A stretch of 64,000 nucleotides of DNA from Pseudoscardovia suis (GTDB lineage: Bacteria > Actinomycetota > Actinomycetes > Actinomycetales > Bifidobacteriaceae): positions 1 to 64,000 of the forward strand of contig NZ_PGFC01000003.1 in the NCBI RefSeq assembly GCF_002797875.1, written 5' to 3'. The position numbers were made by a program, and so were the translations under genes. Positions 1 through 64,000 of the stretch are shown in pieces. Position 1 is the first letter of the stretch, and the number at the start of each line of letters is the position of its first letter. The notes beneath the pieces were generated by a model. That model had not been told where the DNA came from. It saw only the letters and a list, made by a program, of their open reading frames with translations, and ran no database searches.

Positions 1-97
1 ATGTGGGCACGGCGGACGGCACGAGGACGTGAATCCCAGTGTTCGCAACGCTTCCGACGGTCAACGCCTCGGCGTTCAATCCCCCGCGGCTCCACCA
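1..97 (+). ncRNA. ssrA: 3' part of tmRNA (5' end outside window)
   Basis: The segment ends in CGGCTCCACCA (87-97), the usual 3' acceptor strand plus CCA of tmRNA, which pairs with a GGGGCYG-type 5' end lying off the left edge. Just before it is a T-arm with a TTCAATC loop (75-81) and a 5-bp stem with one C-C mismatch. A strong intrinsic terminator follows 5 nt later, as expected for a free-standing RNA gene. tmRNA with SmpB rescues stalled ribosomes. The tag-coding part is not in the window. A tRNA with the same acceptor end is the alternative, but no anticodon arm is visible upstream. Confidence 0.65.
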
Positions 98-102
98 TCA
101 TC

Positions 103-137
103 AAAGCCCCGCAGGCATCATGTCTGCGGGGCTTTTT
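103..137 (+). terminator. Rho-independent terminator of the tmRNA gene
   Basis: A perfect 12-bp stem (103-114 with 124-135), a 9-nt loop and a run of five T directly after it. It lies 5 nt after the CCA end of the RNA gene. Confidence 0.9.
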
Positions 138-220
138 CATTGCGATTGCTAGGATTCCCCAAGTACGGTCGCCGGGTTTCCTTTCCCAAGTGCAGTCGTT
201 GGTTTTCATTTGCGGTTGAT

Positions 221-985
221 GGAATTCTTAGGTGCGCCGAATATAAAAACGTCGCCGAAAAAGGAAGTTAGGAAGTCTACCAAAACCATCCAAACCTCCG
301 TATTCGGCGACTCACCAATGCACTCGCCGAAGACGGCAGTTACGGACCCCGAAAACAAGATCCAAACCTCCGTCATCGGCGACAAACCCTATACCTCGCC
401 GAAGATGGAAGTTAGGAAGCCCATGAGACCCACCCAAACCTCCGTCATCGGCGACCCAATAAACCACTCGCCGAAGACGGAGGCTACAGGACCCAAAAAC
501 AAGACCCAAACGTCCCTCTTCGGCGACAGACTCAATGCGGCGCCGAAGACGGAAGTTAGGAAGTGCATGAGACCCACCCAAACCTCCGTCATCGGCGACC
601 CAATAAACCACTCGCCGAAGACGGAGGCTACAGGACCCAAAAACAAGACCCAAACGTCCCTCTTCGGCGACAGACTCAATGCGGCGCCGAAGACGGAAGT
701 TAGGAAGTGCATGAGACCCACCCAAACCTCCGTCATCGGCGACATAATCCAGGATTCGCCGAAGACGGCAGTTACAGACCCCGAAAACTGAATCCAAACC
801 TCCCTCTTCGGCGACATACCACCCCACTCGCCGAAAACGGCAGTTACAGACCCCAATACAGAATCCAAACCTCCGCCATCGGCGAGCAATAACAAAATCA
901 CAGAAGAAGGAGGATGGATGGTTTCCTACACACAGCCTAACCTCCGTCTTCGGCGAGATAATTGAGGATTCGCTGCTCGGTGGAC
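221..985. repeat. Tandem array of hairpin units, exact 72-bp pitch
   Basis: The left arm AACCTCCGTCNTCGGCGA begins at 293, 365, 437, 509, 581, 653, 725 and 797, exactly 72 bp apart, then at 868 and 939 (71 bp). In the central units each left arm is followed, after about 13 nt, by its near-complement TCGCCGAAGACGGAAGTTA, so each unit can fold into a stem of about 18 bp. Degenerate units in the same register lie at 221-292 and after 939. A 144-bp double unit from about 422 is repeated almost perfectly from 566. Spacers between hairpins are conserved in two alternating types. Both strands stay open because the pitch is a multiple of three, but no ribosome binding site or plausible protein was found. 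Function unknown. Confidence 0.9.
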
Positions 986-1015
986 TGGCACCGCAGCGGC
1001 ATGGAAGGATAGGTA

Positions 1016-1053
1016 CAAAAGCGGTGCGCGGCAACCGCTGTCTGCCGCGCACC
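1016..1053 (-). terminator. Rho-independent terminator after the 199-aa gene
   Basis: A perfect 11-bp stem (1023-1033 with 1043-1053). Read on the minus strand it is followed by TTTT. The stretch 1054-1178 between it and the stop codon holds degenerate repeats of TATCCGC and CTGTCTGCCG. Confidence 0.75.
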
Positions 1054-1178
1054 GTCCACTCCGCATACCGCTGTCTGCCGCTGTCTGCTATCCGCTGCGC
1101 GCCAGTATCCGCAAGCGCGCCACTATCCGCAGCTGTCTGCCGTGCAGCTATCCGCAGCACACCGCCATCCGCTGCGAT

Positions 1179-1778
1179 CTACTCCTCGGAATCGTCGTCC
1201 TTGTCTTTCGCCGCTGACCGGGACTTCTTGGACCCCAGAGCGGAAATGATACGAATGGCCTCGCCAGCGTCATTCGTATGCACCGCATGGAGAAGGATAC
1301 CGTTGATGCCAGCGGTGTTGCCGGAGTTCGGCAGGACCTGCTCCATATGCTCGCCCATCACGTCCAGCAGCTCCTGGGTGCGGCTCGTCCACCGCTCACC
1401 TGCCGCGTAACGCTTATTGAGTTCATCCCACTGCGGCATTTTCATGACCTCGGCAGCGGCAAGATGCACGGGAGCGGACACCTTGTATGTGATCTTTTCC
1501 GGCTCCGCACGCCCCCAGCGCAAAGCATCTTCCTTCTTGATGGGAGCGCATGCGACATCGACATACGTGACCTTGGGTTCATTGGAATTCTCAATGACGC
1601 GCACCGGCACAACGCTATCCACAATCAGCTTGTCGACCACGTCCTCGGGCACGCCCCATGCCGCGGCGGCCATCGATGGATACACCCAACGAGCAACATG
1701 TCCCTCGGCGTTCTTTTCGTCCTCGATCTTCTTGCTGAAGGCGGTGATCTCCGCCTGGCTCATGGTCTGCGTGGCCAT
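1179..1778 (-). CDS. Conserved-looking protein of unknown function (199 aa)
   Basis: I do not recognise the family. The start ATG at 1778 has AAAGGA six bases upstream. The product is soluble, with no signal peptide or membrane segment, and has an acidic, Lys/Ser/Asp-rich tail (last 20 residues) that is probably disordered. The N-terminal half is mixed helix with an aromatic-rich patch (ARWVYPSMAAAAWGVPED), and the middle has HLAAAEVMKMPQWDEL. It is a single-gene unit with its own terminator, between the hairpin array and the divergent glf gene. Codon use looks like that of its neighbours, so it is likely a real gene. Confidence 0.75.
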   Translation of the reverse strand: MATQTMSQAEITAFSKKIEDEKNAEGHVARWVYPSMAAAAWGVPEDVVDKLIVDSVVPVRVIENSNEPKVTYVDVACAPIKKEDALRWGRAEPEKITYKVSAPVHLAAAEVMKMPQWDELNKRYAAGERWTSRTQELLDVMGEHMEQVLPNSGNTAGINGILLHAVHTNDAGEAIRIISALGSKKSRSAAKDKDDDSEE

Positions 1779-2063
1779 CCGTGTCCTTTCTCAATCGTCG
1801 TGCCCCAATCCTACCGCGAACCACCACCCCAAGCGGCAAGATACGCCCTCAGCGGTACGATTGTGCCGTTATGGTTCCCTGTGCGACCACCTCTAGCCGG
1901 CCGCATCGAGACCGCAGAAACCTGCACAAGGGCTTGCAATGCGCGCGCCTTCGCTTCATCCAAGGCAGTGCGGCAGTGAACACCGCAACAGCACAGCAGC
2001 ACAACAGTGCAGCAGAGCAAAAGTCGCTTGACACGTATTGTGAAACGTCAGAAGGAGACATTC

Positions 2064-3266
2064 ATGGGCTCACCGCAAACAGGCAACGTTGCGAATGCGG
2101 ATCTTGTCATTGTTGGAGCCGGCCTGTTCGGCCTGACCATCGCGCAACAGGTCGTTGAGCACAATCCGACAGCGCGCGTACATATCATCGATGTGCGCAA
2201 CCATATTGGCGGCAACGCGTACTCCTACTTCGACGAACAGACCGGAGCGGAAATCCACAAGTACGGTGCCCATCTGTTCCACACGTCCAGCAAGCGCGTC
2301 TGGGATTATGTGAACCGCTTCACCACATTCACCAATTACGTGCACCGCGTCTACACCACGCACAACGGTGAAGTATTCCCGCTGCCTATTAACCTCGGCA
2401 CGATCAACCAGTTCTTCCACGCCGCCTACACCCCCGCGCAAGCCAAGGCACTCATCGAGCAGCAGGCTGGGGAATACGCCGATGTCGATCCCCAGAACCT
2501 CAATGACCAAGGCATCAAGCTCATCGGAAAACCGTTGTACGAAGCTTTCATCAAGAACTACACAGCCAAGCAGTGGCAGACCGACCCCGAGCAGCTTCCC
2601 GCCACGATCATCCGCCGCCTTCCGGTGCGCTTCACCTACAACAACCGCTATTTCAAAGACACGTGGGAGGGTTTGCCCATCGACGGCTACACCGCGTGGT
2701 TCCAGCGCATGATCGACAACCCGCGCATTGAAGTGAGCCTGGGCGTTGATTTCTTCGACACTTCGCAGCCCTTGAACAAGGCAGCGCTGGTTGGCAAGGT
2801 CCCGATTGTGTATACAGGCCCGATCGACCGTTATTTCGGCTATTCAGAAGGCGAACTCAAATGGCGCACCGTTGATTTCAAGGAAGTGCGCTATGCGGAA
2901 GACGATCATTTTGGTTGCCCGGTGATGAACTATGCCGACGCGGACGTGCCATACACCCGTGCCATCGAGTTCAAGCATTTCAATCCCGAACGCGCCGACA
3001 AGCAGAGCCACGACAACACCGTGGTGTGGTACGAATACTCCCGTTTCGCCGGTCGCGACGATGACCCGTATTATCCGGTCAACACGGATGCTGACAAGGC
3101 CACCTACAACAAATACAAGAATCTCGAATCCGCCGAGCCGCAGGTCGTCTTCGGCGGCCGCCTTGGCCAGTATGCCTACTTCGACATGTGGGCGACGATC
3201 GACAGCGCGTTGACCGCGTACGAAGAGCAGGTCGCTCCCCTGTTGAAGGAAAGCCTCAACGCATAA
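2064..3266 (+). CDS. glf: UDP-galactopyranose mutase
   Basis: Flavoenzyme that interconverts UDP-galactopyranose and UDP-galactofuranose in the cytoplasm, supplying galactofuranose for cell-surface glycans. The N-terminal FAD-binding fold shows VGAGLFG at about residue 17 and NHIGGNAYSY at about 46-55. Further family signatures are GAHLFHTS, FTNYVHRVY, KQWQTDPEQLP, RLPVRFTYNNRYF and YTGPIDRYFGY. The length of 400 aa fits the bacterial family. An in-frame ATG occurs at 2007, but 2064 is preferred because GAAGGAGA lies just upstream and the Rossmann strand then starts near residue 12. It lies next to a tyrosine phosphatase and a BY-kinase, which suits a role in surface polysaccharide production. 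Confidence 0.95.
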   Translation: MGSPQTGNVANADLVIVGAGLFGLTIAQQVVEHNPTARVHIIDVRNHIGGNAYSYFDEQTGAEIHKYGAHLFHTSSKRVWDYVNRFTTFTNYVHRVYTTHNGEVFPLPINLGTINQFFHAAYTPAQAKALIEQQAGEYADVDPQNLNDQGIKLIGKPLYEAFIKNYTAKQWQTDPEQLPATIIRRLPVRFTYNNRYFKDTWEGLPIDGYTAWFQRMIDNPRIEVSLGVDFFDTSQPLNKAALVGKVPIVYTGPIDRYFGYSEGELKWRTVDFKEVRYAEDDHFGCPVMNYADADVPYTRAIEFKHFNPERADKQSHDNTVVWYEYSRFAGRDDDPYYPVNTDADKATYNKYKNLESAEPQVVFGGRLGQYAYFDMWATIDSALTAYEEQVAPLLKESLNA

Positions 3267-3419
3267 CCAACTCAGCGCATGACAGACAAGGAGTCATGAG
3301 CCACGAGCACAGGAACATCGATCGGCCTCAGGTGAATTGATCAAGGCTGATTTCGAACCCTGCTCGATTCCCGCTCTGCTCGGCTCCTGCTCTATTCGAT
3401 TTCTGTTCCACAAGAAATC

Positions 3420-3466
3420 AAGGCGGCGCCGGTTGCGAACATTTCGCACACCGACGCCGCCTTTGC
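3420..3466. terminator. Hairpin terminator between converging genes
   Basis: AAGGCGGCG (3420-3428) pairs with CGCCGCCTT (3455-3463), and inner stems around 3431-3439/3443-3452 extend it. A short T tract follows on the + strand. It lies between the convergent glf and phosphatase genes and may serve both. Confidence 0.6.
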
Positions 3467-3517
3467 TATATCTCTACCGATGCCCTGCCATCTCGGGGCA
3501 TGCGCACGAGCCGCATG

Positions 3518-4354
3518 CTATTGCGCACTGCCCCGGATGACACGCCCGGCATGACGGGGCGTAGCCGCCGCTACTGGGAAGGAATCCCGTGAAAGACCTG
3601 AATCAGCAGGTTGCACATCCGCCGGCTGTGCTGCCATGGCATGCCGCGCCTCCACCGCCGCCTCCACCGCCGCCTCCACCGCCGGCTGCGCCGCGGCATG
3701 CCGTGCCTTCACCACCGGCTGCGCCGCCATGTGAGCAGGCTGCCTGCCATCCACCTCTGATGCGTTATATGCACCTGGCGCCGCTGAAGAAACACCTGCC
3801 GCCGGGCGCGACGGCACGATGATCATTTTGAGGGCCATCGCGGTCTCATAGACAGCGCGTTGGTAATCCTCCTCCTGCTTACCATACGGATCGTCGATAT
3901 CAGCGCCTTCAGGCACGTGGGCACGCAGCATTTGAGAGATGGAATCAATGTAACGAATCCTGCCCGCAATATCGGAATTGGGAATCATGCCGTTGATGTC
4001 AGCGTACCGGCACATGTTAGCGAAATCGGTGAGCAGATACGTGTGCTTGACCTTCGAAGGCGCCAACGACACGATGGAACTGCGCTGACGCTTCTCAAAA
4101 CACAGGATGACGTCTTGTTTCATCGCAATTGCGTTGGTGAGACGCTGCGAACGGAACGACGAGGCATCTATGCCGGCGTTGAGCAATATCGTGCCGACGG
4201 TGGGCTGAATCGGGTGGTTGATGAGCCCGCGAATGCCCGCACTGGATACATGGATGGGCGCATGACGGAAATACATGGATGCCAGTGCGTCGGCTGCTGC
4301 AGAGCGGCAAATATTGCCGGTGCACACAAAGAGAATGTTGAGCTCCTGCGACAT
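3518..4354 (-). CDS. Low-molecular-weight protein tyrosine phosphatase with repetitive tail
   Basis: Predicted cytoplasmic phosphatase that removes phosphate from tyrosines, probably those of the neighbouring BY-kinase. The P-loop CTGNICRS gives catalytic Cys11 and Arg17, and the general-acid loop is DDPYG at about residue 150-160. The catalytic domain (about 1-180) is of normal length. A further stretch of about 95 residues is Ala/Gln/Pro/His-rich and includes (A-V-E-A)n encoded by a 12-bp DNA repeat at 3647-3682. This tail is unusual for the family and may vary in length. The start at 4354 has GAAGGAG. A terminator at 4450-4489 separates it from the kinase gene, so it probably has its own promoter. 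Confidence 0.88.
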   Translation of the reverse strand: MSQELNILFVCTGNICRSAAADALASMYFRHAPIHVSSAGIRGLINHPIQPTVGTILLNAGIDASSFRSQRLTNAIAMKQDVILCFEKRQRSSIVSLAPSKVKHTYLLTDFANMCRYADINGMIPNSDIAGRIRYIDSISQMLRAHVPEGADIDDPYGKQEEDYQRAVYETAMALKMIIVPSRPAAGVSSAAPGAYNASEVDGRQPAHMAAQPVVKARHAAAQPAVEAAVEAAVEARHAMAAQPADVQPADSGLSRDSFPVAAATPRHAGRVIRGSAQ

Positions 4355-4449
4355 GGGACTCCTTCAAAAAACGCTTGCGACCATGATACACAACATTTCT
4401 TGAAACCACACGTGGCCACAGTGCATTCCCAACAAGCCGTGTGATTTAC

Positions 4450-4489
4450 AAAAAGATGGCGGCAGTGGAATCCGGCCGCTGCCGCCATC
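4450..4489 (-). terminator. Rho-independent terminator of the BY-kinase gene
   Basis: A perfect 11-bp stem (4455-4465 with 4479-4489), followed on the minus strand by five T (4454-4450). It lies 45 nt after the kinase stop codon. Confidence 0.9.
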
Positions 4490-4533
4490 TCGTGAGGAAG
4501 AGGACTCAATCCGCTATCATGCGAAACGCATTC

Positions 4534-5961
4534 TCACGCCGCATGCTCTGCAGTGCTGGCGTTCTTCGCGCCAGATCCTTTCTCATCGCCGTACCCGTAT
4601 CCATATCCATAGCCGTAACCGTAGCCATCATGCGATTTCTCGTTGACGAAGGTCATAATGTATCCCAGCACATTCACATGGGAGGATTCCAGCTGATCAT
4701 GCGCCGCGGCAAGCTCAGCACGCTTCACACGGTTGCTAGCGCACACCATCACGACGCCGCCGGCCTTGTTGCCAAAAGTCAGGGCGTCGCTGGCGACAGC
4801 AAGCGGAGCCGTATCAATGAGCACGTAATCATATACGTCACGCGCCTGGTCGATGAGATTCGACATAGTCTCGGAGCCGAGCAGCATGCCAGAATTCGCA
4901 GGACGGGCACCGGCAGGGAACACGAAGAAATTCTTCTTCCAATAACGCTGCACAACGTCACGCACATGCGCCTGACCGGACAGTACGTGCGACAGACCAG
5001 CAGCGCCTTCCATGCCGAAATGCTTCGCCACGGACGGGTGGCGCAAATCGGCGTCAATGAGCATGACGGATGATCCATTTTCAGCGAGAGCCGCAGCTGC
5101 GTTGCATGCCACGGTGGTCTTGCCCTCAGAGGGGATGGATGAGGTAAACACAATGAGTTTGCCTTTATGACCATCGTCAGGCACACCGAGGAACGACAGA
5201 TTCGTGCGAAGGCGGCGGAAATCCTCAGCCACGGGAGATGCAGGGTCAGACACGATGACAGGCTGAAACTGCTTGAGCTGGTCAGATTCCGGCACCCGGC
5301 CAATGCGGGAAGCCCCCAGGATTTGACGCACGGTGGCGGAATCATGGACCTTTGTATCCAGCATCTCAGCGATAAGCGCAACGCCACATCCTGCAACCAG
5401 ACCAAGCACAATTGCTGCAATCAGTACCATGCTTTTCTTCGGTTTGGAAGGCGCCGCCGGCACGCTGGCTTTCTTTATGAGCTGCAGCGAAATCACGGAC
5501 TTGTCGCCGCCAGTGGACTTCGCCACTTGTTCAGACAAACTCTGAGCGATTGCATCAGCAATCTGGGCGGCGAGCTGCGGATCCGTATCGGTAACACTGA
5601 TGTTGAGTATCAATGTATTCGTCGGATTTGTCGCGGAAATTTCGCCTGCAAGCTGCTGGGTGGTCTTCGACAGGTGCAACTGGTCGATCACAGGCTGAAG
5701 CACCGCGTCGGATTCCGCGAGCGACGAATACGAAGCGATCTGCTTTGACAGGTACGTGGACGCCGTGCTCATCTGGCTGAGCTGTGAGTTCTCAGAATCG
5801 TCAGAATTCGACGTATAGCTTGCGAAAACCTGCGATGTGGCGGTATACATGCGTGTTGCCGTCGCCAGATAGCCAATGGCAGCCGCAACGATCACAACGA
5901 ATGTAATCAGCGCGGGAATCCATCGCCGTCGCAAAATCTTCAGCAAATCGCCAATTGTCAT
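4534..5961 (-). CDS. Wzz-type chain-length regulator fused to BY-family tyrosine kinase
   Basis: Membrane protein predicted to control polymerisation and export of a capsule or exopolysaccharide. The N-terminal Wzz domain has a membrane segment at about 15-37, an outside coiled region with Ser/Thr-rich sequence, and a second membrane segment at about 180-203. The C-terminal kinase has Walker A SSIPSEGKTT, Walker A' VMLIDADLR and Walker B YVLIDTAPL. The tail carries six Gly-Tyr pairs in a row, the expected autophosphorylation cluster, encoded by a 6-bp DNA repeat at about 4589-4626. The start at 5961 is chosen over an upstream ATG at 5994 because GGAGG lies six bases before it. One polypeptide (475 aa) carries both parts. 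Confidence 0.93.
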   Translation of the reverse strand: MTIGDLLKILRRRWIPALITFVVIVAAAIGYLATATRMYTATSQVFASYTSNSDDSENSQLSQMSTASTYLSKQIASYSSLAESDAVLQPVIDQLHLSKTTQQLAGEISATNPTNTLILNISVTDTDPQLAAQIADAIAQSLSEQVAKSTGGDKSVISLQLIKKASVPAAPSKPKKSMVLIAAIVLGLVAGCGVALIAEMLDTKVHDSATVRQILGASRIGRVPESDQLKQFQPVIVSDPASPVAEDFRRLRTNLSFLGVPDDGHKGKLIVFTSSIPSEGKTTVACNAAAALAENGSSVMLIDADLRHPSVAKHFGMEGAAGLSHVLSGQAHVRDVVQRYWKKNFFVFPAGARPANSGMLLGSETMSNLIDQARDVYDYVLIDTAPLAVASDALTFGNKAGGVVMVCASNRVKRAELAAAHDQLESSHVNVLGYIMTFVNEKSHDGYGYGYGYGYGYGDEKGSGAKNASTAEHAA

Positions 5962-6262
5962 TTGTCCTCCATACTCCTTATGGCAGTTTTGCACCGGCGC
6001 AATCTTTCAAAGACGGCAGTCTGGGATGCGAGCCCCATCTGACACAGCTCAGTCCCAACTCGGATTCGCCAGTCTTGTGAAAAATCACAACCAATGTAAC
6101 AGCCAGCCAGCGGTCTCCCGTTTCCCGAACACGGTGGATGGCCCAGCAAACGAACATGACGCCCCATGAAATGTCAGCGACCGCAAGGCCGCTTCATTAC
6201 AGGAATAGCGTGATTCCATTTCCCCGCCCCCAAAGGAATGCCGTCCGATTGTTGGATTTGCA

Positions 6263-6326
6263 GCCATGCTATAAGCACGCAGAAACCTTGCGAATTCCCA
6301 TAGCATAACTACTTGCCATAGCATGG
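6263..6326 (-). promoter_or_regulatory. Cluster of CCATAGCAT-like sites upstream of the BY-kinase
   Basis: The 468-bp gap 5962-6429 has no gene. It holds CCATAGCAT at 6298-6306 and 6316-6324 as direct repeats, with the inverted copy CCATGCTAT near 6264-6272. The site at 6316-6326 is an 11-bp near-palindrome. Three sites in 64 bp look like operators for an unknown regulator of the kinase gene. No clear promoter hexamers could be assigned. Confidence 0.35.
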
Positions 6327-6429
6327 TAAGACACATCATGGACCGCAAAAGGACATTCCAGGCATCGTCTTGCCGCCATCCATGCCTGTCTCACCATCTG
6401 GACGCATGAATCCCGTATGCCAATGCGGC

Positions 6430-8235
6430 TCAGTACTGGTAGTCGATGTTGCTTTCTCCGTTGCCGCTGGGGGTCTGGCGCAGCGTGAGTTTCTGAGCGC
6501 CACTCGCGCACTGCACGTCGAAGTCCACGCTCACGGATTCTCCAGGTCCGATCGTTGCCTGGAACGTTGACACATCGTGACCATCGACGTTCACGGAATT
6601 GACCGCCGACCCCGACGACACCGACACATTGCTGATGTGGCCGCCTGCAGGCGCATACAGATACACGCGCTCGACGGATTGCCCCACGCCCTCGGAATCT
6701 TTGTCGGTTCCCACGATATAAGCCGCCTGACCATCGACGCTCGTCAGTGTATTGGCGAACGTGTAATGCACGTGGTACGTCGTGTCGCTGGACTTTGTGA
6801 GCGTCGCAGTGCGCGACGTGAACCAATCGAGCTTCGACGCATGCATCTGTTGCATATACACGCCCACCTCAGGCTTGGAGGGGTCCGTGCCGATCTCTCC
6901 GGTGAGGCCCGCGTCGCGCAGTGCCTGCTGGTCCTCTGTATGGAACGACCACATGTACACATGGTTGCCCTTGGCGGCGTCAAGCAACACGTCGGACAGC
7001 TTCATGAGCTTGCTCACATTCATGTCGCTGAAGACATTCTTGACAACCTGCGTGGCGACGGCTGCGAAGTACGTGTCTTGCTCGGACACTGGCAGTTCAT
7101 TGTAAACGTCATGGAGCAAGAACTGCGCGGTGTTCGTGCCATTGAGCACCCTGCCGTCGGGCATCGTGATGTCACCGGACACCCCGATGAGCTGCTGCAA
7201 TGCGTAAGGGTCGAGGGAGAGGACTCCGTCGCAATCCGTTCCGTTGCCTCCGAAGCTCGCCGCCTTCCAAAAATCATTGGCCTGCTGCGCCACATCGGGG
7301 AAGTTCGGATTGGTGGTCATGTTATGCACGACAGAGCCGTAAACCAATCCCGCCGAAATCTGACGGAACAGCGTCGCCTGGCTGTCGGTGACGTCGGAAA
7401 GGCCGGAATTAGTCGGCCACTGGGCGTCAGCATAGAAATCATTGACAGAGATCACGCCATTGTTCATCGTCAGCGAGCCCATGGACCCCACCAGACCACC
7501 AGTGGAACGCGCCTCGGATGTTGTCTGGGCAAGAATCGCATAGGTGCGGGCACCGCTCGCCCCTGCGAAGCTAGGCAGCGTGACCATCAGAGAGGAAATC
7601 CCATTGAGCTGTTCGGCGAGCGCACGAATCTTGGCAACCGCATCATCATATTGGGTGCGGATCTTGGCAATCACCGGTTCCTTCACGGAATCAAGCACTG
7701 CGACCTGCTGCTGCAGTGTCGAATTGACGGATGACATCTGCTGTGAAGCGTCGGAAATCGGCTGAAGGTTCAAATTGCCTTCTTCCGTGGTGAGCGATGC
7801 GGATTCCAAGCTGGACACGACCTGCCCGAATTGCGGGACCACGTCGCTGATCAAGGTGTCCGCCACATCGGCAAGCGTCTGGACAGCGATGATGTCGCCT
7901 CCCACTTTGGGCAGTTTGGCGGCACGGTTCCAATCAGCGCCGTGCACGATTTGCCGGGCCTGCGCCGTGTTTTGCTGGGCCTTGGGAAGGTTTGTCTCAA
8001 TCTTGGCAAGGTAATCTTCGTTCGAAGCGGAGTCGCCGCGTTGCATGAGCGAGACGGCTTCTTTCTCCAGCGCCTTGACCTGCATGGCCTGTGCATACAG
8101 CTGCTTGTACCAGTGGTATCCGAGGATTCCGCCGGTGGCAACCAGCACGAACACCACTACCACGACGGTAATAATGACATTGCGAACTGTGTGCCGTGAG
8201 CGTGTGCCTTCGTTCGCTCCGTGCTTCATGACCAT
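6430..8235 (-). CDS. DUF4012 membrane-anchored protein
   Basis: Protein of the DUF4012 family, often found near polysaccharide genes in actinobacteria; its biochemical role is not known. A short basic cytoplasmic N-terminus is followed by one membrane segment at about 20-42, a helical region to about 220, and then the DUF4012 core with ILAQTTSEARSTGGLVGSMG and DFYADAQWPTNSG. The remainder is a large predicted extracellular domain. The start at 8235 is preferred over the upstream frame because AGAAGGG precedes it; the codons above it are low-complexity His/Thr from a TG repeat. Length 601 aa. Its place upstream of the BY-kinase suggests a shared role in surface glycan assembly. Confidence 0.85.
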   Translation of the reverse strand: MVMKHGANEGTRSRHTVRNVIITVVVVVFVLVATGGILGYHWYKQLYAQAMQVKALEKEAVSLMQRGDSASNEDYLAKIETNLPKAQQNTAQARQIVHGADWNRAAKLPKVGGDIIAVQTLADVADTLISDVVPQFGQVVSSLESASLTTEEGNLNLQPISDASQQMSSVNSTLQQQVAVLDSVKEPVIAKIRTQYDDAVAKIRALAEQLNGISSLMVTLPSFAGASGARTYAILAQTTSEARSTGGLVGSMGSLTMNNGVISVNDFYADAQWPTNSGLSDVTDSQATLFRQISAGLVYGSVVHNMTTNPNFPDVAQQANDFWKAASFGGNGTDCDGVLSLDPYALQQLIGVSGDITMPDGRVLNGTNTAQFLLHDVYNELPVSEQDTYFAAVATQVVKNVFSDMNVSKLMKLSDVLLDAAKGNHVYMWSFHTEDQQALRDAGLTGEIGTDPSKPEVGVYMQQMHASKLDWFTSRTATLTKSSDTTYHVHYTFANTLTSVDGQAAYIVGTDKDSEGVGQSVERVYLYAPAGGHISNVSVSSGSAVNSVNVDGHDVSTFQATIGPGESVSVDFDVQCASGAQKLTLRQTPSGNGESNIDYQY

Positions 8236-8421
8236 GGGACCAACCCTTCTGTGTGTGTTGTGTGTTGTGTGTGCTGTATGTGCTGTATGTGAACGATGCG
8301 AAACGACATCCATCGCCTTCGCCAAGCAACGCATGACGCGTTGCTCTGCTAACGCTCTGCGCCCCCTGCGCGCGGATGCCTGTCAACGGTTGTCTAGCAT
8401 AACATCACGGGACGGCACACT

Positions 8422-8487
8422 GTCAGTTCAGTTCAGTTCAGGTCAGGTCAGGCCAGGCCAGGTCAGTTCAGGTCAATTCAGGTCAGG
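8422..8487. repeat. Pentanucleotide tandem repeat (GTTCA/GGTCA)
   Basis: About 13 units of a 5-bp repeat between the DUF4012 gene and the next upstream gene. The stop codon of the 183-aa gene lies inside it (8483-8485). A second low-complexity stretch of TG/TGTATG repeats occurs at about 8248-8290, just upstream of the DUF4012 ribosome binding site. Both are prone to slippage. Confidence 0.9.
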
Positions 8488-9034
8488 CCGCGCCCCCATC
8501 ATTCCCCGACGCCTCGGGCATGCCCCAATCGATCGCCTCAATCGTATAGCCATCCTTGACACCATCGTCCGTGGCGAAACCGAAATGCTGCGCCACCTCC
8601 ACCATGGCATCGCGATCCGGGAATCCGGATTGCACGGCAAGATCGCGATTGTCCGTCCATGCGCACGGCGCATCCGCCTCACCCCAATCCACGGCATACT
8701 TGCCATCGCTCTGCCGTTGCAACACATAGACCTGCGAGGGGGCGACAAGGTCCTCGAAAACGGCGATCGGATCGTCGCCGCTCCATTCGACGGCAGCGAT
8801 CTCATAGCCATCCGCCGGTTGCGGCGCGTCGCCCTGCGCATCCGTGCGCGCCAGCCCATAGGTCGCGCACGCAGCGGCAGCCTGCTTCGCGGTGGGGAAT
8901 GCCGTCGACAACTGTGGGTCGTCGACCCATGTCCAATCATGATCGGCGGGCTTGATGCCGTAGTCGACGAAATACTTACCGTCTAAGACGCGGCGGATGG
9001 CGTAATCGATGCCGCTGCTGTCGCTGGTGCGCAT
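8483..9034 (-). CDS. Unknown protein with two internal repeats (183 aa)
   Basis: No family recognised. The protein consists of two related halves. Residues about 14-85 (LDGKYFVDYG, then WVDDPQLSTAFPTAKQA, then GYEIAAVEW) match residues about 105-172 (SDGKYAVDWG, then WTDNRDLAVQSGFPDRDA, then GYTIEAIDWG). This points to a duplicated small alpha/beta module. There is no signal peptide or membrane segment, and the charge is acidic. The start codon lacks a strong ribosome binding site (GAGAGG lies rather far upstream), so the N-terminus is less certain. It sits downstream of the ABC exporter genes on the same strand, 78 bp after the ATPase gene. Confidence 0.7.
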   Translation of the reverse strand: MRTSDSSGIDYAIRRVLDGKYFVDYGIKPADHDWTWVDDPQLSTAFPTAKQAAAACATYGLARTDAQGDAPQPADGYEIAAVEWSGDDPIAVFEDLVAPSQVYVLQRQSDGKYAVDWGEADAPCAWTDNRDLAVQSGFPDRDAMVEVAQHFGFATDDGVKDGYTIEAIDWGMPEASGNDGGAA

Positions 9035-9112
9035 ACCGTTCCCGTTCCTCTCTGCCCCGACGCCGAGGCGTGTTGCACGCTGTCTTTCTTCCTCCTGATT
9101 ATAAGGAGCCCA

Positions 9113-9904
9113 TCATATGGAGCTGCGGCGCACCGCTTTGCGCTGGCGCGTGCGCTGCTTGATCGTCGACAGATCGAAGACGTCGTCGCAGGCGGACGCG
9201 ACCTGCCGCGAGTGCGTGACGATGATGACGGTGCGGCCGTCGTCAACGATGCCGCGGAATATGTCGATGATTATTTGCGTGGATTCGGGGTCGAGGTTGC
9301 CGGTGGGTTCGTCCGCGATCACGACCGTCGGCCGGTATGACAGCACTCGGGCGATCGCTACGCGCTGCTGCTCGCCGCCGGAAAGGTGTCCGATCCGACG
9401 GTCCGCGTACTCGTCCGGCAGATCGACCTGTTCAAGCACATGCAGCACTGTCTCCTTCGCCTGCTGCTTGCCGTGATAGGCTCCGGCGAGTTTCATGCTC
9501 ATGATGATGTTTTCGCTGACCGTCATGCCCGGCATGAGGTTGAAGGATTGGAAGATCACGCCGATTTTGCTGGCACGGTAGGCATAACGGTCTTGAGAGG
9601 CGAGATTGCGCCCTTCATACAGCACCTGTCCGCCGGTGGGCACCGCCAACCCCGACAGCAATGACAGCAGCGTTGTCTTGCCTGTGCCGCTGGGGCCGAT
9701 GACCGCGTGCATGCGACCGGAGGTGAACGCGTGGCTCATATGGTCGAGCACGAGTGGCAGTCCCGGCTTGTAGCGGTACGAGACGTCTTTGAGCTCCAGA
9801 ATCACATCCTGGGTCGCGACCACGGCGCCATCCGTGGAGGCGGCGGAATCCATGGTGGAAAGAGTTGAGGAAAGAGTTGAGGAACGAGTGGATGGTTGTG
9901 TCAT
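9113..9904 (-). CDS. ABC transporter ATP-binding protein (MacB/LolD type)
   Basis: Cytoplasmic ATPase that powers the partner permease encoded just upstream. Walker A is GPSGTGKTT at about residue 70-78, the signature motif is LSGGEQQRVAIARVL, Walker B is VVIADEPTGNLD, and the switch His is in IIVTHSRQ. The GEQQRVAIAR and PTGNLD forms are typical of the MacB/FtsE/LolD group. The start at 9904 gives the arrangement TGACATG with the permease stop and has AGGAG before it, so the two are translationally coupled. A Ser/Thr-rich N-terminal extension of about 30 residues precedes the domain. Substrate unknown; the group includes peptide, drug and lipoprotein exporters. Confidence 0.92.
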   Translation of the reverse strand: MTQPSTRSSTLSSTLSTMDSAASTDGAVVATQDVILELKDVSYRYKPGLPLVLDHMSHAFTSGRMHAVIGPSGTGKTTLLSLLSGLAVPTGGQVLYEGRNLASQDRYAYRASKIGVIFQSFNLMPGMTVSENIIMSMKLAGAYHGKQQAKETVLHVLEQVDLPDEYADRRIGHLSGGEQQRVAIARVLSYRPTVVIADEPTGNLDPESTQIIIDIFRGIVDDGRTVIIVTHSRQVASACDDVFDLSTIKQRTRQRKAVRRSSI

Positions 9905-9905
9905 G

Positions 9906-11615
9906 TCAGCTCCTGTCTGCCAAAATCTGCAACGGTTCATACCGCAGCACCCAAATAACGCCCACCAAACCCGCGATGAGCGCGAGAGCGAGGATTGCGA
10001 GCGCCGCCAATCCAACGGTTGTGAGGTTCACGCTGGCGTTGACCGAACTCATATATTGCGTCACCTGTCCCATCGGCCCGCCTTTCCGATTGCCGTCCGC
10101 CGCGGAATCGTCAGGCGGAACGGAGGCACCGGAAGAAGCAGAGGCGTCAGAAGACGCGGTGGCATCGGAACTCACCGTGCCCGATGACGCGCCTTGCGCT
10201 CCGGCTGCATGGCCACCTTGCAACTGGCGGCCGAAATTGCTTTGCTGCTGCTGCGCCTGCGATTGCGCGGATGATATTTCGCTGGCAAGCAGCTTGTTGG
10301 ACACGGGCACGCTTGCGGCTGCACCAACGCAGGTGCCGATCAGCAGCCCCAAGACCGCGACGATGATCGTCTCTACGACCATCTGCCCGGCGACGGTGCG
10401 CTTATGCATGCCCATGGCGGTCATGACGCCCATCTCATACGTGCGCGTGCGAATCGAAAACAGTGTCATCGCCACCAGCATCACAGCCCCGAGCGCAAGC
10501 ACCACACAAAGCAGCGTCTTGGCGAATTTCGACAGGTTGAGCAACGGCTCTATGGATTTTTCATAGGAGTCCACATCCGATGACTGCACTTGGTACGAAT
10601 CGCTCAATCCGGCATCGGCGCACGCTTGCACGAATGCGTCATAATCACTGCCGGAGCCGAGCACGTAGGTGTATGAGATCTGCGTGGAATCATTGGAATC
10701 CGTGTCGAGACCCAATGCGCTCATCGTCGCCATGCTCACGATGATCCTGTCCGAGGTGCTTTGCCCGAAGCCGCCTGGACCGAAGGAGCCGCCCGAATCT
10801 GCGCCAGTGCTGGTGTATGTGCCGACCACGGTGAATGTGATCTGGGTGCCTGCCGAATCCGCGACGACGAAAGTGTCGCCTACCGACAGGCCATTGAGCT
10901 GCGCGAACTCATCGGTGACCATCGCGTCATAGCTGCCGTCGGAATTGGCAGCATCAAGGGTGTCTGACGTGCCTGTGGCGACTGCTTCGCCGCTCGACAC
11001 GGTGATTCCTAGGTTCGCCAACGCTTCGTCGTTTGACAATCCCACCACGGTGAAATCCGAGGAGCTCATCGGGGATTCCGCTCCCCTGCCGCCGAATCCT
11101 TGACCGTCGTCGGATGGTTGTCCAGATTGCGCGGAATCAGACCCCGAGGAATCCGACGAACTCGACGACGCGGCATCGGATGATGAGGAACTGGACGACA
11201 CCGGCTCGGCTTGTCCCTCCACCGCGGTGAGCTCCGCAGTCTGGGAATAATACGTGCCTGTGAGCAAGGATCCGGCAGCGGTCGCGTAGGTCTCGTAATC
11301 CGCCAACGTGAGCTGCATGTCGTTCATCGCTGTCCGTGCCGCCTCGCGCGCGGAGGAATCGCCGTTGGAGGAATCACCGTCGGAGGAATCGCTGGAGGCA
11401 CTCCCCGCGGCGTCCTTGATGATCTGGCTGCGGTTCATGCTGATGGTGGCGGTGACCGATTGGTTTGCCAATCCCGATGCCTTAGCCGTCTGGGCCGCCT
11501 GCATGATGGCGAGGCTGACGACGACAGCCGCGGTGATGACGGTGAATACGATGACGAGAAGCAGGGAGTATCCTGTGCGTCGTCGTACGGACCGCCATGC
11601 GTTTTCGAATATCAT
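9906..11615 (-). CDS. ABC transporter permease, FtsX/MacB type
   Basis: Membrane partner of the ATPase gene that follows it. The N-terminal segment (about 17-40) is followed by a large outside domain with very long Ser/Asp/Gly-rich runs, the expected FtsX-like segments (KTLLCVVLALGAVMLVAMTLF, then METIIVAVLGLLIGTCVGA after MGVMTAMGMHKRTV) and a final segment near the C-terminus (VGLAALAILALALIAGLVGV). A second low-complexity Ser/Ala/Asp insert sits between the last two segments. Four membrane segments in all match the MacB topology. Start 11615 has AAGGGAAGG upstream. Length 569 aa, longer than usual because of the two disordered inserts. Confidence 0.9.
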   Translation of the reverse strand: MIFENAWRSVRRRTGYSLLLVIVFTVITAAVVVSLAIMQAAQTAKASGLANQSVTATISMNRSQIIKDAAGSASSDSSDGDSSNGDSSAREAARTAMNDMQLTLADYETYATAAGSLLTGTYYSQTAELTAVEGQAEPVSSSSSSSDAASSSSSDSSGSDSAQSGQPSDDGQGFGGRGAESPMSSSDFTVVGLSNDEALANLGITVSSGEAVATGTSDTLDAANSDGSYDAMVTDEFAQLNGLSVGDTFVVADSAGTQITFTVVGTYTSTGADSGGSFGPGGFGQSTSDRIIVSMATMSALGLDTDSNDSTQISYTYVLGSGSDYDAFVQACADAGLSDSYQVQSSDVDSYEKSIEPLLNLSKFAKTLLCVVLALGAVMLVAMTLFSIRTRTYEMGVMTAMGMHKRTVAGQMVVETIIVAVLGLLIGTCVGAAASVPVSNKLLASEISSAQSQAQQQQSNFGRQLQGGHAAGAQGASSGTVSSDATASSDASASSGASVPPDDSAADGNRKGGPMGQVTQYMSSVNASVNLTTVGLAALAILALALIAGLVGVIWVLRYEPLQILADRS

Positions 11616-11993
11616 GGCCTTCCCTTTCTAGATGATGGTCTGGATGATGGTTCCATGGACGGAATCCGCAGCAACGCTCTGAACCACGATGCTGTCTTTG
11701 CATTGTGGCGTCCATATCACCGGTTGCCGATGCCTGGAATCGCTGGTATCCAGCTCGCTGGCGCCTGTGCTCGCGAATGTTTGAGTTCTGTGCGCGTGCG
11801 CATTGCGTAGGATTCGTCCAAAATCAGTGTTGCAGCGCAACCATCGAAGCGATTGATGACCGCACGACAAATACCCCGGAAAACACTTCGAACTTCCTGA
11901 ATGAAGGCGAAGCGACAGCTCGGTTTATTGACTCCTGCTTGTCGGTCAGCTCCCATATAGTGAAGAGACTGTTGAAGGAACAGGCACAAGGGC
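11616..11993. other. Divergent intergenic region, no gene seen
   Basis: This 378-bp stretch separates the minus-strand exporter operon from the + strand secreted-protein gene, so it must hold promoters for both. I could not assign hexamers with confidence and found no open frame with a ribosome binding site. Confidence 0.5.
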
Positions 11994-12932
11994 ATGCGCA
12001 ATACAACCGGGGACATCTCACACACCAGCAACAACGGGCTGCAATCCAACCAGTCCGTTGCATCACCGACCGCAATCAGCACCTCGGATGACCATCACAA
12101 ACGCCACATGCGCCGATTCATGGCAGTGACCGCCGCCATTGTGCTTGCACTGTGCGCAGGCGGGGTAACGGCGAACGCGCGCATCACGCCCGCGCAATAC
12201 CTCAAACAGGCGCAATCTCTCCAACCGTTGGGCGACGACATCAACGCCGTCTCACAATCCGTGGCAAGCATGGGAAGGCAACTCAGCGACAGCACTGCCG
12301 ACAGCAGCACCCAGGCCACCGACGCCGCCGCGGCGATTTCGAATGCCGCGACAACGCTCAGTGACCATGTTGACGCACATCGCAAGGACCGGCTGCTTTC
12401 CCGCGACTCCACCGCAGCGGACAAGTATTCCGCTTTCGCCGACGCCGCGCATGCCTATGCTTCGGCAGCCGCCGCATACGCCGGCACCGCCGAACCACTC
12501 GCCGCGGCGTCTCTGGCATGCCAAGGCGCAGGCGTTACCCTCACCGTGGGAGACAACGTGCAGTTCCTCACGGATTATGGCTCATACTTGGATTCATGCT
12601 CCGCAGCACTCGACGCGCTCGATTCAGCGGATTCTGCGGATTCGACAGATCAATCGGCCGTATCCGCCTCCCAGCAGTGGAGCGAATCCACTCGCAAATT
12701 CGTATCCTCGCAGCGCGCTACCCTCACCGCATTGCAACAGATGGGCAGCACATCGGATATGCCACTCGATACATTCTCCACGTATCTGACGAAACTGGGC
12801 ACATTGTCAGCGGCAAGCGCACCGGATGCCACGCAGGCGCTGCAATCCTGGTCCTCGACCCTCACCAGCCTCGACCCCGCCGAGTCTTTGCACGAAGTCG
12901 AGTCATACTTGTATCAGCAATCCGCCCGCTGA
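11994..12932 (+). CDS. Secreted or membrane-anchored helical protein, unknown function
   Basis: No family recognised. The N-terminus is polar and basic to about residue 42, then a hydrophobic stretch (FMAVTAAIVLALCAGGV, about 43-59) and an Ala-rich site (TANARIT), consistent with a signal peptide or a single anchor. The rest is Ala/Ser/Thr/Asp-rich, strongly helical sequence with only three cysteines, probably a coiled or bundle domain outside the cell. The start at 11994 has GAAGGA rather far upstream; an internal ATG at 12108 just before the hydrophobic stretch is a possible alternative. It may be cotranscribed with the nuclease gene 81 bp downstream. Confidence 0.7.
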   Translation: MRNTTGDISHTSNNGLQSNQSVASPTAISTSDDHHKRHMRRFMAVTAAIVLALCAGGVTANARITPAQYLKQAQSLQPLGDDINAVSQSVASMGRQLSDSTADSSTQATDAAAAISNAATTLSDHVDAHRKDRLLSRDSTAADKYSAFADAAHAYASAAAAYAGTAEPLAAASLACQGAGVTLTVGDNVQFLTDYGSYLDSCSAALDALDSADSADSTDQSAVSASQQWSESTRKFVSSQRATLTALQQMGSTSDMPLDTFSTYLTKLGTLSAASAPDATQALQSWSSTLTSLDPAESLHEVESYLYQQSAR

Positions 12933-12955
12933 CCCGATCCGCCTTCGGCCACCGC

Positions 12956-12988
12956 ACAGAGCCAGCACAGAGCCAGCACAGGCACAGC
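12956..12988. repeat. 11-bp tandem repeat, three units
   Basis: ACAGAGCCAGC at 12956 and 12967, then ACAGGCACAGC at 12978, between the secreted-protein gene and the nuclease gene. Confidence 0.85.
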
Positions 12989-13013
12989 ACACATGTAACA
13001 AGGAAGGCGCACT

Positions 13014-14177
13014 ATGACAGACCAGCGCACGGACTCCCCTCAGCACAATCACCAGATGCAACAGCAAGAGCACCAGATGCAACAGCAGGACCGCCCGACA
13101 CCCCAACAGGCGCAGCAATCCCCCGAGGTACACCCAGACACCCCGGCATGGCTTGACGGCGAGGGCCTGCACCTGGCTGACGACCAGCTCAAGCGCAAAA
13201 TCAGCAACAAACCGGTCTCGGCAAGCGCGATCAGCGGTCTCATCGACGGCTGCCCGGCGAAATTCACCTTCACCAGCCTGCTGGCGGATACGGTGATCCC
13301 CAAGACGCCCGATGACCCGCGGGTGCGCGGCACGATCTTCCACCGTGCGTGCGAACTGTATTACAACATTGCGCCGCAGGAGCGGGGCGAGCACATCGAT
13401 TTTGAGCGTTTCGAAGAATGCAAGCTGCAGGCGTTGGACGAAAATCCGGACATGGAGGACGACCCCGGATTGCGCGCGTGGCTGGAGTCCGCTTCGCAAC
13501 GCTTCTGCTCGATGGGCCCCGATTCCACGGATGTGACGGTGGCGCGGTACCGCACCGACAACGGCACGGAGCGTCCGGCGACCGAAATGAAGATTTCGCT
13601 TCATCTCGACGGCGTGCGACGCCGCGTCTTCGGGGCAATCGACCGCCTCGTGGCAGCCTCCCCCGACGACCCCCGCACGGTCATCGTGGATGATTTCAAA
13701 ACCGGCCGCAAGGCAAGCGTGTATTCCGAGCACATGCGCTTCGCCGACTTCTCGTACCTGCGTCAGCAGACGCTGTATGCCATGCTGCTGGAACACGACA
13801 CCCGCACGTTCGAAAACGGATGGAATCCGATCGGCGGCCGCCTGCTCTTCCCGCTCGCCGAGCAAGTGACGGTGCATGACGAAGGCTCGGGGCAGGACAT
13901 GCAACTGCCCATGAAGAACGGCGCACTGATCTGCCTCGATGTGAAAGACGAAAGCCATCGCAAACGCACGTTGGAGGAGGCAGCGCGGACCAGCGACATG
14001 CTGGACCATGAATACGAGATGAACCTATATGAATACCGCCCCTCCAACCTGTGCGCATGGTGTCCGTTAGCACGCATCTGCCCTGCCGCGCGCATCAGCG
14101 ATAGGGAAAACGCACAGCAGGCGGCGGCTGGGCAGCCGGATGCGGCGACCCTGGCACCGGCCATCGTGTGCGCATAA
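13014..14177 (+). CDS. RecB/Cas4-like PD-(D/E)XK nuclease with probable Fe-S cluster
   Basis: Predicted DNA nuclease, cytoplasmic. The fold is indicated by GTIFHRACELYY, then AIDRLV and TVIVDDFKTGRK (the D-xK active-site pair), then QTLYAMLLE (the QxxxY motif of the RecB group). A Cys in the early helix (DGCPAKFTF) and three Cys in CAWCPLARICPAA fit the 4Fe-4S site known from AddB and Cas4. Residues about 1-45 are a Gln/His-rich disordered leader with a duplicated HQMQQQ block. Start 13014 has AAGGAAGG. No Cas genes or helicase partner lie nearby, so it acts alone or with a partner elsewhere; a repair role is an inference. Confidence 0.82.
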   Translation: MTDQRTDSPQHNHQMQQQEHQMQQQDRPTPQQAQQSPEVHPDTPAWLDGEGLHLADDQLKRKISNKPVSASAISGLIDGCPAKFTFTSLLADTVIPKTPDDPRVRGTIFHRACELYYNIAPQERGEHIDFERFEECKLQALDENPDMEDDPGLRAWLESASQRFCSMGPDSTDVTVARYRTDNGTERPATEMKISLHLDGVRRRVFGAIDRLVAASPDDPRTVIVDDFKTGRKASVYSEHMRFADFSYLRQQTLYAMLLEHDTRTFENGWNPIGGRLLFPLAEQVTVHDEGSGQDMQLPMKNGALICLDVKDESHRKRTLEEAARTSDMLDHEYEMNLYEYRPSNLCAWCPLARICPAARISDRENAQQAAAGQPDAATLAPAIVCA

Positions 14178-14198
14178 TCGCGCATCAGCGCATCAGCA

Positions 14199-15260
14199 TC
14201 ATTTGATGATCGGCGAATCGGCGCTGGACACGTTGATGTAGGTCAGGGAAGCGTAGCTGGCGTCGCCGGTGTCTTTCTTGCCTAGGATCGCCGATACCAC
14301 GCTTGCCTTGAATGCGATGTCGGAGGAATCACCCCACAGCACCGTCACGCCATCATCCATGACGGAGGTGATGGAGTCGCGTGTGGGAGCCGTGGTGCTC
14401 GTAACACGCGCCGCAAGCGCTGAACCAAGTCCGCCCAGCACTTTCACCGCTTGTGCCGTCGCCTCGTTATTAGAGACGGCATCCGCGGAATCCACGTCGA
14501 TGCGGGGAATGGAGGCGTATGCGGATTCATCGGCTTGTTTGACGAGTTGTTCGCCATCCTGCGTGACCGGCACCAAGGAATTGTCGGAGGTGACATGGAG
14601 GACGGCGGCAGGCTGGGCGCTGGTGAACGTCACGGCGAGGCCGTGGGGAAAACGCCGCTGCACCTTCACATCGCTCACGCCCACGATTGCGTCGAGTTTG
14701 GAAGCGATGCCGTGCGAGTCAACAAGCAGCAGCGACTTGCCATTGTCAGCGTCGACGATGGATTCAATCTGAGAGGCATCCACCCATTGGTTCGTTCCGG
14801 TGATGACAGCGGTGGATGCATCGTATCGAAACAGCGGCGAAAGAAACGCCGCCCATCCACAGCCTGCGACAATCAGCGCAACAAGCACAAGGATGAGAAT
14901 GCGTCGCACGATTCCATGAACCGCCGCTGTCTGCCGCTCCTTGCGCCTGCTGGGGAAATTCACGATCTTCGGCCGCACAAGCATGCCGGGATTGCCGCCG
15001 ATCCGCGGGTCTTCGATGCGTTCGGCGACCGACGGGCCAGGCTTGAGCTGACGGGCGTCGATGAATCCCTCGCTGGCTTGCGGGGAGACGAGAATGTCAT
15101 CCGCTGGCATGCGCGCAGGCGTGCTGGTGTCACCCGAGCGAACGCTGCGCGGCTCAGGATGGCGCGCAGCGTTGTTGCTTTGCGGTACCGGTCCGTTGGG
15201 AATCAGCGAATCGGCATCGTGCGCATCGGAGTGGTTCGACGATATGACGCGCCGGCTCAT
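14199..15260 (-). CDS. ftsQ: Cell division protein FtsQ
   Basis: Bitopic septum protein that links early and late division proteins. A long, probably disordered cytoplasmic region (about 1-120) is followed by one membrane segment (VRRILILVLVALIVAGCGWAAFL, about 122-145), a POTRA domain (YDASTAVITGTNQWVDASQIESIV region) and the FtsQ beta domain with KVQRRFPHGLAVTFTSAQPAAVL. ATG overlaps the murC stop as ATGA, so it is translationally coupled. It is the last gene of this dcw run; ftsZ does not follow it, which is unlike most actinobacteria. Confidence 0.93.
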   Translation of the reverse strand: MSRRVISSNHSDAHDADSLIPNGPVPQSNNAARHPEPRSVRSGDTSTPARMPADDILVSPQASEGFIDARQLKPGPSVAERIEDPRIGGNPGMLVRPKIVNFPSRRKERQTAAVHGIVRRILILVLVALIVAGCGWAAFLSPLFRYDASTAVITGTNQWVDASQIESIVDADNGKSLLLVDSHGIASKLDAIVGVSDVKVQRRFPHGLAVTFTSAQPAAVLHVTSDNSLVPVTQDGEQLVKQADESAYASIPRIDVDSADAVSNNEATAQAVKVLGGLGSALAARVTSTTAPTRDSITSVMDDGVTVLWGDSSDIAFKASVVSAILGKKDTGDASYASLTYINVSSADSPIIK

Positions 15261-16897
15261 GCGGCTCCGTTCGCCTCGGTGTCCGCGCCTGCAGCATCAG
15301 CGGCGCCGAAACGATCACGCAAAGCGGCAAGGATCGCGTCATCCATCGTGGTGATGCTTCCGGCGCCCACCGTGAAGATGACATCGCCGGGGCATGCGCG
15401 CGCCGCGATGTCCTGTGCAGCCTTGGCCATGTCAGGCTCTGCGCTAATCCACCCACCGCCGATGCCTTGCTGGTCCGCGGCATCAGGAATCGTGCGCTCG
15501 GTCACATCCGGCCAATCCTCCTGCTTCTCACGCGCCGGATAGATTCCGGTGACGATAACGTCATCGGCCTTGTGAAGGGCCTGTGCGAAACGGCTGGCGA
15601 AGAAATGGGTGCGGGAGAACAGGTGCGGTTGGAACACGACGCGCAGCTTCGCCTGCGGATAACGGCGGCGCGCGGCGTCCAGCAATGCAGCGATCTCCGT
15701 GGGATGATGCGCGTAATCGTCGATAAGCGTCACGCCGCCCACGACGCCCTTTATTTCGAAGCGTCGCGCCGCACCATAGAATTCACGGATGCCACGCACC
15801 GCATCCGCCGGGCGCATGCCCAGCAGCAGGCACGTGGTGATGGCGGCAGCGGCATTGCGCGCATTGTGGACTCCCGGCACTCGCAGTTCGACAGGCACCG
15901 AGAACGTGGGCTCCGCCTGCGTCTCGTACTCAGGAATCAAGGAGGCAGGGAACGTGAGGGTGAAATGCTCGGGGAAGTTCGCCGCGTCCGGGGATTCCTC
16001 GGACGCCACCTGCTCGCCCTTGGCGCTGACGGATTCATGGCCGATGCGCACAATGCGCACCGCGCCGAGATCGGGCAATTGCGTCGGATCCTGCGTCGTA
16101 TAAGCGACGGCACGCCGCTTCTCAGAATCATCAAGGCTGCGCAGCACCGCCAGCGCACCCGGATCGTCAGCGCATGCAACCACATGCCCGACGGCATGGT
16201 GGGCGTATTGCACGAACGCCTGCTGGAACGCATCCTTCGTCTGATAGTGATCCAGATGGTCCGCTTCCACATTCGTGATGACGGCGATGTAAGGATGATA
16301 CTTTTCGAAGCTGCCGTCGGATTCATCAGCCTCGGCGATCATCACATCGCCATGGCCGGCATGGCCGCCGTCGATGACGCCACGGCTTGTGCGCACGCTT
16401 CCGCCAATCGCATACGAGGGGTCGACGAGATTGCCAGAGCCTGCAGTCTCGAGAATCTGGGCGATCATGGCGCTTGTCGTCGTCTTGCCATGAGCGCCGG
16501 CAACCGTGACGGAGCGGTGGGAAGCAAGCAGCAGCGCGAGGATGTCGCTGCGATGCACCAAGTATTTGCCTTCCTTCACCGCTTCCTGGATCTCCGGATT
16601 GTCGGGCTTGATGGCGCTCGACCACACGACGGTCTTCGCGCCACGCACGTTCTCAGCCCGCTGCCCGTAATAAATGTGTGCGCCGAGCTTGGCAAGGTGG
16701 TTGGTGCGCACGGACTCCTCCCGGTCGGAACCGGAGACATCAACGCCTTGTTCCAGCATCATCTCGGCGAGCACGCTCATTCCTGCCCCGCCGATGCCAA
16801 TGAAATGAGTGCGCCCCAAATCCTCAAGATGAGCCTTCGCATAGGTGATTGGCTGGCTCGTCGGATCAAGAATGACGGATACACTACCCTGCGTCAT
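15257..16897 (-). CDS. murC: UDP-N-acetylmuramate--L-alanine ligase
   Basis: Adds the first amino acid to UDP-MurNAc in peptidoglycan synthesis, using ATP in the cytoplasm. Motifs: Rossmann THFIGIGGAGMSVLAEMM, P-loop VAGAHGKTTTSAMIAQ, EADESDGSF, NVEADHLDHY and IDDYAHHPTE. Start 16897 is chosen because GAGGAA precedes it and the Mur fold begins shortly after; an open frame continues further upstream but lacks a ribosome binding site. Length 546 aa is above the usual 460-490, with an acidic insert (KGEQVASEESPDAANFPE) before the C-domain. Coupled to ftsQ by a 4-bp overlap; murG lies 91 bp upstream. Confidence 0.95.
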   Translation of the reverse strand: MTQGSVSVILDPTSQPITYAKAHLEDLGRTHFIGIGGAGMSVLAEMMLEQGVDVSGSDREESVRTNHLAKLGAHIYYGQRAENVRGAKTVVWSSAIKPDNPEIQEAVKEGKYLVHRSDILALLLASHRSVTVAGAHGKTTTSAMIAQILETAGSGNLVDPSYAIGGSVRTSRGVIDGGHAGHGDVMIAEADESDGSFEKYHPYIAVITNVEADHLDHYQTKDAFQQAFVQYAHHAVGHVVACADDPGALAVLRSLDDSEKRRAVAYTTQDPTQLPDLGAVRIVRIGHESVSAKGEQVASEESPDAANFPEHFTLTFPASLIPEYETQAEPTFSVPVELRVPGVHNARNAAAAITTCLLLGMRPADAVRGIREFYGAARRFEIKGVVGGVTLIDDYAHHPTEIAALLDAARRRYPQAKLRVVFQPHLFSRTHFFASRFAQALHKADDVIVTGIYPAREKQEDWPDVTERTIPDAADQQGIGGGWISAEPDMAKAAQDIAARACPGDVIFTVGAGSITTMDDAILAALRDRFGAADAAGADTEANGAA

Positions 16898-16988
16898 CGC
16901 ATTCCTCGCTTCCATCGCTGGGGGTTTGTTTCCACTGTAGTCTGCCGCCGTGCAAGGCGTGTTTCTGTTTCCATGAAGCGTGACCATA

Positions 16989-18173
16989 CTACGCGTTCGC
17001 ACCGACGCGGGACGATGCGATGCGCAACACTTCCTGCGCCATCGCATCCGCTGCGTCACGGATGCCATATGACCATGCCGCCTTGCCCATCGCGTGCAGA
17101 CGGGTGCGGTCATGGACCAATGCCGGCACGTGCTGCTTCACCCAATCCGCGGTGAAATCAGCATCGTCGATGAGCAGCCCGCCGCCGGCGTCGACGACCG
17201 GCTGGGCGTTGAAACGCTGTTCGCCATTGCCAATGGGAAGCGGCACGTAGATGGCCGGCACGCCTAGGGCTGTGATTTCAGCGACGGTGCCAGCGCCGGA
17301 ACGGCAGATCACCAGGTCCGCGGCTGCAAACGCTTCGTCCATGCGCTCCCAGTATTCGGTCGCATGATAGCTGCCCTCGCTGGAATCCCCCAGGCCGCAG
17401 ATACGGCTCTCCCCCGCCACTGTCGCGACAGTGGAACGCACTGCGTCGATCTTGCCCTTGCCGGTCAGATGCACCACCTGCCCCAGATCAAGCAACGTGT
17501 CGGCGGCTTGAGACACAGCGTTGTTAAGGCTCAGTGCCCCCAAGGAGCCGCCGGTGACAAGGATCATCGGAAGCTGCGGGTCAAGTCCCAAGCGAATCTT
17601 CGCACTTGTGCGCGTCGTATCGCGATCCGCTTCGAGCTTGGCAGCCATCCGGGCAATCGGCTCACGCAACGGCAGGCCGACGCGGCGGATCGGAGCCGAG
17701 GATTTCAAGCCCGTGCCGTCGTACACCGTACCAATGAAGCTCGCCCATCGCGCCCCCAGCTTGTTGGCCATGCCGGCGCGCGCATTCTGTTCATGGATGA
17801 CGATGGGGATGCCCACCTTGTGCGCGGCGTAATACGCGGGCGCGGCAGCGTAGCCTCCCACGCCCACGACCACATCCGCCTGACGCTCGGCAAGGATGCG
17901 CCTCACCTTCGCGGTCTCCGCCTTCCACAACCCCGGGAAGCGGAACATGTAGCCGTTCGGCTTGCGTGGGAACGGGACTTTCTCGATTGTGTCCATCGGC
18001 AATCCCGCGGCGGGCACGAGCGTGGATTCCAGCCCCACCTGCGTGCCGATGACAGACAGACTCGCCTGCGGATCGCGACGAGCGATGGCTGCCGCTATGG
18101 ACAACAGTGGGTTGACGTGGCCTGCGGTGCCCCCGCCAGCCAGCACGATATGCACATTCCTTCTTCCAGACAT
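16989..18173 (-). CDS. murG: UDP-GlcNAc:lipid I GlcNAc transferase
   Basis: Peripheral membrane glycosyltransferase that makes lipid II. N-terminal [15 protein letters not shown], the [13 protein letters not shown] loop and the C-terminal [10 protein letters not shown] plus [24 protein letters not shown] motifs are all present. The start at 18173 ([15 protein letters not shown]) is preferred because AAGGTGG lies upstream; the frame above it has no support. Length 394 aa is normal. It lies between ftsW and murC in the standard order, 143 bp after ftsW. Confidence 0.96.
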
Positions 18174-18316
18174 GCCTACCACCTTATTACTTTCCTTGCC
18201 ACTTTCCCCAGAACATTCCCACATCAAGAATATTCCCTGACGAGTCCCACAAACTGCGATGTGCCTGCGACGTGCACGGATGCCACCTCGTCGCCGCACA
18301 GCCCAGCGAGGACGCG

Positions 18317-19927
18317 TCACCGCGATGTCACATTGCGAATCGCCGGAATGCGCCGCGCCTCATAGCACACGACTCCGCACGCTCCCATGCAGCAGATCAG
18401 CGAACTGCCGCCGGAGCTGAGGAACGGCAATGGCAGGCCAGTGACGGGGAACATCTCCACCACGACGGCGATATTGATGACCGCCTGGGGGATGATCCAG
18501 AAGAACACGGCGATGAGCGTGAGGCTGCCCACGACATGCGGATGGTTGAGCGCCATGATGACAAGGCACCAGCCCATGAGCGCGAACAGCAGGATGACGA
18601 ACAAGGCTCCCACGAATCCCAATTCCTCGCCGATGACCGCGAAGATGAAATCACTTTCGGCTTCCGGCAGGTAGTTCCATTTCTCATAGGAATTGCCCAG
18701 CCCCACGCCGCCGATACCGCCGGTGCTCAATGCATAGATGCCATGGATGACCTGATAGCAATTGCCCTGCAGGTCCGCGTCGGAAGCGGTGCATCCCTGG
18801 AACAGCATCTTGATACGGCTGATGCGGCTGGTGTTCAAGAACAGGGCGAACGTTCCCAAGACGACGATGGCGACAGCACCTACCTTGATCATCTTCCCCG
18901 GGATGCCTCCTGCGATCAGCACACCGAGGACGATGGTGATGAGGATGAGGCATGTGCCCATGTCCCTGGACACCCAGAAGACAAATCCAATCACCGCGAA
19001 AGACGCGACAAGCGGAACGAGCCAATTGATCAGATTGGAACGGTCGCGCGAGCGCTGCGCGTTGAAAACAAAAAGCGGCAGGACCGTGCACAAGGCAAGC
19101 TTGAGCAACTCCGCGGGCTGGAATTGCACACCGGCGATGGCAAGCCAGCTCTTGTTGCCCTGATACTCGACGCCGAAGATCATCAGGCCCAGCTGAGACA
19201 GCACAGCAATCGCCGCAAAGAACAGAACAACGACGCGATGGCCGTTTTTGATGTGACGACCGTGGAAGTTGATCATGAACAGCACCATCAACAGCAAGCC
19301 CAAGGCGATGAACTTGAGCTGCTCAAGCACCGCCGCGATAGGTGATTCACCTGCGGTGACGAGTTCCACGCTGGAGCTGGAATACACCATGACCAGGCCA
19401 AGCAGCGTAAGGGCCACGGCCGATGCGACGAAACCGAAATAGCAGTACACGGGATTGAGGAGGAACCTCCATCCGGTGTAATGCGACGTGGAGATCGCCG
19501 GAGTCTGGGCATCGTCCACATTGTCGAACGAATGTCTGACCACACACTGCGCGCGGCGCATCCATGATGCGGATGGGTCCGCGTCAGGCTTATAGGTGCT
19601 GCGCTGTGCCGCGTCTCCGCGCAGATTCACGCTACTGCCGCTGGCATCTTCCACAGCATCCGTTCGATCCGCGACACGTACACGGGGCCGCGGTGAGCTC
19701 CGCTTGGCAACCCGATGGTCGCGGTCGTCCAAGCGGCGTTTGCGCCGAGGAGCCGAGGCTGGGGTATCATCTGCCAAGCCTCGCCTCATGCGGTCGTATT
19801 CGGGCGAACCGAATTGCGGAGCGCGACGGCGCTGATCCGCCTCATCATCCCTGCCGCCACGTGAATTCACAGTGCGGCGTGGAGCATGATCCGCGCCTTG
19901 GGAATCGTCGCGCACATCACGCGCCAT
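18317..19927 (-). CDS. ftsW: Lipid II polymerase / division protein FtsW
   Basis: SEDS-family membrane glycosyltransferase that polymerises lipid II at the septum with FtsI. About ten membrane segments follow a long, charged, probably disordered N-terminus (about 150 residues, Arg/Asp-rich), longer than in most FtsW. Family signatures include [56 protein letters not shown] and the C-terminal [17 protein letters not shown] at 19927 lies inside the end of murD (11-bp overlap), so translation is probably coupled. Confidence 0.95.
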
Positions 19928-21422
19928 GCGCTTTCACCCACCCTTGCGCCGCGGTGGCGAACTTCTCGCCACGGTCGGCATATGAAACGAATTGGTCCAT
20001 CGATGCGCATGCTGGCGCCATGAGCACCACGTCACCGGGCTGTGCGATGCGGGCGGCTTCCTCCACGGCGCGTTCCATGACCGTGTCACGTGGCTCGGGG
20101 TCGATGAACGTCACGGGGATGTCCGGCGCCTGCGAGGCGAAAGCCTCGCGCATCGGCTGCTGATCCACGCCGATGATGACCGCGGCCTTGATCGTGTGCG
20201 CTTGGTCTCGCACCAAGTCCTCGAAGCGGGAGCCTTTGGCCAGGCCGCCGGCGATCCACACGACGGACTTGGGGGCATAGCTTGACAGCGACGCGTGCGC
20301 GGCGTGAGCGTTCGTCGCCTTCGAATCATCGACGAAGCGGATGTCTCCCTCGCCGGTGTGGGCGCTTGCCACGAGCTGGATGCGATGCCCGCCGGGTTCG
20401 AATGCCTTGAGCGCCTGCAGCGCGGTAAAGGAATTGACGCCCATGCCACGGGTGAGCGCATACGCGCACAGTGCGTCTGCCAGCAGATGCGGGTACACAG
20501 TGCCATCCGGCTCCGTCAGATGCGTAAAGTCGGTGACGCGGATGAGGTTCTCATGCGCCTGCTCGCTGCGCAGCGCGGACCTGTCGCACACCCAGCCGTC
20601 CTTCACACCGATCTGCCCGTCGCCCGGCTCATGGAGGGTGAAGCCGATGCGCATGCAATCGGGGCCTGTGACGGCCTGCTTGGCGAGCCGCACGACATTG
20701 GGATCGTCGGCATTGTATACAAGCGCGCGCTTCACGCCACGGTAGACCTTCGACTTGTCGTACATGTAGTTGGCGAATCCGCCGTGCCAGTCAAGATGGT
20801 CGTCGGCGAGGTTCGTGATCGCGGCGCAGTCAAGCGCCAGCCCTTCGGTGAAATGCAACTGGAACGAGCTGAGCTCCACAGCGAGCGCATCATTGGTCGG
20901 CACGACAGCCGCCTGAGACACCGGCACGCCGATGTTGCCCACCGCCGGAGCCTTGAGACGTGCGGCGGTGAGGATGGCGGACACCATCTGCGTGGTGCTC
21001 GTCTTGCCGTTCGTGCCGGTGATGCCGATCCATGGCGCGGGGCGTCCCGTCGCATGGGTCGTGCAACGCAGCAGCCAGGCGAGCTCGACTTCGGAGATCA
21101 CGGGGATGGAGCGGGATTGCGCGGTGACGATGAAATCGGCTTCCGGATGGAACACCGGCGACGTGATGACCAGGCCGATCTCATCCCAGGCCACGGCGTC
21201 AGAACTCGAGTAGGTGGATTCCGCCGGGCCTTCGTCGAGGGTGACGACGCGATGCCCTTGTGCGGCGAGCACGTCGCGCGCCGACCTTCCGGACACGCCC
21301 AGTCCGGCGACGAGCGCCGCCAAGCCTTTCGAATCCAATGAGTCGAGCGCTTCCTGTGCCTGTTCGAGGGTGGCGTTCGGCGGGAAGTTCTTCGTTCCCT
21401 CGGCGGTAACGGTATCAGTCAT
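19917..21422 (-). CDS. murD: UDP-MurNAc-L-Ala--D-glutamate ligase
   Basis: Adds D-glutamate to UDP-MurNAc-L-alanine. N-terminal [19 protein letters not shown]-loop [31 protein letters not shown] and the C-terminal [15 protein letters not shown] are the expected Mur ligase motifs in order. Length 501 aa is slightly above usual. Start 21422 has GAGGAGC upstream. It is placed between mraY (35 bp upstream) and ftsW, as in most dcw clusters. Confidence 0.96.
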
Positions 21423-21457
21423 TGTTGATGCTCCTCTGTGGTTATGTCGTCAGTGGA

Positions 21458-22564
21458 TCACAGGACGTGCGGCGAGTGGACGAGCCAGTTGCTGTAGAAG
21501 CACAGCGCGCCCACTATCGCGAACATCATCTCGATCATCCAGAAACGCACCACGACTTTGCTTTCCGACCATCCGCACAATTCGAAATGATGGTGGATGG
21601 GCGCCATCTTGAATACGCGCTTGTGCCGCGTGTGGAACACGGAAATCTGGATGACGTCGCTCATGGCCTCGATGACGAACAGGCCGCCGATGATGACGGC
21701 GAGCAGCTCCGTGTGCGTGGCGATGGACAGCGCGGCGAAAAGACCGCCCAAGGCGAGGGACCCGGTGTCGCCCATGAAGATGAGCGCCGGGTTCGTGTTG
21801 TACCACAGGAACCCGAAGCATGCGGCGAAGGCGCAACCTGCGATGATCGCAAGGTCACCGGGGTCGCTCACCGAATAGGTCATGCCAGCCTGCGCAGCCA
21901 TGGGCGCCAGGTGCTTCGTCTCCCAGAACGCGATGAAAGCGTAAGCGACGAAGGCGATCATGGAATTGCCGGTGCACAAGCCATCCAGTCCGTCCGTGAG
22001 GTTGAATGCGTTCGTCCATGCAGCCAGCAGGAAGTTCACCCAGATAACATACAGCACGACCGCCGCGACCTTGCCCAGGCCTTCGAAAGAGATGAGGGTG
22101 TGCTCGATTCCCGTGATGCCCGGATGCGTGGCGGACAGGCCATCGCGCTGCGGCAGGCAGACCGCGATGATGGCGAAAACCGTGGCGATGAGGATCTGCC
22201 CGATGAGCTTGCCATGGATTGACAGGCCTTCGTTCTGCTTCTTACGCACCTTCGCGAAATCATCGATGAAGCCCAGCGCTCCCATCGCCACCATGACGAA
22301 CAACACGAACAACGCCGTAATGGAGTACGGCGCGCCTTGCGTCAGATGGCGGTAGATGGCGGACACAAGCCATCCGAGCACGATGGATAGCACGATGACG
22401 ACGCCTCCCATCGTGGGCGTGCCGCGCTTGACCAAGTGGGATTGCGGGCCGTCCTGGCGAATGTACTGTCCGTAATGCAGCCTGTGCACCACGCGGATCA
22501 TGATGGGCGTGCCGATGAGCACGCCGACCAGCGACACCACGAAACCGATGATGAATGCAATCAT
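21458..22564 (-). CDS. mraY: Phospho-MurNAc-pentapeptide transferase
   Basis: Integral membrane enzyme that moves phospho-MurNAc-pentapeptide to undecaprenyl phosphate, giving lipid I. Ten membrane segments are expected in 368 aa. The signatures PTMGG near residue 50, NLTDGLDGLCTG (catalytic Asp region), FMGDTGSLALGG and HHHFELCGWSE are present. Start 22564 has GAGGACA upstream. It lies between murF (84 bp upstream) and murD. Confidence 0.97.
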   Translation of the reverse strand: MIAFIIGFVVSLVGVLIGTPIMIRVVHRLHYGQYIRQDGPQSHLVKRGTPTMGGVVIVLSIVLGWLVSAIYRHLTQGAPYSITALFVLFVMVAMGALGFIDDFAKVRKKQNEGLSIHGKLIGQILIATVFAIIAVCLPQRDGLSATHPGITGIEHTLISFEGLGKVAAVVLYVIWVNFLLAAWTNAFNLTDGLDGLCTGNSMIAFVAYAFIAFWETKHLAPMAAQAGMTYSVSDPGDLAIIAGCAFAACFGFLWYNTNPALIFMGDTGSLALGGLFAALSIATHTELLAVIIGGLFVIEAMSDVIQISVFHTRHKRVFKMAPIHHHFELCGWSESKVVVRFWMIEMMFAIVGALCFYSNWLVHSPHVL

Positions 22565-22648
22565 GGATGTGTCCTCTTCCGCTTCTCGCGATTGTGTCCG
22601 CGCCCGGCACAGAGGCCGGCCGCAACTTCCAAGTGTTTCAATTATCCC

Positions 22649-24220
22649 CTATGCACGGTGCGCCGTCACGGGCGACCATTTCGCAGCAAGCGCCGAAAGT
22701 CCGGACGCGTGCGAGCCTTTGAGCAGCACAACGCTGCCCTGGTGCGCCTTGGCGAGCCGGGCGACTTCCTCGGCCGCCTGGTCGGCGGAATGCACGAACG
22801 CCACATCCATGCGGCTGTGGCCATCGGCCTGCTGTGCGCCTTGTGCCAGGCAGGAGGCGAGTCGATCGAGGTTGGCATCGGCATCGCTTCCCACCGCCAC
22901 GAGCGCGTCCACGCCCAGATGGGCGCAGTATGCGCCAATGTCACGGTGCTTGGCCTCATCATCGTCACCGAGCTCCAGCATGGAGCCCAGCACCGCCACG
23001 CGGAACGGGCGGTCGCGGCGATCGCCCGCATGCCATGCCGCAAGGCCGTCGAGACCTGCCTTCATGGAATCGGGGTTGGCGTTGAACGAATCGTCGATGA
23101 GCGTGAATGCCGCCGGCACGACCGGGGGCTCCACGGTGGAAACCGCCATGCGGTGCGGGCTAGCGGCGCCCTGGGTCTCCAGCACCTGCACGATGGCGTC
23201 GAAAGGCACCCCCACCGTCAAGGCGGCGCATGCAGCGGCGAGCGCGTTCATCACGTTATGCCTGCCGCGCAATGCGAGCGTCACGCGATGCTCGTGCCCC
23301 GGCGCGACGAGGGTGAAGCTGGGGTGGTCCGTGTCGTCGACCTCGATGTCGCGCGCCCGCACATCGCACGTGTTGTTGGCTTCGTCAACGCCGAACCAGC
23401 GCACGGTGCGAGCCTGCGTCATGTCTGCCATCGTGGCGACGCGCGGATCGTCGGCGTTGAGCACGGCCACGCCATCGGTGGTCAGGGCCTGCACGATCTC
23501 GGCTTTAGCACGCCGGATGTTTTCGACGGAGCCGAATCCGCCCAGATGCGCGACGCCCACCTTCAGCACCACCGACACGTCCGGCGGCACGATGGAGGTC
23601 AGGTAACGGATCTCCCCCATTGCCGAGGCTCCCATTTCGGCGACGAGATACCGCGTGTCCTCCCCGACCTGCGTTGCCGTCAGGGGCAGGCCGATCTCAT
23701 TGTTGAACGAGCCGACCGGAGCCACCGTGCGCCCTTGGGTGCGGAGCATGGCGGCAAGAAGATCCTTCGTCGTCGTCTTGCCCACGGAACCGGTGATGCC
23801 CACCACCGTGAACGGATGGGGCGCGGCCGGATCGAATGGACCTGCGATGGCGGGTTTGCTACTCTCGTCGCGGCTAGCGGAATCATCGCCTTCGTCAGCG
23901 GCCACCGCAAAGCTGCGACGCAAGGCGACGTTGGCCTTCGCCACACGCCCCAACGCCGCCACGGTGTCGTCCACGACGATCTGCGGCACATCCACGTCCA
24001 CTTCATGGTTCACCAGTGCTGCCGTGGCGCCCGCCTTGGCCGCCTGCGCCACGAAATCGTGACCGTCGACGCGTTCCCCGCGGATCGCCACGAATAGGCT
24101 TCCCTGCCGTGCCTGGCGCGAATCCGTGCATACGGATGTCACGACGCCCTGCGCCCCGTCCGCATGCGCCACAGCCCCTTGCACAGCCTGGGCGAGCTCG
24201 CCCACCGTCATATCCATCAT
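22649..24220 (-). CDS. murF: UDP-MurNAc-tripeptide--D-Ala-D-Ala ligase
   Basis: Adds the D-Ala-D-Ala dipeptide to the muramyl tripeptide. An N-terminal Mur domain (DSRQARQGSLFVAIRGERVDGHDF) is followed by the P-loop GITGSVGKTTTKDLLAAML, then NNEIGLPLT, EMGASAMGEI and the C-domain with IDDSFNANPDSMKAGL. Length 523 aa. Three in-frame ATGs lie at the start; 24220 is reported, with AGGAAGG about 12 bases upstream, and 24211 is possible. A Ser/Asp-rich insert of about 25 residues precedes the P-loop. Confidence 0.95.
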   Translation of the reverse strand: MMDMTVGELAQAVQGAVAHADGAQGVVTSVCTDSRQARQGSLFVAIRGERVDGHDFVAQAAKAGATAALVNHEVDVDVPQIVVDDTVAALGRVAKANVALRRSFAVAADEGDDSASRDESSKPAIAGPFDPAAPHPFTVVGITGSVGKTTTKDLLAAMLRTQGRTVAPVGSFNNEIGLPLTATQVGEDTRYLVAEMGASAMGEIRYLTSIVPPDVSVVLKVGVAHLGGFGSVENIRRAKAEIVQALTTDGVAVLNADDPRVATMADMTQARTVRWFGVDEANNTCDVRARDIEVDDTDHPSFTLVAPGHEHRVTLALRGRHNVMNALAAACAALTVGVPFDAIVQVLETQGAASPHRMAVSTVEPPVVPAAFTLIDDSFNANPDSMKAGLDGLAAWHAGDRRDRPFRVAVLGSMLELGDDDEAKHRDIGAYCAHLGVDALVAVGSDADANLDRLASCLAQGAQQADGHSRMDVAFVHSADQAAEEVARLAKAHQGSVVLLKGSHASGLSALAAKWSPVTAHRA

Positions 24221-24300
24221 CTGGAATGTCCGCCTTCCTCATTGACGCCGGCGTTGATACCGGCGCGAGTGTCTTGTAAAGTCCTAAAGTCCGTGGTCTG

Positions 24301-25200
24301 TCAGGCGAAGTCCTGCACGACGCGCAACGCATTGCGAATACCGGATTTCTTGATTCCCGCCTGCATGACCATCGCCACCGCTATCGACAGTTCGCTGATG
24401 CCGAGGTCGTCTCCGCTGGTCACGTTCTCGCGGGCGATCTCGTCGGAATCGCCGGTGCGTCCGGTGGCGTGCGTGTTTTCGGTTATCTGCGGGGCATAAT
24501 CCGCCAGCGCGGCGACCATCTCGTCATGCAAGGTGCGAGAGCCGTCCTTGGCGCCATGGTCGGTGAGTCCACACACATCGACGCTCACGCCTGCGAGTGA
24601 CCCCGGGGCGAGAGTGTCGCCGCTGGCATCAATGACGACGGACGTGGCGCCGTCCTCCACGGCGGAGACCAGCACGGATTCCACCTGCAGGCCGCCGATG
24701 GGATACGAAAACACAAGGTCACGTTCCAAGGAATACGAATTGCCCGCGCTGATCAGACCGACGGGATTGCCCAACACGTGCAACAGGTCCGCCAACGCCT
24801 CGGCAGATCCGGCGGATTGCGATCCGCTCACGGTGAAGATCGCCAGCTGATTTGCGGGGTTTCCCGCCATGCGCGCCGCCAACGATGACAGTTCCGTCGC
24901 ACTCGGGTCACCAAAAAGCAGGGGGATGTCCGGGTCCCCCGATGCATACGCAGGCTTGAGCGCCGAGGGAAGCAGCACTGCGTAGGCTCCGCGATCAGCT
25001 GCCGCCGTGATGACATCAGGCGTGACATGCATGCCTTTGCCCGCTATGAACAACGCGCCCGGGGTCACGGACTGCAGATCGTCAGCCAGCGATGTCACGG
25101 TGACCGGAGCGGCCTGTCCCGAGCCGATGTCAAGCCCAAGGATCCGCCCCAGGTCTCCGATTGTCGTGCGTTCCGTTGTCGATTCGCTTAACGAACCCAT
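24301..25200 (-). CDS. MurE-like protein lacking the ATP-binding loop and ligase C-domain
   Basis: It sits where murE belongs, between ftsI and murF. The N-terminal part resembles the MurE domain that holds the UMP moiety (VTSLADDLQSVTPGALFIAG, then ADRGAYAVLL). The central part follows MurE order, but the P-loop is replaced by FTVSGSQSAGSAEALADLL (no Gly-Lys-Thr), the MEVSSHAL motif reads VVIDASGDTLAPGS, and the DHLDFHG region reads GLTDHGAKDGS. The C-terminal domain is absent: 299 aa against about 480-520. Catalysis is therefore very unlikely. The frame is intact with AAGGAGC before ATG 25200, so it is a maintained gene rather than debris. A structural or regulatory role is an inference. 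Confidence 0.75.
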   Translation of the reverse strand: MGSLSESTTERTTIGDLGRILGLDIGSGQAAPVTVTSLADDLQSVTPGALFIAGKGMHVTPDVITAAADRGAYAVLLPSALKPAYASGDPDIPLLFGDPSATELSSLAARMAGNPANQLAIFTVSGSQSAGSAEALADLLHVLGNPVGLISAGNSYSLERDLVFSYPIGGLQVESVLVSAVEDGATSVVIDASGDTLAPGSLAGVSVDVCGLTDHGAKDGSRTLHDEMVAALADYAPQITENTHATGRTGDSDEIARENVTSGDDLGISELSIAVAMVMQAGIKKSGIRNALRVVQDFA

Positions 25201-25319
25201 CGCGCTGCTCCTTGCTGGTGATGCATGGCCTTGTGTCCGTGACGGGGATGGCGCTTGGCGCGGCATCCGCCTTCACCGAGCAATCCTACCGCGTCGTATC
25301 CACGACGGGCTTGCCCCAT

Positions 25320-25349
25320 GCGACGGCCATCCGTGCGACGGCCATCCGC
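25320..25349. repeat. 15-bp direct tandem repeat
   Basis: GCGACGGCCATCCG plus one variable base occurs twice in the 188-bp gap between ftsI and the MurE-like gene. Confidence 0.85.
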
Positions 25350-25388
25350 GCCCCTGCTATCACCGATGTGTGGCATTCCCATCGCGGC

Positions 25389-27275
25389 TCACCATTTCAC
25401 GGGAATCGCATCCGTGCGAGCCGGTGACTGCGGGACCTTGTATTTTTGCATGAGGAACTGGCCGATCTTCGCCGTCACCGGACCGGAAGTCCAGGCACCT
25501 TCGGTTCCCGCCGGGTCCTTCATGAACACGCTGACGACGAACTTGGGGTCGTTCGCCGGCAGTGCGATGATGTAGTCGGCGACGATGCTCGAAAGCGAGC
25601 CGTCATCGCCAGCCACCTGCGCGGTTCCGGACTTGGAGGCAAAACGGTAGCCGGGAATCGAATCCCATTTGTTGTCTTTTTCGGCGACGCTTTCCATGGC
25701 GTTGAGCGTGTTGGCGGCGGCGGATTCATCGACGACGCGTGTCGTTTCGTTGACGGAAGGCGTCACGTCCGTGCCATTGGCATCGGTGGCGGATTCGATG
25801 AGCGACTGCCCCAGGCGGACTCCCCCGTTGGCGATCGTGGCAACGACGTTCGTCATCTGCAATGCGGTGACCGCGTAGCCTTGACCGAACAGCACAACGT
25901 TCTGCGTGCGGCCGTCCCACTGGGAGTAGTCGCTGAGCAGACCGGAGGTGGCACCGGGGAAATTGATGCCTGAATCCTGGCCAATGCCGAACTTTCTGAG
26001 GTATTCATAACGCTTTTCCAACGAATACCCGCTCGATTCCATGATCGTGCCCACGTTGGAGGAATAGCACAGGATGCCGGCGCTCGTGAGGTGCCATACG
26101 GAGTGTGCCTCGGCGTCCTTGTATGTCTGGCCGTCCACGCTAATCGTGTTGGGTATCGTGAACTGGTTGGTCGGCTCCTGCAAGCCTTCCTGGTAGAGCG
26201 CCGCCGTGGTGATGACCTTGCCTGTTGAACCCGGTTCGAACGTCTGGGTCATCGCAAGCGATGCGGTTGTCTTGGCCTCGTCGCTGCCGGCCGTGATGTC
26301 CTGGCTGTCGGCAATGGCGAGGATCTTGCCAGTGGAGACCTCTTGCACGACGGCTACGCCCCATTTGGCTTTCTGGCTGGTCACGCCTTCCTTGAGGGCC
26401 TGCTCGACGTACCATTGCACATCGCTGTCTATCGTGAGTTTGACGGTGCCGCCGTTCAACGCCTGCGACGCGTCAGTCTGCGTGCCGGGGATCCGCTCGC
26501 CGGTCAGTGCCTGCTGATACGTGGTCGAGCCATCCTGACCTTGCAAGGCATCGTTCATCATGAGCTCGATACCGGCGACGCCCGTCCCTTCGTCGTCCAC
26601 GCCACCCAGCACGTCTCCCAGCAGCGTGCCATCGGGATACTGGCGCTGGGATGTGCTTTCGAAACCGATGACGGTGGAAAGATGGAGAGCCTCGACCTGT
26701 TGCTTGAGCTGAGGGGTGACGTTCTTTTGCAGCACGACGTACGAGCTGGTGCCGGCGAGTTCGCCGCCCAGCTCCATCTCGCTGACGCCCAGCAACGGGG
26801 CGAGCAGTTCCGCCACTGCCTCGACGCCCGTGGCATCAGGGTTCGATGTGCTGTCCATATTCTGGCAGATGGAGGAATTGGTGCCGGTGCATTTGACGGG
26901 TTTGAACGCCGCAGCGCCATTCTGGTCGGCATACATCGTGTAGCGTTCCACGGATTGCGCAAGCACCTGGCCGTTCGTGTCGACGATTTCGCCTCGGGTG
27001 CCGTGGGTCACGACGGTCACCGTGCGAGATGCCGTCGCCTGCTGTGCCACGGATGCCCCGCCGAGCTGGAAACCGGCGAGCCTGACCACGCAGAAAGTGG
27101 CATAGATTGCAATCAGCACGCAGACGACCACGACGCGCTTGAGCATGGAGTTCCATGGCAAATGCAAGAAACCGGATATCGAGCGGCGCGACGTGGCCTT
27201 GCGCCGGCCATGGGAATCCTGTGAATCCTGCGGATTGTGCGAGTCATGGGAACCGGTCATTGTCGACCTTGTCAT
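25389..27275 (-). CDS. ftsI: Septal peptidoglycan transpeptidase (PBP, FtsI type)
   Basis: Class B penicillin-binding protein that cross-links septal peptidoglycan. One membrane segment (RVVVVCVLIAIYATFCVVRL, about 47-66) is followed by a pedestal domain with GTRGEIVDTNGQVLA and the transpeptidase domain. The catalytic Ser is in FEPGSTGKVIT, SxN is CYSSNVGT and the KTG-like motif is FASKSGTAQV. Length 628 aa. ATG 27275 overlaps the upstream stop as ATGA; a second ATG at 27260 is also possible. Two extra Cys (KCTGTNSSICQ) in the pedestal could form a disulphide outside the cell. Confidence 0.94.
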   Translation of the reverse strand: MTRSTMTGSHDSHNPQDSQDSHGRRKATSRRSISGFLHLPWNSMLKRVVVVCVLIAIYATFCVVRLAGFQLGGASVAQQATASRTVTVVTHGTRGEIVDTNGQVLAQSVERYTMYADQNGAAAFKPVKCTGTNSSICQNMDSTSNPDATGVEAVAELLAPLLGVSEMELGGELAGTSSYVVLQKNVTPQLKQQVEALHLSTVIGFESTSQRQYPDGTLLGDVLGGVDDEGTGVAGIELMMNDALQGQDGSTTYQQALTGERIPGTQTDASQALNGGTVKLTIDSDVQWYVEQALKEGVTSQKAKWGVAVVQEVSTGKILAIADSQDITAGSDEAKTTASLAMTQTFEPGSTGKVITTAALYQEGLQEPTNQFTIPNTISVDGQTYKDAEAHSVWHLTSAGILCYSSNVGTIMESSGYSLEKRYEYLRKFGIGQDSGINFPGATSGLLSDYSQWDGRTQNVVLFGQGYAVTALQMTNVVATIANGGVRLGQSLIESATDANGTDVTPSVNETTRVVDESAAANTLNAMESVAEKDNKWDSIPGYRFASKSGTAQVAGDDGSLSSIVADYIIALPANDPKFVVSVFMKDPAGTEGAWTSGPVTAKIGQFLMQKYKVPQSPARTDAIPVKW

Positions 27276-27958
27276 TGCGCCTGCCCCTGCGCCGATGCAT
27301 CCGATGAGGCGTTGCCGGAATCCGTGGCGTCATGGGAGGCCGTCGACGATTGGCTACCCTGCCCCATGTCAAGGGTGACGGAACCGGAACCGGGCACCAT
27401 GCCCATTTGCGTCGCCTTGTTGGGAAGGTCTGCGTTGAGCTGTTCCAGCTGTAGTTCGTCCGCCTCCACATCCTGCTGCAGCTGCGAGATGTTCTGCTTC
27501 GTGGTGCTCAGCGTGAACGAATCCTCGATCATCAGCGTGCGCAGCGTCAATGCTCCGGACATCGACGCCACAAGAACCACGATGGCGATGACAACGCGCA
27601 GCATGGGCTTGCTCACATGCCGCGCCCACGAGGCCGGGGACGCGATGCGATGCTTCGTGGCGTCCGCCTCGTTGTCGATGACGCGCAGCGCCGGCCTGCT
27701 GGCGGTCTTGGACTGGCGGCGGCCGTCGGCATGCGAGTCGGGGCGGCGTTCCGGCTTGAGACGAGGCATTGCCGATCCCCTCGCCGCCATGGGGGCACGC
27801 ACGGCTCCATGTGCCGATGTGGCCGATGTGATGGATGACGAGGCTATGCGGCGCTGCGATTGGCGTGCCGCCGCCTCGGTGGCCCCGGACATATGCGCGG
27901 TGCCTCCATGCTGGCGTGCCTCAGAACGTGCAGGACGTGGTTGCGCTGCCGATGTCAT
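27272..27958 (-). CDS. ftsL: FtsL-like bitopic division protein
   Basis: Small membrane protein in the position of ftsL. A long, basic, disordered cytoplasmic part (about 1-115) is followed by one membrane segment (MLRVVIAIVVLVASMSGALTL, about 118-140), then a short predicted coiled coil (TKQNISQLQQDVEADELQLEQLNADLP) and a Gly/Ser/Asp-rich tail. FtsL is poorly conserved, so the name rests on topology and place between rsmH and ftsI. It overlaps both neighbours by 4 bp (ATGA), which fits tight co-translation. Confidence 0.75.
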   Translation of the reverse strand: MTSAAQPRPARSEARQHGGTAHMSGATEAAARQSQRRIASSSITSATSAHGAVRAPMAARGSAMPRLKPERRPDSHADGRRQSKTASRPALRVIDNEADATKHRIASPASWARHVSKPMLRVVIAIVVLVASMSGALTLRTLMIEDSFTLSTTKQNISQLQQDVEADELQLEQLNADLPNKATQMGMVPGSGSVTLDMGQGSQSSTASHDATDSGNASSDASAQGQAQ

Positions 27959-29205
27959 CGTCGTGGCATCCTTTCCTTTGCGGAATGAGAGAAGTGTGAG
28001 GAATTGTGGTTGGTGTGCGAGGAGCGGTGTGCGCGCTCACGGGGACTTCGTCCCTTGGCGCCGGCGGGGCCTGCAGCCTCCCCACGCGCGAATCCCGCGT
28101 AGCCGGCATCCACCAGTTCGGCGAGTCCCTGTCGCCTCGCCGGCGGAATCGGCCGTATGAGTTCCACGGCGCGCAGTCTGACGGAGGACGATCGGGGGTT
28201 GCGTTGCCGCTCCGTCTCATCCGCTTTGATGGCTCCATGGGTCAGGTCCTTGAAGTATGGCTGCGCATCCTGGGGCACGACCGGCAGGTCGGCCGGGGCG
28301 TCGATGTGCAATCCCAATGACATGAAACGCTTGACGGTGCGGTCTTCGAGCGAATGGTAGGATTCGACGACCAACCGTCCTCCGACGGCGAGATGGAGAG
28401 CCGCCTGCGGCAATGTGCCGGCGAGTTTGTCAAGCTCACCGTTGACTTCGATGCGCAGCGCCTGGAACACCCTTTTGGCGGGATTGCCCGGCGCACGGTG
28501 CGCGCGCGGCACCGTGCGGTCGACGAGACGGGACAATTGCGCAGATGTCGTGATGGGCGATTCGCGGCGTTCCTCGCCGATGCGCTTGGCGATGGGACCG
28601 GCGAAACGCTCCTCGCCGTATTCCTTGAAGATCTGGCGCAGCCGGTCCGTGTCGTAAGTGTTGAGCACATCGGCCGCAGTGAGGGTCTGCGTCGTGTCCA
28701 TGCGCATATCCAGCGGAGCGTCATGGGAGTATGAGAAGCCGCGGTCCGCCTCGTCTATCTGCAGGCTTGACAATCCAAGGTCCATGAACACCGCGTCCAC
28801 GCGGGCAACACCCAAGCGATCAAGCACATCGGAGAGTTCATCGAAGGCGGCGTGCACCGGGGTGAAGCGATCGGACAGGCCGGCGTCATCCATGCGGCGC
28901 GTCGCGAGCGCCAGGGCCTCTGGATCGCGATCGATGCCAATGAGGCGAGCCTCAGGGCAGGCTTTGAGGAATGCCATCGAATGCCCTGCCAATCCCAAGG
29001 TGCAATCGACGATGATGGGGTGTTCGCCGGCAGGGCTGCCGGCATGGTGACGCTCGACAAGGCGGGACGTGACCAGGTCCACGCAATCGTCAAGCAGCAC
29101 GGGGGTATGGATCGCCGACAGGTCGGCGTTGGCGCCAACGCCGTCCTGTGTTCCGCCGCCGATCCGGCCGCCGGTCTGGCAATCATCCGGCTTGTGCAAT
29201 TCCAT
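27955..29205 (-). CDS. rsmH: 16S rRNA (cytosine-1402 N4) methyltransferase
   Basis: Methylates C1402 of 16S rRNA using S-adenosylmethionine. IHTPVLLDDCVD, VDCTLGLAGHS (SAM loop), LIGIDRDPEAL, DAVFMDLGLSSLQIDEADRGFSY, RVFQALRIEVNGEL and VESYHSLEDRTVKRF are family hallmarks. The C-terminal tail of about 60 residues is Arg/Ser/His-rich and not part of the fold. GTG (29208) and ATG (29205) are adjacent; ATG is reported. Both overlap the mraZ stop. Its position directly after mraZ is standard. Confidence 0.96.
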   Translation of the reverse strand: MELHKPDDCQTGGRIGGGTQDGVGANADLSAIHTPVLLDDCVDLVTSRLVERHHAGSPAGEHPIIVDCTLGLAGHSMAFLKACPEARLIGIDRDPEALALATRRMDDAGLSDRFTPVHAAFDELSDVLDRLGVARVDAVFMDLGLSSLQIDEADRGFSYSHDAPLDMRMDTTQTLTAADVLNTYDTDRLRQIFKEYGEERFAGPIAKRIGEERRESPITTSAQLSRLVDRTVPRAHRAPGNPAKRVFQALRIEVNGELDKLAGTLPQAALHLAVGGRLVVESYHSLEDRTVKRFMSLGLHIDAPADLPVVPQDAQPYFKDLTHGAIKADETERQRNPRSSSVRLRAVELIRPIPPARRQGLAELVDAGYAGFARGEAAGPAGAKGRSPRERAHRSSHTNHNSSHFSHSAKERMPRR

Positions 29206-29732
29206 CACAGGTCCCCCAAGGGGAGGATGTCATCCGCCATGTCGGAATAATCATCCTCCTGTTCGTTCAAATACGTTTCCCATGTGGGTCTATCCCACAC
29301 TTCGGCGCGCGTCCCCACGCCGATGACGACGATGTCGCCCGTCAGCCCCGCGTAGTCGCGCAGCATCTGAGGCACCATGACGCGCCCCTGCTTGTCGGGC
29401 ACTTCATCCACCGCCCCCGACAGGAACACGCGCAGGTAGTTTCGCGCACGCTTGTCGGACAGTGACGTGCGTTGCACCTGTGCGGCGATGCGGCGAAATT
29501 CCGGGATGGGCAGCAGATACACGCACCGTTCCTGACCTCGGGCAAGCACACAGCCCGCACCCAACTGAGACCGGAACTTCGCCGGAAGTGCGACGCGACC
29601 CTTGGCATCGATCTTGGGGGTGTAGGTGCCCAACAGCAACGCAGGCATGAGCGATGATTCGCCAGCAACCGCAGCATCAGGCGCAGGAGCGCCGATGGAG
29701 ACGGCTTGCGACTCATGGGTGTCGTCGTCCAA
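29205..29732 (-). CDS. mraZ: Transcriptional regulator MraZ, TTG start
   Basis: DNA-binding regulator of the dcw cluster and of its own gene, related to AbrB-fold proteins. Two MraZ repeats are seen: LLLGTYTPKIDAKGRVALPAKFR and the second ending in DKQGRVMVPQMLRDYAGL. The TTG at 29732 is chosen because a strong GGGGAGG lies six bases upstream; this gives 175 aa with about 28 extra residues before the usual LLLGTY. ATG 29648 would give the typical length, but no ribosome binding site precedes it. Overlaps rsmH by the stop codon. Confidence 0.9.
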   Translation of the reverse strand: MDDDTHESQAVSIGAPAPDAAVAGESSLMPALLLGTYTPKIDAKGRVALPAKFRSQLGAGCVLARGQERCVYLLPIPEFRRIAAQVQRTSLSDKRARNYLRVFLSGAVDEVPDKQGRVMVPQMLRDYAGLTGDIVVIGVGTRAEVWDRPTWETYLNEQEDDYSDMADDILPLGDL

Positions 29733-29770
29733 GTTGCACCTCCCCAAGCACGCCAGTAACCGCAATCTTT

Positions 29771-29810
29771 CCCCACTTTACCCCACTTTCCACCACCGCC
29801 ACCCACTTTT
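29771..29810 (-). promoter_or_regulatory. MraZ box: four GTGG repeats every 10 bp
   Basis: On the minus strand GTGG(G/T) recurs four times with a 10-bp pitch, giving TGGG-type half-sites one helical turn apart. This matches the known MraZ target, a set of TGGGN repeats separated by 5 nt. It lies at and just after the predicted transcription start of mraZ, 38 bp before the TTG, so binding would repress the cluster. Confidence 0.85.
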
Positions 29811-29836
29811 ATGCAAATTCCCCATTACCTCCACAA
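29808..29836 (-). promoter_or_regulatory. Predicted sigma-A-type promoter of the dcw cluster
   Basis: On the minus strand TTGTGG (29836-29831), a 17-bp spacer and CATAAA (29813-29808). The start point would fall inside the MraZ box. Hexamers are only moderately close to consensus. Confidence 0.5.
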
Positions 29837-29953
29837 AATCCCACCACCATCCAGCCGATTCCATCGGTCCTCGCAATCCGACCCGCTGCTTGGCAACCCG
29901 CCCATCGTGGCGCACACACTGCCGCCGGCCATGCGAGCGCCGCCGCGTCAGAC

Positions 29954-30021
29954 GGATGGCATTGCCGCGCGAGGCGGACGGCATCGCCGCGGAACACTGG
30001 ACGGCACCGCCACGGAACACG
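29954..30021. repeat. Three degenerate 22-23-bp repeats upstream of the helicase gene
   Basis: GGAYGGCAYYGCCRCG-like units begin at about 29954, 29976 and 29999. They sit between the dcw promoter and the + strand helicase gene. They may be operators or just drifted tandem repeats. Confidence 0.6.
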
Positions 30022-30113
30022 CATTTGTAGCACCCTGTCGTGTACCATGATGAGGCGTTTTTTGCACGCCGGGAGAACGGCGGCGCATGGCCGAGGCTAG
30101 GAAAAGGACCCAT

Positions 30114-32396
30114 ATGACGGATTACGCTTCCCAGATTCACGAGGAGCAACAGCAGGTGGACCGCGCTTACGGGCGGCTGGACGAGATTCGCGCGATGACG
30201 AAGTCCAGGCTCGACGCCGTTAGGGCCGCCGGGTCGCACGGCTCCCCCACCCAGCGCACCGAACGCGATTCCTTTGCCACGATGTACGAGGACCGCCTCA
30301 CCCAGCTGCGCGCCGTGGAGGACCGCCTCGTGTTCGGCAGGCTCGACGATGTGCACGGCAACCGCCTGTATATAGGACGCATCGGCCTGTCGGACGACGA
30401 GCACGAGCCCATCATCACGGATTGGCGAGCCGAAGCCGCTCGACCTTTCTATGAAGCGACTCCCAAGGAGCACGGTTCCATCGCCATGCGGCGTCACATC
30501 ACGCTGCGCCTGCGCAAGGTCGTGGGCGTGGAGGATGAAGCGCTCGACCTTTCCTCCCAGCAAGTCACCAAGGCGACTGCCGAAGGCACGCTCACCGGAG
30601 AAGGCGCGCTCATGGCGTCCCTGTCAAGCCGCCGTTCGGGCAAGATGACGGACATCGTCGCCACGATCCAAGCCGAACAGGACCGCATCATCCGCGCCGA
30701 CATGCGCCAGGCGCTCGTGGTGCAAGGCGGACCAGGCACCGGCAAGACCGCCGTGGCGTTGCACCGCGCCGCTTATCTGCTGTACACGCATCGCCAGCGC
30801 CTGTCGCATTCCGGCGTGCTCATCGTGGGCCCGAGCAACGCATTCCTCCATTACATTGACCAAGTGCTCCCCTCGCTGGGCGAAACCGGCGTTCTGTCGC
30901 GCACCATGGCGACGCTGCTGCCCGGCATCACCGCCAGCGCCGAGGACACGCCTCGCGTCGCCGCGCTCAAAGGCGACGCGCGCATGGCGCATGCCATCGC
31001 CAACGCCGTGAAAAGCCGCGAACGCGTTCCATCCCGGCTTCCGGTGATTCGTCTCAACTCTTTCAACGTGCCGATGCGCGCCGCCGACATCCAGCAGGCG
31101 ATCACCGACGCGCGACGCACCCGCAAACCGCACAACCAAGCGCGCGAAACCTTCGTCAAGTCCGTGATGAGCGCCATGGTGGCGCGCTATCGCGAGCGTC
31201 TCGACTACGATCCCGAGGCTTCGGAGCTTGATTCGGTGCGCTCGATGCTGCGCATGAACGACGACTTCCGCCGCACCGTGAACCTTGCCTGGCTTCCCAT
31301 GACAGCCCAGTGGATGCTCGCCGACATGCTCGCCAAGCCCCAGAAGCTGCACGCCTATGCGCCGTGGCTGACGCCCGCCGAGGTGGATGCGCTGCGCAGG
31401 CCAACCAATGCGCCGATCACACGTTCCGATGTGCCATTGCTTGACGAAGCGATGGAACTGCTGGGACCGGACCCCCACCAGGAGGCGCGCCAGGCGGCGG
31501 CGGACCGCGAGCGCGAGCATGACGAGCAAATCGCCCGCGACACTCTGGCGCAAAACGGCATCGGCAACGGAATCGTGGACGCCAAGACGCTTGTCGACAA
31601 CATGAACGGATTGGACGAGGGCTCCACGGCCGAGCAGGCCGCCAACGACCGCGAGTGGACGTTCGGCCATATCGTCGTGGACGAGGCGCAGGAACTGACG
31701 CCGATGGACTGGCGCATGCTCATCCGCCGCTGCCCGTCGCGGTCTTTCACGATCGTGGGCGACGTCGCGCAGACAAGCGCCATCAATGGCACACGCTCGT
31801 GGGAGCGCACGATGGATCCGTTGTTCGGCCCCAAGGGCTGGTCGTTCAACGAGCTGACGATCGATTACCGCAACCCGCAGGAGGTCTCGGCACTCGCGAC
31901 GCGCTTCGCGCACGACGAGGGGCTGTATGTCTCCACGGTCTCGGCAGTGCGTCATGTGCCGGACGCCGTGCACCTCGTCACCGCCTCCGGGGAATCACAG
32001 CTCGCGGACGAAGCGGCAATCCAGGCGCTCGAATGCGCGCAACGTTTCATCGCCACGGACGGCACAGGCCGTGTGGCGGTCATCGCGGATCATGAAATGG
32101 TGGACGAGATGCGCAAGACGCTTTCGCTGCGCCTCAAATCCACGAACGCGAACGAATGGTCACGCCTCACGTCGCAGAGCGCGTGGGACAGCCAGCTCAT
32201 GGTGTGCGAGCCGCAGGACGTCAAGGGCCTGGAGTTCGACGCCGTCGTGCTTGTGCAGCCCGGACTCATCGCGCTCAACGCAGCGTCGCGCCTCGTGGGC
32301 GCCGCCGACCTGTATGTGGCGATGACACGCCCCACGCAGCGTCTCGTCGTGGTGCGCACCGCCCAGGACGCGCAGGACATGCCGCTCACAGCGTAG
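30114..32396 (+). CDS. helD: HelD-type UvrD/Rep-family ATPase
   Basis: Superfamily 1 ATPase of the HelD group, which binds RNA polymerase and releases stalled complexes; UvrD-type repair helicase is the alternative. A coiled N-terminal region (about 1-60) carries the HelD-like YIGRIGLSDDEHEPIITDWRAEAARPFYEA block. Walker A is VVQGGPGTGKTAVALHRAAYLL, Walker B is VVDEAQELTPMDWRML, motif III is FTIVGDVAQTS, and late motifs are DVKGLEFDAVVL and YVAMTRPTQRL. Length 760 aa. Start 30114 has AAAAGGA upstream; an ATG nine codons earlier lacks one. Divergent from mraZ. Confidence 0.88.
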   Translation: MTDYASQIHEEQQQVDRAYGRLDEIRAMTKSRLDAVRAAGSHGSPTQRTERDSFATMYEDRLTQLRAVEDRLVFGRLDDVHGNRLYIGRIGLSDDEHEPIITDWRAEAARPFYEATPKEHGSIAMRRHITLRLRKVVGVEDEALDLSSQQVTKATAEGTLTGEGALMASLSSRRSGKMTDIVATIQAEQDRIIRADMRQALVVQGGPGTGKTAVALHRAAYLLYTHRQRLSHSGVLIVGPSNAFLHYIDQVLPSLGETGVLSRTMATLLPGITASAEDTPRVAALKGDARMAHAIANAVKSRERVPSRLPVIRLNSFNVPMRAADIQQAITDARRTRKPHNQARETFVKSVMSAMVARYRERLDYDPEASELDSVRSMLRMNDDFRRTVNLAWLPMTAQWMLADMLAKPQKLHAYAPWLTPAEVDALRRPTNAPITRSDVPLLDEAMELLGPDPHQEARQAAADREREHDEQIARDTLAQNGIGNGIVDAKTLVDNMNGLDEGSTAEQAANDREWTFGHIVVDEAQELTPMDWRMLIRRCPSRSFTIVGDVAQTSAINGTRSWERTMDPLFGPKGWSFNELTIDYRNPQEVSALATRFAHDEGLYVSTVSAVRHVPDAVHLVTASGESQLADEAAIQALECAQRFIATDGTGRVAVIADHEMVDEMRKTLSLRLKSTNANEWSRLTSQSAWDSQLMVCEPQDVKGLEFDAVVLVQPGLIALNAASRLVGAADLYVAMTRPTQRLVVVRTAQDAQDMPLTA

Positions 32397-32424
32397 CGAC
32401 GGGTGGCAATGGGATGGCGCCGAC

Positions 32425-32483
32425 ATACCGCCATGATGAATGAGACCTGAAACATTCTCGAAATATTCGCACCATGGCGGTAT
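32425..32483 (+). promoter_or_regulatory. Long-range inverted repeat just before serA
   Basis: ATACCGCCATG (32425-32435) is perfectly complementary to CATGGCGGTAT (32473-32483), with 37 nt between. The right arm ends nine bases before the serA ATG and covers its weak ribosome binding region. It could be an operator pair, a leader hairpin or the end signal of the helicase gene. No T tract follows. Confidence 0.5.
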
Positions 32484-32492
32484 TGTGTTGCT

Positions 32493-33692
32493 ATGCCTAA
32501 AGCTCTATTACTCGAAAACATCCACCCTCTGGCAACGCAGTACCTGCGCGATCGGGGTTTCGACGTGATCACTTCCAACGGCGCCATGGATGAGGACGAG
32601 CTCATCGAGGCCCTTGATGACGTCGATCTGCTCGGCGTCCGATCCAAGACAAACGTCACGCGTCGTGTGTTGGAAGCCCGCCCGAACCTCACCGCAGTCG
32701 GCTGCTTCTCCATCGGCACGAACCAAGTCGACCTCGATTATGCTGCGCAGCATGGCATCGCGGTCTTCAACGCGCCGTACTCCAACACTCGTTCCGTGGT
32801 CGAACTGGTGATTTCGGACATCATCGCGCTCGAACGTCGCGTGCCGGCGCACACGAAGGCCATCCGCGACGGCGTGTGGTCGAAGACCGCCAAGCAGTCG
32901 CATGAAGTGCGCGGCAAGACGCTGGGCATCATCGGCTACGGCAACATCGGCACCCAGGTCTCCGTGCTCGCCGAGGCCATGGGCATGTCCGTGATTTACT
33001 ACGACATCGAAGAAAAGCTCGCGATGGGCAACGCCCGCCGTGCCTTCGACGTCGAGGACCTGCTGCGCGAGTCCGACGTGGTGACCGTGCACGTGGACGG
33101 CCGCAAGTCCAACACGAACTTCATTGACGACGAGAAGCTTTCTCTCATGAAGCCCGGCGCGCTGTTCATCAACCTGTCGCGTGGCTTTGTCGTCGACTGC
33201 GACGCGCTGTACAACCACCTGAAGTCCGGGCACCTGGGCGGCGCCGCCATCGACGTCTACCCCACCGAGCCCAAGAAGGTCGGAGACCCGTTCCACACCA
33301 AGCTTGCCGAGATCGACAACGTGGTGCTCACCCCGCATATCGGCGGTTCCACGCTCGAAGCGCAGGAGTCGATTGGCCGCTTCGTCTCCCATAAGCTGTT
33401 CGAATACTGGATGCATGGCGAGACATCCCTGTCGGTGAATATGCCGACCATCACCATCAAGCAGAACAAGGGCGTGGCGCGCATCACCCACCTGCATGTG
33501 AACCTGCCGGGTGTGCTCGCACAGCTCAATAACATCCTGAGCGCCGAGAACATCAACATCTCCGCGCAGTATCTTGCGACGGAAGACGACCTGGGCTATG
33601 TGGTCACCGATGTGGCGACTCACCCGAGCCCGAAGGCCATCGAGGAAATCAAGAACATCAAGGGCACGATTCGCGTGCGCATCCTCGACTAA
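32493..33692 (+). CDS. serA: D-3-phosphoglycerate dehydrogenase, short form with ACT domain
   Basis: First step of serine synthesis: 3-phosphoglycerate to 3-phosphohydroxypyruvate with NAD. The N-terminal catalytic part has VGCFSIGTNQVDLDYAAQHGIAVFNAPYSNTRSV, the Rossmann loop is LGIIGYGNIGTQVSVLAEAMGM, then NLSRGFVVD and the catalytic His in LTPHIGGST. The C-terminal ACT domain (about 325-399, THLHVNLPGVLAQLNNILSAENINI) probably senses serine. Length 399 aa fits the E. coli-like short type rather than the 520-aa mycobacterial type. The ribosome binding site is weak. Confidence 0.95.
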   Translation: MPKALLLENIHPLATQYLRDRGFDVITSNGAMDEDELIEALDDVDLLGVRSKTNVTRRVLEARPNLTAVGCFSIGTNQVDLDYAAQHGIAVFNAPYSNTRSVVELVISDIIALERRVPAHTKAIRDGVWSKTAKQSHEVRGKTLGIIGYGNIGTQVSVLAEAMGMSVIYYDIEEKLAMGNARRAFDVEDLLRESDVVTVHVDGRKSNTNFIDDEKLSLMKPGALFINLSRGFVVDCDALYNHLKSGHLGGAAIDVYPTEPKKVGDPFHTKLAEIDNVVLTPHIGGSTLEAQESIGRFVSHKLFEYWMHGETSLSVNMPTITIKQNKGVARITHLHVNLPGVLAQLNNILSAENINISAQYLATEDDLGYVVTDVATHPSPKAIEEIKNIKGTIRVRILD

Positions 33693-33823
33693 TCGACTGC
33701 TGCGTTCCGTGGTGCAGCGCCAAGCAACTGCAGAACGCAGCACCACGTTTGGCTCATGCCATAACGGCCTGCGCTGTGCAGATCACAGCGCGGATCACGG
33801 CATAGTCAGCATTATTCAGCATC

Positions 33824-33863
33824 ATCGGAGGGACAAGCCCCACGCTTGTCCCTCCGATTTTTA
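33824..33863 (+). terminator. Rho-independent terminator of serA
   Basis: A 15-bp stem (33824-33838 with 33844-33858) with a 5-nt loop, followed by a T tract. The rest of the 390-bp gap 33693-34082 has no gene. It holds T-rich, AT-richer sequence in which TTGCTCGATGCCGC occurs twice (33941 and 34060). Confidence 0.92.
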
Positions 33864-34082
33864 TCTCGCGCTTTATCTCGTGCTTTGACATGCAGCCTTA
33901 TTGTTAAGCAGACTCATTGTCTACTGCCTTGTCTGCCGCCTTGCTCGATGCCGCTTTTTCTGATGTCGCTGTCTAATGACGCTTTGTCCGATTCCGCGTA
34001 CCTGTTCCCGCTTTACCTGTTCTCGATTTATCTGTTTGCCAACTTTTCTGTTCGCTACCTTGCTCGATGCCGCATTATCCAA

Positions 34083-34577
34083 TCAGGAAGCCGAACCATC
34101 AGCGGACTGATTGGAGCTCGCCTGTCGTGACTGACGGTAATTCTCCAAATCGGTGATGACAGTCTTGAAATCTTCAAGGCTCTCGAAATCCTGATAGACG
34201 GAGGCAAAACGCAGATACGCCACGAAATCCAAGTCTCGCAGTGGTTCAAGGATTGCCTTGCCGATATCGGCGGACGGAATCTCCGCCTGCCCTGAGGACC
34301 TCAGGGACATCTCGACCTTGTAACCCAGCTGCTGCAGCTGCTCTTCGGTAATGGGCCTGCCCTGGCAAGCCTTGGCAACACCAACGATGACCTTGCGCCT
34401 GTCGAACGGCTCTTTGCGGCCGCCACGTTTGACCACAGACAGAGGCACAGTCTCTTCCGTCGTGAAACGTCGCTGGCAATTTTCGCATACACGTCTGCGA
34501 CGGATGGAGAAACCATCCTCCGAAGCGCGCGTCTCAACGACTTTTGTCGTCTTGTTCTTGCAAAAAGGGCACTGCAT
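34083..34577 (-). CDS. nrdR: Transcriptional repressor NrdR
   Basis: Represses ribonucleotide reductase genes in response to ATP/dATP. The N-terminal zinc ribbon has CPFC (3-6) and CENC (about 31-34), followed by the ATP-cone domain (VVKRGGRKEPFDRRKVIVGVAKACQGRPITEEQ). FVAYLRFASVYQDFESLEDF near the C-terminus is characteristic. Length 164 aa with a short Ser-rich tail. It lies downstream of the LysM gene on the same strand (42 bp apart), so the two may share a transcript starting at the LexA-box region. Confidence 0.96.
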   Translation of the reverse strand: MQCPFCKNKTTKVVETRASEDGFSIRRRRVCENCQRRFTTEETVPLSVVKRGGRKEPFDRRKVIVGVAKACQGRPITEEQLQQLGYKVEMSLRSSGQAEIPSADIGKAILEPLRDLDFVAYLRFASVYQDFESLEDFKTVITDLENYRQSRQASSNQSADGSAS

Positions 34578-34619
34578 GCTCCTACATTACGTCACGCATG
34601 CGTCACCGCATAGTGTGCA

Positions 34620-34958
34620 TCACCGTATGGGAATCACGAGGCGTTGACCAGGATACACGGCAGCGGAATCCATATCGTTGAGTTTCTCCAATTCGTTCAC
34701 GGAATCCCTCACATCACCACCAGGCGGGGTGATCTCCTCAGCGAACTGCCACAATGTGTCACCAGGCTGGACCTGCCTGACTTCAACCTGTTGGGGAGCT
34801 TCGGTGGACGAGGCAGATCCCAACGGTGCAATCACAGCCGCAGCAACAGCAATGACGAAAACGACTGCGAACGTAAGAACAAGTTTGCCTTGCCGTGTCG
34901 CTTGTGACACATGTGCGTGCAGATTCCGGACAATATCGCTTCGGAAATTGTGTATCAT
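34620..34958 (-). CDS. Small LysM protein with membrane anchor, divergent from lexA
   Basis: 112 aa: one membrane segment (KLVLTFAVVFVIAVAAAVIAPLG, about 25-47) and a C-terminal LysM domain (about 60-112: VQPGDTLWQFAEEITPPGG, LNDMDSAAVYPGQRLVIP) that should bind peptidoglycan outside the membrane. It shares the lexA intergenic region with three LexA boxes, the nearest 13 bp from its ATG. This is the layout and architecture of YneA, the SOS division inhibitor of Bacillus, so a role in delaying division after DNA damage is likely but inferred. AAAGGAG precedes the start. Confidence 0.88.
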   Translation of the reverse strand: MIHNFRSDIVRNLHAHVSQATRQGKLVLTFAVVFVIAVAAAVIAPLGSASSTEAPQQVEVRQVQPGDTLWQFAEEITPPGGDVRDSVNELEKLNDMDSAAVYPGQRLVIPIR

Positions 34959-34970
34959 CTCAGCTCCTTT

Positions 34971-35036
34971 CGAACATCTGTGCTAATCATCGCACATCTG
35001 TTCGAAGACACGCCAGCGCTTTCGAACATTTGTTTG
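34971..35036. promoter_or_regulatory. Three LexA boxes between lexA and the LysM gene
   Basis: CGAACATCTGTGCT (34971-34984), CGCACATCTGTTCG (34991-35004) and CGAACATTTGTTTG (35023-35036) each match the Gram-positive LexA consensus CGAAC-N4-GTTCG with one to three mismatches. The first two are 20 bp apart, about two helical turns. They should control both divergent genes, with lexA repressing itself. Confidence 0.85.
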
Positions 35037-35085
35037 CTTTTTTTGGAAACAACCTGTAGGCTTGACAATGAACGAGAGGACGACT

Positions 35086-36186
35086 ATGAGCAGCATCGAT
35101 TTCCCCACTGATTCCAACCGACCCATGTCCGCCGGCTCGCATCACAGCACGCAATCCATCAACGCCCTAACAGAGGCCGATGGCACTACGAATACGCCGG
35201 ACACCACAGATCCGGCCAGCGCAGACCCCGGCAGCGCAGACCCAGCCAGCGCAGGTCCCGACAGCACCGACGCACAGCGTGTCATCGCGGGCTCCGACCT
35301 GACGCAACGGCAATGGCAGATTCTTTCCGCCATCACCGATTTCATGGATGAGCATGGCTTCGCCCCCTCTTTCCGAGAAATCGGGGTTCGTGTCGGACTC
35401 AAATCGACCTCATCCGTCAAGCACCAGCTGGAAATCCTCGAAGACAAGGGCTATCTCAAGACCAGTCGCAACAAAGGGCGCGCCATGGAGATTCTCATTC
35501 GCCCCCAGACGACCGTGCGCACGGCTTCTGCGGTTCCTTCCGTGCAGGCGGACCGCAGCATGGGCGTCACCATGCGGGACTCCAACTCCCCCGTGCCACC
35601 GGCATCCCTTGCATTCACCGCGCACCAAAACGGTTCCGCCACTCACACATCCGCGATCGCAGGCAACTTCGCTCAAGCGTCGAAGCGCAAGGAGTCAGCC
35701 GCCGACACAGCGCTGCCAGCCAACCAGCACGCAGGCTCATCCTTCGGCGCATTGCACTCCGCTCAGATCTATCCATTCCCCTCGCCCGACCAATCCGCAG
35801 CCTTCGTCAATTCGGTGGATGTACCGCTTGTCGGGCGTATCGCCGCCGGAACCCCCATCACCGCCGAACAGCATGTGGATGATGTGATGCGCCTGCCCGA
35901 GCAGCTCACCGGCACCGGCAACCTGTTCATGTTGGAAGTGCACGGCGATTCCATGATCAACGTCGCGATTTGCGATGGCGATTACGTCGTAGTGCGCGAA
36001 CAGCAGGATGCGAAGAATGGAGACATCGTCGCCGCCCTGCTTGACGGCGAGGCAACAGTGAAGACCTTCCATCAGGACGACAACGGCCATGTATGGCTGC
36101 TGCCGCACAATCCGGCCTACTCCCCCATCGATGGCACCTACGCTACAGTCATGGGCAAGGTCGTGACCGTGCTGCGCAAACTGTGA
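35086..36186 (+). CDS. lexA: SOS repressor LexA with long linker
   Basis: Represses DNA-damage genes and cleaves itself when RecA is active. Residues 1-65 are a low-complexity leader rich in Ser/Ala/Asp/Thr. The winged-helix DNA-binding domain (about 66-140) has [18 protein letters not shown] and [22 protein letters not shown] linker of about 100 residues precedes the S24 protease domain, with the Ala-Gly cleavage site in GRIAAGTP (about 250), the catalytic Ser in HGDSM and Lys in GEATVKTF. At 366 aa it is far longer than usual (200-240). The start at 35086 follows GAGAGGA; an ATG at 35062 is less likely. Confidence 0.95.
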
Positions 36187-36248
36187 TCGTCAGCCTGCCG
36201 CGTCCCGAGGTCCACGACAAAATCCTTCCTCACCACCCTTGGTTCGTT

Positions 36249-36282
36249 CATCTGGACATGCGACACGTCACATGTCCAGATG
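36249..36282. terminator. 12-bp perfect hairpin overlapping the CDF stop codon
   Basis: CATCTGGACATG (36249-36260) and CATGTCCAGATG (36271-36282) with a 10-nt loop, between the convergent lexA and transporter genes. The transporter stop codon (36268-36270) lies in the loop. There is no T tract on either side, so it is terminator-like rather than a standard intrinsic terminator. Confidence 0.5.
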
Positions 36283-37221
36283 GGATTCGCATTCATCCTC
36301 ATAGTCCGCAGGTTCCAACTGGAACGTGCAATGTTCGATGGACACGGGAAAATGCTCGGCTGCGCACGTAGTCAGCCTACGGATCAGCTCGGCCGACTGC
36401 CCCACTGTCATATGGGCATCAACCACCACATGCGCCGTGAGCCGCACTAGGTCGGATGACACAGCGCTCACATGAACGTCGTGAATCGCCACGACCCCCT
36501 CCACGCCAGACAAATGCTTGACAACGCTCGCGGCATCCACACCCGCGGGGGCCTCTTCAAGAAGGACACGCACGCTGTCACGCAGCAGCTTCAAGGCACG
36601 CGGCACAATGAGCAGGGCAATCACACCGCCTGCAATGGCATCGAATCCATCCCAGCCAGTGCACAGCAGCACAGTCGACGAAACCACAACAGCGACCGAC
36701 CCCAGCGCATCATTGCACACCTCGAGGAACGCGGCACGCACATTCATGTTATCCCCATGACTGCTCGCCAGCGTCACGATGGAAGCCGCATTGGCAAGCA
36801 AACCCACAATGCCGAAAACAAGCAGCATGACCGGGTCGTTGACCGTATCCGCGACGGAACCCGTAAGTCTCAGCACCGCTTGAACCAGGGAATACAGGCC
36901 GACGAACAACAACACAAGCGCCCCGCCGGCGGCGGTGATGACCTCAAGGCGGCGCCAGCCCCATGTGTGACGCGAATCCGGCTTGCGTTGCATGAGCACC
37001 GCCGCCGTCAAGGACGCCACGAGCACCGACACATCGGTGAGCATATGGCCGGCATCCACGAACAGCGCCAACGATTGGGTGAATGCCGCGCCAGCCACTT
37101 CCGCGACGAAGATGATGCCGGTGAAGGCAAGAGTCAAACGAAGGCGGCGCACATGGTCCCTTGCTTGGGCGTTGAAGCCATGTGCGTCCGTCTGCGTCCC
37201 ACGAGAGTTGCGATTATTCAT
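36268..37221 (-). CDS. Cation diffusion facilitator (zinc-type) transporter
   Basis: CzcD-like membrane antiporter that exports Zn2+ or a similar metal in exchange for protons. Six membrane segments are visible, with the TM2 metal motif DAGHMLTD (HxxxD) and the TM5 motif EVCND, where most zinc CDF proteins have HxxxD. The cytoplasmic C-domain (about 220-305) has the ferredoxin-like fold with VVAIHDVHVSAVSSDLVRLTAHVVVD. The usual His-rich loop between TM4 and TM5 is absent. The Glu in place of His may alter metal choice. Length 317 aa. Confidence 0.93.
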   Translation of the reverse strand: MNNRNSRGTQTDAHGFNAQARDHVRRLRLTLAFTGIIFVAEVAGAAFTQSLALFVDAGHMLTDVSVLVASLTAAVLMQRKPDSRHTWGWRRLEVITAAGGALVLLFVGLYSLVQAVLRLTGSVADTVNDPVMLLVFGIVGLLANAASIVTLASSHGDNMNVRAAFLEVCNDALGSVAVVVSSTVLLCTGWDGFDAIAGGVIALLIVPRALKLLRDSVRVLLEEAPAGVDAASVVKHLSGVEGVVAIHDVHVSAVSSDLVRLTAHVVVDAHMTVGQSAELIRRLTTCAAEHFPVSIEHCTFQLEPADYEDECESHLDM

Positions 37222-37464
37222 AGCGCCTCCTCAATCAACCCTTCGATTTTCTCACCGTATTGAGAAATTGCAAGGTTGCGAGAGCAAGAATCATTACCGC
37301 CACAGACCGAGCGGCATGAGCGCGGCAGGTGCAGCAGACACAACAAGTGCAGGCAGACGGATGCAGCGCAGGCGGAGTGGTGCAGGCAGGTGAAACGACT
37401 GACCGATGTTGCACAGTGCGGCACAGTGCAGGTTTACAGCTGCAGATTCAGCACAGCTCAACAT

Positions 37465-37504
37465 AAAAAGGTCCGCGGAAAACCCGAAGGTATTCCGCGG
37501 ACCT
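37465..37504 (-). terminator. Rho-independent terminator of ldh
   Basis: A perfect 12-bp stem (37469-37480 with 37493-37504) followed on the minus strand by a T tract (37469-37465). The gap 37222-37618 has no gene. The stretch 37222-37464 shows only Gln/Ala-type low complexity. Confidence 0.9.
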
Positions 37505-37519
37505 CATGCCATGAGCTTC

Positions 37520-37566
37520 AGGCGATCAGGCAATCAGGCAATCAAGCGATCAAGCAATCAAGCGAC
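37520..37566. repeat. 8-bp tandem repeat in the ldh 3' region
   Basis: About six units of GCRATCAR lie between the ldh stop codon and its terminator, so they are transcribed as part of the message. Confidence 0.9.
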
Positions 37567-37618
37567 CGCAGCAAACCGTAGCAGCTGCGTCCATGGCCTC
37601 AATCGCCTGCAGACCGAA

Positions 37619-38584
<966 letters not shown>

Positions 38585-38754
38585 CTACTCTTCCTCCAAC
38601 GCTTCCTGCGCCGCGGTCGTTTGAAAGTCAATCGTTTCAACAGACGCAGGAGAGCTTTCTTGAATCGTGTTCAATACATCTTCAATATATTGCGACGGTG
38701 TGACGATACACGCGGCATGGCACAACGGTTTGCGAATCGTGGCCGTCGTGACGT

Positions 38755-40257
38755 TCACACGTGCCGCTGAGCTGTGGCCGCATCCTCCGCTTCCATAATC
38801 GCCGCCGCAAGGCGCGAATCCACATCCGCCGAAACATGCACGCCGTCGGCTTCGTAATCGGCCTTCTCGACATGCCCGAATTCACGCACCTGCGACATGA
38901 GCGCACCCGCCGTGTATGGCACGACGGCATCCACATGCACGCCCGGCTTGGGCAACTGCGCCTCCACGGCGCGCACCAATCCGTCCACGCCTTCCCCGGT
39001 GGCGGCGGAGACGATATGCGCCTGGGGCATGAGCCCCAGGATGCGTTCCCTCATGCGCGGATCCATGCGGTCGGCCTTGTTGAACACCATGATGACAGGA
39101 ATCTGCGCCACCCCGTCGATGCTTCCCAACACGTCGTCGACAGCTTCGATCTGACCGAAGGGGTCGGGGTGCGACCCATCGACGACATGCACGATGAGCT
39201 CGGCGTCCGCGACTTCTTCAAGCGTGGATTTGAACGCTTCGACGAGCTGCGTGGGAAGGCGACGCACGAATCCGACGGTGTCGACATACATGTAGACGCG
39301 TCCATCCGCCGCTTTTGTGCGTCGCACCGCGGTGTCAAGCGTGGCGAACAGCGCGTTGTGCACCATTTCGCTGGAACCGGTGAGCCTGTTGATGAGCGAG
39401 GATTTGCCAGCGTTCGTATAGCCGACGACTGCGACCGTGGGCAGCCCGAGACGGCGCCGCGAACCACGCTTGACCTCGCGCGATGGCGCCATCTGGGCGA
39501 TCTGCCGGCGCAAATGCGCCATGCGCGTGCGAATGACGCGCCGGTCCATTTCGATTTTCGTCTCGCCGGGGCCGCGCGAGCCGATGCCGCCGTTCTGACC
39601 GGCGGCCTGACCGCCCGCCTGACGTGACAGCGATCCGCCCCAGCCGCGCAGACGCGGGAGCATGTATTCGAGCTGGGCGAGCTCCACCTGTGCCTTGCCT
39701 TCGCGGCTGGTGGCGTGCTGGGCGAAGATGTCGAGGATCACCGCGGTGCGGTCCACGACCTTGACTTTCGTGACGTCCTCGAGGCCACGGCGCTGGGACG
39801 GCGGCAGGTCGGCGTCCACGATGATCGTGTCGGCGTCGTGCTCGGCGACAATCGCCGCCAGCTGCTTGGCCTTGCCTGAACCGAGGTATGTGGCGGCGTC
39901 GGGCTTGAGGCGATGCTGGAGCACTCCGTCCACGACTTGTGCGCCGGCGGTGTCGGCGAGCGCGGCCAGCTCCCTCAGGGATTCCTCCGCGGCGCTTTGC
40001 GTCGTCTCCAGACTCGACCACACGCCCACGAGCACGACCCTTTCCAGGCGCACCTTGCGGTATTCCACTTCGGTGACGTCCTGTAGCTCGCCAAGGCCGG
40101 CCACGTGCTTGAGCTGGTTGCGGCTTTCGCGCTCCTCCCATTCCAGCGATCCCGCTGTATGCGAAGGAGCTGCGGCGGGCAGATCCAGCACATCGGAGCG
40201 AGAGGAATCCAACGTCTGCGACGGACTGTCTATGCGCACCGACGCATGGCCATGCAC
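38755..40257 (-). CDS. hflX: Ribosome-associated GTPase HflX
   Basis: GTPase that binds the 50S subunit and splits stalled ribosomes. The HflX N-domain (about 75-230, ATYLGSGKAKQLAAIV, VDADLPPSQRRGLED) has the glycine-rich GGIGSRGPGETKIEMDRR linker. The GTPase domain follows: G1 GYTNAGKSS, G3 DTVGFVRRLP, G4 NKADRMD. The C-terminal part ends in the expected short domain. GTG 40257 is the longest start and has no clear ribosome binding site, so the first 40-60 residues are uncertain. It lies 173 bp upstream of ldh on the same strand. Confidence 0.93.
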   Translation of the reverse strand: MHGHASVRIDSPSQTLDSSRSDVLDLPAAAPSHTAGSLEWEERESRNQLKHVAGLGELQDVTEVEYRKVRLERVVLVGVWSSLETTQSAAEESLRELAALADTAGAQVVDGVLQHRLKPDAATYLGSGKAKQLAAIVAEHDADTIIVDADLPPSQRRGLEDVTKVKVVDRTAVILDIFAQHATSREGKAQVELAQLEYMLPRLRGWGGSLSRQAGGQAAGQNGGIGSRGPGETKIEMDRRVIRTRMAHLRRQIAQMAPSREVKRGSRRRLGLPTVAVVGYTNAGKSSLINRLTGSSEMVHNALFATLDTAVRRTKAADGRVYMYVDTVGFVRRLPTQLVEAFKSTLEEVADAELIVHVVDGSHPDPFGQIEAVDDVLGSIDGVAQIPVIMVFNKADRMDPRMRERILGLMPQAHIVSAATGEGVDGLVRAVEAQLPKPGVHVDAVVPYTAGALMSQVREFGHVEKADYEADGVHVSADVDSRLAAAIMEAEDAATAQRHV

Positions 40258-40487
40258 GGAACGCTCTGGCCGCGTGCTGCCCTTCGCTGGTGCCGAGCCA
40301 TTCCACGCGGTTGATTCGGATGCGGTTGATTCGGATGCCGAGGATGCTGAATGCTGCGAATGCTGCGTCGTATGCGTGCCCTTCTCACTGTCGCCGTCAC
40401 GGGAATCACCGCCCCGCCACGGCGAACGCGGGCGCGGTGTTTAGTTCCCTCATTATCATCAAGTCAGTAGACAGAACAAGGAGTGCC

Positions 40488-41516
40488 ATGATTCACCAGC
40501 GCCGCCGCAAGCCCAATCCTTTTGACAGCCGAGCAGCACACAGGGCGGCACGATACCAACGCCGCCGCCCCCAGGCCTCGCCTGACTCCCCTGCCAGCGC
40601 ACCGACCGAGACGAACGCCCCGCAGGAAGCCACAACACACGGCAACAAGACTTCGGCCAGCGCACAACGCGCCGGCAATCACGCCCACAGCGAACGCAAC
40701 GCCCGCACGCACGACCATGGCGTGCACGCCAGCCAGTCCCATGGCCAGGCCCATGATCAGGTCAAGTCGGAGCCGCATCAGAAGGCCGCGCACCCGACCG
40801 ATTCGAACGTAGCCAATCCGCAGGTTACCGATCAGCCCCAAACCGACCACACCAAAACCGACCGCCCTCAGGCACAGCAGGCTCCGGCAGGTCGCGCCAC
40901 CCAGTATTTCGCAGGCGCCCCCACCACTGAGGATGTGCGCCGCACAATCACCGTCACATTGCGCGGCCGGGATGTGCCAATGGATGTGTCGAACGGCGTA
41001 TTTTCGACCGACAGGCTTGACCTGGGCACGCGCGTGCTGCTCAAGCATGCGCCGCAGCCTCCGGCACACGGCACGTTCCTTGACCTTGGCTGCGGCTGGG
41101 GTCCGATCGCCGTCGCCTTGGCGCTGGAATCCCCTCATGCCGACGTATGGGCGGTGGATGTGAACGAGCGTGCGCTTGACCTCACGCGCAGCAATGCGGA
41201 ACGCAACGGCTGCGCCAACGTGCGTGTGTCCGCTGCGGACGCCGTGCCGCAGGACGTCCGTTTCGACCTCATGTGGTCGAATCCCCCGATCCGCATCGGC
41301 AAGGAAGCCCTCCACGAGTTGCTCATGCAGTGGCTCGTGCGCCTCACCGTGGGCGGCAGGGCGTATCTTGTCGTGCAGCGCAACCTAGGGGCTGATTCCC
41401 TCATACCGTGGCTGCAGCAGGCTTTGGACAGCCAGTGCGGCGAACAAAGCTTCGCGGTTTCCAAGAATGCGTCAAGCAAGGGGTATCGCGTCATTGAAAT
41501 CGTGCGCGCACGGTAA
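40488..41516 (+). CDS. RsmC/YbxB-like class I methyltransferase with disordered N-terminus
   Basis: Predicted RNA guanine-N2 methyltransferase; 16S or 23S rRNA is the likely target by family. Residues about 1-140 are His/Gln/Thr/Ala-rich and probably disordered. The domain has TFLDLGCGWGPIAVALA (SAM motif I), VWAVDVNERALDLTRSNAERNG and the catalytic WSNPPIRIGKEALHELL motif typical of RsmC/RlmG relatives. Start 40488 has AAGGAG; the frame extends further upstream without support. The helicase gene follows 16 bp later, suggesting an operon with a shared RNA-related role. Confidence 0.88.
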   Translation: MIHQRRRKPNPFDSRAAHRAARYQRRRPQASPDSPASAPTETNAPQEATTHGNKTSASAQRAGNHAHSERNARTHDHGVHASQSHGQAHDQVKSEPHQKAAHPTDSNVANPQVTDQPQTDHTKTDRPQAQQAPAGRATQYFAGAPTTEDVRRTITVTLRGRDVPMDVSNGVFSTDRLDLGTRVLLKHAPQPPAHGTFLDLGCGWGPIAVALALESPHADVWAVDVNERALDLTRSNAERNGCANVRVSAADAVPQDVRFDLMWSNPPIRIGKEALHELLMQWLVRLTVGGRAYLVVQRNLGADSLIPWLQQALDSQCGEQSFAVSKNASSKGYRVIEIVRAR

Positions 41517-41532
41517 GTGGTGATGCCTGCCC

Positions 41533-44500
41533 ATGATGCGATTCGAATACCCTGCCGAGCTTCCCGTCAGCGAAGCCCGAGATTCCATTGCCCGCGCCGT
41601 GCGCTCGTCGCAGGTCGTCATTGTCTCCGGCCAGACCGGCTCCGGCAAGACCACACAGATCCCCAAGATTCTGTTGGAAGAAGGCCGTGGCACGCATGGC
41701 CGCAAGATCATGCTCACGCAACCGCGGCGTATCGCCGCCCGCACGGTGGCGGAGCGCATCGCGCAAGAGACCGGCACGCGATTGGGCGATCAGATCGGCT
41801 TCCGTGTGCGCTTCACCGACGAAAGCTCACCCGCCACGCGCCTTGTGGTGGCGACGGACGGCATTCTGCTCGCGCAAATCCAGCGCGACCCCGAACTGTC
41901 GGCGTATGACACAATCATGATCGACGAGGCGCACGAACGCAGCCTCAACATCGACTTCCTGCTGGGATATCTCACAGCGCTCCTCCCCCGACGCCGCGAC
42001 CTGAAGCTCATCATCACGTCCGCCACCATCGATTCGGAGAAATTCCGCAAGCATTTTTCGCAAGCGTTGCACCATGATGTCCCCGTCATCGAGGTCTCCG
42101 GCAGGACGTACCCGGTGCAAATCGTCTACGAACCCTTGGGTGCGCCGCCTGCGCTCATGCGCAGCGTGCCGGGGTTTCAGGATGCCGTCCGCAATCCGGA
42201 CGACCCTGACGATTGGGACGACACCGACATGGATGTGCCCACCGCCGTCGCACGCGCCTGCGCGGAACTGGTGATTCGGTCCACGCATGTGACCGGCCCC
42301 AGGGACATCCTTGTGTTTGCGGCCGGCGAGCGCGACATTCGCGATTATGAAACCGCGCTGCGCCGGCATTTCGGCCCGCGCGCCAGCGACATGCGGAGAC
42401 CGGACGCATTGGAGATCGTGCCGCTTTTCGCACGGTTGTCCGCCAAGGAACAGCATCGCGTGTTCGAGGCACATGCGCATCAGCGCATCATCCTCGCCAC
42501 GAATGTTGCGGAGACGTCGCTCACTGTGCCGTCGATCCGCTACGTGGTGGATCCCGGTCTGGCGCGCATTTCACGGTATTCGAAAACCGCGAAAGTGCAG
42601 CGCCTGCCCATCGAACCGATTTCGCAGGCAAGCGCCGACCAACGCGCCGGCCGATGCGGACGTGTGGCGGACGGCATTGCGATCCGCCTGTATGCGCATG
42701 ACGATTACGAGACACGGCCTCGTTTCACCGACCCTGAGATTCTGCGCACGTCGCTGGGCGCGGTTGTGTTGCAGATGCTCGCCGTCGGCGTGGCGTCCAC
42801 GGCACGGGATGTGACGGATTTCGGATTCATCGACCCTCCCGACATGAAGGCTGTGTCGGATGGTTTCAATGAATTGACGGAGCTGGGGGCCATCAGTCGC
42901 GGCCATCGACGCACCCGCAACGGCCATGGCGGCGGCGACACGGGCTCCTCGCGCGGCAGCGACGTGCGGCTCACCGCAATCGGCCGCCAACTGTCCCGGC
43001 TTCCCGTGGATGTGCGGCTCGGCCGCATGGTCATCGAAGCGGCGCGCCACGCCACCGCGGACGTGCTGGCGGATGTGCTGGTGATCGTCGCGTTCATGAG
43101 CCTGCAAGACCCCCGTGAACGCCCCGAGGACAAGCGTGATGAAGCCGATCGCATCCATAACCGTTATGCGGATGCCACCTCGGACTTCCTCACCGCCCTC
43201 AACATCTGGGATTCGTTCTGGCAAGCGGGAGGCGAGCCGTCGAATTCCGCGTTGCGTCGCCGGTGCAAGGCCGAGTTCATGAACTATCTGCGCATGCGCC
43301 AATGGCATGACCTGTATTCCCAGCTGCGCCAGATGTGTGCGCAGTTGCATTTCACGGTGGGAGACCCCACGCCCGCCGAACGTCCCGATGCCTCTGTCAC
43401 CCGGCTGCCGATGGATCAGCAAGGCGCCCACAGCCTCGCCTGCTCATGGGATGGCGACAGCATCCACCGATCCATGCTTCCCGGATTGCTGTCCAACATC
43501 GGCATGCAGGTCGTGCGCGATCCCAAGGCGTCGCAATTCGCCGGCTTGCATGGAGCGGCACGCGCCCGCGCGATGAAGAAAGCGGCGAAGGCTTCCAAGA
43601 ATGATTACCAAGGCGCGCGCGGCGTGCATTTCGGGCTTTTCCCCGCGAGTGCTGTCGCGAAGTCCACGCCTTCGTGGGTGATGGCGGGCGAGCTTGTGGA
43701 GACCAGCCGCCTGTGGGCGCGTTCCGCGGCGGCGATTGATCCGACGTGGGCCGAGTCTTTGGCGGGCGATTTGGCGCGCACCACCTACGCCGAGCCGCAT
43801 TGGTCCGGTTCGGCAGGGGCCGCCGTGGCGTCCAGCACGGTTCTGCTCTACGGTCTGCCGATCGTGCAGGGACGCACCGTGCAATGGGCGCGCATCAACC
43901 CGGCTCAGGCACGCATGTTCCTCATCCGCCAGGGATTGGTGGAAGGTGATATTCACGAACGCTTCCCGTTCGACTCATTCATTGAGCGCAACCGGCAGGT
44001 GGTGAGCGCCGCCGATGAAGAAACGAACCGCACGCGACGTGTCGTCGACGCCGTGGATGACGAGGACTTGGTGGAGTTCTACGACTCCGTGCTGCCTGCC
44101 GAGGCGACGAGCGTGGCGGCATTGGGATCATGGTGGCGCAAACATCATGACGACAACCCTCATCTGCTGGATTTCGATGCGTCGAAGGTGCGTCGCTTGG
44201 CGGATTCCGATGACACGGATCTCGATGATTATCCCGACCAGTGGTCGACGCGGGGCACGGATGGGCGTGAGATACGCCTGCCGCTGTCATATGTTTACGA
44301 TCCGCATTCCGAAGCCGATGGCATCACGGTGCACATTCCGCTGAGCATGCTGTCCCGTCTCAATCCTGAGCAGTTCACATGGACCGTCCCGGGATTCCTT
44401 GAAGATCTGATCGTGGCGACGATCAAGTCGCTTCCCAAGGCGTTGCGCGTTCAATTCGTGCCCGCGCCTGACACCGCCGCCAAGATCCGGGCATGGCTGG

Positions 44501-45648
44501 ATATCACGTATCCGGTGCTGCCTGGTTCCGTGACACCGCATGATGGCGACGCGCTGGATGCCGCGAGCGCGGTCCCCTCGTTTGAGAAAGCGTTCACGCA
44601 GGCTGCCATTGCGGTGGTCGGCGCGCAACTGCACCCTCAGGTGTGGACCACGGAACGCTGGGAACGCATGCCCCGCCATCTGCGCCTCACGTTCAGCGTG
44701 GAAGCGGATGCGCCCCGTGGAGGCGGGCGTCATCGCCATGGTGGCGGCAAACGCCATGCGCCGAAAGTGCTCGGCACATCGAAGAGCCTGGTCGAGTTGC
44801 AAAAGAGATTCGAGCGCGAAGCCGTGGAATCGGCGCGCGCCTCCATCACCAAGCAGGCGTCCCAGGCCGGCGACAGCGGCTTGGTGGTCGAGAAGGCGAA
44901 CCTTCTTCACAAAGCGGGCGCCACCATGAAGCCCCGCAGGCAAATGCTCTGGGAGGCGGCGCTCGACGCTGTGCGCCTGCCGAGCGAACGGGTGTCGTCG
45001 CGATGGCTGGGCGGCGAAGCGCTCATGCTTGCCGCGGCGCCTTACAAGTCCACGGCAGCCCTTGTCGAGGACATCCAGATGGCTGCCGTCAAGCGTCTGC
45101 TGCCGAATGTCGCCGACTGCAAGGACGATGCCCAGCTCGCCGATGCCGTGCAATCCGTGACGGATGTGTATGAGGACACCGTGTATGCGGTGGCGCATGA
45201 TGTGATTGCCATCGTCAAGCGCCAAGCGCAGGTTGACAAGGCTGTTTCTGGCCCTGCGTCCCTCCCGTTGCTTGCCACGTTGCAATGGATTCGCGACCAT
45301 GTGGCGTCCCTTGTCTTCGACGGTTTCGTCGCGGCCGCCCCGCCGTATGCGTTGGGCGGCATCGAACGCTATTTGCATGCGGATGAATACCGGTTGGACA
45401 AGGCGAAGGCCAACAAGGACCGTGACGTGGCATGGGCGTGGCAGGCGCAAGAGGCGCACGACATCGTGGCGTCCTGCGCCAAGGCTGCGGATGCCATGCC
45501 TGCGGGAGCCGCCAGAGATGCCGCGTATGACCGTGCCGAACACGTGCGGTGGATGTATGAGGAATTCCTCGTGTCGTTGTGGGCACAGGAGCTGGGCACC
45601 GCACAACCGGTGAGCATCAAAAGGCTCAAGAAGGCTGCGACGGCGTGA
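41533..45648 (+). CDS. hrpA: ATP-dependent RNA helicase HrpA
   Basis: Large DEAH-box RNA helicase; in E. coli HrpA resolves collided ribosomes. Motif I is GQTGSGKTTQIPKILLE, II is DEAHERSLN, III is ITSATIDSEKF, VI is QRAGRCGRV. The helicase-associated and OB-fold parts follow to about residue 750, then the HrpA-specific C-terminal region (DUF3418-like, about 780-1371), ending in an HVRWMYEEFLVSLWAQELGT block. The length of 1371 aa matches HrpA. Two ATGs are adjacent and the ribosome binding site is weak; coupling to the methyltransferase gene 16 bp upstream may help. Confidence 0.95.
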   Translation: MMRFEYPAELPVSEARDSIARAVRSSQVVIVSGQTGSGKTTQIPKILLEEGRGTHGRKIMLTQPRRIAARTVAERIAQETGTRLGDQIGFRVRFTDESSPATRLVVATDGILLAQIQRDPELSAYDTIMIDEAHERSLNIDFLLGYLTALLPRRRDLKLIITSATIDSEKFRKHFSQALHHDVPVIEVSGRTYPVQIVYEPLGAPPALMRSVPGFQDAVRNPDDPDDWDDTDMDVPTAVARACAELVIRSTHVTGPRDILVFAAGERDIRDYETALRRHFGPRASDMRRPDALEIVPLFARLSAKEQHRVFEAHAHQRIILATNVAETSLTVPSIRYVVDPGLARISRYSKTAKVQRLPIEPISQASADQRAGRCGRVADGIAIRLYAHDDYETRPRFTDPEILRTSLGAVVLQMLAVGVASTARDVTDFGFIDPPDMKAVSDGFNELTELGAISRGHRRTRNGHGGGDTGSSRGSDVRLTAIGRQLSRLPVDVRLGRMVIEAARHATADVLADVLVIVAFMSLQDPRERPEDKRDEADRIHNRYADATSDFLTALNIWDSFWQAGGEPSNSALRRRCKAEFMNYLRMRQWHDLYSQLRQMCAQLHFTVGDPTPAERPDASVTRLPMDQQGAHSLACSWDGDSIHRSMLPGLLSNIGMQVVRDPKASQFAGLHGAARARAMKKAAKASKNDYQGARGVHFGLFPASAVAKSTPSWVMAGELVETSRLWARSAAAIDPTWAESLAGDLARTTYAEPHWSGSAGAAVASSTVLLYGLPIVQGRTVQWARINPAQARMFLIRQGLVEGDIHERFPFDSFIERNRQVVSAADEETNRTRRVVDAVDDEDLVEFYDSVLPAEATSVAALGSWWRKHHDDNPHLLDFDASKVRRLADSDDTDLDDYPDQWSTRGTDGREIRLPLSYVYDPHSEADGITVHIPLSMLSRLNPEQFTWTVPGFLEDLIVATIKSLPKALRVQFVPAPDTAAKIRAWLDITYPVLPGSVTPHDGDALDAASAVPSFEKAFTQAAIAVVGAQLHPQVWTTERWERMPRHLRLTFSVEADAPRGGGRHRHGGGKRHAPKVLGTSKSLVELQKRFEREAVESARASITKQASQAGDSGLVVEKANLLHKAGATMKPRRQMLWEAALDAVRLPSERVSSRWLGGEALMLAAAPYKSTAALVEDIQMAAVKRLLPNVADCKDDAQLADAVQSVTDVYEDTVYAVAHDVIAIVKRQAQVDKAVSGPASLPLLATLQWIRDHVASLVFDGFVAAAPPYALGGIERYLHADEYRLDKAKANKDRDVAWAWQAQEAHDIVASCAKAADAMPAGAARDAAYDRAEHVRWMYEEFLVSLWAQELGTAQPVSIKRLKKAATA

Positions 45649-45660
45649 CGGCTGCTGCCG

Positions 45661-45772
45661 GTGCACTGACGGTCGGTGCACTGGCGGTCGCATGTGTTAT
45701 TCGCACTGCGATTAATGCACCGTGATTATTAATGCACCGTGACAGTGCACATGCATGACAGTGCGCATGCAT
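45661..45772. repeat. Mixed 15-16-bp tandem repeats between hrpA and the TetR gene
   Basis: GTGCACTGRCGGTCG occurs twice near 45661-45690, AATGCACCGTGA twice, and GACAGTGCRCATGCAT twice in tandem (45741-45756, 45757-45772). The gap separates convergent genes and has no clear T-tract terminator. Confidence 0.8.
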
Positions 45773-45779
45773 GGCGCGC

Positions 45780-46556
45780 CTATGCCGCTGCCGAGCCGTC
45801 CTTCACGTCGTGAATCGTGGCAATGGATGCGGGATTTGCAAGCCCTGCATCCGTCGCCATCGTGTTCGTTGCCATCGCGTCCGCCGTCACTGCGTCCGTC
45901 GCCATGGTGTCCGTCGCCATCTTCCTGGCGACGTCGATGTCACACACCAGCATGATGAGCGGATCGATGTCCTTGAGCGATGCCGCTTCTTGGGTAAGCA
46001 TGGCGCAATACGGCTGCACGATGCCCAGATAGGATTTCGTCAACTGCTCCTGCGATACGTCAAGCCCGCCTGTCACCAACTGGTACATCAGCGAATATCC
46101 AACAACCACGGTGAATGACACGAACCGCTTGTCACATTCCTCCACCTTGATTTTTTGCTGCGCCATGCGCTCGACGAGCACGTCATAGACATTGCGAATC
46201 TTGGTGGAGATCAGCCATTGGTAGTTGGGAGAATTGCGGTATCTGTCAAGCAGCGTCGCATACGGCTCCCTGTTGGCGAATATGTATTCGGCGCACGCAG
46301 CCACGAGTCCCGCCGGATGCCGCGCGTCAAACACCAGATGACGCGTCTCTATGAGATCGATGAGTTTGTGTTCCCGGCGGAAGAACGATTGCGTGAGGTC
46401 GTCGATTGACGAATAGTAGGAATAGAACGTGTTGCGAGTCAGATTGGCCTTCGTCGCGACATCCGTGACGGAAATGCGGTTGACGGGTTTGCTGAGCAAC
46501 AGCGATTCGAACGCCTTGTGAAGTGCGGTGAGCGAACGCTCAGCATTGCGATACAT
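45780..46556 (-). CDS. TetR/AcrR-family regulator with repeated tail
   Basis: Helix-turn-helix regulator; ligand and targets unknown. The N-terminal DNA-binding domain (about 5-55) shows ALHKAFESLLLSKPVNRISVTDVATKANLTRNTFYSYYSSIDDL. A helical ligand domain follows to about 210. The C-terminus has five pentapeptides of the MATDT/MATDA type encoded by an exact 15-bp DNA repeat, likely disordered. Start 46556 is chosen because GGAGGAG lies nine bases upstream; eight more codons are open above it. No neighbouring transporter gene points to its target. Confidence 0.88.
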   Translation of the reverse strand: MYRNAERSLTALHKAFESLLLSKPVNRISVTDVATKANLTRNTFYSYYSSIDDLTQSFFRREHKLIDLIETRHLVFDARHPAGLVAACAEYIFANREPYATLLDRYRNSPNYQWLISTKIRNVYDVLVERMAQQKIKVEECDKRFVSFTVVVGYSLMYQLVTGGLDVSQEQLTKSYLGIVQPYCAMLTQEAASLKDIDPLIMLVCDIDVARKMATDTMATDAVTADAMATNTMATDAGLANPASIATIHDVKDGSAAA

Positions 46557-46733
46557 ACGGTTATCTCCTCCTTTGGCCACGCACTACCTCTATCCCCTGC
46601 AATGCACGGCAAACGCCCAGACCCATACCCCGTGAGTCCGTTTGCGGTGATTGTATCAGACTTCAATCATGCCGGCAATCACTCGCGCCATCCGACCGAT
46701 CACACTAGCCGAACGAACACGCTAGCCGCCCAG

Positions 46734-47087
46734 TCATGCCTGCCATTGGTACGTGCCCAAGTCCACCACCCCATCATGGCAGGGCACTCCTTCGGCTTCC
46801 AACAATTCAATCTGCCGGTTGCCACCACCGAAAGCGAAGGCATCCGACACACGCCCGAAGCGATTGACGACCCTGTAGCAGGGTATGTGCGCCGGATCGG
46901 GATTCACATGCAACGCGTAGCCGACGACCCGGCTCCACCGGGGATTGCCGGCGAGGGCCGCCACCTGCCCATAGGTGGCGACCCTCCCCCGCGGAATCTG
47001 CCTGACGACGGCATAGATGCGGTCGAAGGTGTTCGGCGCATCCTGCCCGTCGTGTTGTCTGGCTGGCTTTTCTTGCAAAGACGTCAC
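46734..47087 (-). CDS. Alkyltransferase-like (MGMT family) protein with PCYRV motif
   Basis: Small protein of the O6-alkylguanine-DNA alkyltransferase superfamily, C-terminal domain only (117 aa). IPRGRVATYGQVAALAG is the DNA-binding helix region with the Tyr and Arg finger. The active-site motif is IPCYRVV: Cys is kept, but the usual His after it (PCHRV) is Tyr. It might still be a repair enzyme or a sensor of alkylated guanine such as the ATL proteins. GTG 47087 overlaps the glnA stop as GTGA, which gives a coupled start; a longer frame inside glnA is open but unlikely. This function is inferred from motif and length. Confidence 0.8.
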   Translation of the reverse strand: MTSLQEKPARQHDGQDAPNTFDRIYAVVRQIPRGRVATYGQVAALAGNPRWSRVVGYALHVNPDPAHIPCYRVVNRFGRVSDAFAFGGGNRQIELLEAEGVPCHDGVVDLGTYQWQA

Positions 47088-48421
47088 AGCCTGGGCAGGT
47101 ACTTCTTGAGTTCGTACGGCGTGACCTGGAGCCTGTATTCGTTCCATTCCTGACGCTTGTTGCGCAGGAAGTACTCGAACACATGCTCGCCGAGCACGTC
47201 AGCTACGAAATCGGACTTTTCCATGACCTTCAAAGCGGTGTCGAGGGAATCCGGCAACGGCTGGATGCCCATCGCCTGACGCTCCGCGTCCGTGAGCTCC
47301 CACACGTCATCGCTCGTGGGGTCGCCCAACTCCATTTTCTTGTCGATGCCGTCGAGACCGGAAGCCAGCAGCAGCGAATACGCAAGGTAGGGGTTGGCGA
47401 CAGGGTCGAGCGCACGGTACTCCATGCGGGACGAATTGCCTTTGCCGGGCTTGTACTGCGGAATGCGCAGCAATGCGGAACGGTTGTTGTGACCCCAGCA
47501 GATGTAGCTAGGAGCCTCTGCCCCGCCCCACAGACGCTTGTACGAATTGACGTACTGGTCGCACACTGCGGTGATCTCCGCGGCATGATACAGGATGCCG
47601 GCAGCGAACTGGCGCGCGGTCTGGGACATGTTGAATTCCTGACCGGCTTCGTAGAAGGCGTTCTCGTCGCCTTCGAACAGCGACATGTGCGTGTGCATGC
47701 CCGAACCCGGCTGGTCGGTCATCGGCTTGGGCATGAACGACGCGCTGATTCCGCGTTCCAGCGAAATCTCCTTGACGACGGTACGGAACGTCATGATGTT
47801 GTCGGCGGTAGCCAATGCATCGGCGTAACGCAGGTCGATTTCGTTCTGTCCGGGACCGGCCTCATGGTGGGAGTATTCGACGGAGATGCCCATTTGCTCG
47901 AGAAGGTTCACCGTCGCGCGACGGAAGTCCATGCCAGGGCTGCGCGGCACATGGTCGAAATAGCTTCCCTGATCGATGGGCGTGGGCGGCACGGAGAAAT
48001 CATCCTGCTTTTCAAACAGGTAGAACTCAATCTCCGGATGCGTGTAGAACGTGAAGCCCTTTTCTTTTGCCTTGCCGAGCGTGCGCTTGAGCACGTAACG
48101 GGGGTCGCCGAGCGATGGCGAGCCTTCGGGCGTGAGCACATCGCAGAACATGCGTGCCGTGCCCTGGGGGCCGCCGCGCCACGGCAGAATCTGGAAGGTC
48201 GCGGGATCGGGTTTGGCGATCATGTCGTCCTCCGACACGCGCGTCAGTCCTTCCACCGCAGAACCATCGAAGCCCAATCCTTCTTCGAAGGCCGATTCGA
48301 GTTCCGCAGGTGCGATGGCGACGGACTTCAGCTGTCCGAGCACATCGGTGAACCACAGACGGATGAAGTGGACGTCTCGCTCCTCCACGGTGCGCATGAC
48401 GAACTCTTGCTGTTTATTCAT
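47084..48421 (-). CDS. glnA: Glutamine synthetase, type I
   Basis: Makes glutamine from glutamate, ammonia and ATP; a dodecamer is expected. The beta-grasp N-domain (RTVEERDVHFIRLWFTDVLGQLKSVAI) and GFDGSAVEG are present. Catalytic motifs include EIEFYLFEK, EYSHHEAGPGQNEIDL, MPKPMTDQPGSGMHTHMSL and RIPQYKPGKGNSSRMEYRALDPVANPYL. Length 445 aa is that of the GSI-alpha type, and no NLYDLP adenylylation motif is visible, so adenylyl control is unlikely. It is preceded by hisA (110 bp) on the same strand. Confidence 0.95.
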   Translation of the reverse strand: MNKQQEFVMRTVEERDVHFIRLWFTDVLGQLKSVAIAPAELESAFEEGLGFDGSAVEGLTRVSEDDMIAKPDPATFQILPWRGGPQGTARMFCDVLTPEGSPSLGDPRYVLKRTLGKAKEKGFTFYTHPEIEFYLFEKQDDFSVPPTPIDQGSYFDHVPRSPGMDFRRATVNLLEQMGISVEYSHHEAGPGQNEIDLRYADALATADNIMTFRTVVKEISLERGISASFMPKPMTDQPGSGMHTHMSLFEGDENAFYEAGQEFNMSQTARQFAAGILYHAAEITAVCDQYVNSYKRLWGGAEAPSYICWGHNNRSALLRIPQYKPGKGNSSRMEYRALDPVANPYLAYSLLLASGLDGIDKKMELGDPTSDDVWELTDAERQAMGIQPLPDSLDTALKVMEKSDFVADVLGEHVFEYFLRNKRQEWNEYRLQVTPYELKKYLPRL

Positions 48422-48530
48422 AAAGCCTATTTTCCTCCGCTAATGTTGCGGGCGCTTTAACATTCGGTGAGCGTGGCTTCACATTGTTGCGCTATGCGCC
48501 GCGCGCGAACGCCCGGGAAGCGCCCTGGGG

Positions 48531-49253
48531 TCAGGCGCGGGCGACTTCCAGGGCCTGCGGCAGCGTGAAGGCCTTCGCGTACAGCGACTTGCCCAGGATC
48601 GCAGCGTCGACGTTGCCGCCGATCGCGGCGATGTTGCGGATGTCCTCGAGGCTGGAGATGCCGCCCGATGCGGTGACCTTCGCATCCGTGCGTTCTGCGA
48701 CTTCGCGCAGCAGGTCGCAGTTGGGGCCGCTCATCATGCCATCACGGGACACGTCGGTCACCACGTAGCGGGAGCAACCGGCCTTGTTGAGCATGTCGAT
48801 CGTCTCGAAGAGGTCACCGCCTTCCTTCGTCCAGCCACGGGCGGCAAGCGTGTGGCCCCTCACGTCGAGGCCCACTGCCACGCGATCGCCCCATTGTGCA
48901 ATGGCCTGTGCGGTCCATTCGGGGTTCTCGAGCGCAGCCGTGCCGATGTTGACGCGCGCGGCGCCTGCCTCAAGCGCAGCATTGAGCGAATCGTCATCGC
49001 GGATTCCGCCCGACAGTTCGATCTTGACCTTGCTGCCGAGCGTGGCGACAATCTGCCCCAGCTGGTCACGGTTATTGCCTGTGCCGAACGCCGCGTCAAG
49101 ATCGACGAGGTGAATCCATTCCGCACCTTCGTCAACCCAGGTCTGGGCGGCTTCGAGCGGGCTGCCGTAGTCCGTTTCGGAGCCGGATTCTCCCTGACGC
49201 AGGCGCACGGCCTTTCCGTAGCGCACATCCACAGCGGGAAGCAACGTGATCAT
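48531..49253 (-). CDS. hisA: Phosphoribosyl isomerase A (HisA/PriA)
   Basis: TIM-barrel isomerase of histidine synthesis. [21 protein letters not shown] holds the first catalytic Asp; the second Asp is in [14 protein letters not shown]. The C-terminal phosphate-binding loops are [10 protein letters not shown] and [11 protein letters not shown]. In many actinobacteria this protein (PriA) also performs the TrpF step of tryptophan synthesis; the sequence is of that type, but dual activity cannot be read directly. Length 240 aa is normal. It lies 58 bp after hisH. Confidence 0.93.
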
Positions 49254-49310
49254 GTCAATCCTTTCTTTTGCGGCTTTCGACAGCCCTTCATTGCAGCTTT
49301 ATGCGGCGCA

Positions 49311-49967
49311 TCAACGCGCGGTCGCGAAGGAATCCACCCAGTTGCGCAACAGCGTGGCGCCGGCCTGTGCGGACTTCTCCGGATGGAATTGCGTGATGGA
49401 CAGCGGTCCGCGTTCCACCGCTGCGGCGAAACGCGAAGAACCATAGTCACACCATGTCACCTTGAATTCGTCATCGGGCTCAAACAGCCCCTGCACCCTG
49501 CCTTCAGGCGTCGGGTCGCTGACGCAATACGAATGGACGAAGTAGAAGCGTTCGCGCTCCACTCCTTTGAGAAGCGTGGAACCAGCGGCGGCATCCACGG
49601 TGTTCCATCCCATCTGCGGCACAACGGGTGCCTTGAGCTGGCGGACCGACCCGCCGAGTACTCCAAGTCCTTCCGCCGGCACTCCCCCTTCGTAACCGGT
49701 GTCGAACATGACCTGCAGTCCGACGCACACACCGAGCACAGGCTTGCGCTCCCGCAATCTGTCGTAGACCATGTCGTCGCCACCGGCGCGGCGCAGCCCT
49801 TCGACACACGCGGCGAAAGCGCCCACGCCAGGCACGACGACACCGTCGGCGGCCATGGCCTTGTCCACATCGGATGTCAGTTCCACATCCACGCCCAGGT
49901 TCGCCACTGCACGCACCATGGAACGCACGTTGCCAAAACCGTAATCAAACACAACGATCGAGGTCAT
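49311..49967 (-). CDS. hisH: Imidazole glycerol phosphate synthase, amidotransferase subunit
   Basis: Releases ammonia from glutamine for the HisF partner, which is not in this window. VFDYGFGNVRSMVRAV, the nucleophile Cys in LGVCVGLQVMFD, VPQMGWNTVD, FYFVHSYCV and the final His/Glu pair in ITQFHPEKSAQAG are all present. Length 218 aa is normal. ATG 49967 has a strong AAGGAGG. Confidence 0.96.
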   Translation of the reverse strand: MTSIVVFDYGFGNVRSMVRAVANLGVDVELTSDVDKAMAADGVVVPGVGAFAACVEGLRRAGGDDMVYDRLRERKPVLGVCVGLQVMFDTGYEGGVPAEGLGVLGGSVRQLKAPVVPQMGWNTVDAAAGSTLLKGVERERFYFVHSYCVSDPTPEGRVQGLFEPDDEFKVTWCDYGSSRFAAAVERGPLSITQFHPEKSAQAGATLLRNWVDSFATAR

Positions 49968-50027
49968 GATCCTCCTTCATGGGAATCCTGCCGGCGTCGG
50001 ACGCAGGCAACTGATTAACACTGTAAC

Positions 50028-50075
50028 GGATTCATGTGTCAACAGATTCGTGTGTCAATGAATTCGTGCACCGGA
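50028..50075. repeat. 16-bp tandem repeat, three units
   Basis: Units of the form RGATTCRTGTGTCAAY begin at 50028, 50044 and 50060 in exact register, in the 221-bp gap between the acidic unknown gene and hisH. The third unit is degenerate. Confidence 0.8.
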
Positions 50076-50188
50076 AATCCATCTGCCGCGCAATTCACAC
50101 ATCGGGAATTGCCGGCGATGAATTCCCCTGTCAGAAATCCCTTGCCACGCAACTCCAAGCTGCGGACCCCGTGCCCGATGCCTAGGCC

Positions 50189-51187
50189 TCAGTCATCGCT
50201 GGCGTCGTCATCCACACCGTCTCCATTGCGAGAATCGCCGGCGGCGTCATCCTCCGGTGAATTCTTGGGGAAACGACGGCGCAAGCCGAATCCGAAGCGA
50301 CGATGTTGACGCTTGTTGATGCGGTCGGCGAAATTCTGCAGTATGTGGAACGACTTCGCTTTGTTGAGGTCCTTCGTGTCGATGACCGTGAAGTCACCGC
50401 TGGCGACGACGTCATTGACATCAGCCTGACCGACCATCACGTCTTCGACAAGCGCCGGAGAGTTCATGAACACGATGGGCGGCGGGAAGGACTCCCCTTG
50501 GGTGGCGTTGACCCACTGATGGGCTTCGATGTGCCCCGCGCGGTTGACGACGAGCACCACGCTCATGCCGTTGACCAGCTTGGTGAGCGCCTGCGCGGCG
50601 TCCTCGGGATGGCGTCCGTCAAGATCCTTGAGTATGGCGATGGCGCCGGTCTTGTCAGCGATGCAATAAGCGTCGATGTCACAGATCGCAGCGAAAGCGG
50701 CAAGCACATCCACGTCCCTCACCCGAGTGAGCAGCATGGCACTGCTTGCCTTCTCGCCCAGCAGTTGCTGGAGCGCCGACTCCATGTCGGACATATCGGC
50801 GAGGTCGCTTTCGAAATCATCATCGGAGAACCCGTCAGCGGACTGCGACGATTCTTCCGAAGATTCCTCCAGTGATTCCTCTGGAAAATCCTCTAGGGAG
50901 TGGTCTGAAGATTCCGTCAGGGATTCATCGGTGGATGCGACGGAATCGTCCGTTCGACTGCCGTCAGCGACGCCGTCGGGGGAAGTCGCGGCATCCGACG
51001 GGATGGACGACGACGCGGAGGCAGCCTTGTTTTCGTTGCGCTGCAAGGCTTCGTTCATCTGGGCAATCGTAGGATCGTCATTATCGTTGAAATCCTGTTC
51101 GAAACCTGCGAGAGCGGCCTCGATGTCGTCATCCGACAAGCCGTCCGAACCGTTGGCGTCGGAATTGCCTCCGTTCGACTGCGTCAT
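50189..51187 (-). CDS. Acidic protein of unknown function inside the his operon
   Basis: No family recognised. 332 aa in three parts: an acidic, Ser/Glu/Asp-rich disordered N-terminus (about 1-130), a folded alpha/beta core (about 135-265: [61 protein letters not shown]) and a basic-then-acidic tail ([14 protein letters not shown], then Asp-rich). There is no signal peptide or membrane segment. ATG 51187 overlaps the hisB stop as ATGA, so it is co-translated with histidine genes. That context suggests a link to the pathway or its control, but the core does not match a histidine enzyme I can name. Confidence 0.82.
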
Positions 51188-51786
51188 AGCGTGCCCTTCG
51201 TGCTGGGAATGAGTCCGGCGATGCGCGGATCTGGCGCGACAGCGTAACGCAGCGCACGTGCAAGCGCCTTGAACTCGGCTTCGGCGATATGATGCGGATC
51301 ACGCCCGGCGAGCACCTGCATGTGCATGCAGATGCCAGCGTGCAAAGCGATGGATTCCATCACGTGGCGCACCAAGGAGCCGGTGAAGTGACCGCCGATC
51401 ATGCAGAATTCGAAACCTTCGGGCTCGCCCGAGCACACGCAGTAGGGACGTCCGGAGATGTCGATGACGCACTTTGCCAAGGCCTCGTCCAACGGAACCG
51501 TGGCGTCTGCGAAACGCGTGATGCCGGCCTTGTCGCCCAGTGCCTGCTTCAATGCCTCGCCGAACACGATTGCCGTGTCCTCGACGGTGTGGTGGACATC
51601 GATATCGGTGTCGCCACGCGCCGAAACCGTCAGGTCAATCAGGGAATGCTTGCCCAATGCCGTGAGCATGTGATTGTAAAACGGAACGGTGGTCTCGATA
51701 TCGGTTTTGCCCGTGCCGTCGAGATTGAGGCTCAGTTCGATGCTGGACTCGCTGGTCGTGCGAGTGATGGTCGCGGTGCGTGCCAT
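51184..51786 (-). CDS. hisB: Imidazoleglycerol-phosphate dehydratase
   Basis: Dehydrates imidazole glycerol phosphate in histidine synthesis; a Mn-dependent 24-mer is typical. [19 protein letters not shown] and the second motif [16 protein letters not shown] hold the metal-binding His and Glu residues, with two repeats of the fold. Length 200 aa is that of the stand-alone enzyme without a HisB phosphatase domain. Overlaps the acidic unknown gene by 4 bp; hisC ends 140 bp upstream. Confidence 0.96.
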
Positions 51787-51926
51787 GTGCGGATGCTTCT
51801 TTCTTGCTGTCTATGCCTTCGTTATGCCTGCTGCGATTGCGCGATTGTGCAGCGTTGCTGTGCGGCGATGCCAAGGCGCTGCGGCTACGGGCGGCGCACG
51901 CCGGCGGGCGTGTTAGGGCTGATGCC

Positions 51927-53081
51927 CTAACGCTGCTCCGCCAGACGCAATACCTCCACAAATGCCTTCTTGAACTCAGCGATCTCCTCATCGGTGCCCA
52001 TGCACACGCGAAGCCACCCGTCGGGGCCAACGTCGCGGATGAGCACGCCACGGTCGAGCAGACGATTGAAGATGAAATCACGATCGTCGAACACTCCGAA
52101 GAACACGAAGTTCGAATCCGTGTCGGCAACGGTGAGAGGAGTGCCCTTGTATGTCTGAGCGCGCAGCCACTGCACCAAGTCGTCACGCGTCTGACGCAGA
52201 TGACCGACCTGGGCGAGCTGCTCGTCGGTATGGTCGAGGGCAGCAAGGGCGACGGCCTGTGTAACGGCGCTCAGGTGATAGGGCATGCGCACGATGCGCA
52301 GGGAATCGATGACTCCCGTCTGCGCGGCGATGTAACCCACGCGCGCACCGGCATAGGCGAACGCCTTCGACATGGTGCGGCTCACGGCAAGATTAGGGTG
52401 CTTGTCGATGAGCGTCGTGGCGCTGGGCTTGCCCGGACGACGGAACTCAATGTAGGCTTCGTCCACCACGAGAAGCGGATGAGCACCCTGCGGGGCACCT
52501 TCCACATCTGCCTTCTCGCAGGCCGCGAGAAGCGCTTCGACCTCTTCGATGGAAGCAGGCGTGCCAGTGGGGTTGTTGGGGCTGGTCAGGAGCACGATCG
52601 ACGGCTTCACCTCAGCGATCGCCTTGACCGCCGCATCCACGTCAAGAGTGAAATCAGACTTGCGGGGCACTGTTTCCCATGCGGTGAATGTGTCACGCGC
52701 ATACTCGGGATACATCGAATAGGTCGGTGCGAATCCCAAAGCGGTGCGACCGGGACCACCGAATGCCTGGAACACCTGCAGCATGATTTCGTTGGAGCCG
52801 TTCGCCGCCCACAGCTGCTCGGGCTCGAGGTCGACAAACGATTCCTTCGACAGGTAGTGTGCCAACGCACGGCGCAGTTCCATATGCTCGCGATCGGGGT
52901 AACGGTTCAGCGTCGGGGCAATCTGACGCACCCGTTCGACGATGGATTCGACGACTGCCGGGCTTGGCGGATACGGGTTTTCGTTGACGTTCAGGCACAC
53001 CGGCACGTCAAGCTGCGGAGCGCCGTAGGGTTCTTCGCCAGCAAGGTCGTTGCGCAGCGGAAGGTTCGAAGGGATGCTCAT
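51927..53081 (-). CDS. hisC: Histidinol-phosphate aminotransferase
   Basis: PLP enzyme (fold type I) that makes L-histidinol phosphate. NENPYPPSPAV, WAANGSNEIMLQVFQAFGGPG, LLTSPNNPTGTPAS, VVDEAYIEF and the PLP lysine in SRTMSKAFAYAGARVGYIAA are in order. Length 384 aa is normal. The start overlaps hisD by 4 bp. A perfect 8-bp hairpin (51912-51931, loop TGAT) covers its stop codon but has no T tract. Confidence 0.96.
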   Translation of the reverse strand: MSIPSNLPLRNDLAGEEPYGAPQLDVPVCLNVNENPYPPSPAVVESIVERVRQIAPTLNRYPDREHMELRRALAHYLSKESFVDLEPEQLWAANGSNEIMLQVFQAFGGPGRTALGFAPTYSMYPEYARDTFTAWETVPRKSDFTLDVDAAVKAIAEVKPSIVLLTSPNNPTGTPASIEEVEALLAACEKADVEGAPQGAHPLLVVDEAYIEFRRPGKPSATTLIDKHPNLAVSRTMSKAFAYAGARVGYIAAQTGVIDSLRIVRMPYHLSAVTQAVALAALDHTDEQLAQVGHLRQTRDDLVQWLRAQTYKGTPLTVADTDSNFVFFGVFDDRDFIFNRLLDRGVLIRDVGPDGWLRVCMGTDEEIAEFKKAFVEVLRLAEQR

Positions 53082-54484
53082 CGCAGACCCGCCTCTTCTT
53101 CCTGCTGCTCCAGGGTCGCCTTGTCATAGGGGTCCTTGACGAAGCGCGTGAGCACGCATTCGCCGTGACCGGGCAGATCCTCCTGCACGGCGAAGTCGTT
53201 GATGCGGGCGGCGAGCTCCTTGAGACCGGTCTCGTCGTATTCGATGACCTCGACGGGCTTCATGAACGTGTGCACGCCCAAGCCGGATGCGTAACGCGCG
53301 GTGCCGCCGGTCGGCAGCACGTGGTTGGAGCCAGACATGTAATCGCCCAGCGGCACCGGGGAGAACGGGCCGCGGAAGATGGCGCCCGCGTTGTGGATGC
53401 GCGCAATCGTAGCATCCGGATCGGCGGTCTGCACCTCCAAGTGTTCGGCAGCGTAGGCGTTGGCCACATCGATCGACTGGTCAAGATCAGACGTGAGAAT
53501 CACGCCGGACTGGGAACCCGACAGCGACTTCTGGATGCGCTCGGCGTGCTCGGTGCGCGGCACGCGCTGCTGCAGCTGCTTGCGCACGGCGTCGGCAAGT
53601 TCCTCGGAATCGGTAATCAGCACGGAGCCTGCAAGCTCATCGTGTTCGGCCTGGCCGATAAGGTCGGCTGCGACGAAACGCGGGTCTGCGGTGGAATCCG
53701 CCAGGATGGCGATTTCGGTGGGGCCTGCCTCGGCATCGATGCCGACGCTGCCAGCCACGAGATGCTTGGCGGTTGCAACGAAGATGTTACCCGGGCCGGT
53801 GATCTTGTCAACCGGTTCGCACAGGATCTCTCCGTCCTGGGGCTCGGAGCCCTTGGCGCCGAAAGCGAACATTGCGATTGCCTGAGCGCCGCCGACCGCA
53901 TAGACCTCATCGACGCCGAGGATGGCGCACGTAGCGAGGATGGACTTGCTCGGCAGGCCATCGGGATCCGTCTTGCTCGGAGGCGTCGCGATGGCGAGGG
54001 ACTCAACGCCAGCCGCCTGCGCAGGCACGGTGTTCATGATAACGGAGGAAGGATAGACGGCCTTGCCGCCGGGCACATACAGACCGACGCGCTGCACCGG
54101 AATCCAGCGCTCTGCAACACGGGCGCCGGGACCCAGGTCAGTGTGGAAGTCCTTGGGCACTTGGGATGCGCTCACTGCACGGCAACGACGCACGGATTCC
54201 TCGATCGCCGCACGCACACGCGGGTCAAGCTCCTCCAAGGCCTTCGTCATGGCTTCCTTGGGCACCCTCAGGTTCTTAGGACGCACATGGTCGAACTTCT
54301 CAGCGAAATCACGCAGTGCTGCCGCACCACGCTCCTGCACGTCGGCCAGAATCGGCTTGACGAGCTCCGTTGCCTCGCCCACGCCCATTGCGGCGCGCGG
54401 CATGGCCTTGAGAAGTTCCGCACGAGAAAGCTTCTGCCCGCGCAGATCAATGGTCCTGATGGTGATTTCTTCCGGTGTAGTCAT
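53078..54484 (-). CDS. hisD: Histidinol dehydrogenase
   Basis: Oxidises histidinol to histidine in two NAD-dependent steps; zinc enzyme. VPGGKAVYPSSVIMNTVPAQAAGV, DEVYAVGGAQAIAMFAFG, GPGNIFVATAKHLVAGSVGIDAEAGPTEI, DLIGQAEHDELAGSVLIT and GSNHVLPTGGTARYASGL are the family motifs. Start 54484 (MTTPEEI) gives 468 aa. There is no ribosome binding site; a TATACT -10 lies seven bases upstream, so the message is probably leaderless. It is the first gene of the his operon. Confidence 0.95.
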   Translation of the reverse strand: MTTPEEITIRTIDLRGQKLSRAELLKAMPRAAMGVGEATELVKPILADVQERGAAALRDFAEKFDHVRPKNLRVPKEAMTKALEELDPRVRAAIEESVRRCRAVSASQVPKDFHTDLGPGARVAERWIPVQRVGLYVPGGKAVYPSSVIMNTVPAQAAGVESLAIATPPSKTDPDGLPSKSILATCAILGVDEVYAVGGAQAIAMFAFGAKGSEPQDGEILCEPVDKITGPGNIFVATAKHLVAGSVGIDAEAGPTEIAILADSTADPRFVAADLIGQAEHDELAGSVLITDSEELADAVRKQLQQRVPRTEHAERIQKSLSGSQSGVILTSDLDQSIDVANAYAAEHLEVQTADPDATIARIHNAGAIFRGPFSPVPLGDYMSGSNHVLPTGGTARYASGLGVHTFMKPVEVIEYDETGLKELAARINDFAVQEDLPGHGECVLTRFVKDPYDKATLEQQEEEAGLR

Positions 54485-54491
54485 AGAACCG

Positions 54492-54497
54492 AGTATA
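54492..54497 (-). promoter_or_regulatory. -10 element of hisD, predicted leaderless start
   Basis: On the minus strand TATACT ends seven bases before the hisD ATG, which places transcription start at or next to the A of ATG. No Shine-Dalgarno sequence is present and no good -35 hexamer is seen at 17 bp. Confidence 0.5.
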
Positions 54498-54579
54498 AGG
54501 TCGAAAGCAGACACATACGTCGCAATGCACGCACTGCGGACATGGTTGTATGACATGCCCTGCGTGCAGGCGCCGCATG

Positions 54580-54627
54580 GGTGCCATGACCGGTGCCATG
54601 ACCTGTTCCATGACCGGTGTCCGGCGC
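54580..54627. repeat. 12-bp tandem repeat
   Basis: GGTGCCATGACC at 54580 and 54592, TGTTCCATGACC at 54604 and a drifted fourth unit at 54616. Confidence 0.85.
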
Positions 54628-54631
54628 CTTC

Positions 54632-54759
54632 AGCGCTCGGTTGACTCAGCGCTCGGTTGACTCAGCGCGCGATGCTTTCACTGTACGGCGCTTTCACTGT
54701 TTAGTGCCTCCACTGTTTAGCGCTCTCACTGTACAGCGCTCTCAGCGTTCAGCCGTCTC
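54632..54759. repeat. 16-bp tandem repeat, eight units in exact register
   Basis: Units begin at 54632, 54648, 54664, 54680, 54696, 54712, 54728 and 54744. The first two are identical (AGCGCTCGGTTGACTC); the central four share ACTGTNYRGYGCYYYC. The array ends ten bases before the stop codon of the next minus-strand gene, in the gap upstream of hisD. Confidence 0.9.
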
Positions 54760-54769
54760 GGCGCGGGCC

Positions 54770-55996
54770 TCAGTACTTGTTGATGAGCGCAGTCGTGGAA
54801 TCGGATGTCGTCAGTTTCCAGCTGGCGCCGTTTTGGTACAGGCCGAGGAACACGCTGCTGCCATCGGCACCATCACCGATTTGGTAGAGGACGATGGTCG
54901 TGTCGTCTATCTTGTCGGACCCCACGCCGGTGAGCGTCCATGCCGCGATGGGAGTGCCTCCGAAGTCAGTACGCTGCCCAGGCGCCAAGGCGTAATCGGC
55001 ATGCACGGACTTTGCGGTGGTCGACGTTGATTTAGCGGTGGACGACGTCTGCGAACCGTCCTTGATGTCCATCGTCGTGGCGGTGAATGTCACTGTGATG
55101 GATTCATCGCCCGCGACCTCCCACGTGTGGCGCAATCCGGACGGAACCTGCTTGTTGCTGACGGCAAGCTGCGCGTTGCCTGCGACCCCTCCGGCAGACT
55201 GCGAGCCAGTGAATGCCTTGCGCATGCTATCCACCGCGCCCGATAGGTCACTCGTGTCTGTTTCGAAAGTCTGCTGGTATTCGAGCAGCTGATACGGCGG
55301 ATCGTCCTCCTTGTAGGCGCTGAGATCCGCTTGCGCCTGCCCCATCGCCTTGTTGAGGCCGGCGAGATAGCCTTCGGTGATCGTGGCCTGAGATGCGGCG
55401 GTCTGACCGGTGTATGTGCTCATCAACGTCGTCGCCGCGGTCACCTGGGCATTGAGGGCGCTCATCGCTGTATTCACGCCGCTCTCCACGTTGCCCTGAC
55501 CTGCTGTCTTGAGAGACTCGGTTATTTGCGACGTGAGGTTCACCAGACGGTTGCTGTAGGTTTCAAGGTCGGAGTTGGCCTGAACGTACTGACTTTGCGT
55601 ATGGGGTTCGGAGGTGTAGTACGAAGGCACATCGTCGAGCAGACGCTGCGATTGGGTGCGCAGCTTCACCAAATCGTCGACGCTTTCGGAGTTGGAAATA
55701 TATTTGGTCAGCAACTCCACGGGTTTTTCCGAACCGTTGAGGGCACTGCTCATATCCGCCCGAGCCTGCGAGACCTTCTCAACGTTCTGGGCATACAGCT
55801 GCGCCTGGTTCGTGCCGCTTCCGCCTCGCCAGTTACGGAACGCCACGCCTGCGACCACGACAACAATCACCGTCGTGATGACGACGATGGCCGTGCGGAA
55901 CACCTTGAACCGGCGCTCATTATGCCGGTGCATCCGCAGGATATCGGCGTTATCGAAGCCTTCGTCGTATTCGCTGCCGTATTCGTTGCTGCTCAT
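54770..55996 (-). CDS. Bitopic membrane protein of unknown function
   Basis: No family recognised. 408 aa: an acidic cytoplasmic N-terminus (about 1-33), one membrane segment (TAIVVITTVIVVVVAGVAF, about 35-53), a long helical, coiled-coil-prone outside region (about 60-240) and a C-terminal beta-rich domain (about 265-408: ESITVTFTATTMDIKD, GGTPIAAWTLTGVGSDKIDDTTIVLYQIGDGADGSSVFLGLY). It has no cysteines. The gene follows dnaE on the same strand, after the 149-bp gap 55997-56145. It may be a cell-envelope protein of bifidobacteria. Confidence 0.8.
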   Translation of the reverse strand: MSSNEYGSEYDEGFDNADILRMHRHNERRFKVFRTAIVVITTVIVVVVAGVAFRNWRGGSGTNQAQLYAQNVEKVSQARADMSSALNGSEKPVELLTKYISNSESVDDLVKLRTQSQRLLDDVPSYYTSEPHTQSQYVQANSDLETYSNRLVNLTSQITESLKTAGQGNVESGVNTAMSALNAQVTAATTLMSTYTGQTAASQATITEGYLAGLNKAMGQAQADLSAYKEDDPPYQLLEYQQTFETDTSDLSGAVDSMRKAFTGSQSAGGVAGNAQLAVSNKQVPSGLRHTWEVAGDESITVTFTATTMDIKDGSQTSSTAKSTSTTAKSVHADYALAPGQRTDFGGTPIAAWTLTGVGSDKIDDTTIVLYQIGDGADGSSVFLGLYQNGASWKLTTSDSTTALINKY

Positions 55997-56013
55997 AGTG
56001 CCCTACCCTACCT

Positions 56014-56101
56014 CAAAGCCCCGCCCGAGCCCAAAGCTTCGCCTTGGTTCCAAGCAGCGCCCCAGTTCAAAGCACCGCCCGGTTCAACCCCGCTGCAGCC
56101 C
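56014..56101. repeat. Degenerate 17-19-bp repeats between dnaE and the membrane protein gene
   Basis: About five units of the type CAAAGCNCCGCCCNGTT recur every 17-19 bp. Confidence 0.7.
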
Positions 56102-56145
56102 GGTTGTTGCAAGGGAGCGCATCCGTGGCAGGTGCAGGCATCACA

Positions 56146-59100
56146 TCACCCAAGGCAGGAAGGACCGAACAGCGCCTTGAGCTCACCGAACATCGATGGG
56201 TCGCGCGAAACGCGGTATTCATCGCCACACGCAATCTGGAAAACTCGGTCATTGTCACTGATGCGCAGTCTCACCTCGCACAGACCGTGATAACGGTTGA
56301 AGATAGATTTGAGCGCATCAAGCCTCGACAGAGTGCATTGGCGCGCGTCGACCAGCAGTTCGAGCGGCTCGTTGCCGGACGCGTCCACATGCACGACATC
56401 CACCGTGTTGACGCGTAGCTGCACCTCGTCCTCGCGCACATCAAGGTTGCCGCGCACCTTGACGATGTTGTCTTGGTGAAGCATCTCCTGGAATTGCTGG
56501 TACGTATTGCCGAAGAGCAAGCAGTGAATGGAACTGTTGAGATCCTCGACGGTGATGATCGCCCACGCGCGTCCCTTCTTGGAGATTTTGCGCTGGACCT
56601 GGGTGATGAGACCGGCGAGCGTGACCTGCACGGAGTTCGCGTTGTCCTCCCCCAGCGAATGACCTAGGTCAATCGCCTTGGCGATGGACATATCGCTCAG
56701 TTCGCTAAGCACGGAAGCCATACCGTTGAGCGGATGGTCGGAGACATACAGCCCGAGCATTTCGCGTTCGAACTCGAGCCGCGTCTTCTTGTCCCAATCA
56801 GGGATATCGGGCACGGAGATTTCCGCGTCGCCGAGCGCATCCGACTCGTCCTCATCCGAGCACATAACGGAGAACAAATCGAAGACGCCTTGTGCCTCCT
56901 TGCGCTTGAGCGGCACGGTCTGGTCGATTGCCGTCTCGCTGATCGTGCACAGCGCATGGCGATTGGGGTCAATGGAATCGAAAGTTCCCGCCTTAATGAG
57001 GGAGTCAACGGTGCGCTTGTTGAGCACAGTGACCGGCACGCGCTTGACAAAGTTGAGGAAGCTCTCGTACTTGCCGTGCTCGTTGCGTTCTTTGACGATT
57101 TCTTCGACAACTTTCTCGCCCACGTTGCGAATGGCGCCCATGCCGAAGCGGACGACGTCGCCGACAGCGGAATACTTGGCGACGGATTCGTTAATGTCCG
57201 GCTGAAGCACTTTGATGCCCATGCGACGCGCCTCCGCCAAATACAGCGCGGTCTTGTCTTTGTTTGATATTTCGTTCTGGAGCAACGCCGCCATGAATTC
57301 GACGGGGTAATGCGTCTTGAGGTATGCGGTCCAGTACGAAATCAAACCGTACGCAGCGGAATGCGCCTTGTTGAACGCATATCCAGCGAATGGCAGGAAC
57401 ACATCCCACACAGCCTGGGCAGCCTCTCGGCTATAGCCATGGTCCATCATTCCTTGGAAGAACGGGCCTTGTTCCTTGGCCAACACCTCGGGCTTCTTCT
57501 TGCCCATGGCGCGGCGCAGCACATCTGCGCGACCCAGCGAATAGCCGGCGAGGATTCGAGCTGCGGACTGCACCTGCTCCTGGTAGACGATGAGACCGTA
57601 GGTCTCACCGAGCACGCCGCGCAACGGCTCATCCACCTCGGGGTGAATAGGCGTGATTTCTTGCAAGCCGTTCTTACGCTTGGCGTAGTTGATATGGGAG
57701 TTCATATCCATCGGGCCGGGTCGGTATAGCGCGATAAGTGCGGAGATATCGTTGAAGTTATCCGGCTTGAGCTGGCGCAGCAGGCCACGCATGCCGTCGG
57801 AATCGAGCTGGAAGACGCCAAGGGTGTCACCACGCGACAGCAACTGGTAGGTTTCCTTGTCATCGAGGGGAATCTGTCCCAGCTCGATGTGCTTGTGCTG
57901 GTTCGACTCGATGTTTTCGAGCGTGTCTCGCATGACCGTAAGGTTGGCCAAGCCCAAGAAGTCCATCTTGACCAAGCCGAGCGTTTCACACGTATGGTAT
58001 TCGAAGGTCGTGGTGATCGTGCCATCGGTACGCTTCATGAGCGGGGACGTATCGGTGATGGGCTTGGAACCCATGATCGTGGCGCACGCATGCACACCCG
58101 TCTGACGGATCAAGCCTTCGATGCCACAGGCCTCGTCGTAGATGCGCTTGTTGTCAGGGCTGGATTCGACAAGATCACGGAACTCGCCCGCCTCGGAGTA
58201 CCGCTTCGCTTCCGGATCGAATGCATCCTTGAGGGAGATGTCCTTGCCACCTTGGGCCGGCGGCAGCGCCTTGCACAGCTGATCGCCCACGTTGTAGTCG
58301 TAGCCCATGATGCGCGCGGCATCCTTGATGGCCTGCTTCGTCTTGATGGTGCCGTAGACGACGCACTGCGCCACCTTGTCATGACCGTACTTGTTCGCCA
58401 CGTAGTCGAGCACGCGGGCACGGCCGCTGGGGTCGAAGTCAACATCGATATCAGGCAGGCTCACGCGCTCCGGATTGAGGAAGCGTTCGAAGATGAGTCC
58501 ATGCTTGAGCGGGTCGAGCTCGGTGATGCCCATCGCGTAGGACACCATGGAACCTGCCGCGGAACCACGGCCAGGACCGACCATGACACCATGCGTCTTC
58601 GCCCAATTGATGTAATCGGCGACGACGAGGAAGTAACCGCAGAACTGCATCTGACAGATGACGCCGCATTCGTAGTCCGCTTGGCGGGCCACCTCCTCGG
58701 GCACGCCGTCCGGGTAGCGCACGCGCAGGCCGTCGTCCACTTTCTTGAGGAACAGCGACGTGGCATCCCACCCCTCGGGGCAGTCGAACTCCGGCATGAA
58801 CGCGCCGTCCTCATGGTCGTCGAATATGACGTTGCACCGCTCGGCGATTTCCAACGTGTTGTCGCAGCCCTCGGGGAATTCCTTGAACAGTTCGCGCATC
58901 TCCTGGGCGGAGCGGACGTAATAGCCGGTGCCGTCGAACTTGAAACGGTTCGGATCGTCTTTGTGGGAGCCGGAGTTGATGCACAGCATGTCGTCCTGCG
59001 CCACCGCGCCTTCCGGCGTCACATAATGGGAATCGTTCGTCACGACGAGCGGAGCGCCGATCTTGTGCGCGATTTCCACCAATTCCTTGCGCACGCGGCG

Positions 59101-59718
59101 TTCGATCCCTAAGCCGTGGTCCATGAGCTCGACGTAGTAGTTGTCTTTGCCGAAGATGTCCTGGTATTCCCCTGCGGCGCGAAGCGCTTCGTCGAACTGC
59201 CCCAAGCGCAGCCTTGTCTGCACAATGCCCGATGGGCATCCCGTCGTCGCGATGATGCCTTTGTGATAGGTGTTGAGCACTTCCTTATCCATTCGGGGCC
59301 ATTTGCCAAACAGACCTTCGAGATTGGCGACAGAGGAAGCCTTCATGAGGTTGACGAGGCCTTCGTCGTTCTCGGCCCACATCGTCATGTGCGTGATGGC
59401 GCCGCCACCGGACACATCATCGGACCGCTGGGCTTCCGTGCCCCAATGGACGCGCGTGCGGTCTTGGCGCGCGGTCTCCGGCGTCACATACGCCTCTATG
59501 CCGATGATGGGCTTGATGCCTTTCTTAACGGCGGTGCTCCACAACTCGTATGCCCCGTGCATGTTGCCGTGGTCGGTGATGGCGACCGCAGGCTGCCCCA
59601 ATTCCTTCACGTAATCGACAAGCTCATTGATACGCGCTGCACCATCAAGGATGGAGTAGTGCGTGTGCACGTGAAGGTTCACGAACGAATTGTTTGCGAT
59701 GTCAGCCATGGGATACAT
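56146..59718 (-). CDS. dnaE: DNA polymerase III alpha subunit
   Basis: Replicative polymerase, 1190 aa. The PHP domain starts with FVNLHVHTHYSILDGA and ITDHGNMHGAYELW (metal-binding His). The polymerase core has GPGRGSAAGSMVSYAMGITELDP and the catalytic Asp pair in LPDIDVDFDPSGRARVLDY, then the HhH and OB-fold regions near the C-terminus (ITVEDLNSSIHCLLFGNTY). ATG 59718 is reported; ATG 59709 is equally possible, as neither has a ribosome binding site. A perfect LexA box ends 9 bp before the start, so this gene should be induced by DNA damage. The length and full PHP motif fit DnaE1 better than DnaE2. Confidence 0.95.
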   Translation of the reverse strand: MYPMADIANNSFVNLHVHTHYSILDGAARINELVDYVKELGQPAVAITDHGNMHGAYELWSTAVKKGIKPIIGIEAYVTPETARQDRTRVHWGTEAQRSDDVSGGGAITHMTMWAENDEGLVNLMKASSVANLEGLFGKWPRMDKEVLNTYHKGIIATTGCPSGIVQTRLRLGQFDEALRAAGEYQDIFGKDNYYVELMDHGLGIERRVRKELVEIAHKIGAPLVVTNDSHYVTPEGAVAQDDMLCINSGSHKDDPNRFKFDGTGYYVRSAQEMRELFKEFPEGCDNTLEIAERCNVIFDDHEDGAFMPEFDCPEGWDATSLFLKKVDDGLRVRYPDGVPEEVARQADYECGVICQMQFCGYFLVVADYINWAKTHGVMVGPGRGSAAGSMVSYAMGITELDPLKHGLIFERFLNPERVSLPDIDVDFDPSGRARVLDYVANKYGHDKVAQCVVYGTIKTKQAIKDAARIMGYDYNVGDQLCKALPPAQGGKDISLKDAFDPEAKRYSEAGEFRDLVESSPDNKRIYDEACGIEGLIRQTGVHACATIMGSKPITDTSPLMKRTDGTITTTFEYHTCETLGLVKMDFLGLANLTVMRDTLENIESNQHKHIELGQIPLDDKETYQLLSRGDTLGVFQLDSDGMRGLLRQLKPDNFNDISALIALYRPGPMDMNSHINYAKRKNGLQEITPIHPEVDEPLRGVLGETYGLIVYQEQVQSAARILAGYSLGRADVLRRAMGKKKPEVLAKEQGPFFQGMMDHGYSREAAQAVWDVFLPFAGYAFNKAHSAAYGLISYWTAYLKTHYPVEFMAALLQNEISNKDKTALYLAEARRMGIKVLQPDINESVAKYSAVGDVVRFGMGAIRNVGEKVVEEIVKERNEHGKYESFLNFVKRVPVTVLNKRTVDSLIKAGTFDSIDPNRHALCTISETAIDQTVPLKRKEAQGVFDLFSVMCSDEDESDALGDAEISVPDIPDWDKKTRLEFEREMLGLYVSDHPLNGMASVLSELSDMSIAKAIDLGHSLGEDNANSVQVTLAGLITQVQRKISKKGRAWAIITVEDLNSSIHCLLFGNTYQQFQEMLHQDNIVKVRGNLDVREDEVQLRVNTVDVVHVDASGNEPLELLVDARQCTLSRLDALKSIFNRYHGLCEVRLRISDNDRVFQIACGDEYRVSRDPSMFGELKALFGPSCLG

Positions 59719-59726
59719 GGTACCAC

Positions 59727-59742
59727 TCGAACATCTGTTCGA
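59727..59742 (-). promoter_or_regulatory. Perfect LexA box at the dnaE start
   Basis: TCGAACATCTGTTCGA matches the Gram-positive LexA consensus CGAAC-N4-GTTCG without mismatch and has the same core as the boxes beside lexA. It lies 9 bp upstream of the dnaE ATG, where it would block transcription. Confidence 0.85.
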
Positions 59743-59903
59743 TATTCACCGCATGCAATCGCCCACTTCGTTCGCGTGTCGTCTGCACGATATTTCGAAC
59801 GAAAATCAAACGCTGCCACTGTCGCCGTCATCCACCGCCGTGCCCTGACGCACCCTGCCGTTCCCTACTTGCTGCCACAGTCCCGCCACGCCGGAGGCGA
59901 CAG

Positions 59904-60845
59904 TCATTTCATCTCATCGGCGGCACGCTGCGCGGCGCTCGTCGTCCGCAGCACGTCGAGCACATGCCGCAGGTCCGACGGATAGCCACATTCCACATGC
60001 TGCCAGATGTGGGTGCGCGGATGCCGGAAGTCGAGCATCGTGGCATTGAGCCACTGCCGTTCGAGCCCCAGCTCCTGCGAAAACTTGGGATTCGCCCCAT
60101 ACATGGGGTCGCCGACCAAGGGGTGGCCGATGGATGAGAAATGCACACGAATCTGATGCGTGCGCCCTGTCTCGAGGTTCACGGACACGAGCGTGGCATC
60201 GCCAAAGCGCTCCAACACATCCCAATGTGTCACCGCCGATTTGCCCGCCGGCGTGACGGTGAAACGAAAATCGCTCACCTTCGCGCGTCCAATCGGCGCT
60301 TCGATCGTGGCTTTGTCTTGCTTGAGATTGCCTTGGACGATTGCATGATAGGTTTTCTTAACCTCATGCTGTGCGAATTGCCGGCGCATCTCTTTGTAGG
60401 CAAGGTCCGACTTGCACACGAGCATGAGTCCGGACGTACCCACATCAAGACGAGACACGATGCCCTGACGCCCTGCCGCGCCCATGCTGGTGATGTGCAC
60501 GCCACGGGCAAGCAGGCTCCCTAGCACCGTCGGCCCCGTCCACCCCACCGAGGCATGGGCAGCAACGCCGACCGGCTTGTTCACGACAACGATGTCATCG
60601 TCCTCATAGACGATCTCCATCTCGTCGCACACCGGTTCGGGCACTTCCTGCTCATCATGAAGCTCAAGATCGACAATGTCGCCGGCAAGCAGCTTAGCTG
60701 ACTTGTCAGCGTGGCGAGTCAGCAAGCTCACTTGTCCGCTTTCGATGAGCTCGGCTGCCTGTGACCGCGATACACCCATCATCTTGGCAATGGCGACGTC
60801 AAGGCGCTTGCCAATCAACGCATCAGGGGCTGGAACCATGCTCAT
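59904..60845 (-). CDS. rluD: 23S rRNA pseudouridine synthase, RluD type
   Basis: Converts uridines of 23S rRNA to pseudouridine. An N-terminal S4 RNA-binding domain (RLDVAIAKMMGVSRSQAAELIESGQVSLLTRH) is followed by the catalytic domain with VVNKPVGVAAHASVGWTGP, the catalytic Asp in SRLDVGTSGLMLVCK and the final LETGRTHQIRVHFSSIGHPLVGDP. Length 313 aa is normal. ATG overlaps the lspA stop as ATGA. The exact uridine target cannot be told from sequence. Confidence 0.93.
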   Translation of the reverse strand: MSMVPAPDALIGKRLDVAIAKMMGVSRSQAAELIESGQVSLLTRHADKSAKLLAGDIVDLELHDEQEVPEPVCDEMEIVYEDDDIVVVNKPVGVAAHASVGWTGPTVLGSLLARGVHITSMGAAGRQGIVSRLDVGTSGLMLVCKSDLAYKEMRRQFAQHEVKKTYHAIVQGNLKQDKATIEAPIGRAKVSDFRFTVTPAGKSAVTHWDVLERFGDATLVSVNLETGRTHQIRVHFSSIGHPLVGDPMYGANPKFSQELGLERQWLNATMLDFRHPRTHIWQHVECGYPSDLRHVLDVLRTTSAAQRAADEMK

Positions 60846-61552
60846 GCCGCGCCGCCTTCGCGCTGCGAGGAATCGGCATGGCTGCCATCCAGCATCCCGT
60901 CACCGCCGCCGTCACCGTCATCTGCTGGCTTCTTGCGCCGTGCGGCATAAGGCACATCAGCAAGCACCAGCACCACAACGACGATAGCAGCCACAAACAG
61001 CTCCACATCCGCAACATTGCCGATGGACCAACCGTAGTCAATGAAATCCACGACCTTGCCATTGAGAACGCCTGTGGCGTAATACACACGGTCGATCAGG
61101 TTGCCCAAGGCGCCGGCGCAGCACAATGCCAGCGCAACGGTCCAGGCCATGCTCTCCGTGCGCCACGCAGCCACGCACAGCAAGACGCAGGCGGCGCATG
61201 CGAGCAAAGCGATCGCGGGCGTAGCCCCCGACCCCATGCCAAGGGATGCGCCGGGGTTGAACAACAACTTGAGACCCAGCGCGTTGCCCAGCACGCTCAC
61301 GCGCCTGCCGTCAGCGAGATAACGCAATGCTGCCAGTTTCGACACCCGATCGAGAATCACGCACACAGCAATCACCGCAATGAACACCGCCAGGCGCGAC
61401 GAACGCTTGGAGTGCGAAGCCTGAGGATCACCCGCTGTGAAAGATGTGTCGCGGGACTTCGCTGCGTCAGACGTGTCCGTGTCGGGCTTGTCTGCATCCA
61501 CGGTGATTGGGTCCAACTTACCAGTGTCCGACTGGTCTGCGGTGCGTGCCAC
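60842..61552 (-). CDS. lspA: Lipoprotein signal peptidase (SPase II)
   Basis: Membrane aspartic protease that removes signal peptides from lipoproteins. Four membrane segments with LFNPGASLGMGSG, the first catalytic Asp in GNLIDRVYYATGVLNGKVVDFIDYG and the second in WSIGNVADVELF. An N-terminal cytoplasmic extension of about 50 polar residues and a charged C-terminal tail of about 35 residues are longer than usual (236 against about 165 aa). The start is GTG at 61552 with GGAAGGAG. Confidence 0.94.
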   Translation of the reverse strand: MARTADQSDTGKLDPITVDADKPDTDTSDAAKSRDTSFTAGDPQASHSKRSSRLAVFIAVIAVCVILDRVSKLAALRYLADGRRVSVLGNALGLKLLFNPGASLGMGSGATPAIALLACAACVLLCVAAWRTESMAWTVALALCCAGALGNLIDRVYYATGVLNGKVVDFIDYGWSIGNVADVELFVAAIVVVVLVLADVPYAARRKKPADDGDGGGDGMLDGSHADSSQREGGAA

Positions 61553-61661
61553 GTTGTTCTCCTTCCTTCACACAGCGGCGGCGTGGGCCGCTTGTCGTTT
61601 GCCATGATATCGCACGGCGGTTCCGCGCGGCACGAGCCCAAGCGCACACTGTTGTGGATAT

Positions 61662-61694
61662 GCAGGCGGCCGTGCAGGCGGCCGTGCAGGCGGC
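61662..61694. repeat. 12-bp tandem repeat
   Basis: GCAGGCGGCCGT at 61662 and 61674, with a partial third unit at 61686, between lspA and the divIVA terminator. Confidence 0.9.
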
Positions 61695-61699
61695 ATAGC

Positions 61700-61737
61700 A
61701 AAAGCGGGATGCCCCGCTGTATGCGAAGCATCCCGCT
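61700..61737 (-). terminator. Rho-independent terminator after divIVA
   Basis: A 10-bp stem (61703-61712 with 61728-61737) followed on the minus strand by TTTT. It suggests that lspA has its own promoter. Confidence 0.75.
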
Positions 61738-61804
61738 ATGGCAGCTGATGCACCGACAATCATGGCTCCCTAAGAGTCATCAGCGTCGGCTGCAGCAGTG
61801 ACGA

Positions 61805-63349
61805 TTATTCGGCGTCCTTTGCGGAATCCTCGGATTCGCCATCCTTCGAGGAACTCTTGTCAACGTTGTAGTTGTCGGAATCCGACACCTGCGCGGTCAG
61901 CTGAGTGAGGAAGTCGGTCAGGCGAGCACGATACTGATTCTCGAACTGCTTGAGGCCGTCGATGTTGCTTTCGATGACCTTGGAGTCCGCGTACAGCTTC
62001 TCCTTGACCTGCTTGGCGTAATCCTCAGCGGACGTGCGGGTCTTGGCATCGTACTGATCGGCTTCGGCATGCTTCTTGTCGGAGTACTGGTCCGCGGCCT
62101 GCTGCGTCTGCGTGGAGTACTGGTCGGCAGCCGCATGGGTTTCCTTGGAGTACTGGTCGGCGGCATCGTGCGTTTCCTTGGAGTACTGGTCCGCAGCGGC
62201 ATGCGTCTGTGCGGAGTACTGATCGGCATCCGCATGGGTCTGGTCGGAGTAGGAATCCGCTTCGCGACGCACCTGCGTGGAGTAATCCTCGGCTTGCGCA
62301 CGCACCTTCGTGGAGTATGCATTGGCCTTGTTGACCAAGTCATCGTGCTTGGACTGGCCGTCGGCAACCAGCTGGGCTGCGGAAGCCTTGCCCTTGTCGA
62401 CATACTGGTCGTGCAGCTGCATGGCCAGCTGCAACATGGCGGTGGCGCGTTCCGGCTCGGTCTGCGCGTTCTGGGCAGCGGACTTGATCTTCTCGAGGCT
62501 GCCGGTCTCCGTGCTCGGCTCGTTCGCCGCCACCTGCTGGCGCAGCGATTCCTCGCGCTTCTTGGAATCCTCGAGTTCGCGCTGCACCTGCTCCAGCTGG
62601 GTACGGGTGGAACGCACTTCGCTTTGGAACTGCGTGGCCTGCTGCTGGAACTGTGCGGCCTGCGCCTTGGCGTTCTGAACCTGCGTCTGGGAATCCTGCA
62701 CCTGCTGCTGGAACTGATCAGACTGGTGCTTGGCAGAATCCAGCTGCTTCTGCAGCTCGTTCACCTGCGTACGCGCGCTGTCGCGTTCCTTGGTGATCGT
62801 GGCAATCTGCTGATTGAGGGCATCCGTGTCGCCAGTGGCCTGCGCGACAGCGGCTGCCTGCTGAGCGGTGAGCTGGTCAATCTGAGAATTGAGCTGATCG
62901 ACCTGGCTGCGCAGCTGAGCATTCTGGTTCGTCAGGGTCTCAAGCTGCTCGGTGTTGACGGTCGGCGCCGGGTTGGAAGCGTCAGCCAACTGCTGCTTGA
63001 CTTGCGACAGCTCGCTGGATGCGGCATCCAGCTGAGCACGCAGCTGGTTGTTTTGCTCAGTGAGTTCATTGACATGACCGGCGTCTGCGGTCTGGGAGCT
63101 TGCCGCGGCAAGCTGCTCGCGCAGCTGCGTGTTCTCAGCCTGCATCGTAGCGAGCTTGTCATTGAGCTTCGCCAGCTCGGGACCATAGGATTGTGTCGCA
63201 CCCTCATGTGCGGCGGCGCTGCCCAGCGCCTCAACCGTGTCCGTCACCTCGTCGAGGAAGTCATCGACTTTCTCGATGTTATAGCCTTCCTTGAACCGGA
63301 CAATCGGAAAGACATGGTTTCGAATGTCACTCGGCGTCAACAGAGCCAT
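61805..63349 (-). CDS. divIVA: DivIVA/Wag31-type polar growth protein with 11-residue repeats
   Basis: Cytoplasmic coiled-coil protein that marks poles and septa and recruits cell-wall machinery. The DivIVA N-domain (MALLTPSDIRNHVFPIVRFKEGYNIEKVDDFLDEV) is clear. A long coiled coil (about 45-290) rich in Gln/Ala follows. Then come nine consecutive 11-residue units ending in (A/S)(D/E)(Q/D/S)Y, such as SKETHAAADQY, which suggests a right-handed hendecad coil. A short acidic tail ends the protein. Start 63349 is chosen (AAAGGGG upstream). Length 514 aa is long for DivIVA. Confidence 0.93.
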   Translation of the reverse strand: MALLTPSDIRNHVFPIVRFKEGYNIEKVDDFLDEVTDTVEALGSAAAHEGATQSYGPELAKLNDKLATMQAENTQLREQLAAASSQTADAGHVNELTEQNNQLRAQLDAASSELSQVKQQLADASNPAPTVNTEQLETLTNQNAQLRSQVDQLNSQIDQLTAQQAAAVAQATGDTDALNQQIATITKERDSARTQVNELQKQLDSAKHQSDQFQQQVQDSQTQVQNAKAQAAQFQQQATQFQSEVRSTRTQLEQVQRELEDSKKREESLRQQVAANEPSTETGSLEKIKSAAQNAQTEPERATAMLQLAMQLHDQYVDKGKASAAQLVADGQSKHDDLVNKANAYSTKVRAQAEDYSTQVRREADSYSDQTHADADQYSAQTHAAADQYSKETHDAADQYSKETHAAADQYSTQTQQAADQYSDKKHAEADQYDAKTRTSAEDYAKQVKEKLYADSKVIESNIDGLKQFENQYRARLTDFLTQLTAQVSDSDNYNVDKSSSKDGESEDSAKDAE

Positions 63350-63581
63350 GTATGTTCCCCTTTGCAAATCTACAAATTCATTCCTCGGCTGACGTCTGCC
63401 CGTCGAGTCAACTCGCAGGCCATTGCACCGCAGCCGAGTCGTCGGGGAACGACAGGGTGTGCGAAGCGGCAGCGAGCTACTTATCGAATCGTACCCATGC
63501 TAGCACAGGCACGACCTCAACCATTCCGTATGCAGCCATCAGCGGCTTCACTCACAAACCGCTGATGCCATGCAGAAGACG

Positions 63582-63860
63582 TTACAGCAGCCACTGGAGC
63601 AATCCCAGCGCGATCCACAAGATGATGAAGCTTGTGTCGAAATACACACGCCCCATCGGAATCGGCGGGAACACGCGACGCAGCGCACGCAACGGTGGTT
63701 CGGTGATTGTGTAAATGAAATCCCTGATGCCCACGAGTGATCCCGACAAGGGCTTGCGGGAAAGCACGTCGATCCAGTCGAAAACGCACCGAAGGATCAA
63801 TGCAAGAATGTACAGATCTATGACGAAGTCACAGATTCTGTCGACCAAACCGAAGACCAT
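63582..63860 (-). CDS. YggT-family membrane protein
   Basis: 92-aa protein with two membrane segments (about 11-30 and 73-91) around the conserved LILRCVFDWI and ITEPPLRALRRVFPPIP motifs. Family function is not settled; in actinobacteria and cyanobacteria it lies beside sepF and affects cell shape or division. AAGGTGA precedes ATG 63860, which is 13 bp after the sepF stop. The 232-bp gap to divIVA has an 8-10-bp hairpin (63537-63567) and probably the divIVA promoter, but no gene. Confidence 0.92.
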   Translation of the reverse strand: MVFGLVDRICDFVIDLYILALILRCVFDWIDVLSRKPLSGSLVGIRDFIYTITEPPLRALRRVFPPIPMGRVYFDTSFIILWIALGLLQWLL

Positions 63861-63873
63861 GGGTCACCTTATC

Positions 63874-64000
63874 TCAGCGATGTTCGGGTTTTTCGAGCTC
63901 GACCTGTGCAGGAGTCAGCACATACACGCGGGATGTGATGGTGTCGATCTTTCCGCGCAGACCGAACACGACGCCGGAGGAGAAATCGATGATGCGATAC
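63874..64000 (-). CDS. sepF: SepF, C-terminal part (cut by window edge)
   Basis: The last 41 codons read RIIDFSSGVVFGLRGKIDTITSRVYVLTP and then AQVELEKPEHR. This is the C-terminal end of SepF, which tethers FtsZ to the membrane. The start and ftsZ-binding core lie outside the window. Its place directly upstream of yggT and divIVA supports the call. Confidence 0.88.
   Translation of the reverse strand, partial: YRIIDFSSGVVFGLRGKIDTITSRVYVLTPAQVELEKPEHR

Follow-up and report, generated by a model that had tools for sequence, protein, structure and literature searches.

The window analyzed here, 64,000 nucleotides from the start of contig NZ_PGFC01000003.1 of Pseudoscardovia suis, carries at positions 252–956 an array of inverted repeats that we call family I (family names, I to VII for the window's genus and VIII for a second genus, were coined in this analysis). 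Its 20 arms lie ten per strand at a 72-bp pitch, the + strand being A/C-rich and the − strand G/T-rich. Arms of the + strand start at 252, 324, 396, 468, 540, 612, 684, 756, 828, and 898 and those of the − strand at 298, 370, 442, 514, 586, 658, 730, 802, 873, and 944; all steps measure 72 bp except at the right end, where there is one of 70 bp (+ strand) and two of 71 bp (− strand). The distance between neighboring arms alternates between 45–46 and 25–26 bp: each + arm begins one of ten long palindromes (58–59 bp, with arms 45–46 bp apart; the first at 252–310), and the − arms from 298 to 873 each begin one of nine short palindromes (an arm, a 12–13-nt spacer, and an inverted arm; the first at 298–336). 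Tandem Repeats Finder (TRF) reports a period of 72 over 252–885 (score 429) and one of 144 over 253–820 (score 749). In keeping with the latter, a double unit is duplicated: 422–599 recurs 144 bp downstream at 566–743, 178 bases without a single difference, and 396–539 agrees with 540–683 at 140 of 144 bases. Folded as DNA, the short palindrome at 442–480 (z, −5.6 and −6.7) and the long one at 468–526 (z, −3.3 and −3.5) form hairpins on either strand. The initial annotation had recognized the evenly pitched inverted arms, the hairpins on both strands, and the near-perfect 144-bp duplicate, all of which are real; its limits of 221–985 were too wide.

The same annotation placed the array next to tmRNA, for which no gene was found in the window. 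The intact tmRNA gene of this genome (designated G000; 2.25 Mb, 90% complete) lies on another contig, at C6:58880–59276 (L135), and what precedes the array at 57–138 (+ strand) is an attR-like copy of the last 39 bases of that gene together with the 43 hairpin-bearing bases that follow (93% identity to C6:59238–59319). Window positions 1–95 are 100% identical to the end of contig C6, and positions 1–32 (+ strand) contain the last part of a phage-type integrase gene whose start lies there (locus L132 ends with window 1–95, and the frame stops at L132 1532). Beyond the intact tmRNA gene, holin-like and endolysin-like frames were named by eye. Because of the ssrA 3′ copy, the overlap with C6, the integrase, and the phage-like frames, the window seems to begin at the attR of a prophage, with the array outside it; the prophage, of ~35 kb, probably sits in ssrA, in the region of C6:58880–94372 and window 1–138. 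Two relatives, G001 and G002, have comparable pairs of ssrA-like ends ~33–37 kb apart, and in G001 the attR-like copy is adjoined by another repeat element, an inverted ~110-bp pair with GGTTTGTGGGGTC (L129, ~1690–2500). On the other side of the array, a 199-amino-acid frame without a Pfam match occupies 1179–1778 (− strand). A relative of this frame lies close to an attR-like copy in both G001 and G002, with no family-I arm between the two in either genome; no given site, therefore, needs an array.

Several other readings were considered and set aside. The array is not CRISPR-like, as the initial annotation also held: judged by repeat structure, where a CRISPR has near-identical direct repeats and unique spacers, the arms are inverted and variable, and the spacers are duplicated along with the units. 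Nor is it a run of terminators, the units listed having no T run after their stems; a terminator scan, which sees only loops of 3–8, returned none in 252–956. Long open frames run through the array, 72 being divisible by 3; for family I in G000, 71-bp steps are as common as 72-bp steps (52 each), so that frames are not kept, and a protein-coding reading was rejected. An RNA family in the window was likewise rejected for want of an Rfam match at the gathering threshold (weak matches scored far below it), and loci L021 to L037 returned only tRNAs. A non-coding block with more than 50 bases identical between G000 and a third relative, G003, ends in a hairpin and a T run (L022 ~1600–1720; L091, reverse strand); it may be an unnamed RNA, and L022 has no Rfam match at the gathering threshold.

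Family I is dispersed through G000, where 26 arrays, the smallest of four arms, were located by BLAST (40 matches) and an arm pattern search. The arm TCGCCGAAGACGG, with at most one mismatch, has 85 + 130 genome matches, beyond chance when set against 4 + 6 for a reversed-pattern control; solo or paired arms also exist outside arrays (L122, L123), and either arm can begin or end an array. The arm is bipartite (TCGCCGA-N4-GGA[G/A]GTT), with positions 2–7 conserved in no fewer than 141 of the 144 units and positions 8–11 variable. The long step is 46 bp in 127/144 units, and the short step is 25 bp in 68 and 26 bp in 62 of 131. Loop length is constant in 113 of 129 distinct loops, and yet equal-length loops from different arrays are only 44% identical. 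Two arrays with similar-looking right flanks surround an IS605-type element (tnpA and a divergent tnpB; L023 10050–11836, or G000 C1:292049–293835).

A rival reading has the arrays act at the RNA level, as transcribed hairpins that give small RNAs or that protect or end transcripts. Loops of the G/T strand do fold better (−4.73 kcal/mol) than shuffled loops (−2.77), with a slight edge over chimeras as well (−4.26; p = 0.03), and many variants at positions 10, 11, and 15 of the arm remain compatible with G-U pairing there; those of the A/C strand, however, fold no better than chimeras (p = 0.81). Covariation in 67 of the 144 units stays at the level of shuffled alignments (score 0.154 versus 0.157, with 310 of 500 shuffles as high), four further covariation measures were equalled by 69 to 271 of 500 shuffles, and arms pair no better with their partner inside one unit than with arms from other arrays. 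Every gene arrangement is represented, with 13 tandem, 6 convergent, and 5 divergent gaps among the 24 G000 arrays for which both neighbors were called (gene calls are heuristic, and a few of the 26 arrays overlap weak frames). With the missing Rfam match and a helical spacing (see below) that has no RNA rationale, this reading is very improbable, and the small-RNA source proposed in the initial annotation is not supported. The G/T-rich strand of the arrays agrees with local GC skew in 22 of 25 family-I arrays of G000 (p = 1.6e-4; L037 excluded), 9/11 in G003 (p = 0.065), and 6/7 for family II (p = 0.125), a link that may reflect leading-strand mutation bias.

A covariance model built from 67 family-I units and run on 189 Bifidobacteriaceae genomes, with up to 29 candidates scored per genome, matches five of them: all four of the window's genus (G000 to G003, of which G002 is MAG UBA2724 and G003 MAG SUG1663) and Bifidobacterium boum LMG 10736 (G030). 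The window's genome and B. boum belong to separate genera within the genome set used, and the genus Bifidobacterium, in which the initial annotation proposed to search, was not confirmed for the former. Among the best candidates, at most 29 per genome, matches number 29 in G000, 1 in G001, 4 in G002, 28 in G003, and 19 in B. boum, with many places counting on both strands (the four in G002 represent two places). All matches listed for B. boum fall within 14 kb (C7:258.8–272.8 kb), and parts near its arrays are 89.6–94.9% identical to G001 and 85.7–91.9% to G000; given this clustering and high identity, the stretch was probably exchanged by recombination. The same stretch contains a large frame that is adhesin- or pilin-like by eye (L089 3062–7111). 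In G003, spacing is unchanged, and the arms are altered to GCGCCGA...GGACGTT; both arms differ together from those of G000, which would be expected equally of a hairpin and of a binding site that they share.

Unit number changes in whole units at fixed sites. One orthologous site holds ~three units in G000 and a single arm in G001, which supports tandem growth, as suggested by the initial annotation, or loss; only whole units changed in this comparison across species, and other empty sites were too diverged. At the same site in G002, the two ends of the array lie on two contigs, each entering sequence unlike G000. A second site, shared by its right flank only, has ~six units in G000, ~three in B. 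boum, and one in G001. A ~290- to 340-bp block that G000 and G003 share within an intergenic region is flanked on one side by an array in the former and on the other side by an array in the latter, each with the arm type of its genome; arrays can therefore also settle at new places. The mobile sequence suggested in the initial annotation may yet be right: array positions differ between related species, but neither a transposase nor a target duplication nor fixed ends came to light. One family-I array of G002 is seemingly split by an insert, perhaps a mobile element (L115 ~1100–2001 and L099 3550–3732).

Arrays of other sequence occur throughout the genus. In G001, the site orthologous to L026 is occupied by an array of unrelated sequence at a 74-bp pitch, family II (GAGGGTGCA-N6-TGCRCCCTC; 74 bp in 44 of 47 steps), which is present in all four genomes of the window's genus and in 5/189 family-wide, the fifth being marginal (up to three candidates scored per genome). 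The pattern of family III (73 bp) has 110 + 62 matches in G001, none in G000, 6 + 4 in G002, and 1 in G003, against 0–4 per strand for reversed-pattern controls; the pattern is palindromic, such that hairpins may count on both strands. G001 also has families IV (73 bp), V (84 bp), and VI (72 bp), and G000 has family VII. The prevailing family depends on the species: family I in G000, a variant of it in G003, and family III, which is abundant, in G001. Permissive family patterns also match hairpins without array spacing (31 family-I-like in G001 and 11 in G022), which we took as chance. Outside the genus, G011, a single-contig genome, has five arrays of family VIII (L233, two in L235, L239, and L240; 72–73 bp in 19/22 steps), which speaks against an assembly artefact.

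Arrays are unevenly distributed among genomes. In samples of 20 20-kb pieces, with an array defined as a TRF period of 40–160 and a score of at least 100, G001 yielded 33 arrays and G022, a complete genome of B. boum's genus, 3; these counts include coding repeats, and ~24 of the 33 in G001 are palindromic and non-coding by eye. G017, also of B. boum's genus, had no array in the 200 kb sampled. A G000 sample of 20 stretches avoided known family-I arrays, and its count therefore gives no family-I density. Palindromes of the form GACCGATTC..GAATCGGAC stand in G022, which is otherwise array-poor, at a 51-bp spacing that is off the helical ladder (L191 5781–8183). These distributions bear on whether the arrays are neutral minisatellites, grown by slippage or unequal crossing-over from palindromes that were incidental starting points. 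Shifts in copy number by whole units, and the 178 bases duplicated without difference in the window, are what such growth would leave; against it are the same arms at 26 sites, the length kept while loops diverge, the helical spacing, and the scarcity of such arrays in the sample of G022 and their absence from that of G017. We disfavor minisatellites, which we rate as improbable, because one arm sequence is dispersed to many sites.

Across families, hairpin-to-hairpin distances are 70–72 bp (I), 73–75 bp (II), 72–73 bp (III), 73 bp (IV), 84 bp (V), and 72–73 bp (VI), with a mixture in family VII (51–53, 73/74, 83/84, 105–107, 114–117, 127, and 189/190 bp). In a scan of 6–20 bp, spacings over these seven families best match multiples of 10.50 bp, which is the helical repeat of B-DNA. 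Under a grouping of our own that dropped singleton classes (81, 153, 193; 114; 188; 127) together with any multiple of a family's modal spacing and that did not count spacings above 200 bp (210, 226, 281, 330), Monte Carlo p values are 5e-6 (12 classes), 2.5e-5 (family VII alone), and 6e-4 (one mode per family) against a null uniform over 45–195 bp, and, in a second run to which family VIII, measured later, contributes 72.8, they are 7e-6 (ten classes) and 8e-5 and 4.5e-4 (similar classes merged) against a null uniform over 45–125 bp. Families I, II, III, IV, VI, and VIII all stand at 71–74 bp and may share history; the family I mean of 71.3 bp falls 2 bp short of 73.5, and the G022 arrays at 51 and 107 bp are off-phase. 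As a control, seven spacings of parS-like sites in G000 gave p = 0.17; these belong to a cluster of TGTTTCACGTGAAACA sites (L231 17812–19315, or C5:117812–119315), which we take to be, probably, parS near the replication origin. Together with the constant loop length, the spacing tests support the selection on regular spacing proposed in the initial annotation, although phasing could be a product of unit duplication.

For 25 family-I arrays of G000, the flanking sequences were mapped onto G001, G002, and G003. In G001, 9 of the 15 sites with a flank match carry an array, intact or as a relic, of one family or another no farther than ~1 kb away: family I at L028 left and L031 first, family II at L026, family III at L023 first, L023 third, L027, and L029 (assigned by a tRNA gene match alone), a 72–73-bp array at L033, and an 84-bp array at L022; among the other six, L034 and L035 first were unread. 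Relative to 24–33 arrays per 400 kb, 9/15 has a p of 5e-5 to 5e-4, and 7/15, with one-unit and solo-arm cases dropped, a p of 0.002 to 0.013 (without L029, 8/14 at 2e-4 to 0.002 and 6/14 at 0.008 to 0.034), values that are suggestive only, because arrays gather in long intergenic gaps. Elsewhere, hairpins of family II occur at the L036 site in both G002 and G003, the L021 site has an array in none of the three relatives, the L026 site is array-free in G002 and G003, and the L032 site is array-free in G003; clean empty sites are lacking, the intergenic sequence being mostly too diverged for comparison. Geometry rather than sequence might be what is conserved, in a chromosome-architecture element whose whole-turn palindrome arrays would serve as local topology sites for a protein recognizing phased palindromes, with one family replaced by another at the same sites between species; we regard this generalization as rather doubtful.

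Integron attC sites are bounded by AAC and GTT, and the arrays could resemble them as single-strand recombination sites. The short palindrome is preceded by AAC and followed by GTT, each at most 14 nt away, in 149/282 family-I matches (both strands; reversed-motif control, 9) and in 80/112 family-V matches, but there the control reaches 62. The bounds recur in only 10/177 matches of family II, 0/72 of III, and 0/56 of VII, and a 72-bp pitch leaves no room for cassettes, making this explanation extremely improbable.

The array belongs to a class of tandem palindrome arrays that lie between genes, with many sites and several families. MITEs are short, non-coding, many-copy elements with inverted arms, fixed ends, and a target-site duplication; our arrays are likewise short, non-coding, and of many copies with inverted arms, but they are organized in tandem, and neither constant ends nor a target duplication has been seen at the sites read, where arrays begin and end with either arm. 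BIMEs of Escherichia coli, as described in PMC2817692, are intergenic palindrome arrays of alternating orientation that are dispersed in one genome, and PMC6379681 links DNA gyrase to BIME-2, whose arrays of REP palindromes the enzyme binds and cuts. The 26 family-I arrays of G000 share with BIME-2 their intergenic palindromes, alternating arms, and many sites per genome; they differ in the absence of a conserved GTAG-type tag and of a detected RAYT, in having several unrelated families in one genus, in their near-whole-turn spacing, and in belonging to a different phylum. REP palindromes are reported to carry a GTAG/GTGG tag at one end (PMC3733652, PMC6006769), and for family I no such tag is conserved in the 67-unit alignment or the arm profiles. 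PF01797, the profile used to look for a RAYT, which according to PMC6006769 covers TnpAREP only in part, matched none of the four other carrier genomes (G000 to G003 are 82–91% complete and G030 is 99%; G011 lay outside the search). Its sole match in G000 is the tnpA beside tnpB of the IS605-type element; a RAYT looked likely because G000 yielded no other Y1 transposase and this one has an array on either side, and the candidate was dropped on account of its IS605-type arrangement and the 0/4 result elsewhere. Since family I has no conserved GTAG tag and the search for a RAYT came up empty, we do not claim membership in REP/BIME. Among the papers listed by literature searches, none describes such arrays in Bifidobacteriaceae in its title or the opening of its abstract.

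The REPINs of Pseudomonas fluorescens, as presented in PMC3116915, comprise several families with some tandem clusters and, in group GI, inverted arms 71 bp apart; they are mostly single, and each group's clusters adjoin a RAYT. Inverted arm pairs, several families per genome, and tandem clusters are common to both systems, whereas in ours arrays prevail among the loci read and no RAYT was found; the REPIN distances (71 and 110 bp) are not both whole turns. The likeness raises a tentative but serious possibility: that the arrays are selfish REPIN-like repeats without host function, that each species was invaded by a family of its own, and that the helical spacing arises incidentally from a duplication or insertion complex whose working requires helix faces to be aligned. 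Such an origin would explain why the prevailing family differs among G000, G001, and G003 and why, in an intergenic region common to G000 and G003, the two genomes have their arrays at different places, and it has a parallel in the several families and tandem clusters described in PMC3116915. It fits less well with the failed search for a RAYT, with the fact that no target duplications or fixed array ends were seen, and with the occupation of the same orthologous sites by different families.

We favor, with a probability of about 0.45, a reading by analogy with BIMEs and REPINs in which these helix-phased arrays would act on duplex DNA as platforms on which a DNA-binding or topology protein lands; a purely selfish origin, the main rival, comes close in probability, and any gain for the host is conjectural. 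Constant length at 44% loop identity, near-whole-turn spacing, no excess of covariation, and no tie to gene ends all point to duplex DNA, and we infer that the arrays function in that form. Palindromes every seven turns (8, 10, or 11 in other families) would all point to one side of the helix and could be joint landing sites for one protein, making each array a local topological or architectural site. Binding of gyrase, IHF, or Pol I is a mark of REP/BIME elements, and candidates here would be gyrase, by analogy with E. coli BIME-2, or a nucleoid protein; no binding protein was found in this analysis. Units would grow and shrink through recombination between copies, and new sites would be colonized by machinery that is apparently unlike a RAYT.

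In the literature cited here, REP-like repeats come with a sequence tag and a RAYT, neither of which was found for the class in Bifidobacteriaceae. The arrays of Bifidobacteriaceae fall into several unrelated sequence families, and their unit spacing fits the DNA helical repeat. Predictions of open frames, hairpins, or small RNAs within such arrays may be artefactual. If the favored reading is true, function (a palindrome on the same helix face) would be separable from sequence, and the effect of BIME-like arrays on chromosome topology would be testable by half-turn shifts in spacing.

Follow-up and report, generated by a model that had tools for sequence, protein, structure and literature searches.

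Results

Gene content and boundaries at the locus

The present study analyzes the murE slot of the dcw cluster in a window of 64,000 nucleotides of Pseudoscardovia suis DNA (contig NZ_PGFC01000003.1, positions 1 to 64,000). The slot holds a gene, here called pMurE, for a MurE-derived pseudo-ligase, and ftsI, pMurE and murF all lie on the minus strand (Table 1). The longest open reading frame opens at 25266, but the alignment with homologues begins at the ATG at 25200, which is preceded by a Shine-Dalgarno sequence, and the interval in Table 1 is therefore taken as the gene. A purine-rich site is found upstream of the start in most pMurE homologues. The slot, intact frame and ribosome binding site described in an earlier reading of the sequence alone (the sequence-only reading) were all recovered.

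Table 1. Features of the pMurE locus; positions are those of the window.
Feature	Position	Strand	Basis or remark
dcw cluster mraZ-mraW-ftsL-ftsI-pMurE-murF-mraY-murD-ftsW-murG-murC-ftsQ	14199..29765	minus	Complete cluster; ftsL named from position alone
ftsI	25389..27275	minus	Upstream neighbour of pMurE; strongest rate covariation
Shine-Dalgarno AAGGAG	25208..25213	minus	7 nt before pMurE ATG
pMurE, 299 aa	24301..25200	minus	ORF, homologue alignment, MurE profile matches
Place of MurE UDP-binding loop, residues 52-62	25015..25047	minus	Alignment with dcw MurE
P-loop remnant SGSQSAGS (for TGTNGKTT), residues 125-132	24805..24828	minus	Alignment
LLHVLGNPVG, residues 139-148	24757..24786	minus	Alignment of 28 pMurE
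VVIDASGDTL at place of MEVSSHAL, residues 188-197	24610..24639	minus	Alignment
C-terminal helix pair, residues 271-299	24304..24390	minus	Corresponds to end of MurE ATPase domain; ends before PGRME
murF	22649..24220	minus	Downstream neighbour of pMurE; intact three-domain ligase

Relationship to MurE

All significant NCBIfam matches of pMurE were to MurE models (E down to ~1e-14, residues 35-213), and these profiles reach no further than the N-terminal domain and one half of the ATPase domain, with the N-terminal UDP-substrate domain detectable from about residue 34 on. The TIGR01085 score was 46 bits against a curated cut-off of 257. Pfam gave no Mur match in any of 28 pMurE homologues, and has no family for pMurE itself. 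By profile-profile comparison the match was strongest to actinobacterial dcw MurE (E=1.6e-18, probability 99%), followed by the active MurE of Bifidobacteriaceae (E=1.3e-7), MurF (E=5e-7) and MurD (E=0.016); pairwise BLAST found no significant match between pMurE and the active MurE of Bifidobacteriaceae. The best solved matches by sequence were M. tuberculosis MurE (2wtz) and then the plastid PAP11/MurE-like protein (8r5o). The C-terminal helix pair is weak taken alone (probability 24%); pairwise BLAST against one actinobacterial MurE recovered both blocks in order (E=3e-8 and 0.007). In the tree pMurE was placed with dcw MurE on a long branch with support of 47, and an AU test rejected none of four pMurE positions; the AlphaFold model, built from three sequences only, reached a pLDDT of 41. 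Judged by gene position and profiles, the ancestry of pMurE is from dcw MurE. It shares with the dcw MurE of other Actinomycetales, of which the solved M. tuberculosis enzyme is a relative, the slot between ftsI and murF and an alignable N-terminal domain and half ATPase domain, but has 299 residues as opposed to about 540 and is without the P-loop, MEVSS motif, UDP loop and ligase C-domain.

Loss of catalytic and substrate sites

The extent of this loss was assessed by comparing residues of 28 aligned pMurE homologues with those of 22 actinobacterial dcw MurE. In the UDP loop (GxxxHGA) the glycine and histidine are invariant in the 22 dcw MurE and kept in 7% and 4% of pMurE, respectively, and nothing comparable is conserved at this loop among the pMurE homologues. 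The serine of DSR is present in 4% of homologues and the TTP threonines are lost in nearly all 28. Only the glycine of the P-loop is kept, with the lysine and threonine lost in most homologues, and the glutamate of MEVSS is kept in 4%. The DHLDFHG block has been lost, as has part of the ATPase domain, and pMurE stops just before the PGRME hinge, so that the ligase C-domain, which carries the amino-acid specificity motif, is missing. The replacement of the ATP loop, the altered MEVSSHAL (here VIDASGDTL) and DHLDFHG motifs and the missing C-domain, all claimed by the sequence-only reading, were thus confirmed. Because residues of the P-loop, MEVSS, TTP, DSR and UDP loop are lost in nearly all homologues, binding of ATP and of the UDP-substrate by pMurE both appear unlikely, and the lost residues suggest that the protein is non-catalytic.

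The N-terminal domain of true MurE binds UDP, and since this domain is still recognizable in pMurE by sequence profile, the protein could be a sensor or sequesterer of UDP-MurNAc peptides that regulates precursor flow. Binding of UDP-MurNAc substrates had indeed been among the functions first proposed, but it is disfavoured by the loss of the GxxxHGA loop, the DSR serine and the TTP motif, and we regard a sensor as distinctly improbable.

Newly conserved residues

While most positions shared with MurE are glycines, prolines, alanines and leucines of a structural kind, the alignment of pMurE contains invariant residues of its own. The leucines, histidine, glycine, asparagine and proline of an LHxLGNP motif are invariant in all 28 sequences, with H141 and N145 found in none of the 22 dcw MurE, and Y73, S157 and R160 are also invariant or nearly so and never or hardly occur in MurE. 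Read from the alignment, conservation of this kind is typical of a protein that has come under a new constraint. An alternative explanation could be a new enzymatic activity centred on these invariant positions (H, N, Y, S and R), several of them polar and new with respect to MurE; however, they form no recognizable active-site pattern, and LHxLGNP falls, in the alignment, on the loop that follows the P-loop helix, which on the known fold would face away from the nucleotide site, making a new enzyme improbable.

Distribution and selection

pMurE was present in 177 of 189 Bifidobacteriaceae genomes and in every one of those of good quality (161/161). The 12 genomes without it are all incomplete, and most come from genera that have not been cultured; a MurE with an intact GTDGKT loop is present in those of genera g4 and g5 that were examined. 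In the order-level search, scores were at least 243 bits within the family and at most 94 bits outside it, the latter in frames of MurE length, and no counterpart was found outside Bifidobacteriaceae; a scan of viral contigs also yielded no relative. Gene order around pMurE is constant in 41 dissected clusters apart from losses, with ftsI-pMurE-murF in 39 and mraW-pMurE-murF left in the two that have lost ftsI. Among informative pairs of relatives dN/dS was 0.04-0.38, in most pairs similar to or below that of murF. The proposed check of conservation and dN/dS therefore found the gene neither absent nor frameshifted in good genomes of relatives, and under purifying selection, and the proposal of a MurE-like pseudo-ligase retained in the dcw cluster is well supported by near-universal presence and the MurE profile matches. 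A literature search covering sources other than subscription journals found no earlier description of pMurE, and the gene is not named in the main text of the B. breve TraDIS paper (PMC5514069).

Loss of the catalytic parts is what a decaying pseudogene would show, but this explanation is contradicted by strong purifying selection and by retention in all good genomes across many genera, including genomes of 0.6-0.9 Mb, and has next to no probability. It could also be that the protein itself does little and that the gene is a translational spacer or leader setting MurF dosage, as pMurE is always directly upstream of murF and overlaps the murF start in the reduced lineage g12. The two genes are, however, 80 nt apart in the window, and the low dN/dS together with invariant residues across homologues of ~30% identity indicates protein-level selection beyond what a spacer would need. 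A role in dosing MurF, raised in the sequence-only reading, found no support here, the rate covariation with MurF being -0.15, and a spacer is very unlikely. We are highly confident that pMurE is a functional, selected, non-catalytic descendant of MurE.

A working MurE at another locus

It had been predicted that a true murE must lie elsewhere, and a full-length MurE with GTKGKTT and MEVSSQAY was found in the same genome at about positions 47940-49586 of another contig (G000:C6). Its best score was with NF001129, a model that its curators named after diaminopimelate, and the score with NF010628, an L-lysine ligase model, was high as well. The subtype differs from that of dcw MurE and is probably Lys/Orn, given the missing DNPR, the FemAB-like gene upstream and general knowledge of bifidobacterial wall types. 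This FemAB/acetyltransferase-like gene (L040:2727-3923, G000:C6) ends 17 nt upstream of the active murE, an arrangement that an interpeptide bridge module would be expected to show. An NF001129-type match is present in all 161 good genomes with pMurE. The active MurE and pMurE belong to the same ligase family and occur in the same cells, but the active copy is full length, of another subtype and at a different locus, and subtype and position suggest that it was apparently imported from outside the lineage.

In several species the active MurE is tandemly duplicated (G009:C29; G090, G113, G118). In one congener (G002) the MurE is of a different type, with GTKGKTT and DNPR (L041:4238-5782, G002:C4), and pMurE is kept all the same; no strong NF001129-type MurE was found in this 87% complete genome, possibly reflecting a second displacement of MurE or a gap in the assembly.

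Discussion

Rate covariation and a reduced lineage

The partners of pMurE were approached through rate covariation, a correlative measure taken on a fixed species tree with 37 genomes (one per species) and 55 protein pairs. The pMurE-FtsI pair was the highest of the 55 at 0.59, next to 0.57 for the known FtsI-FtsW pair, and MraY (0.35) and FtsW (0.30) were the only other clearly positive partners of pMurE, values for MurD, MurC, MurG and the active MurE being about zero. With fast lineages dropped, FtsI-pMurE was still first of the 55 pairs, and within two genera alone MraY led (0.48), followed by FtsI (0.41); FtsI, MraY and FtsW led for pMurE in both subsets, with FtsI-pMurE 7th of 55 in one of them.

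The reduced lineage g12, with genomes of 0.6-0.9 Mb, has a cluster of mraW-pMurE-murF-mraY-murD-murG-murC (G014:C7:100700-120500; G026) without ftsI, ftsW, ftsQ and mraZ, and its pMurE retains the LHxLGNP motif. Genome-wide searches of six g12 genomes gave a single SEDS protein and two transpeptidases each, as opposed to two and at least three in the others tested, and these six retain FtsZ. The lineage thus appears to be without FtsW and FtsI genome-wide, while keeping FtsZ and one SEDS/PBP pair. Since g12 has lost both FtsI and FtsW and yet keeps pMurE, these two are not the sole partner, and MraY is the one covarying partner found in all clusters examined.

The main rival to a role near MraY is that pMurE takes the place of MurE in Mur complexes, as scaffold or activator of the cytoplasmic Mur enzymes (MurF, MurD, MurG and the active MurE). 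pMurE adjoins murF, the cluster left in the reduced lineage without FtsI and FtsW consists largely of such genes, and a MurE-MurF fusion that binds MurG exists in B. pertussis (PMC6420597). No positive rate covariation was found with MurF, MurD, MurG or the active MurE, however; no binding among the Mur ligases of M. tuberculosis was observed (PMC3605390), and pMurE is kept even in the congener with a different MurE. Scaffolding had been suggested from the outset, and covariation points to FtsI, MraY and FtsW as its object rather than to MurF or MurD. We consider a cytoplasmic scaffold unlikely, although less so than the other rivals.

Origin and possible role

A working MurE of another subtype lies elsewhere, and the dcw copy is conserved with its catalysis lost, and for these reasons displacement of the native MurE, with the remnant kept for a non-catalytic job, is the scenario we infer. 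An ancestor of the Bifidobacteriaceae would have gained an additional MurE, differing in subtype (probably Lys/Orn) and today found in an operon-like arrangement behind the FemAB-like gene. In the dcw copy the ability to bind ATP and substrate, together with the ligase domain, would afterwards have disappeared, and the remnant may have been retained as a dedicated protein of non-catalytic function, with LHxLGNP, Y73, S157 and R160 as invariant residues of its own. Given the presence of MraY in all clusters examined and the covariation with FtsI, MraY and FtsW, an adaptor at the step of MraY and the septal synthase is favoured. Such an adaptor could tether the making of precursors to the membrane in the vicinity of MraY and, in lineages that have it, of the FtsW-FtsI septal synthase, so that a docking role of MurE would be preserved apart from its chemistry. 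Mur ligases of M. tuberculosis, including MurE, have been reported to bind FtsZ, FtsW, FtsQ, Wag31 and a SepF homologue (PMC3605390). For pMurE itself the docking partners are a suggestion. Taken whole, a displaced native MurE now acting as adaptor at the MraY/septal synthase step is a tentative reading, with chances somewhat short of even. A stronger form, in which pMurE serves the wall machinery of bifidobacteria (MraY and septal synthase) as a dedicated docking subunit and the structural role was split off when the imported enzyme took over catalysis, is rather doubtful. If it is true, deletion of pMurE would break the link between precursor supply and septal synthesis, and the gene may be essential and specific to Bifidobacteriaceae.

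There is a long-standing debate on whether the Mur ligases work in a physical complex. A catalysis-dead MurE kept across a family would separate the structural from the catalytic role of these enzymes, and one deletion in a tractable Bifidobacterium would put the question to the test. pMurE is, moreover, a candidate essential gene of unknown function in important gut bacteria, found family-wide and lacking a Pfam entry, and would be a clear case in which one enzyme displaces another and the remnant is reused. The PAP11/MurE-like protein of the plastid-encoded RNA polymerase (8r5o) is likewise a MurE relative recruited to a different complex (PMC9456514), but it is a plant protein of 768 aa, its match keeps the GTNGKTT loop, and it is no dcw remnant. 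MurT of the MurT/GatD pair resembles pMurE by description, as a Mur-ligase-like protein that serves peptidoglycan in a different way, but belongs to a catalytic amidotransferase complex.

Long open frames at some homologues (997 and 657 aa) were considered as possible ftsI fusions and rejected as GC-rich read-through. Some genera have pMurE with long low-complexity inserts, up to ~100 aa, positioned between the ATPase-like portion and the C-terminal helices or near the P-loop remnant.
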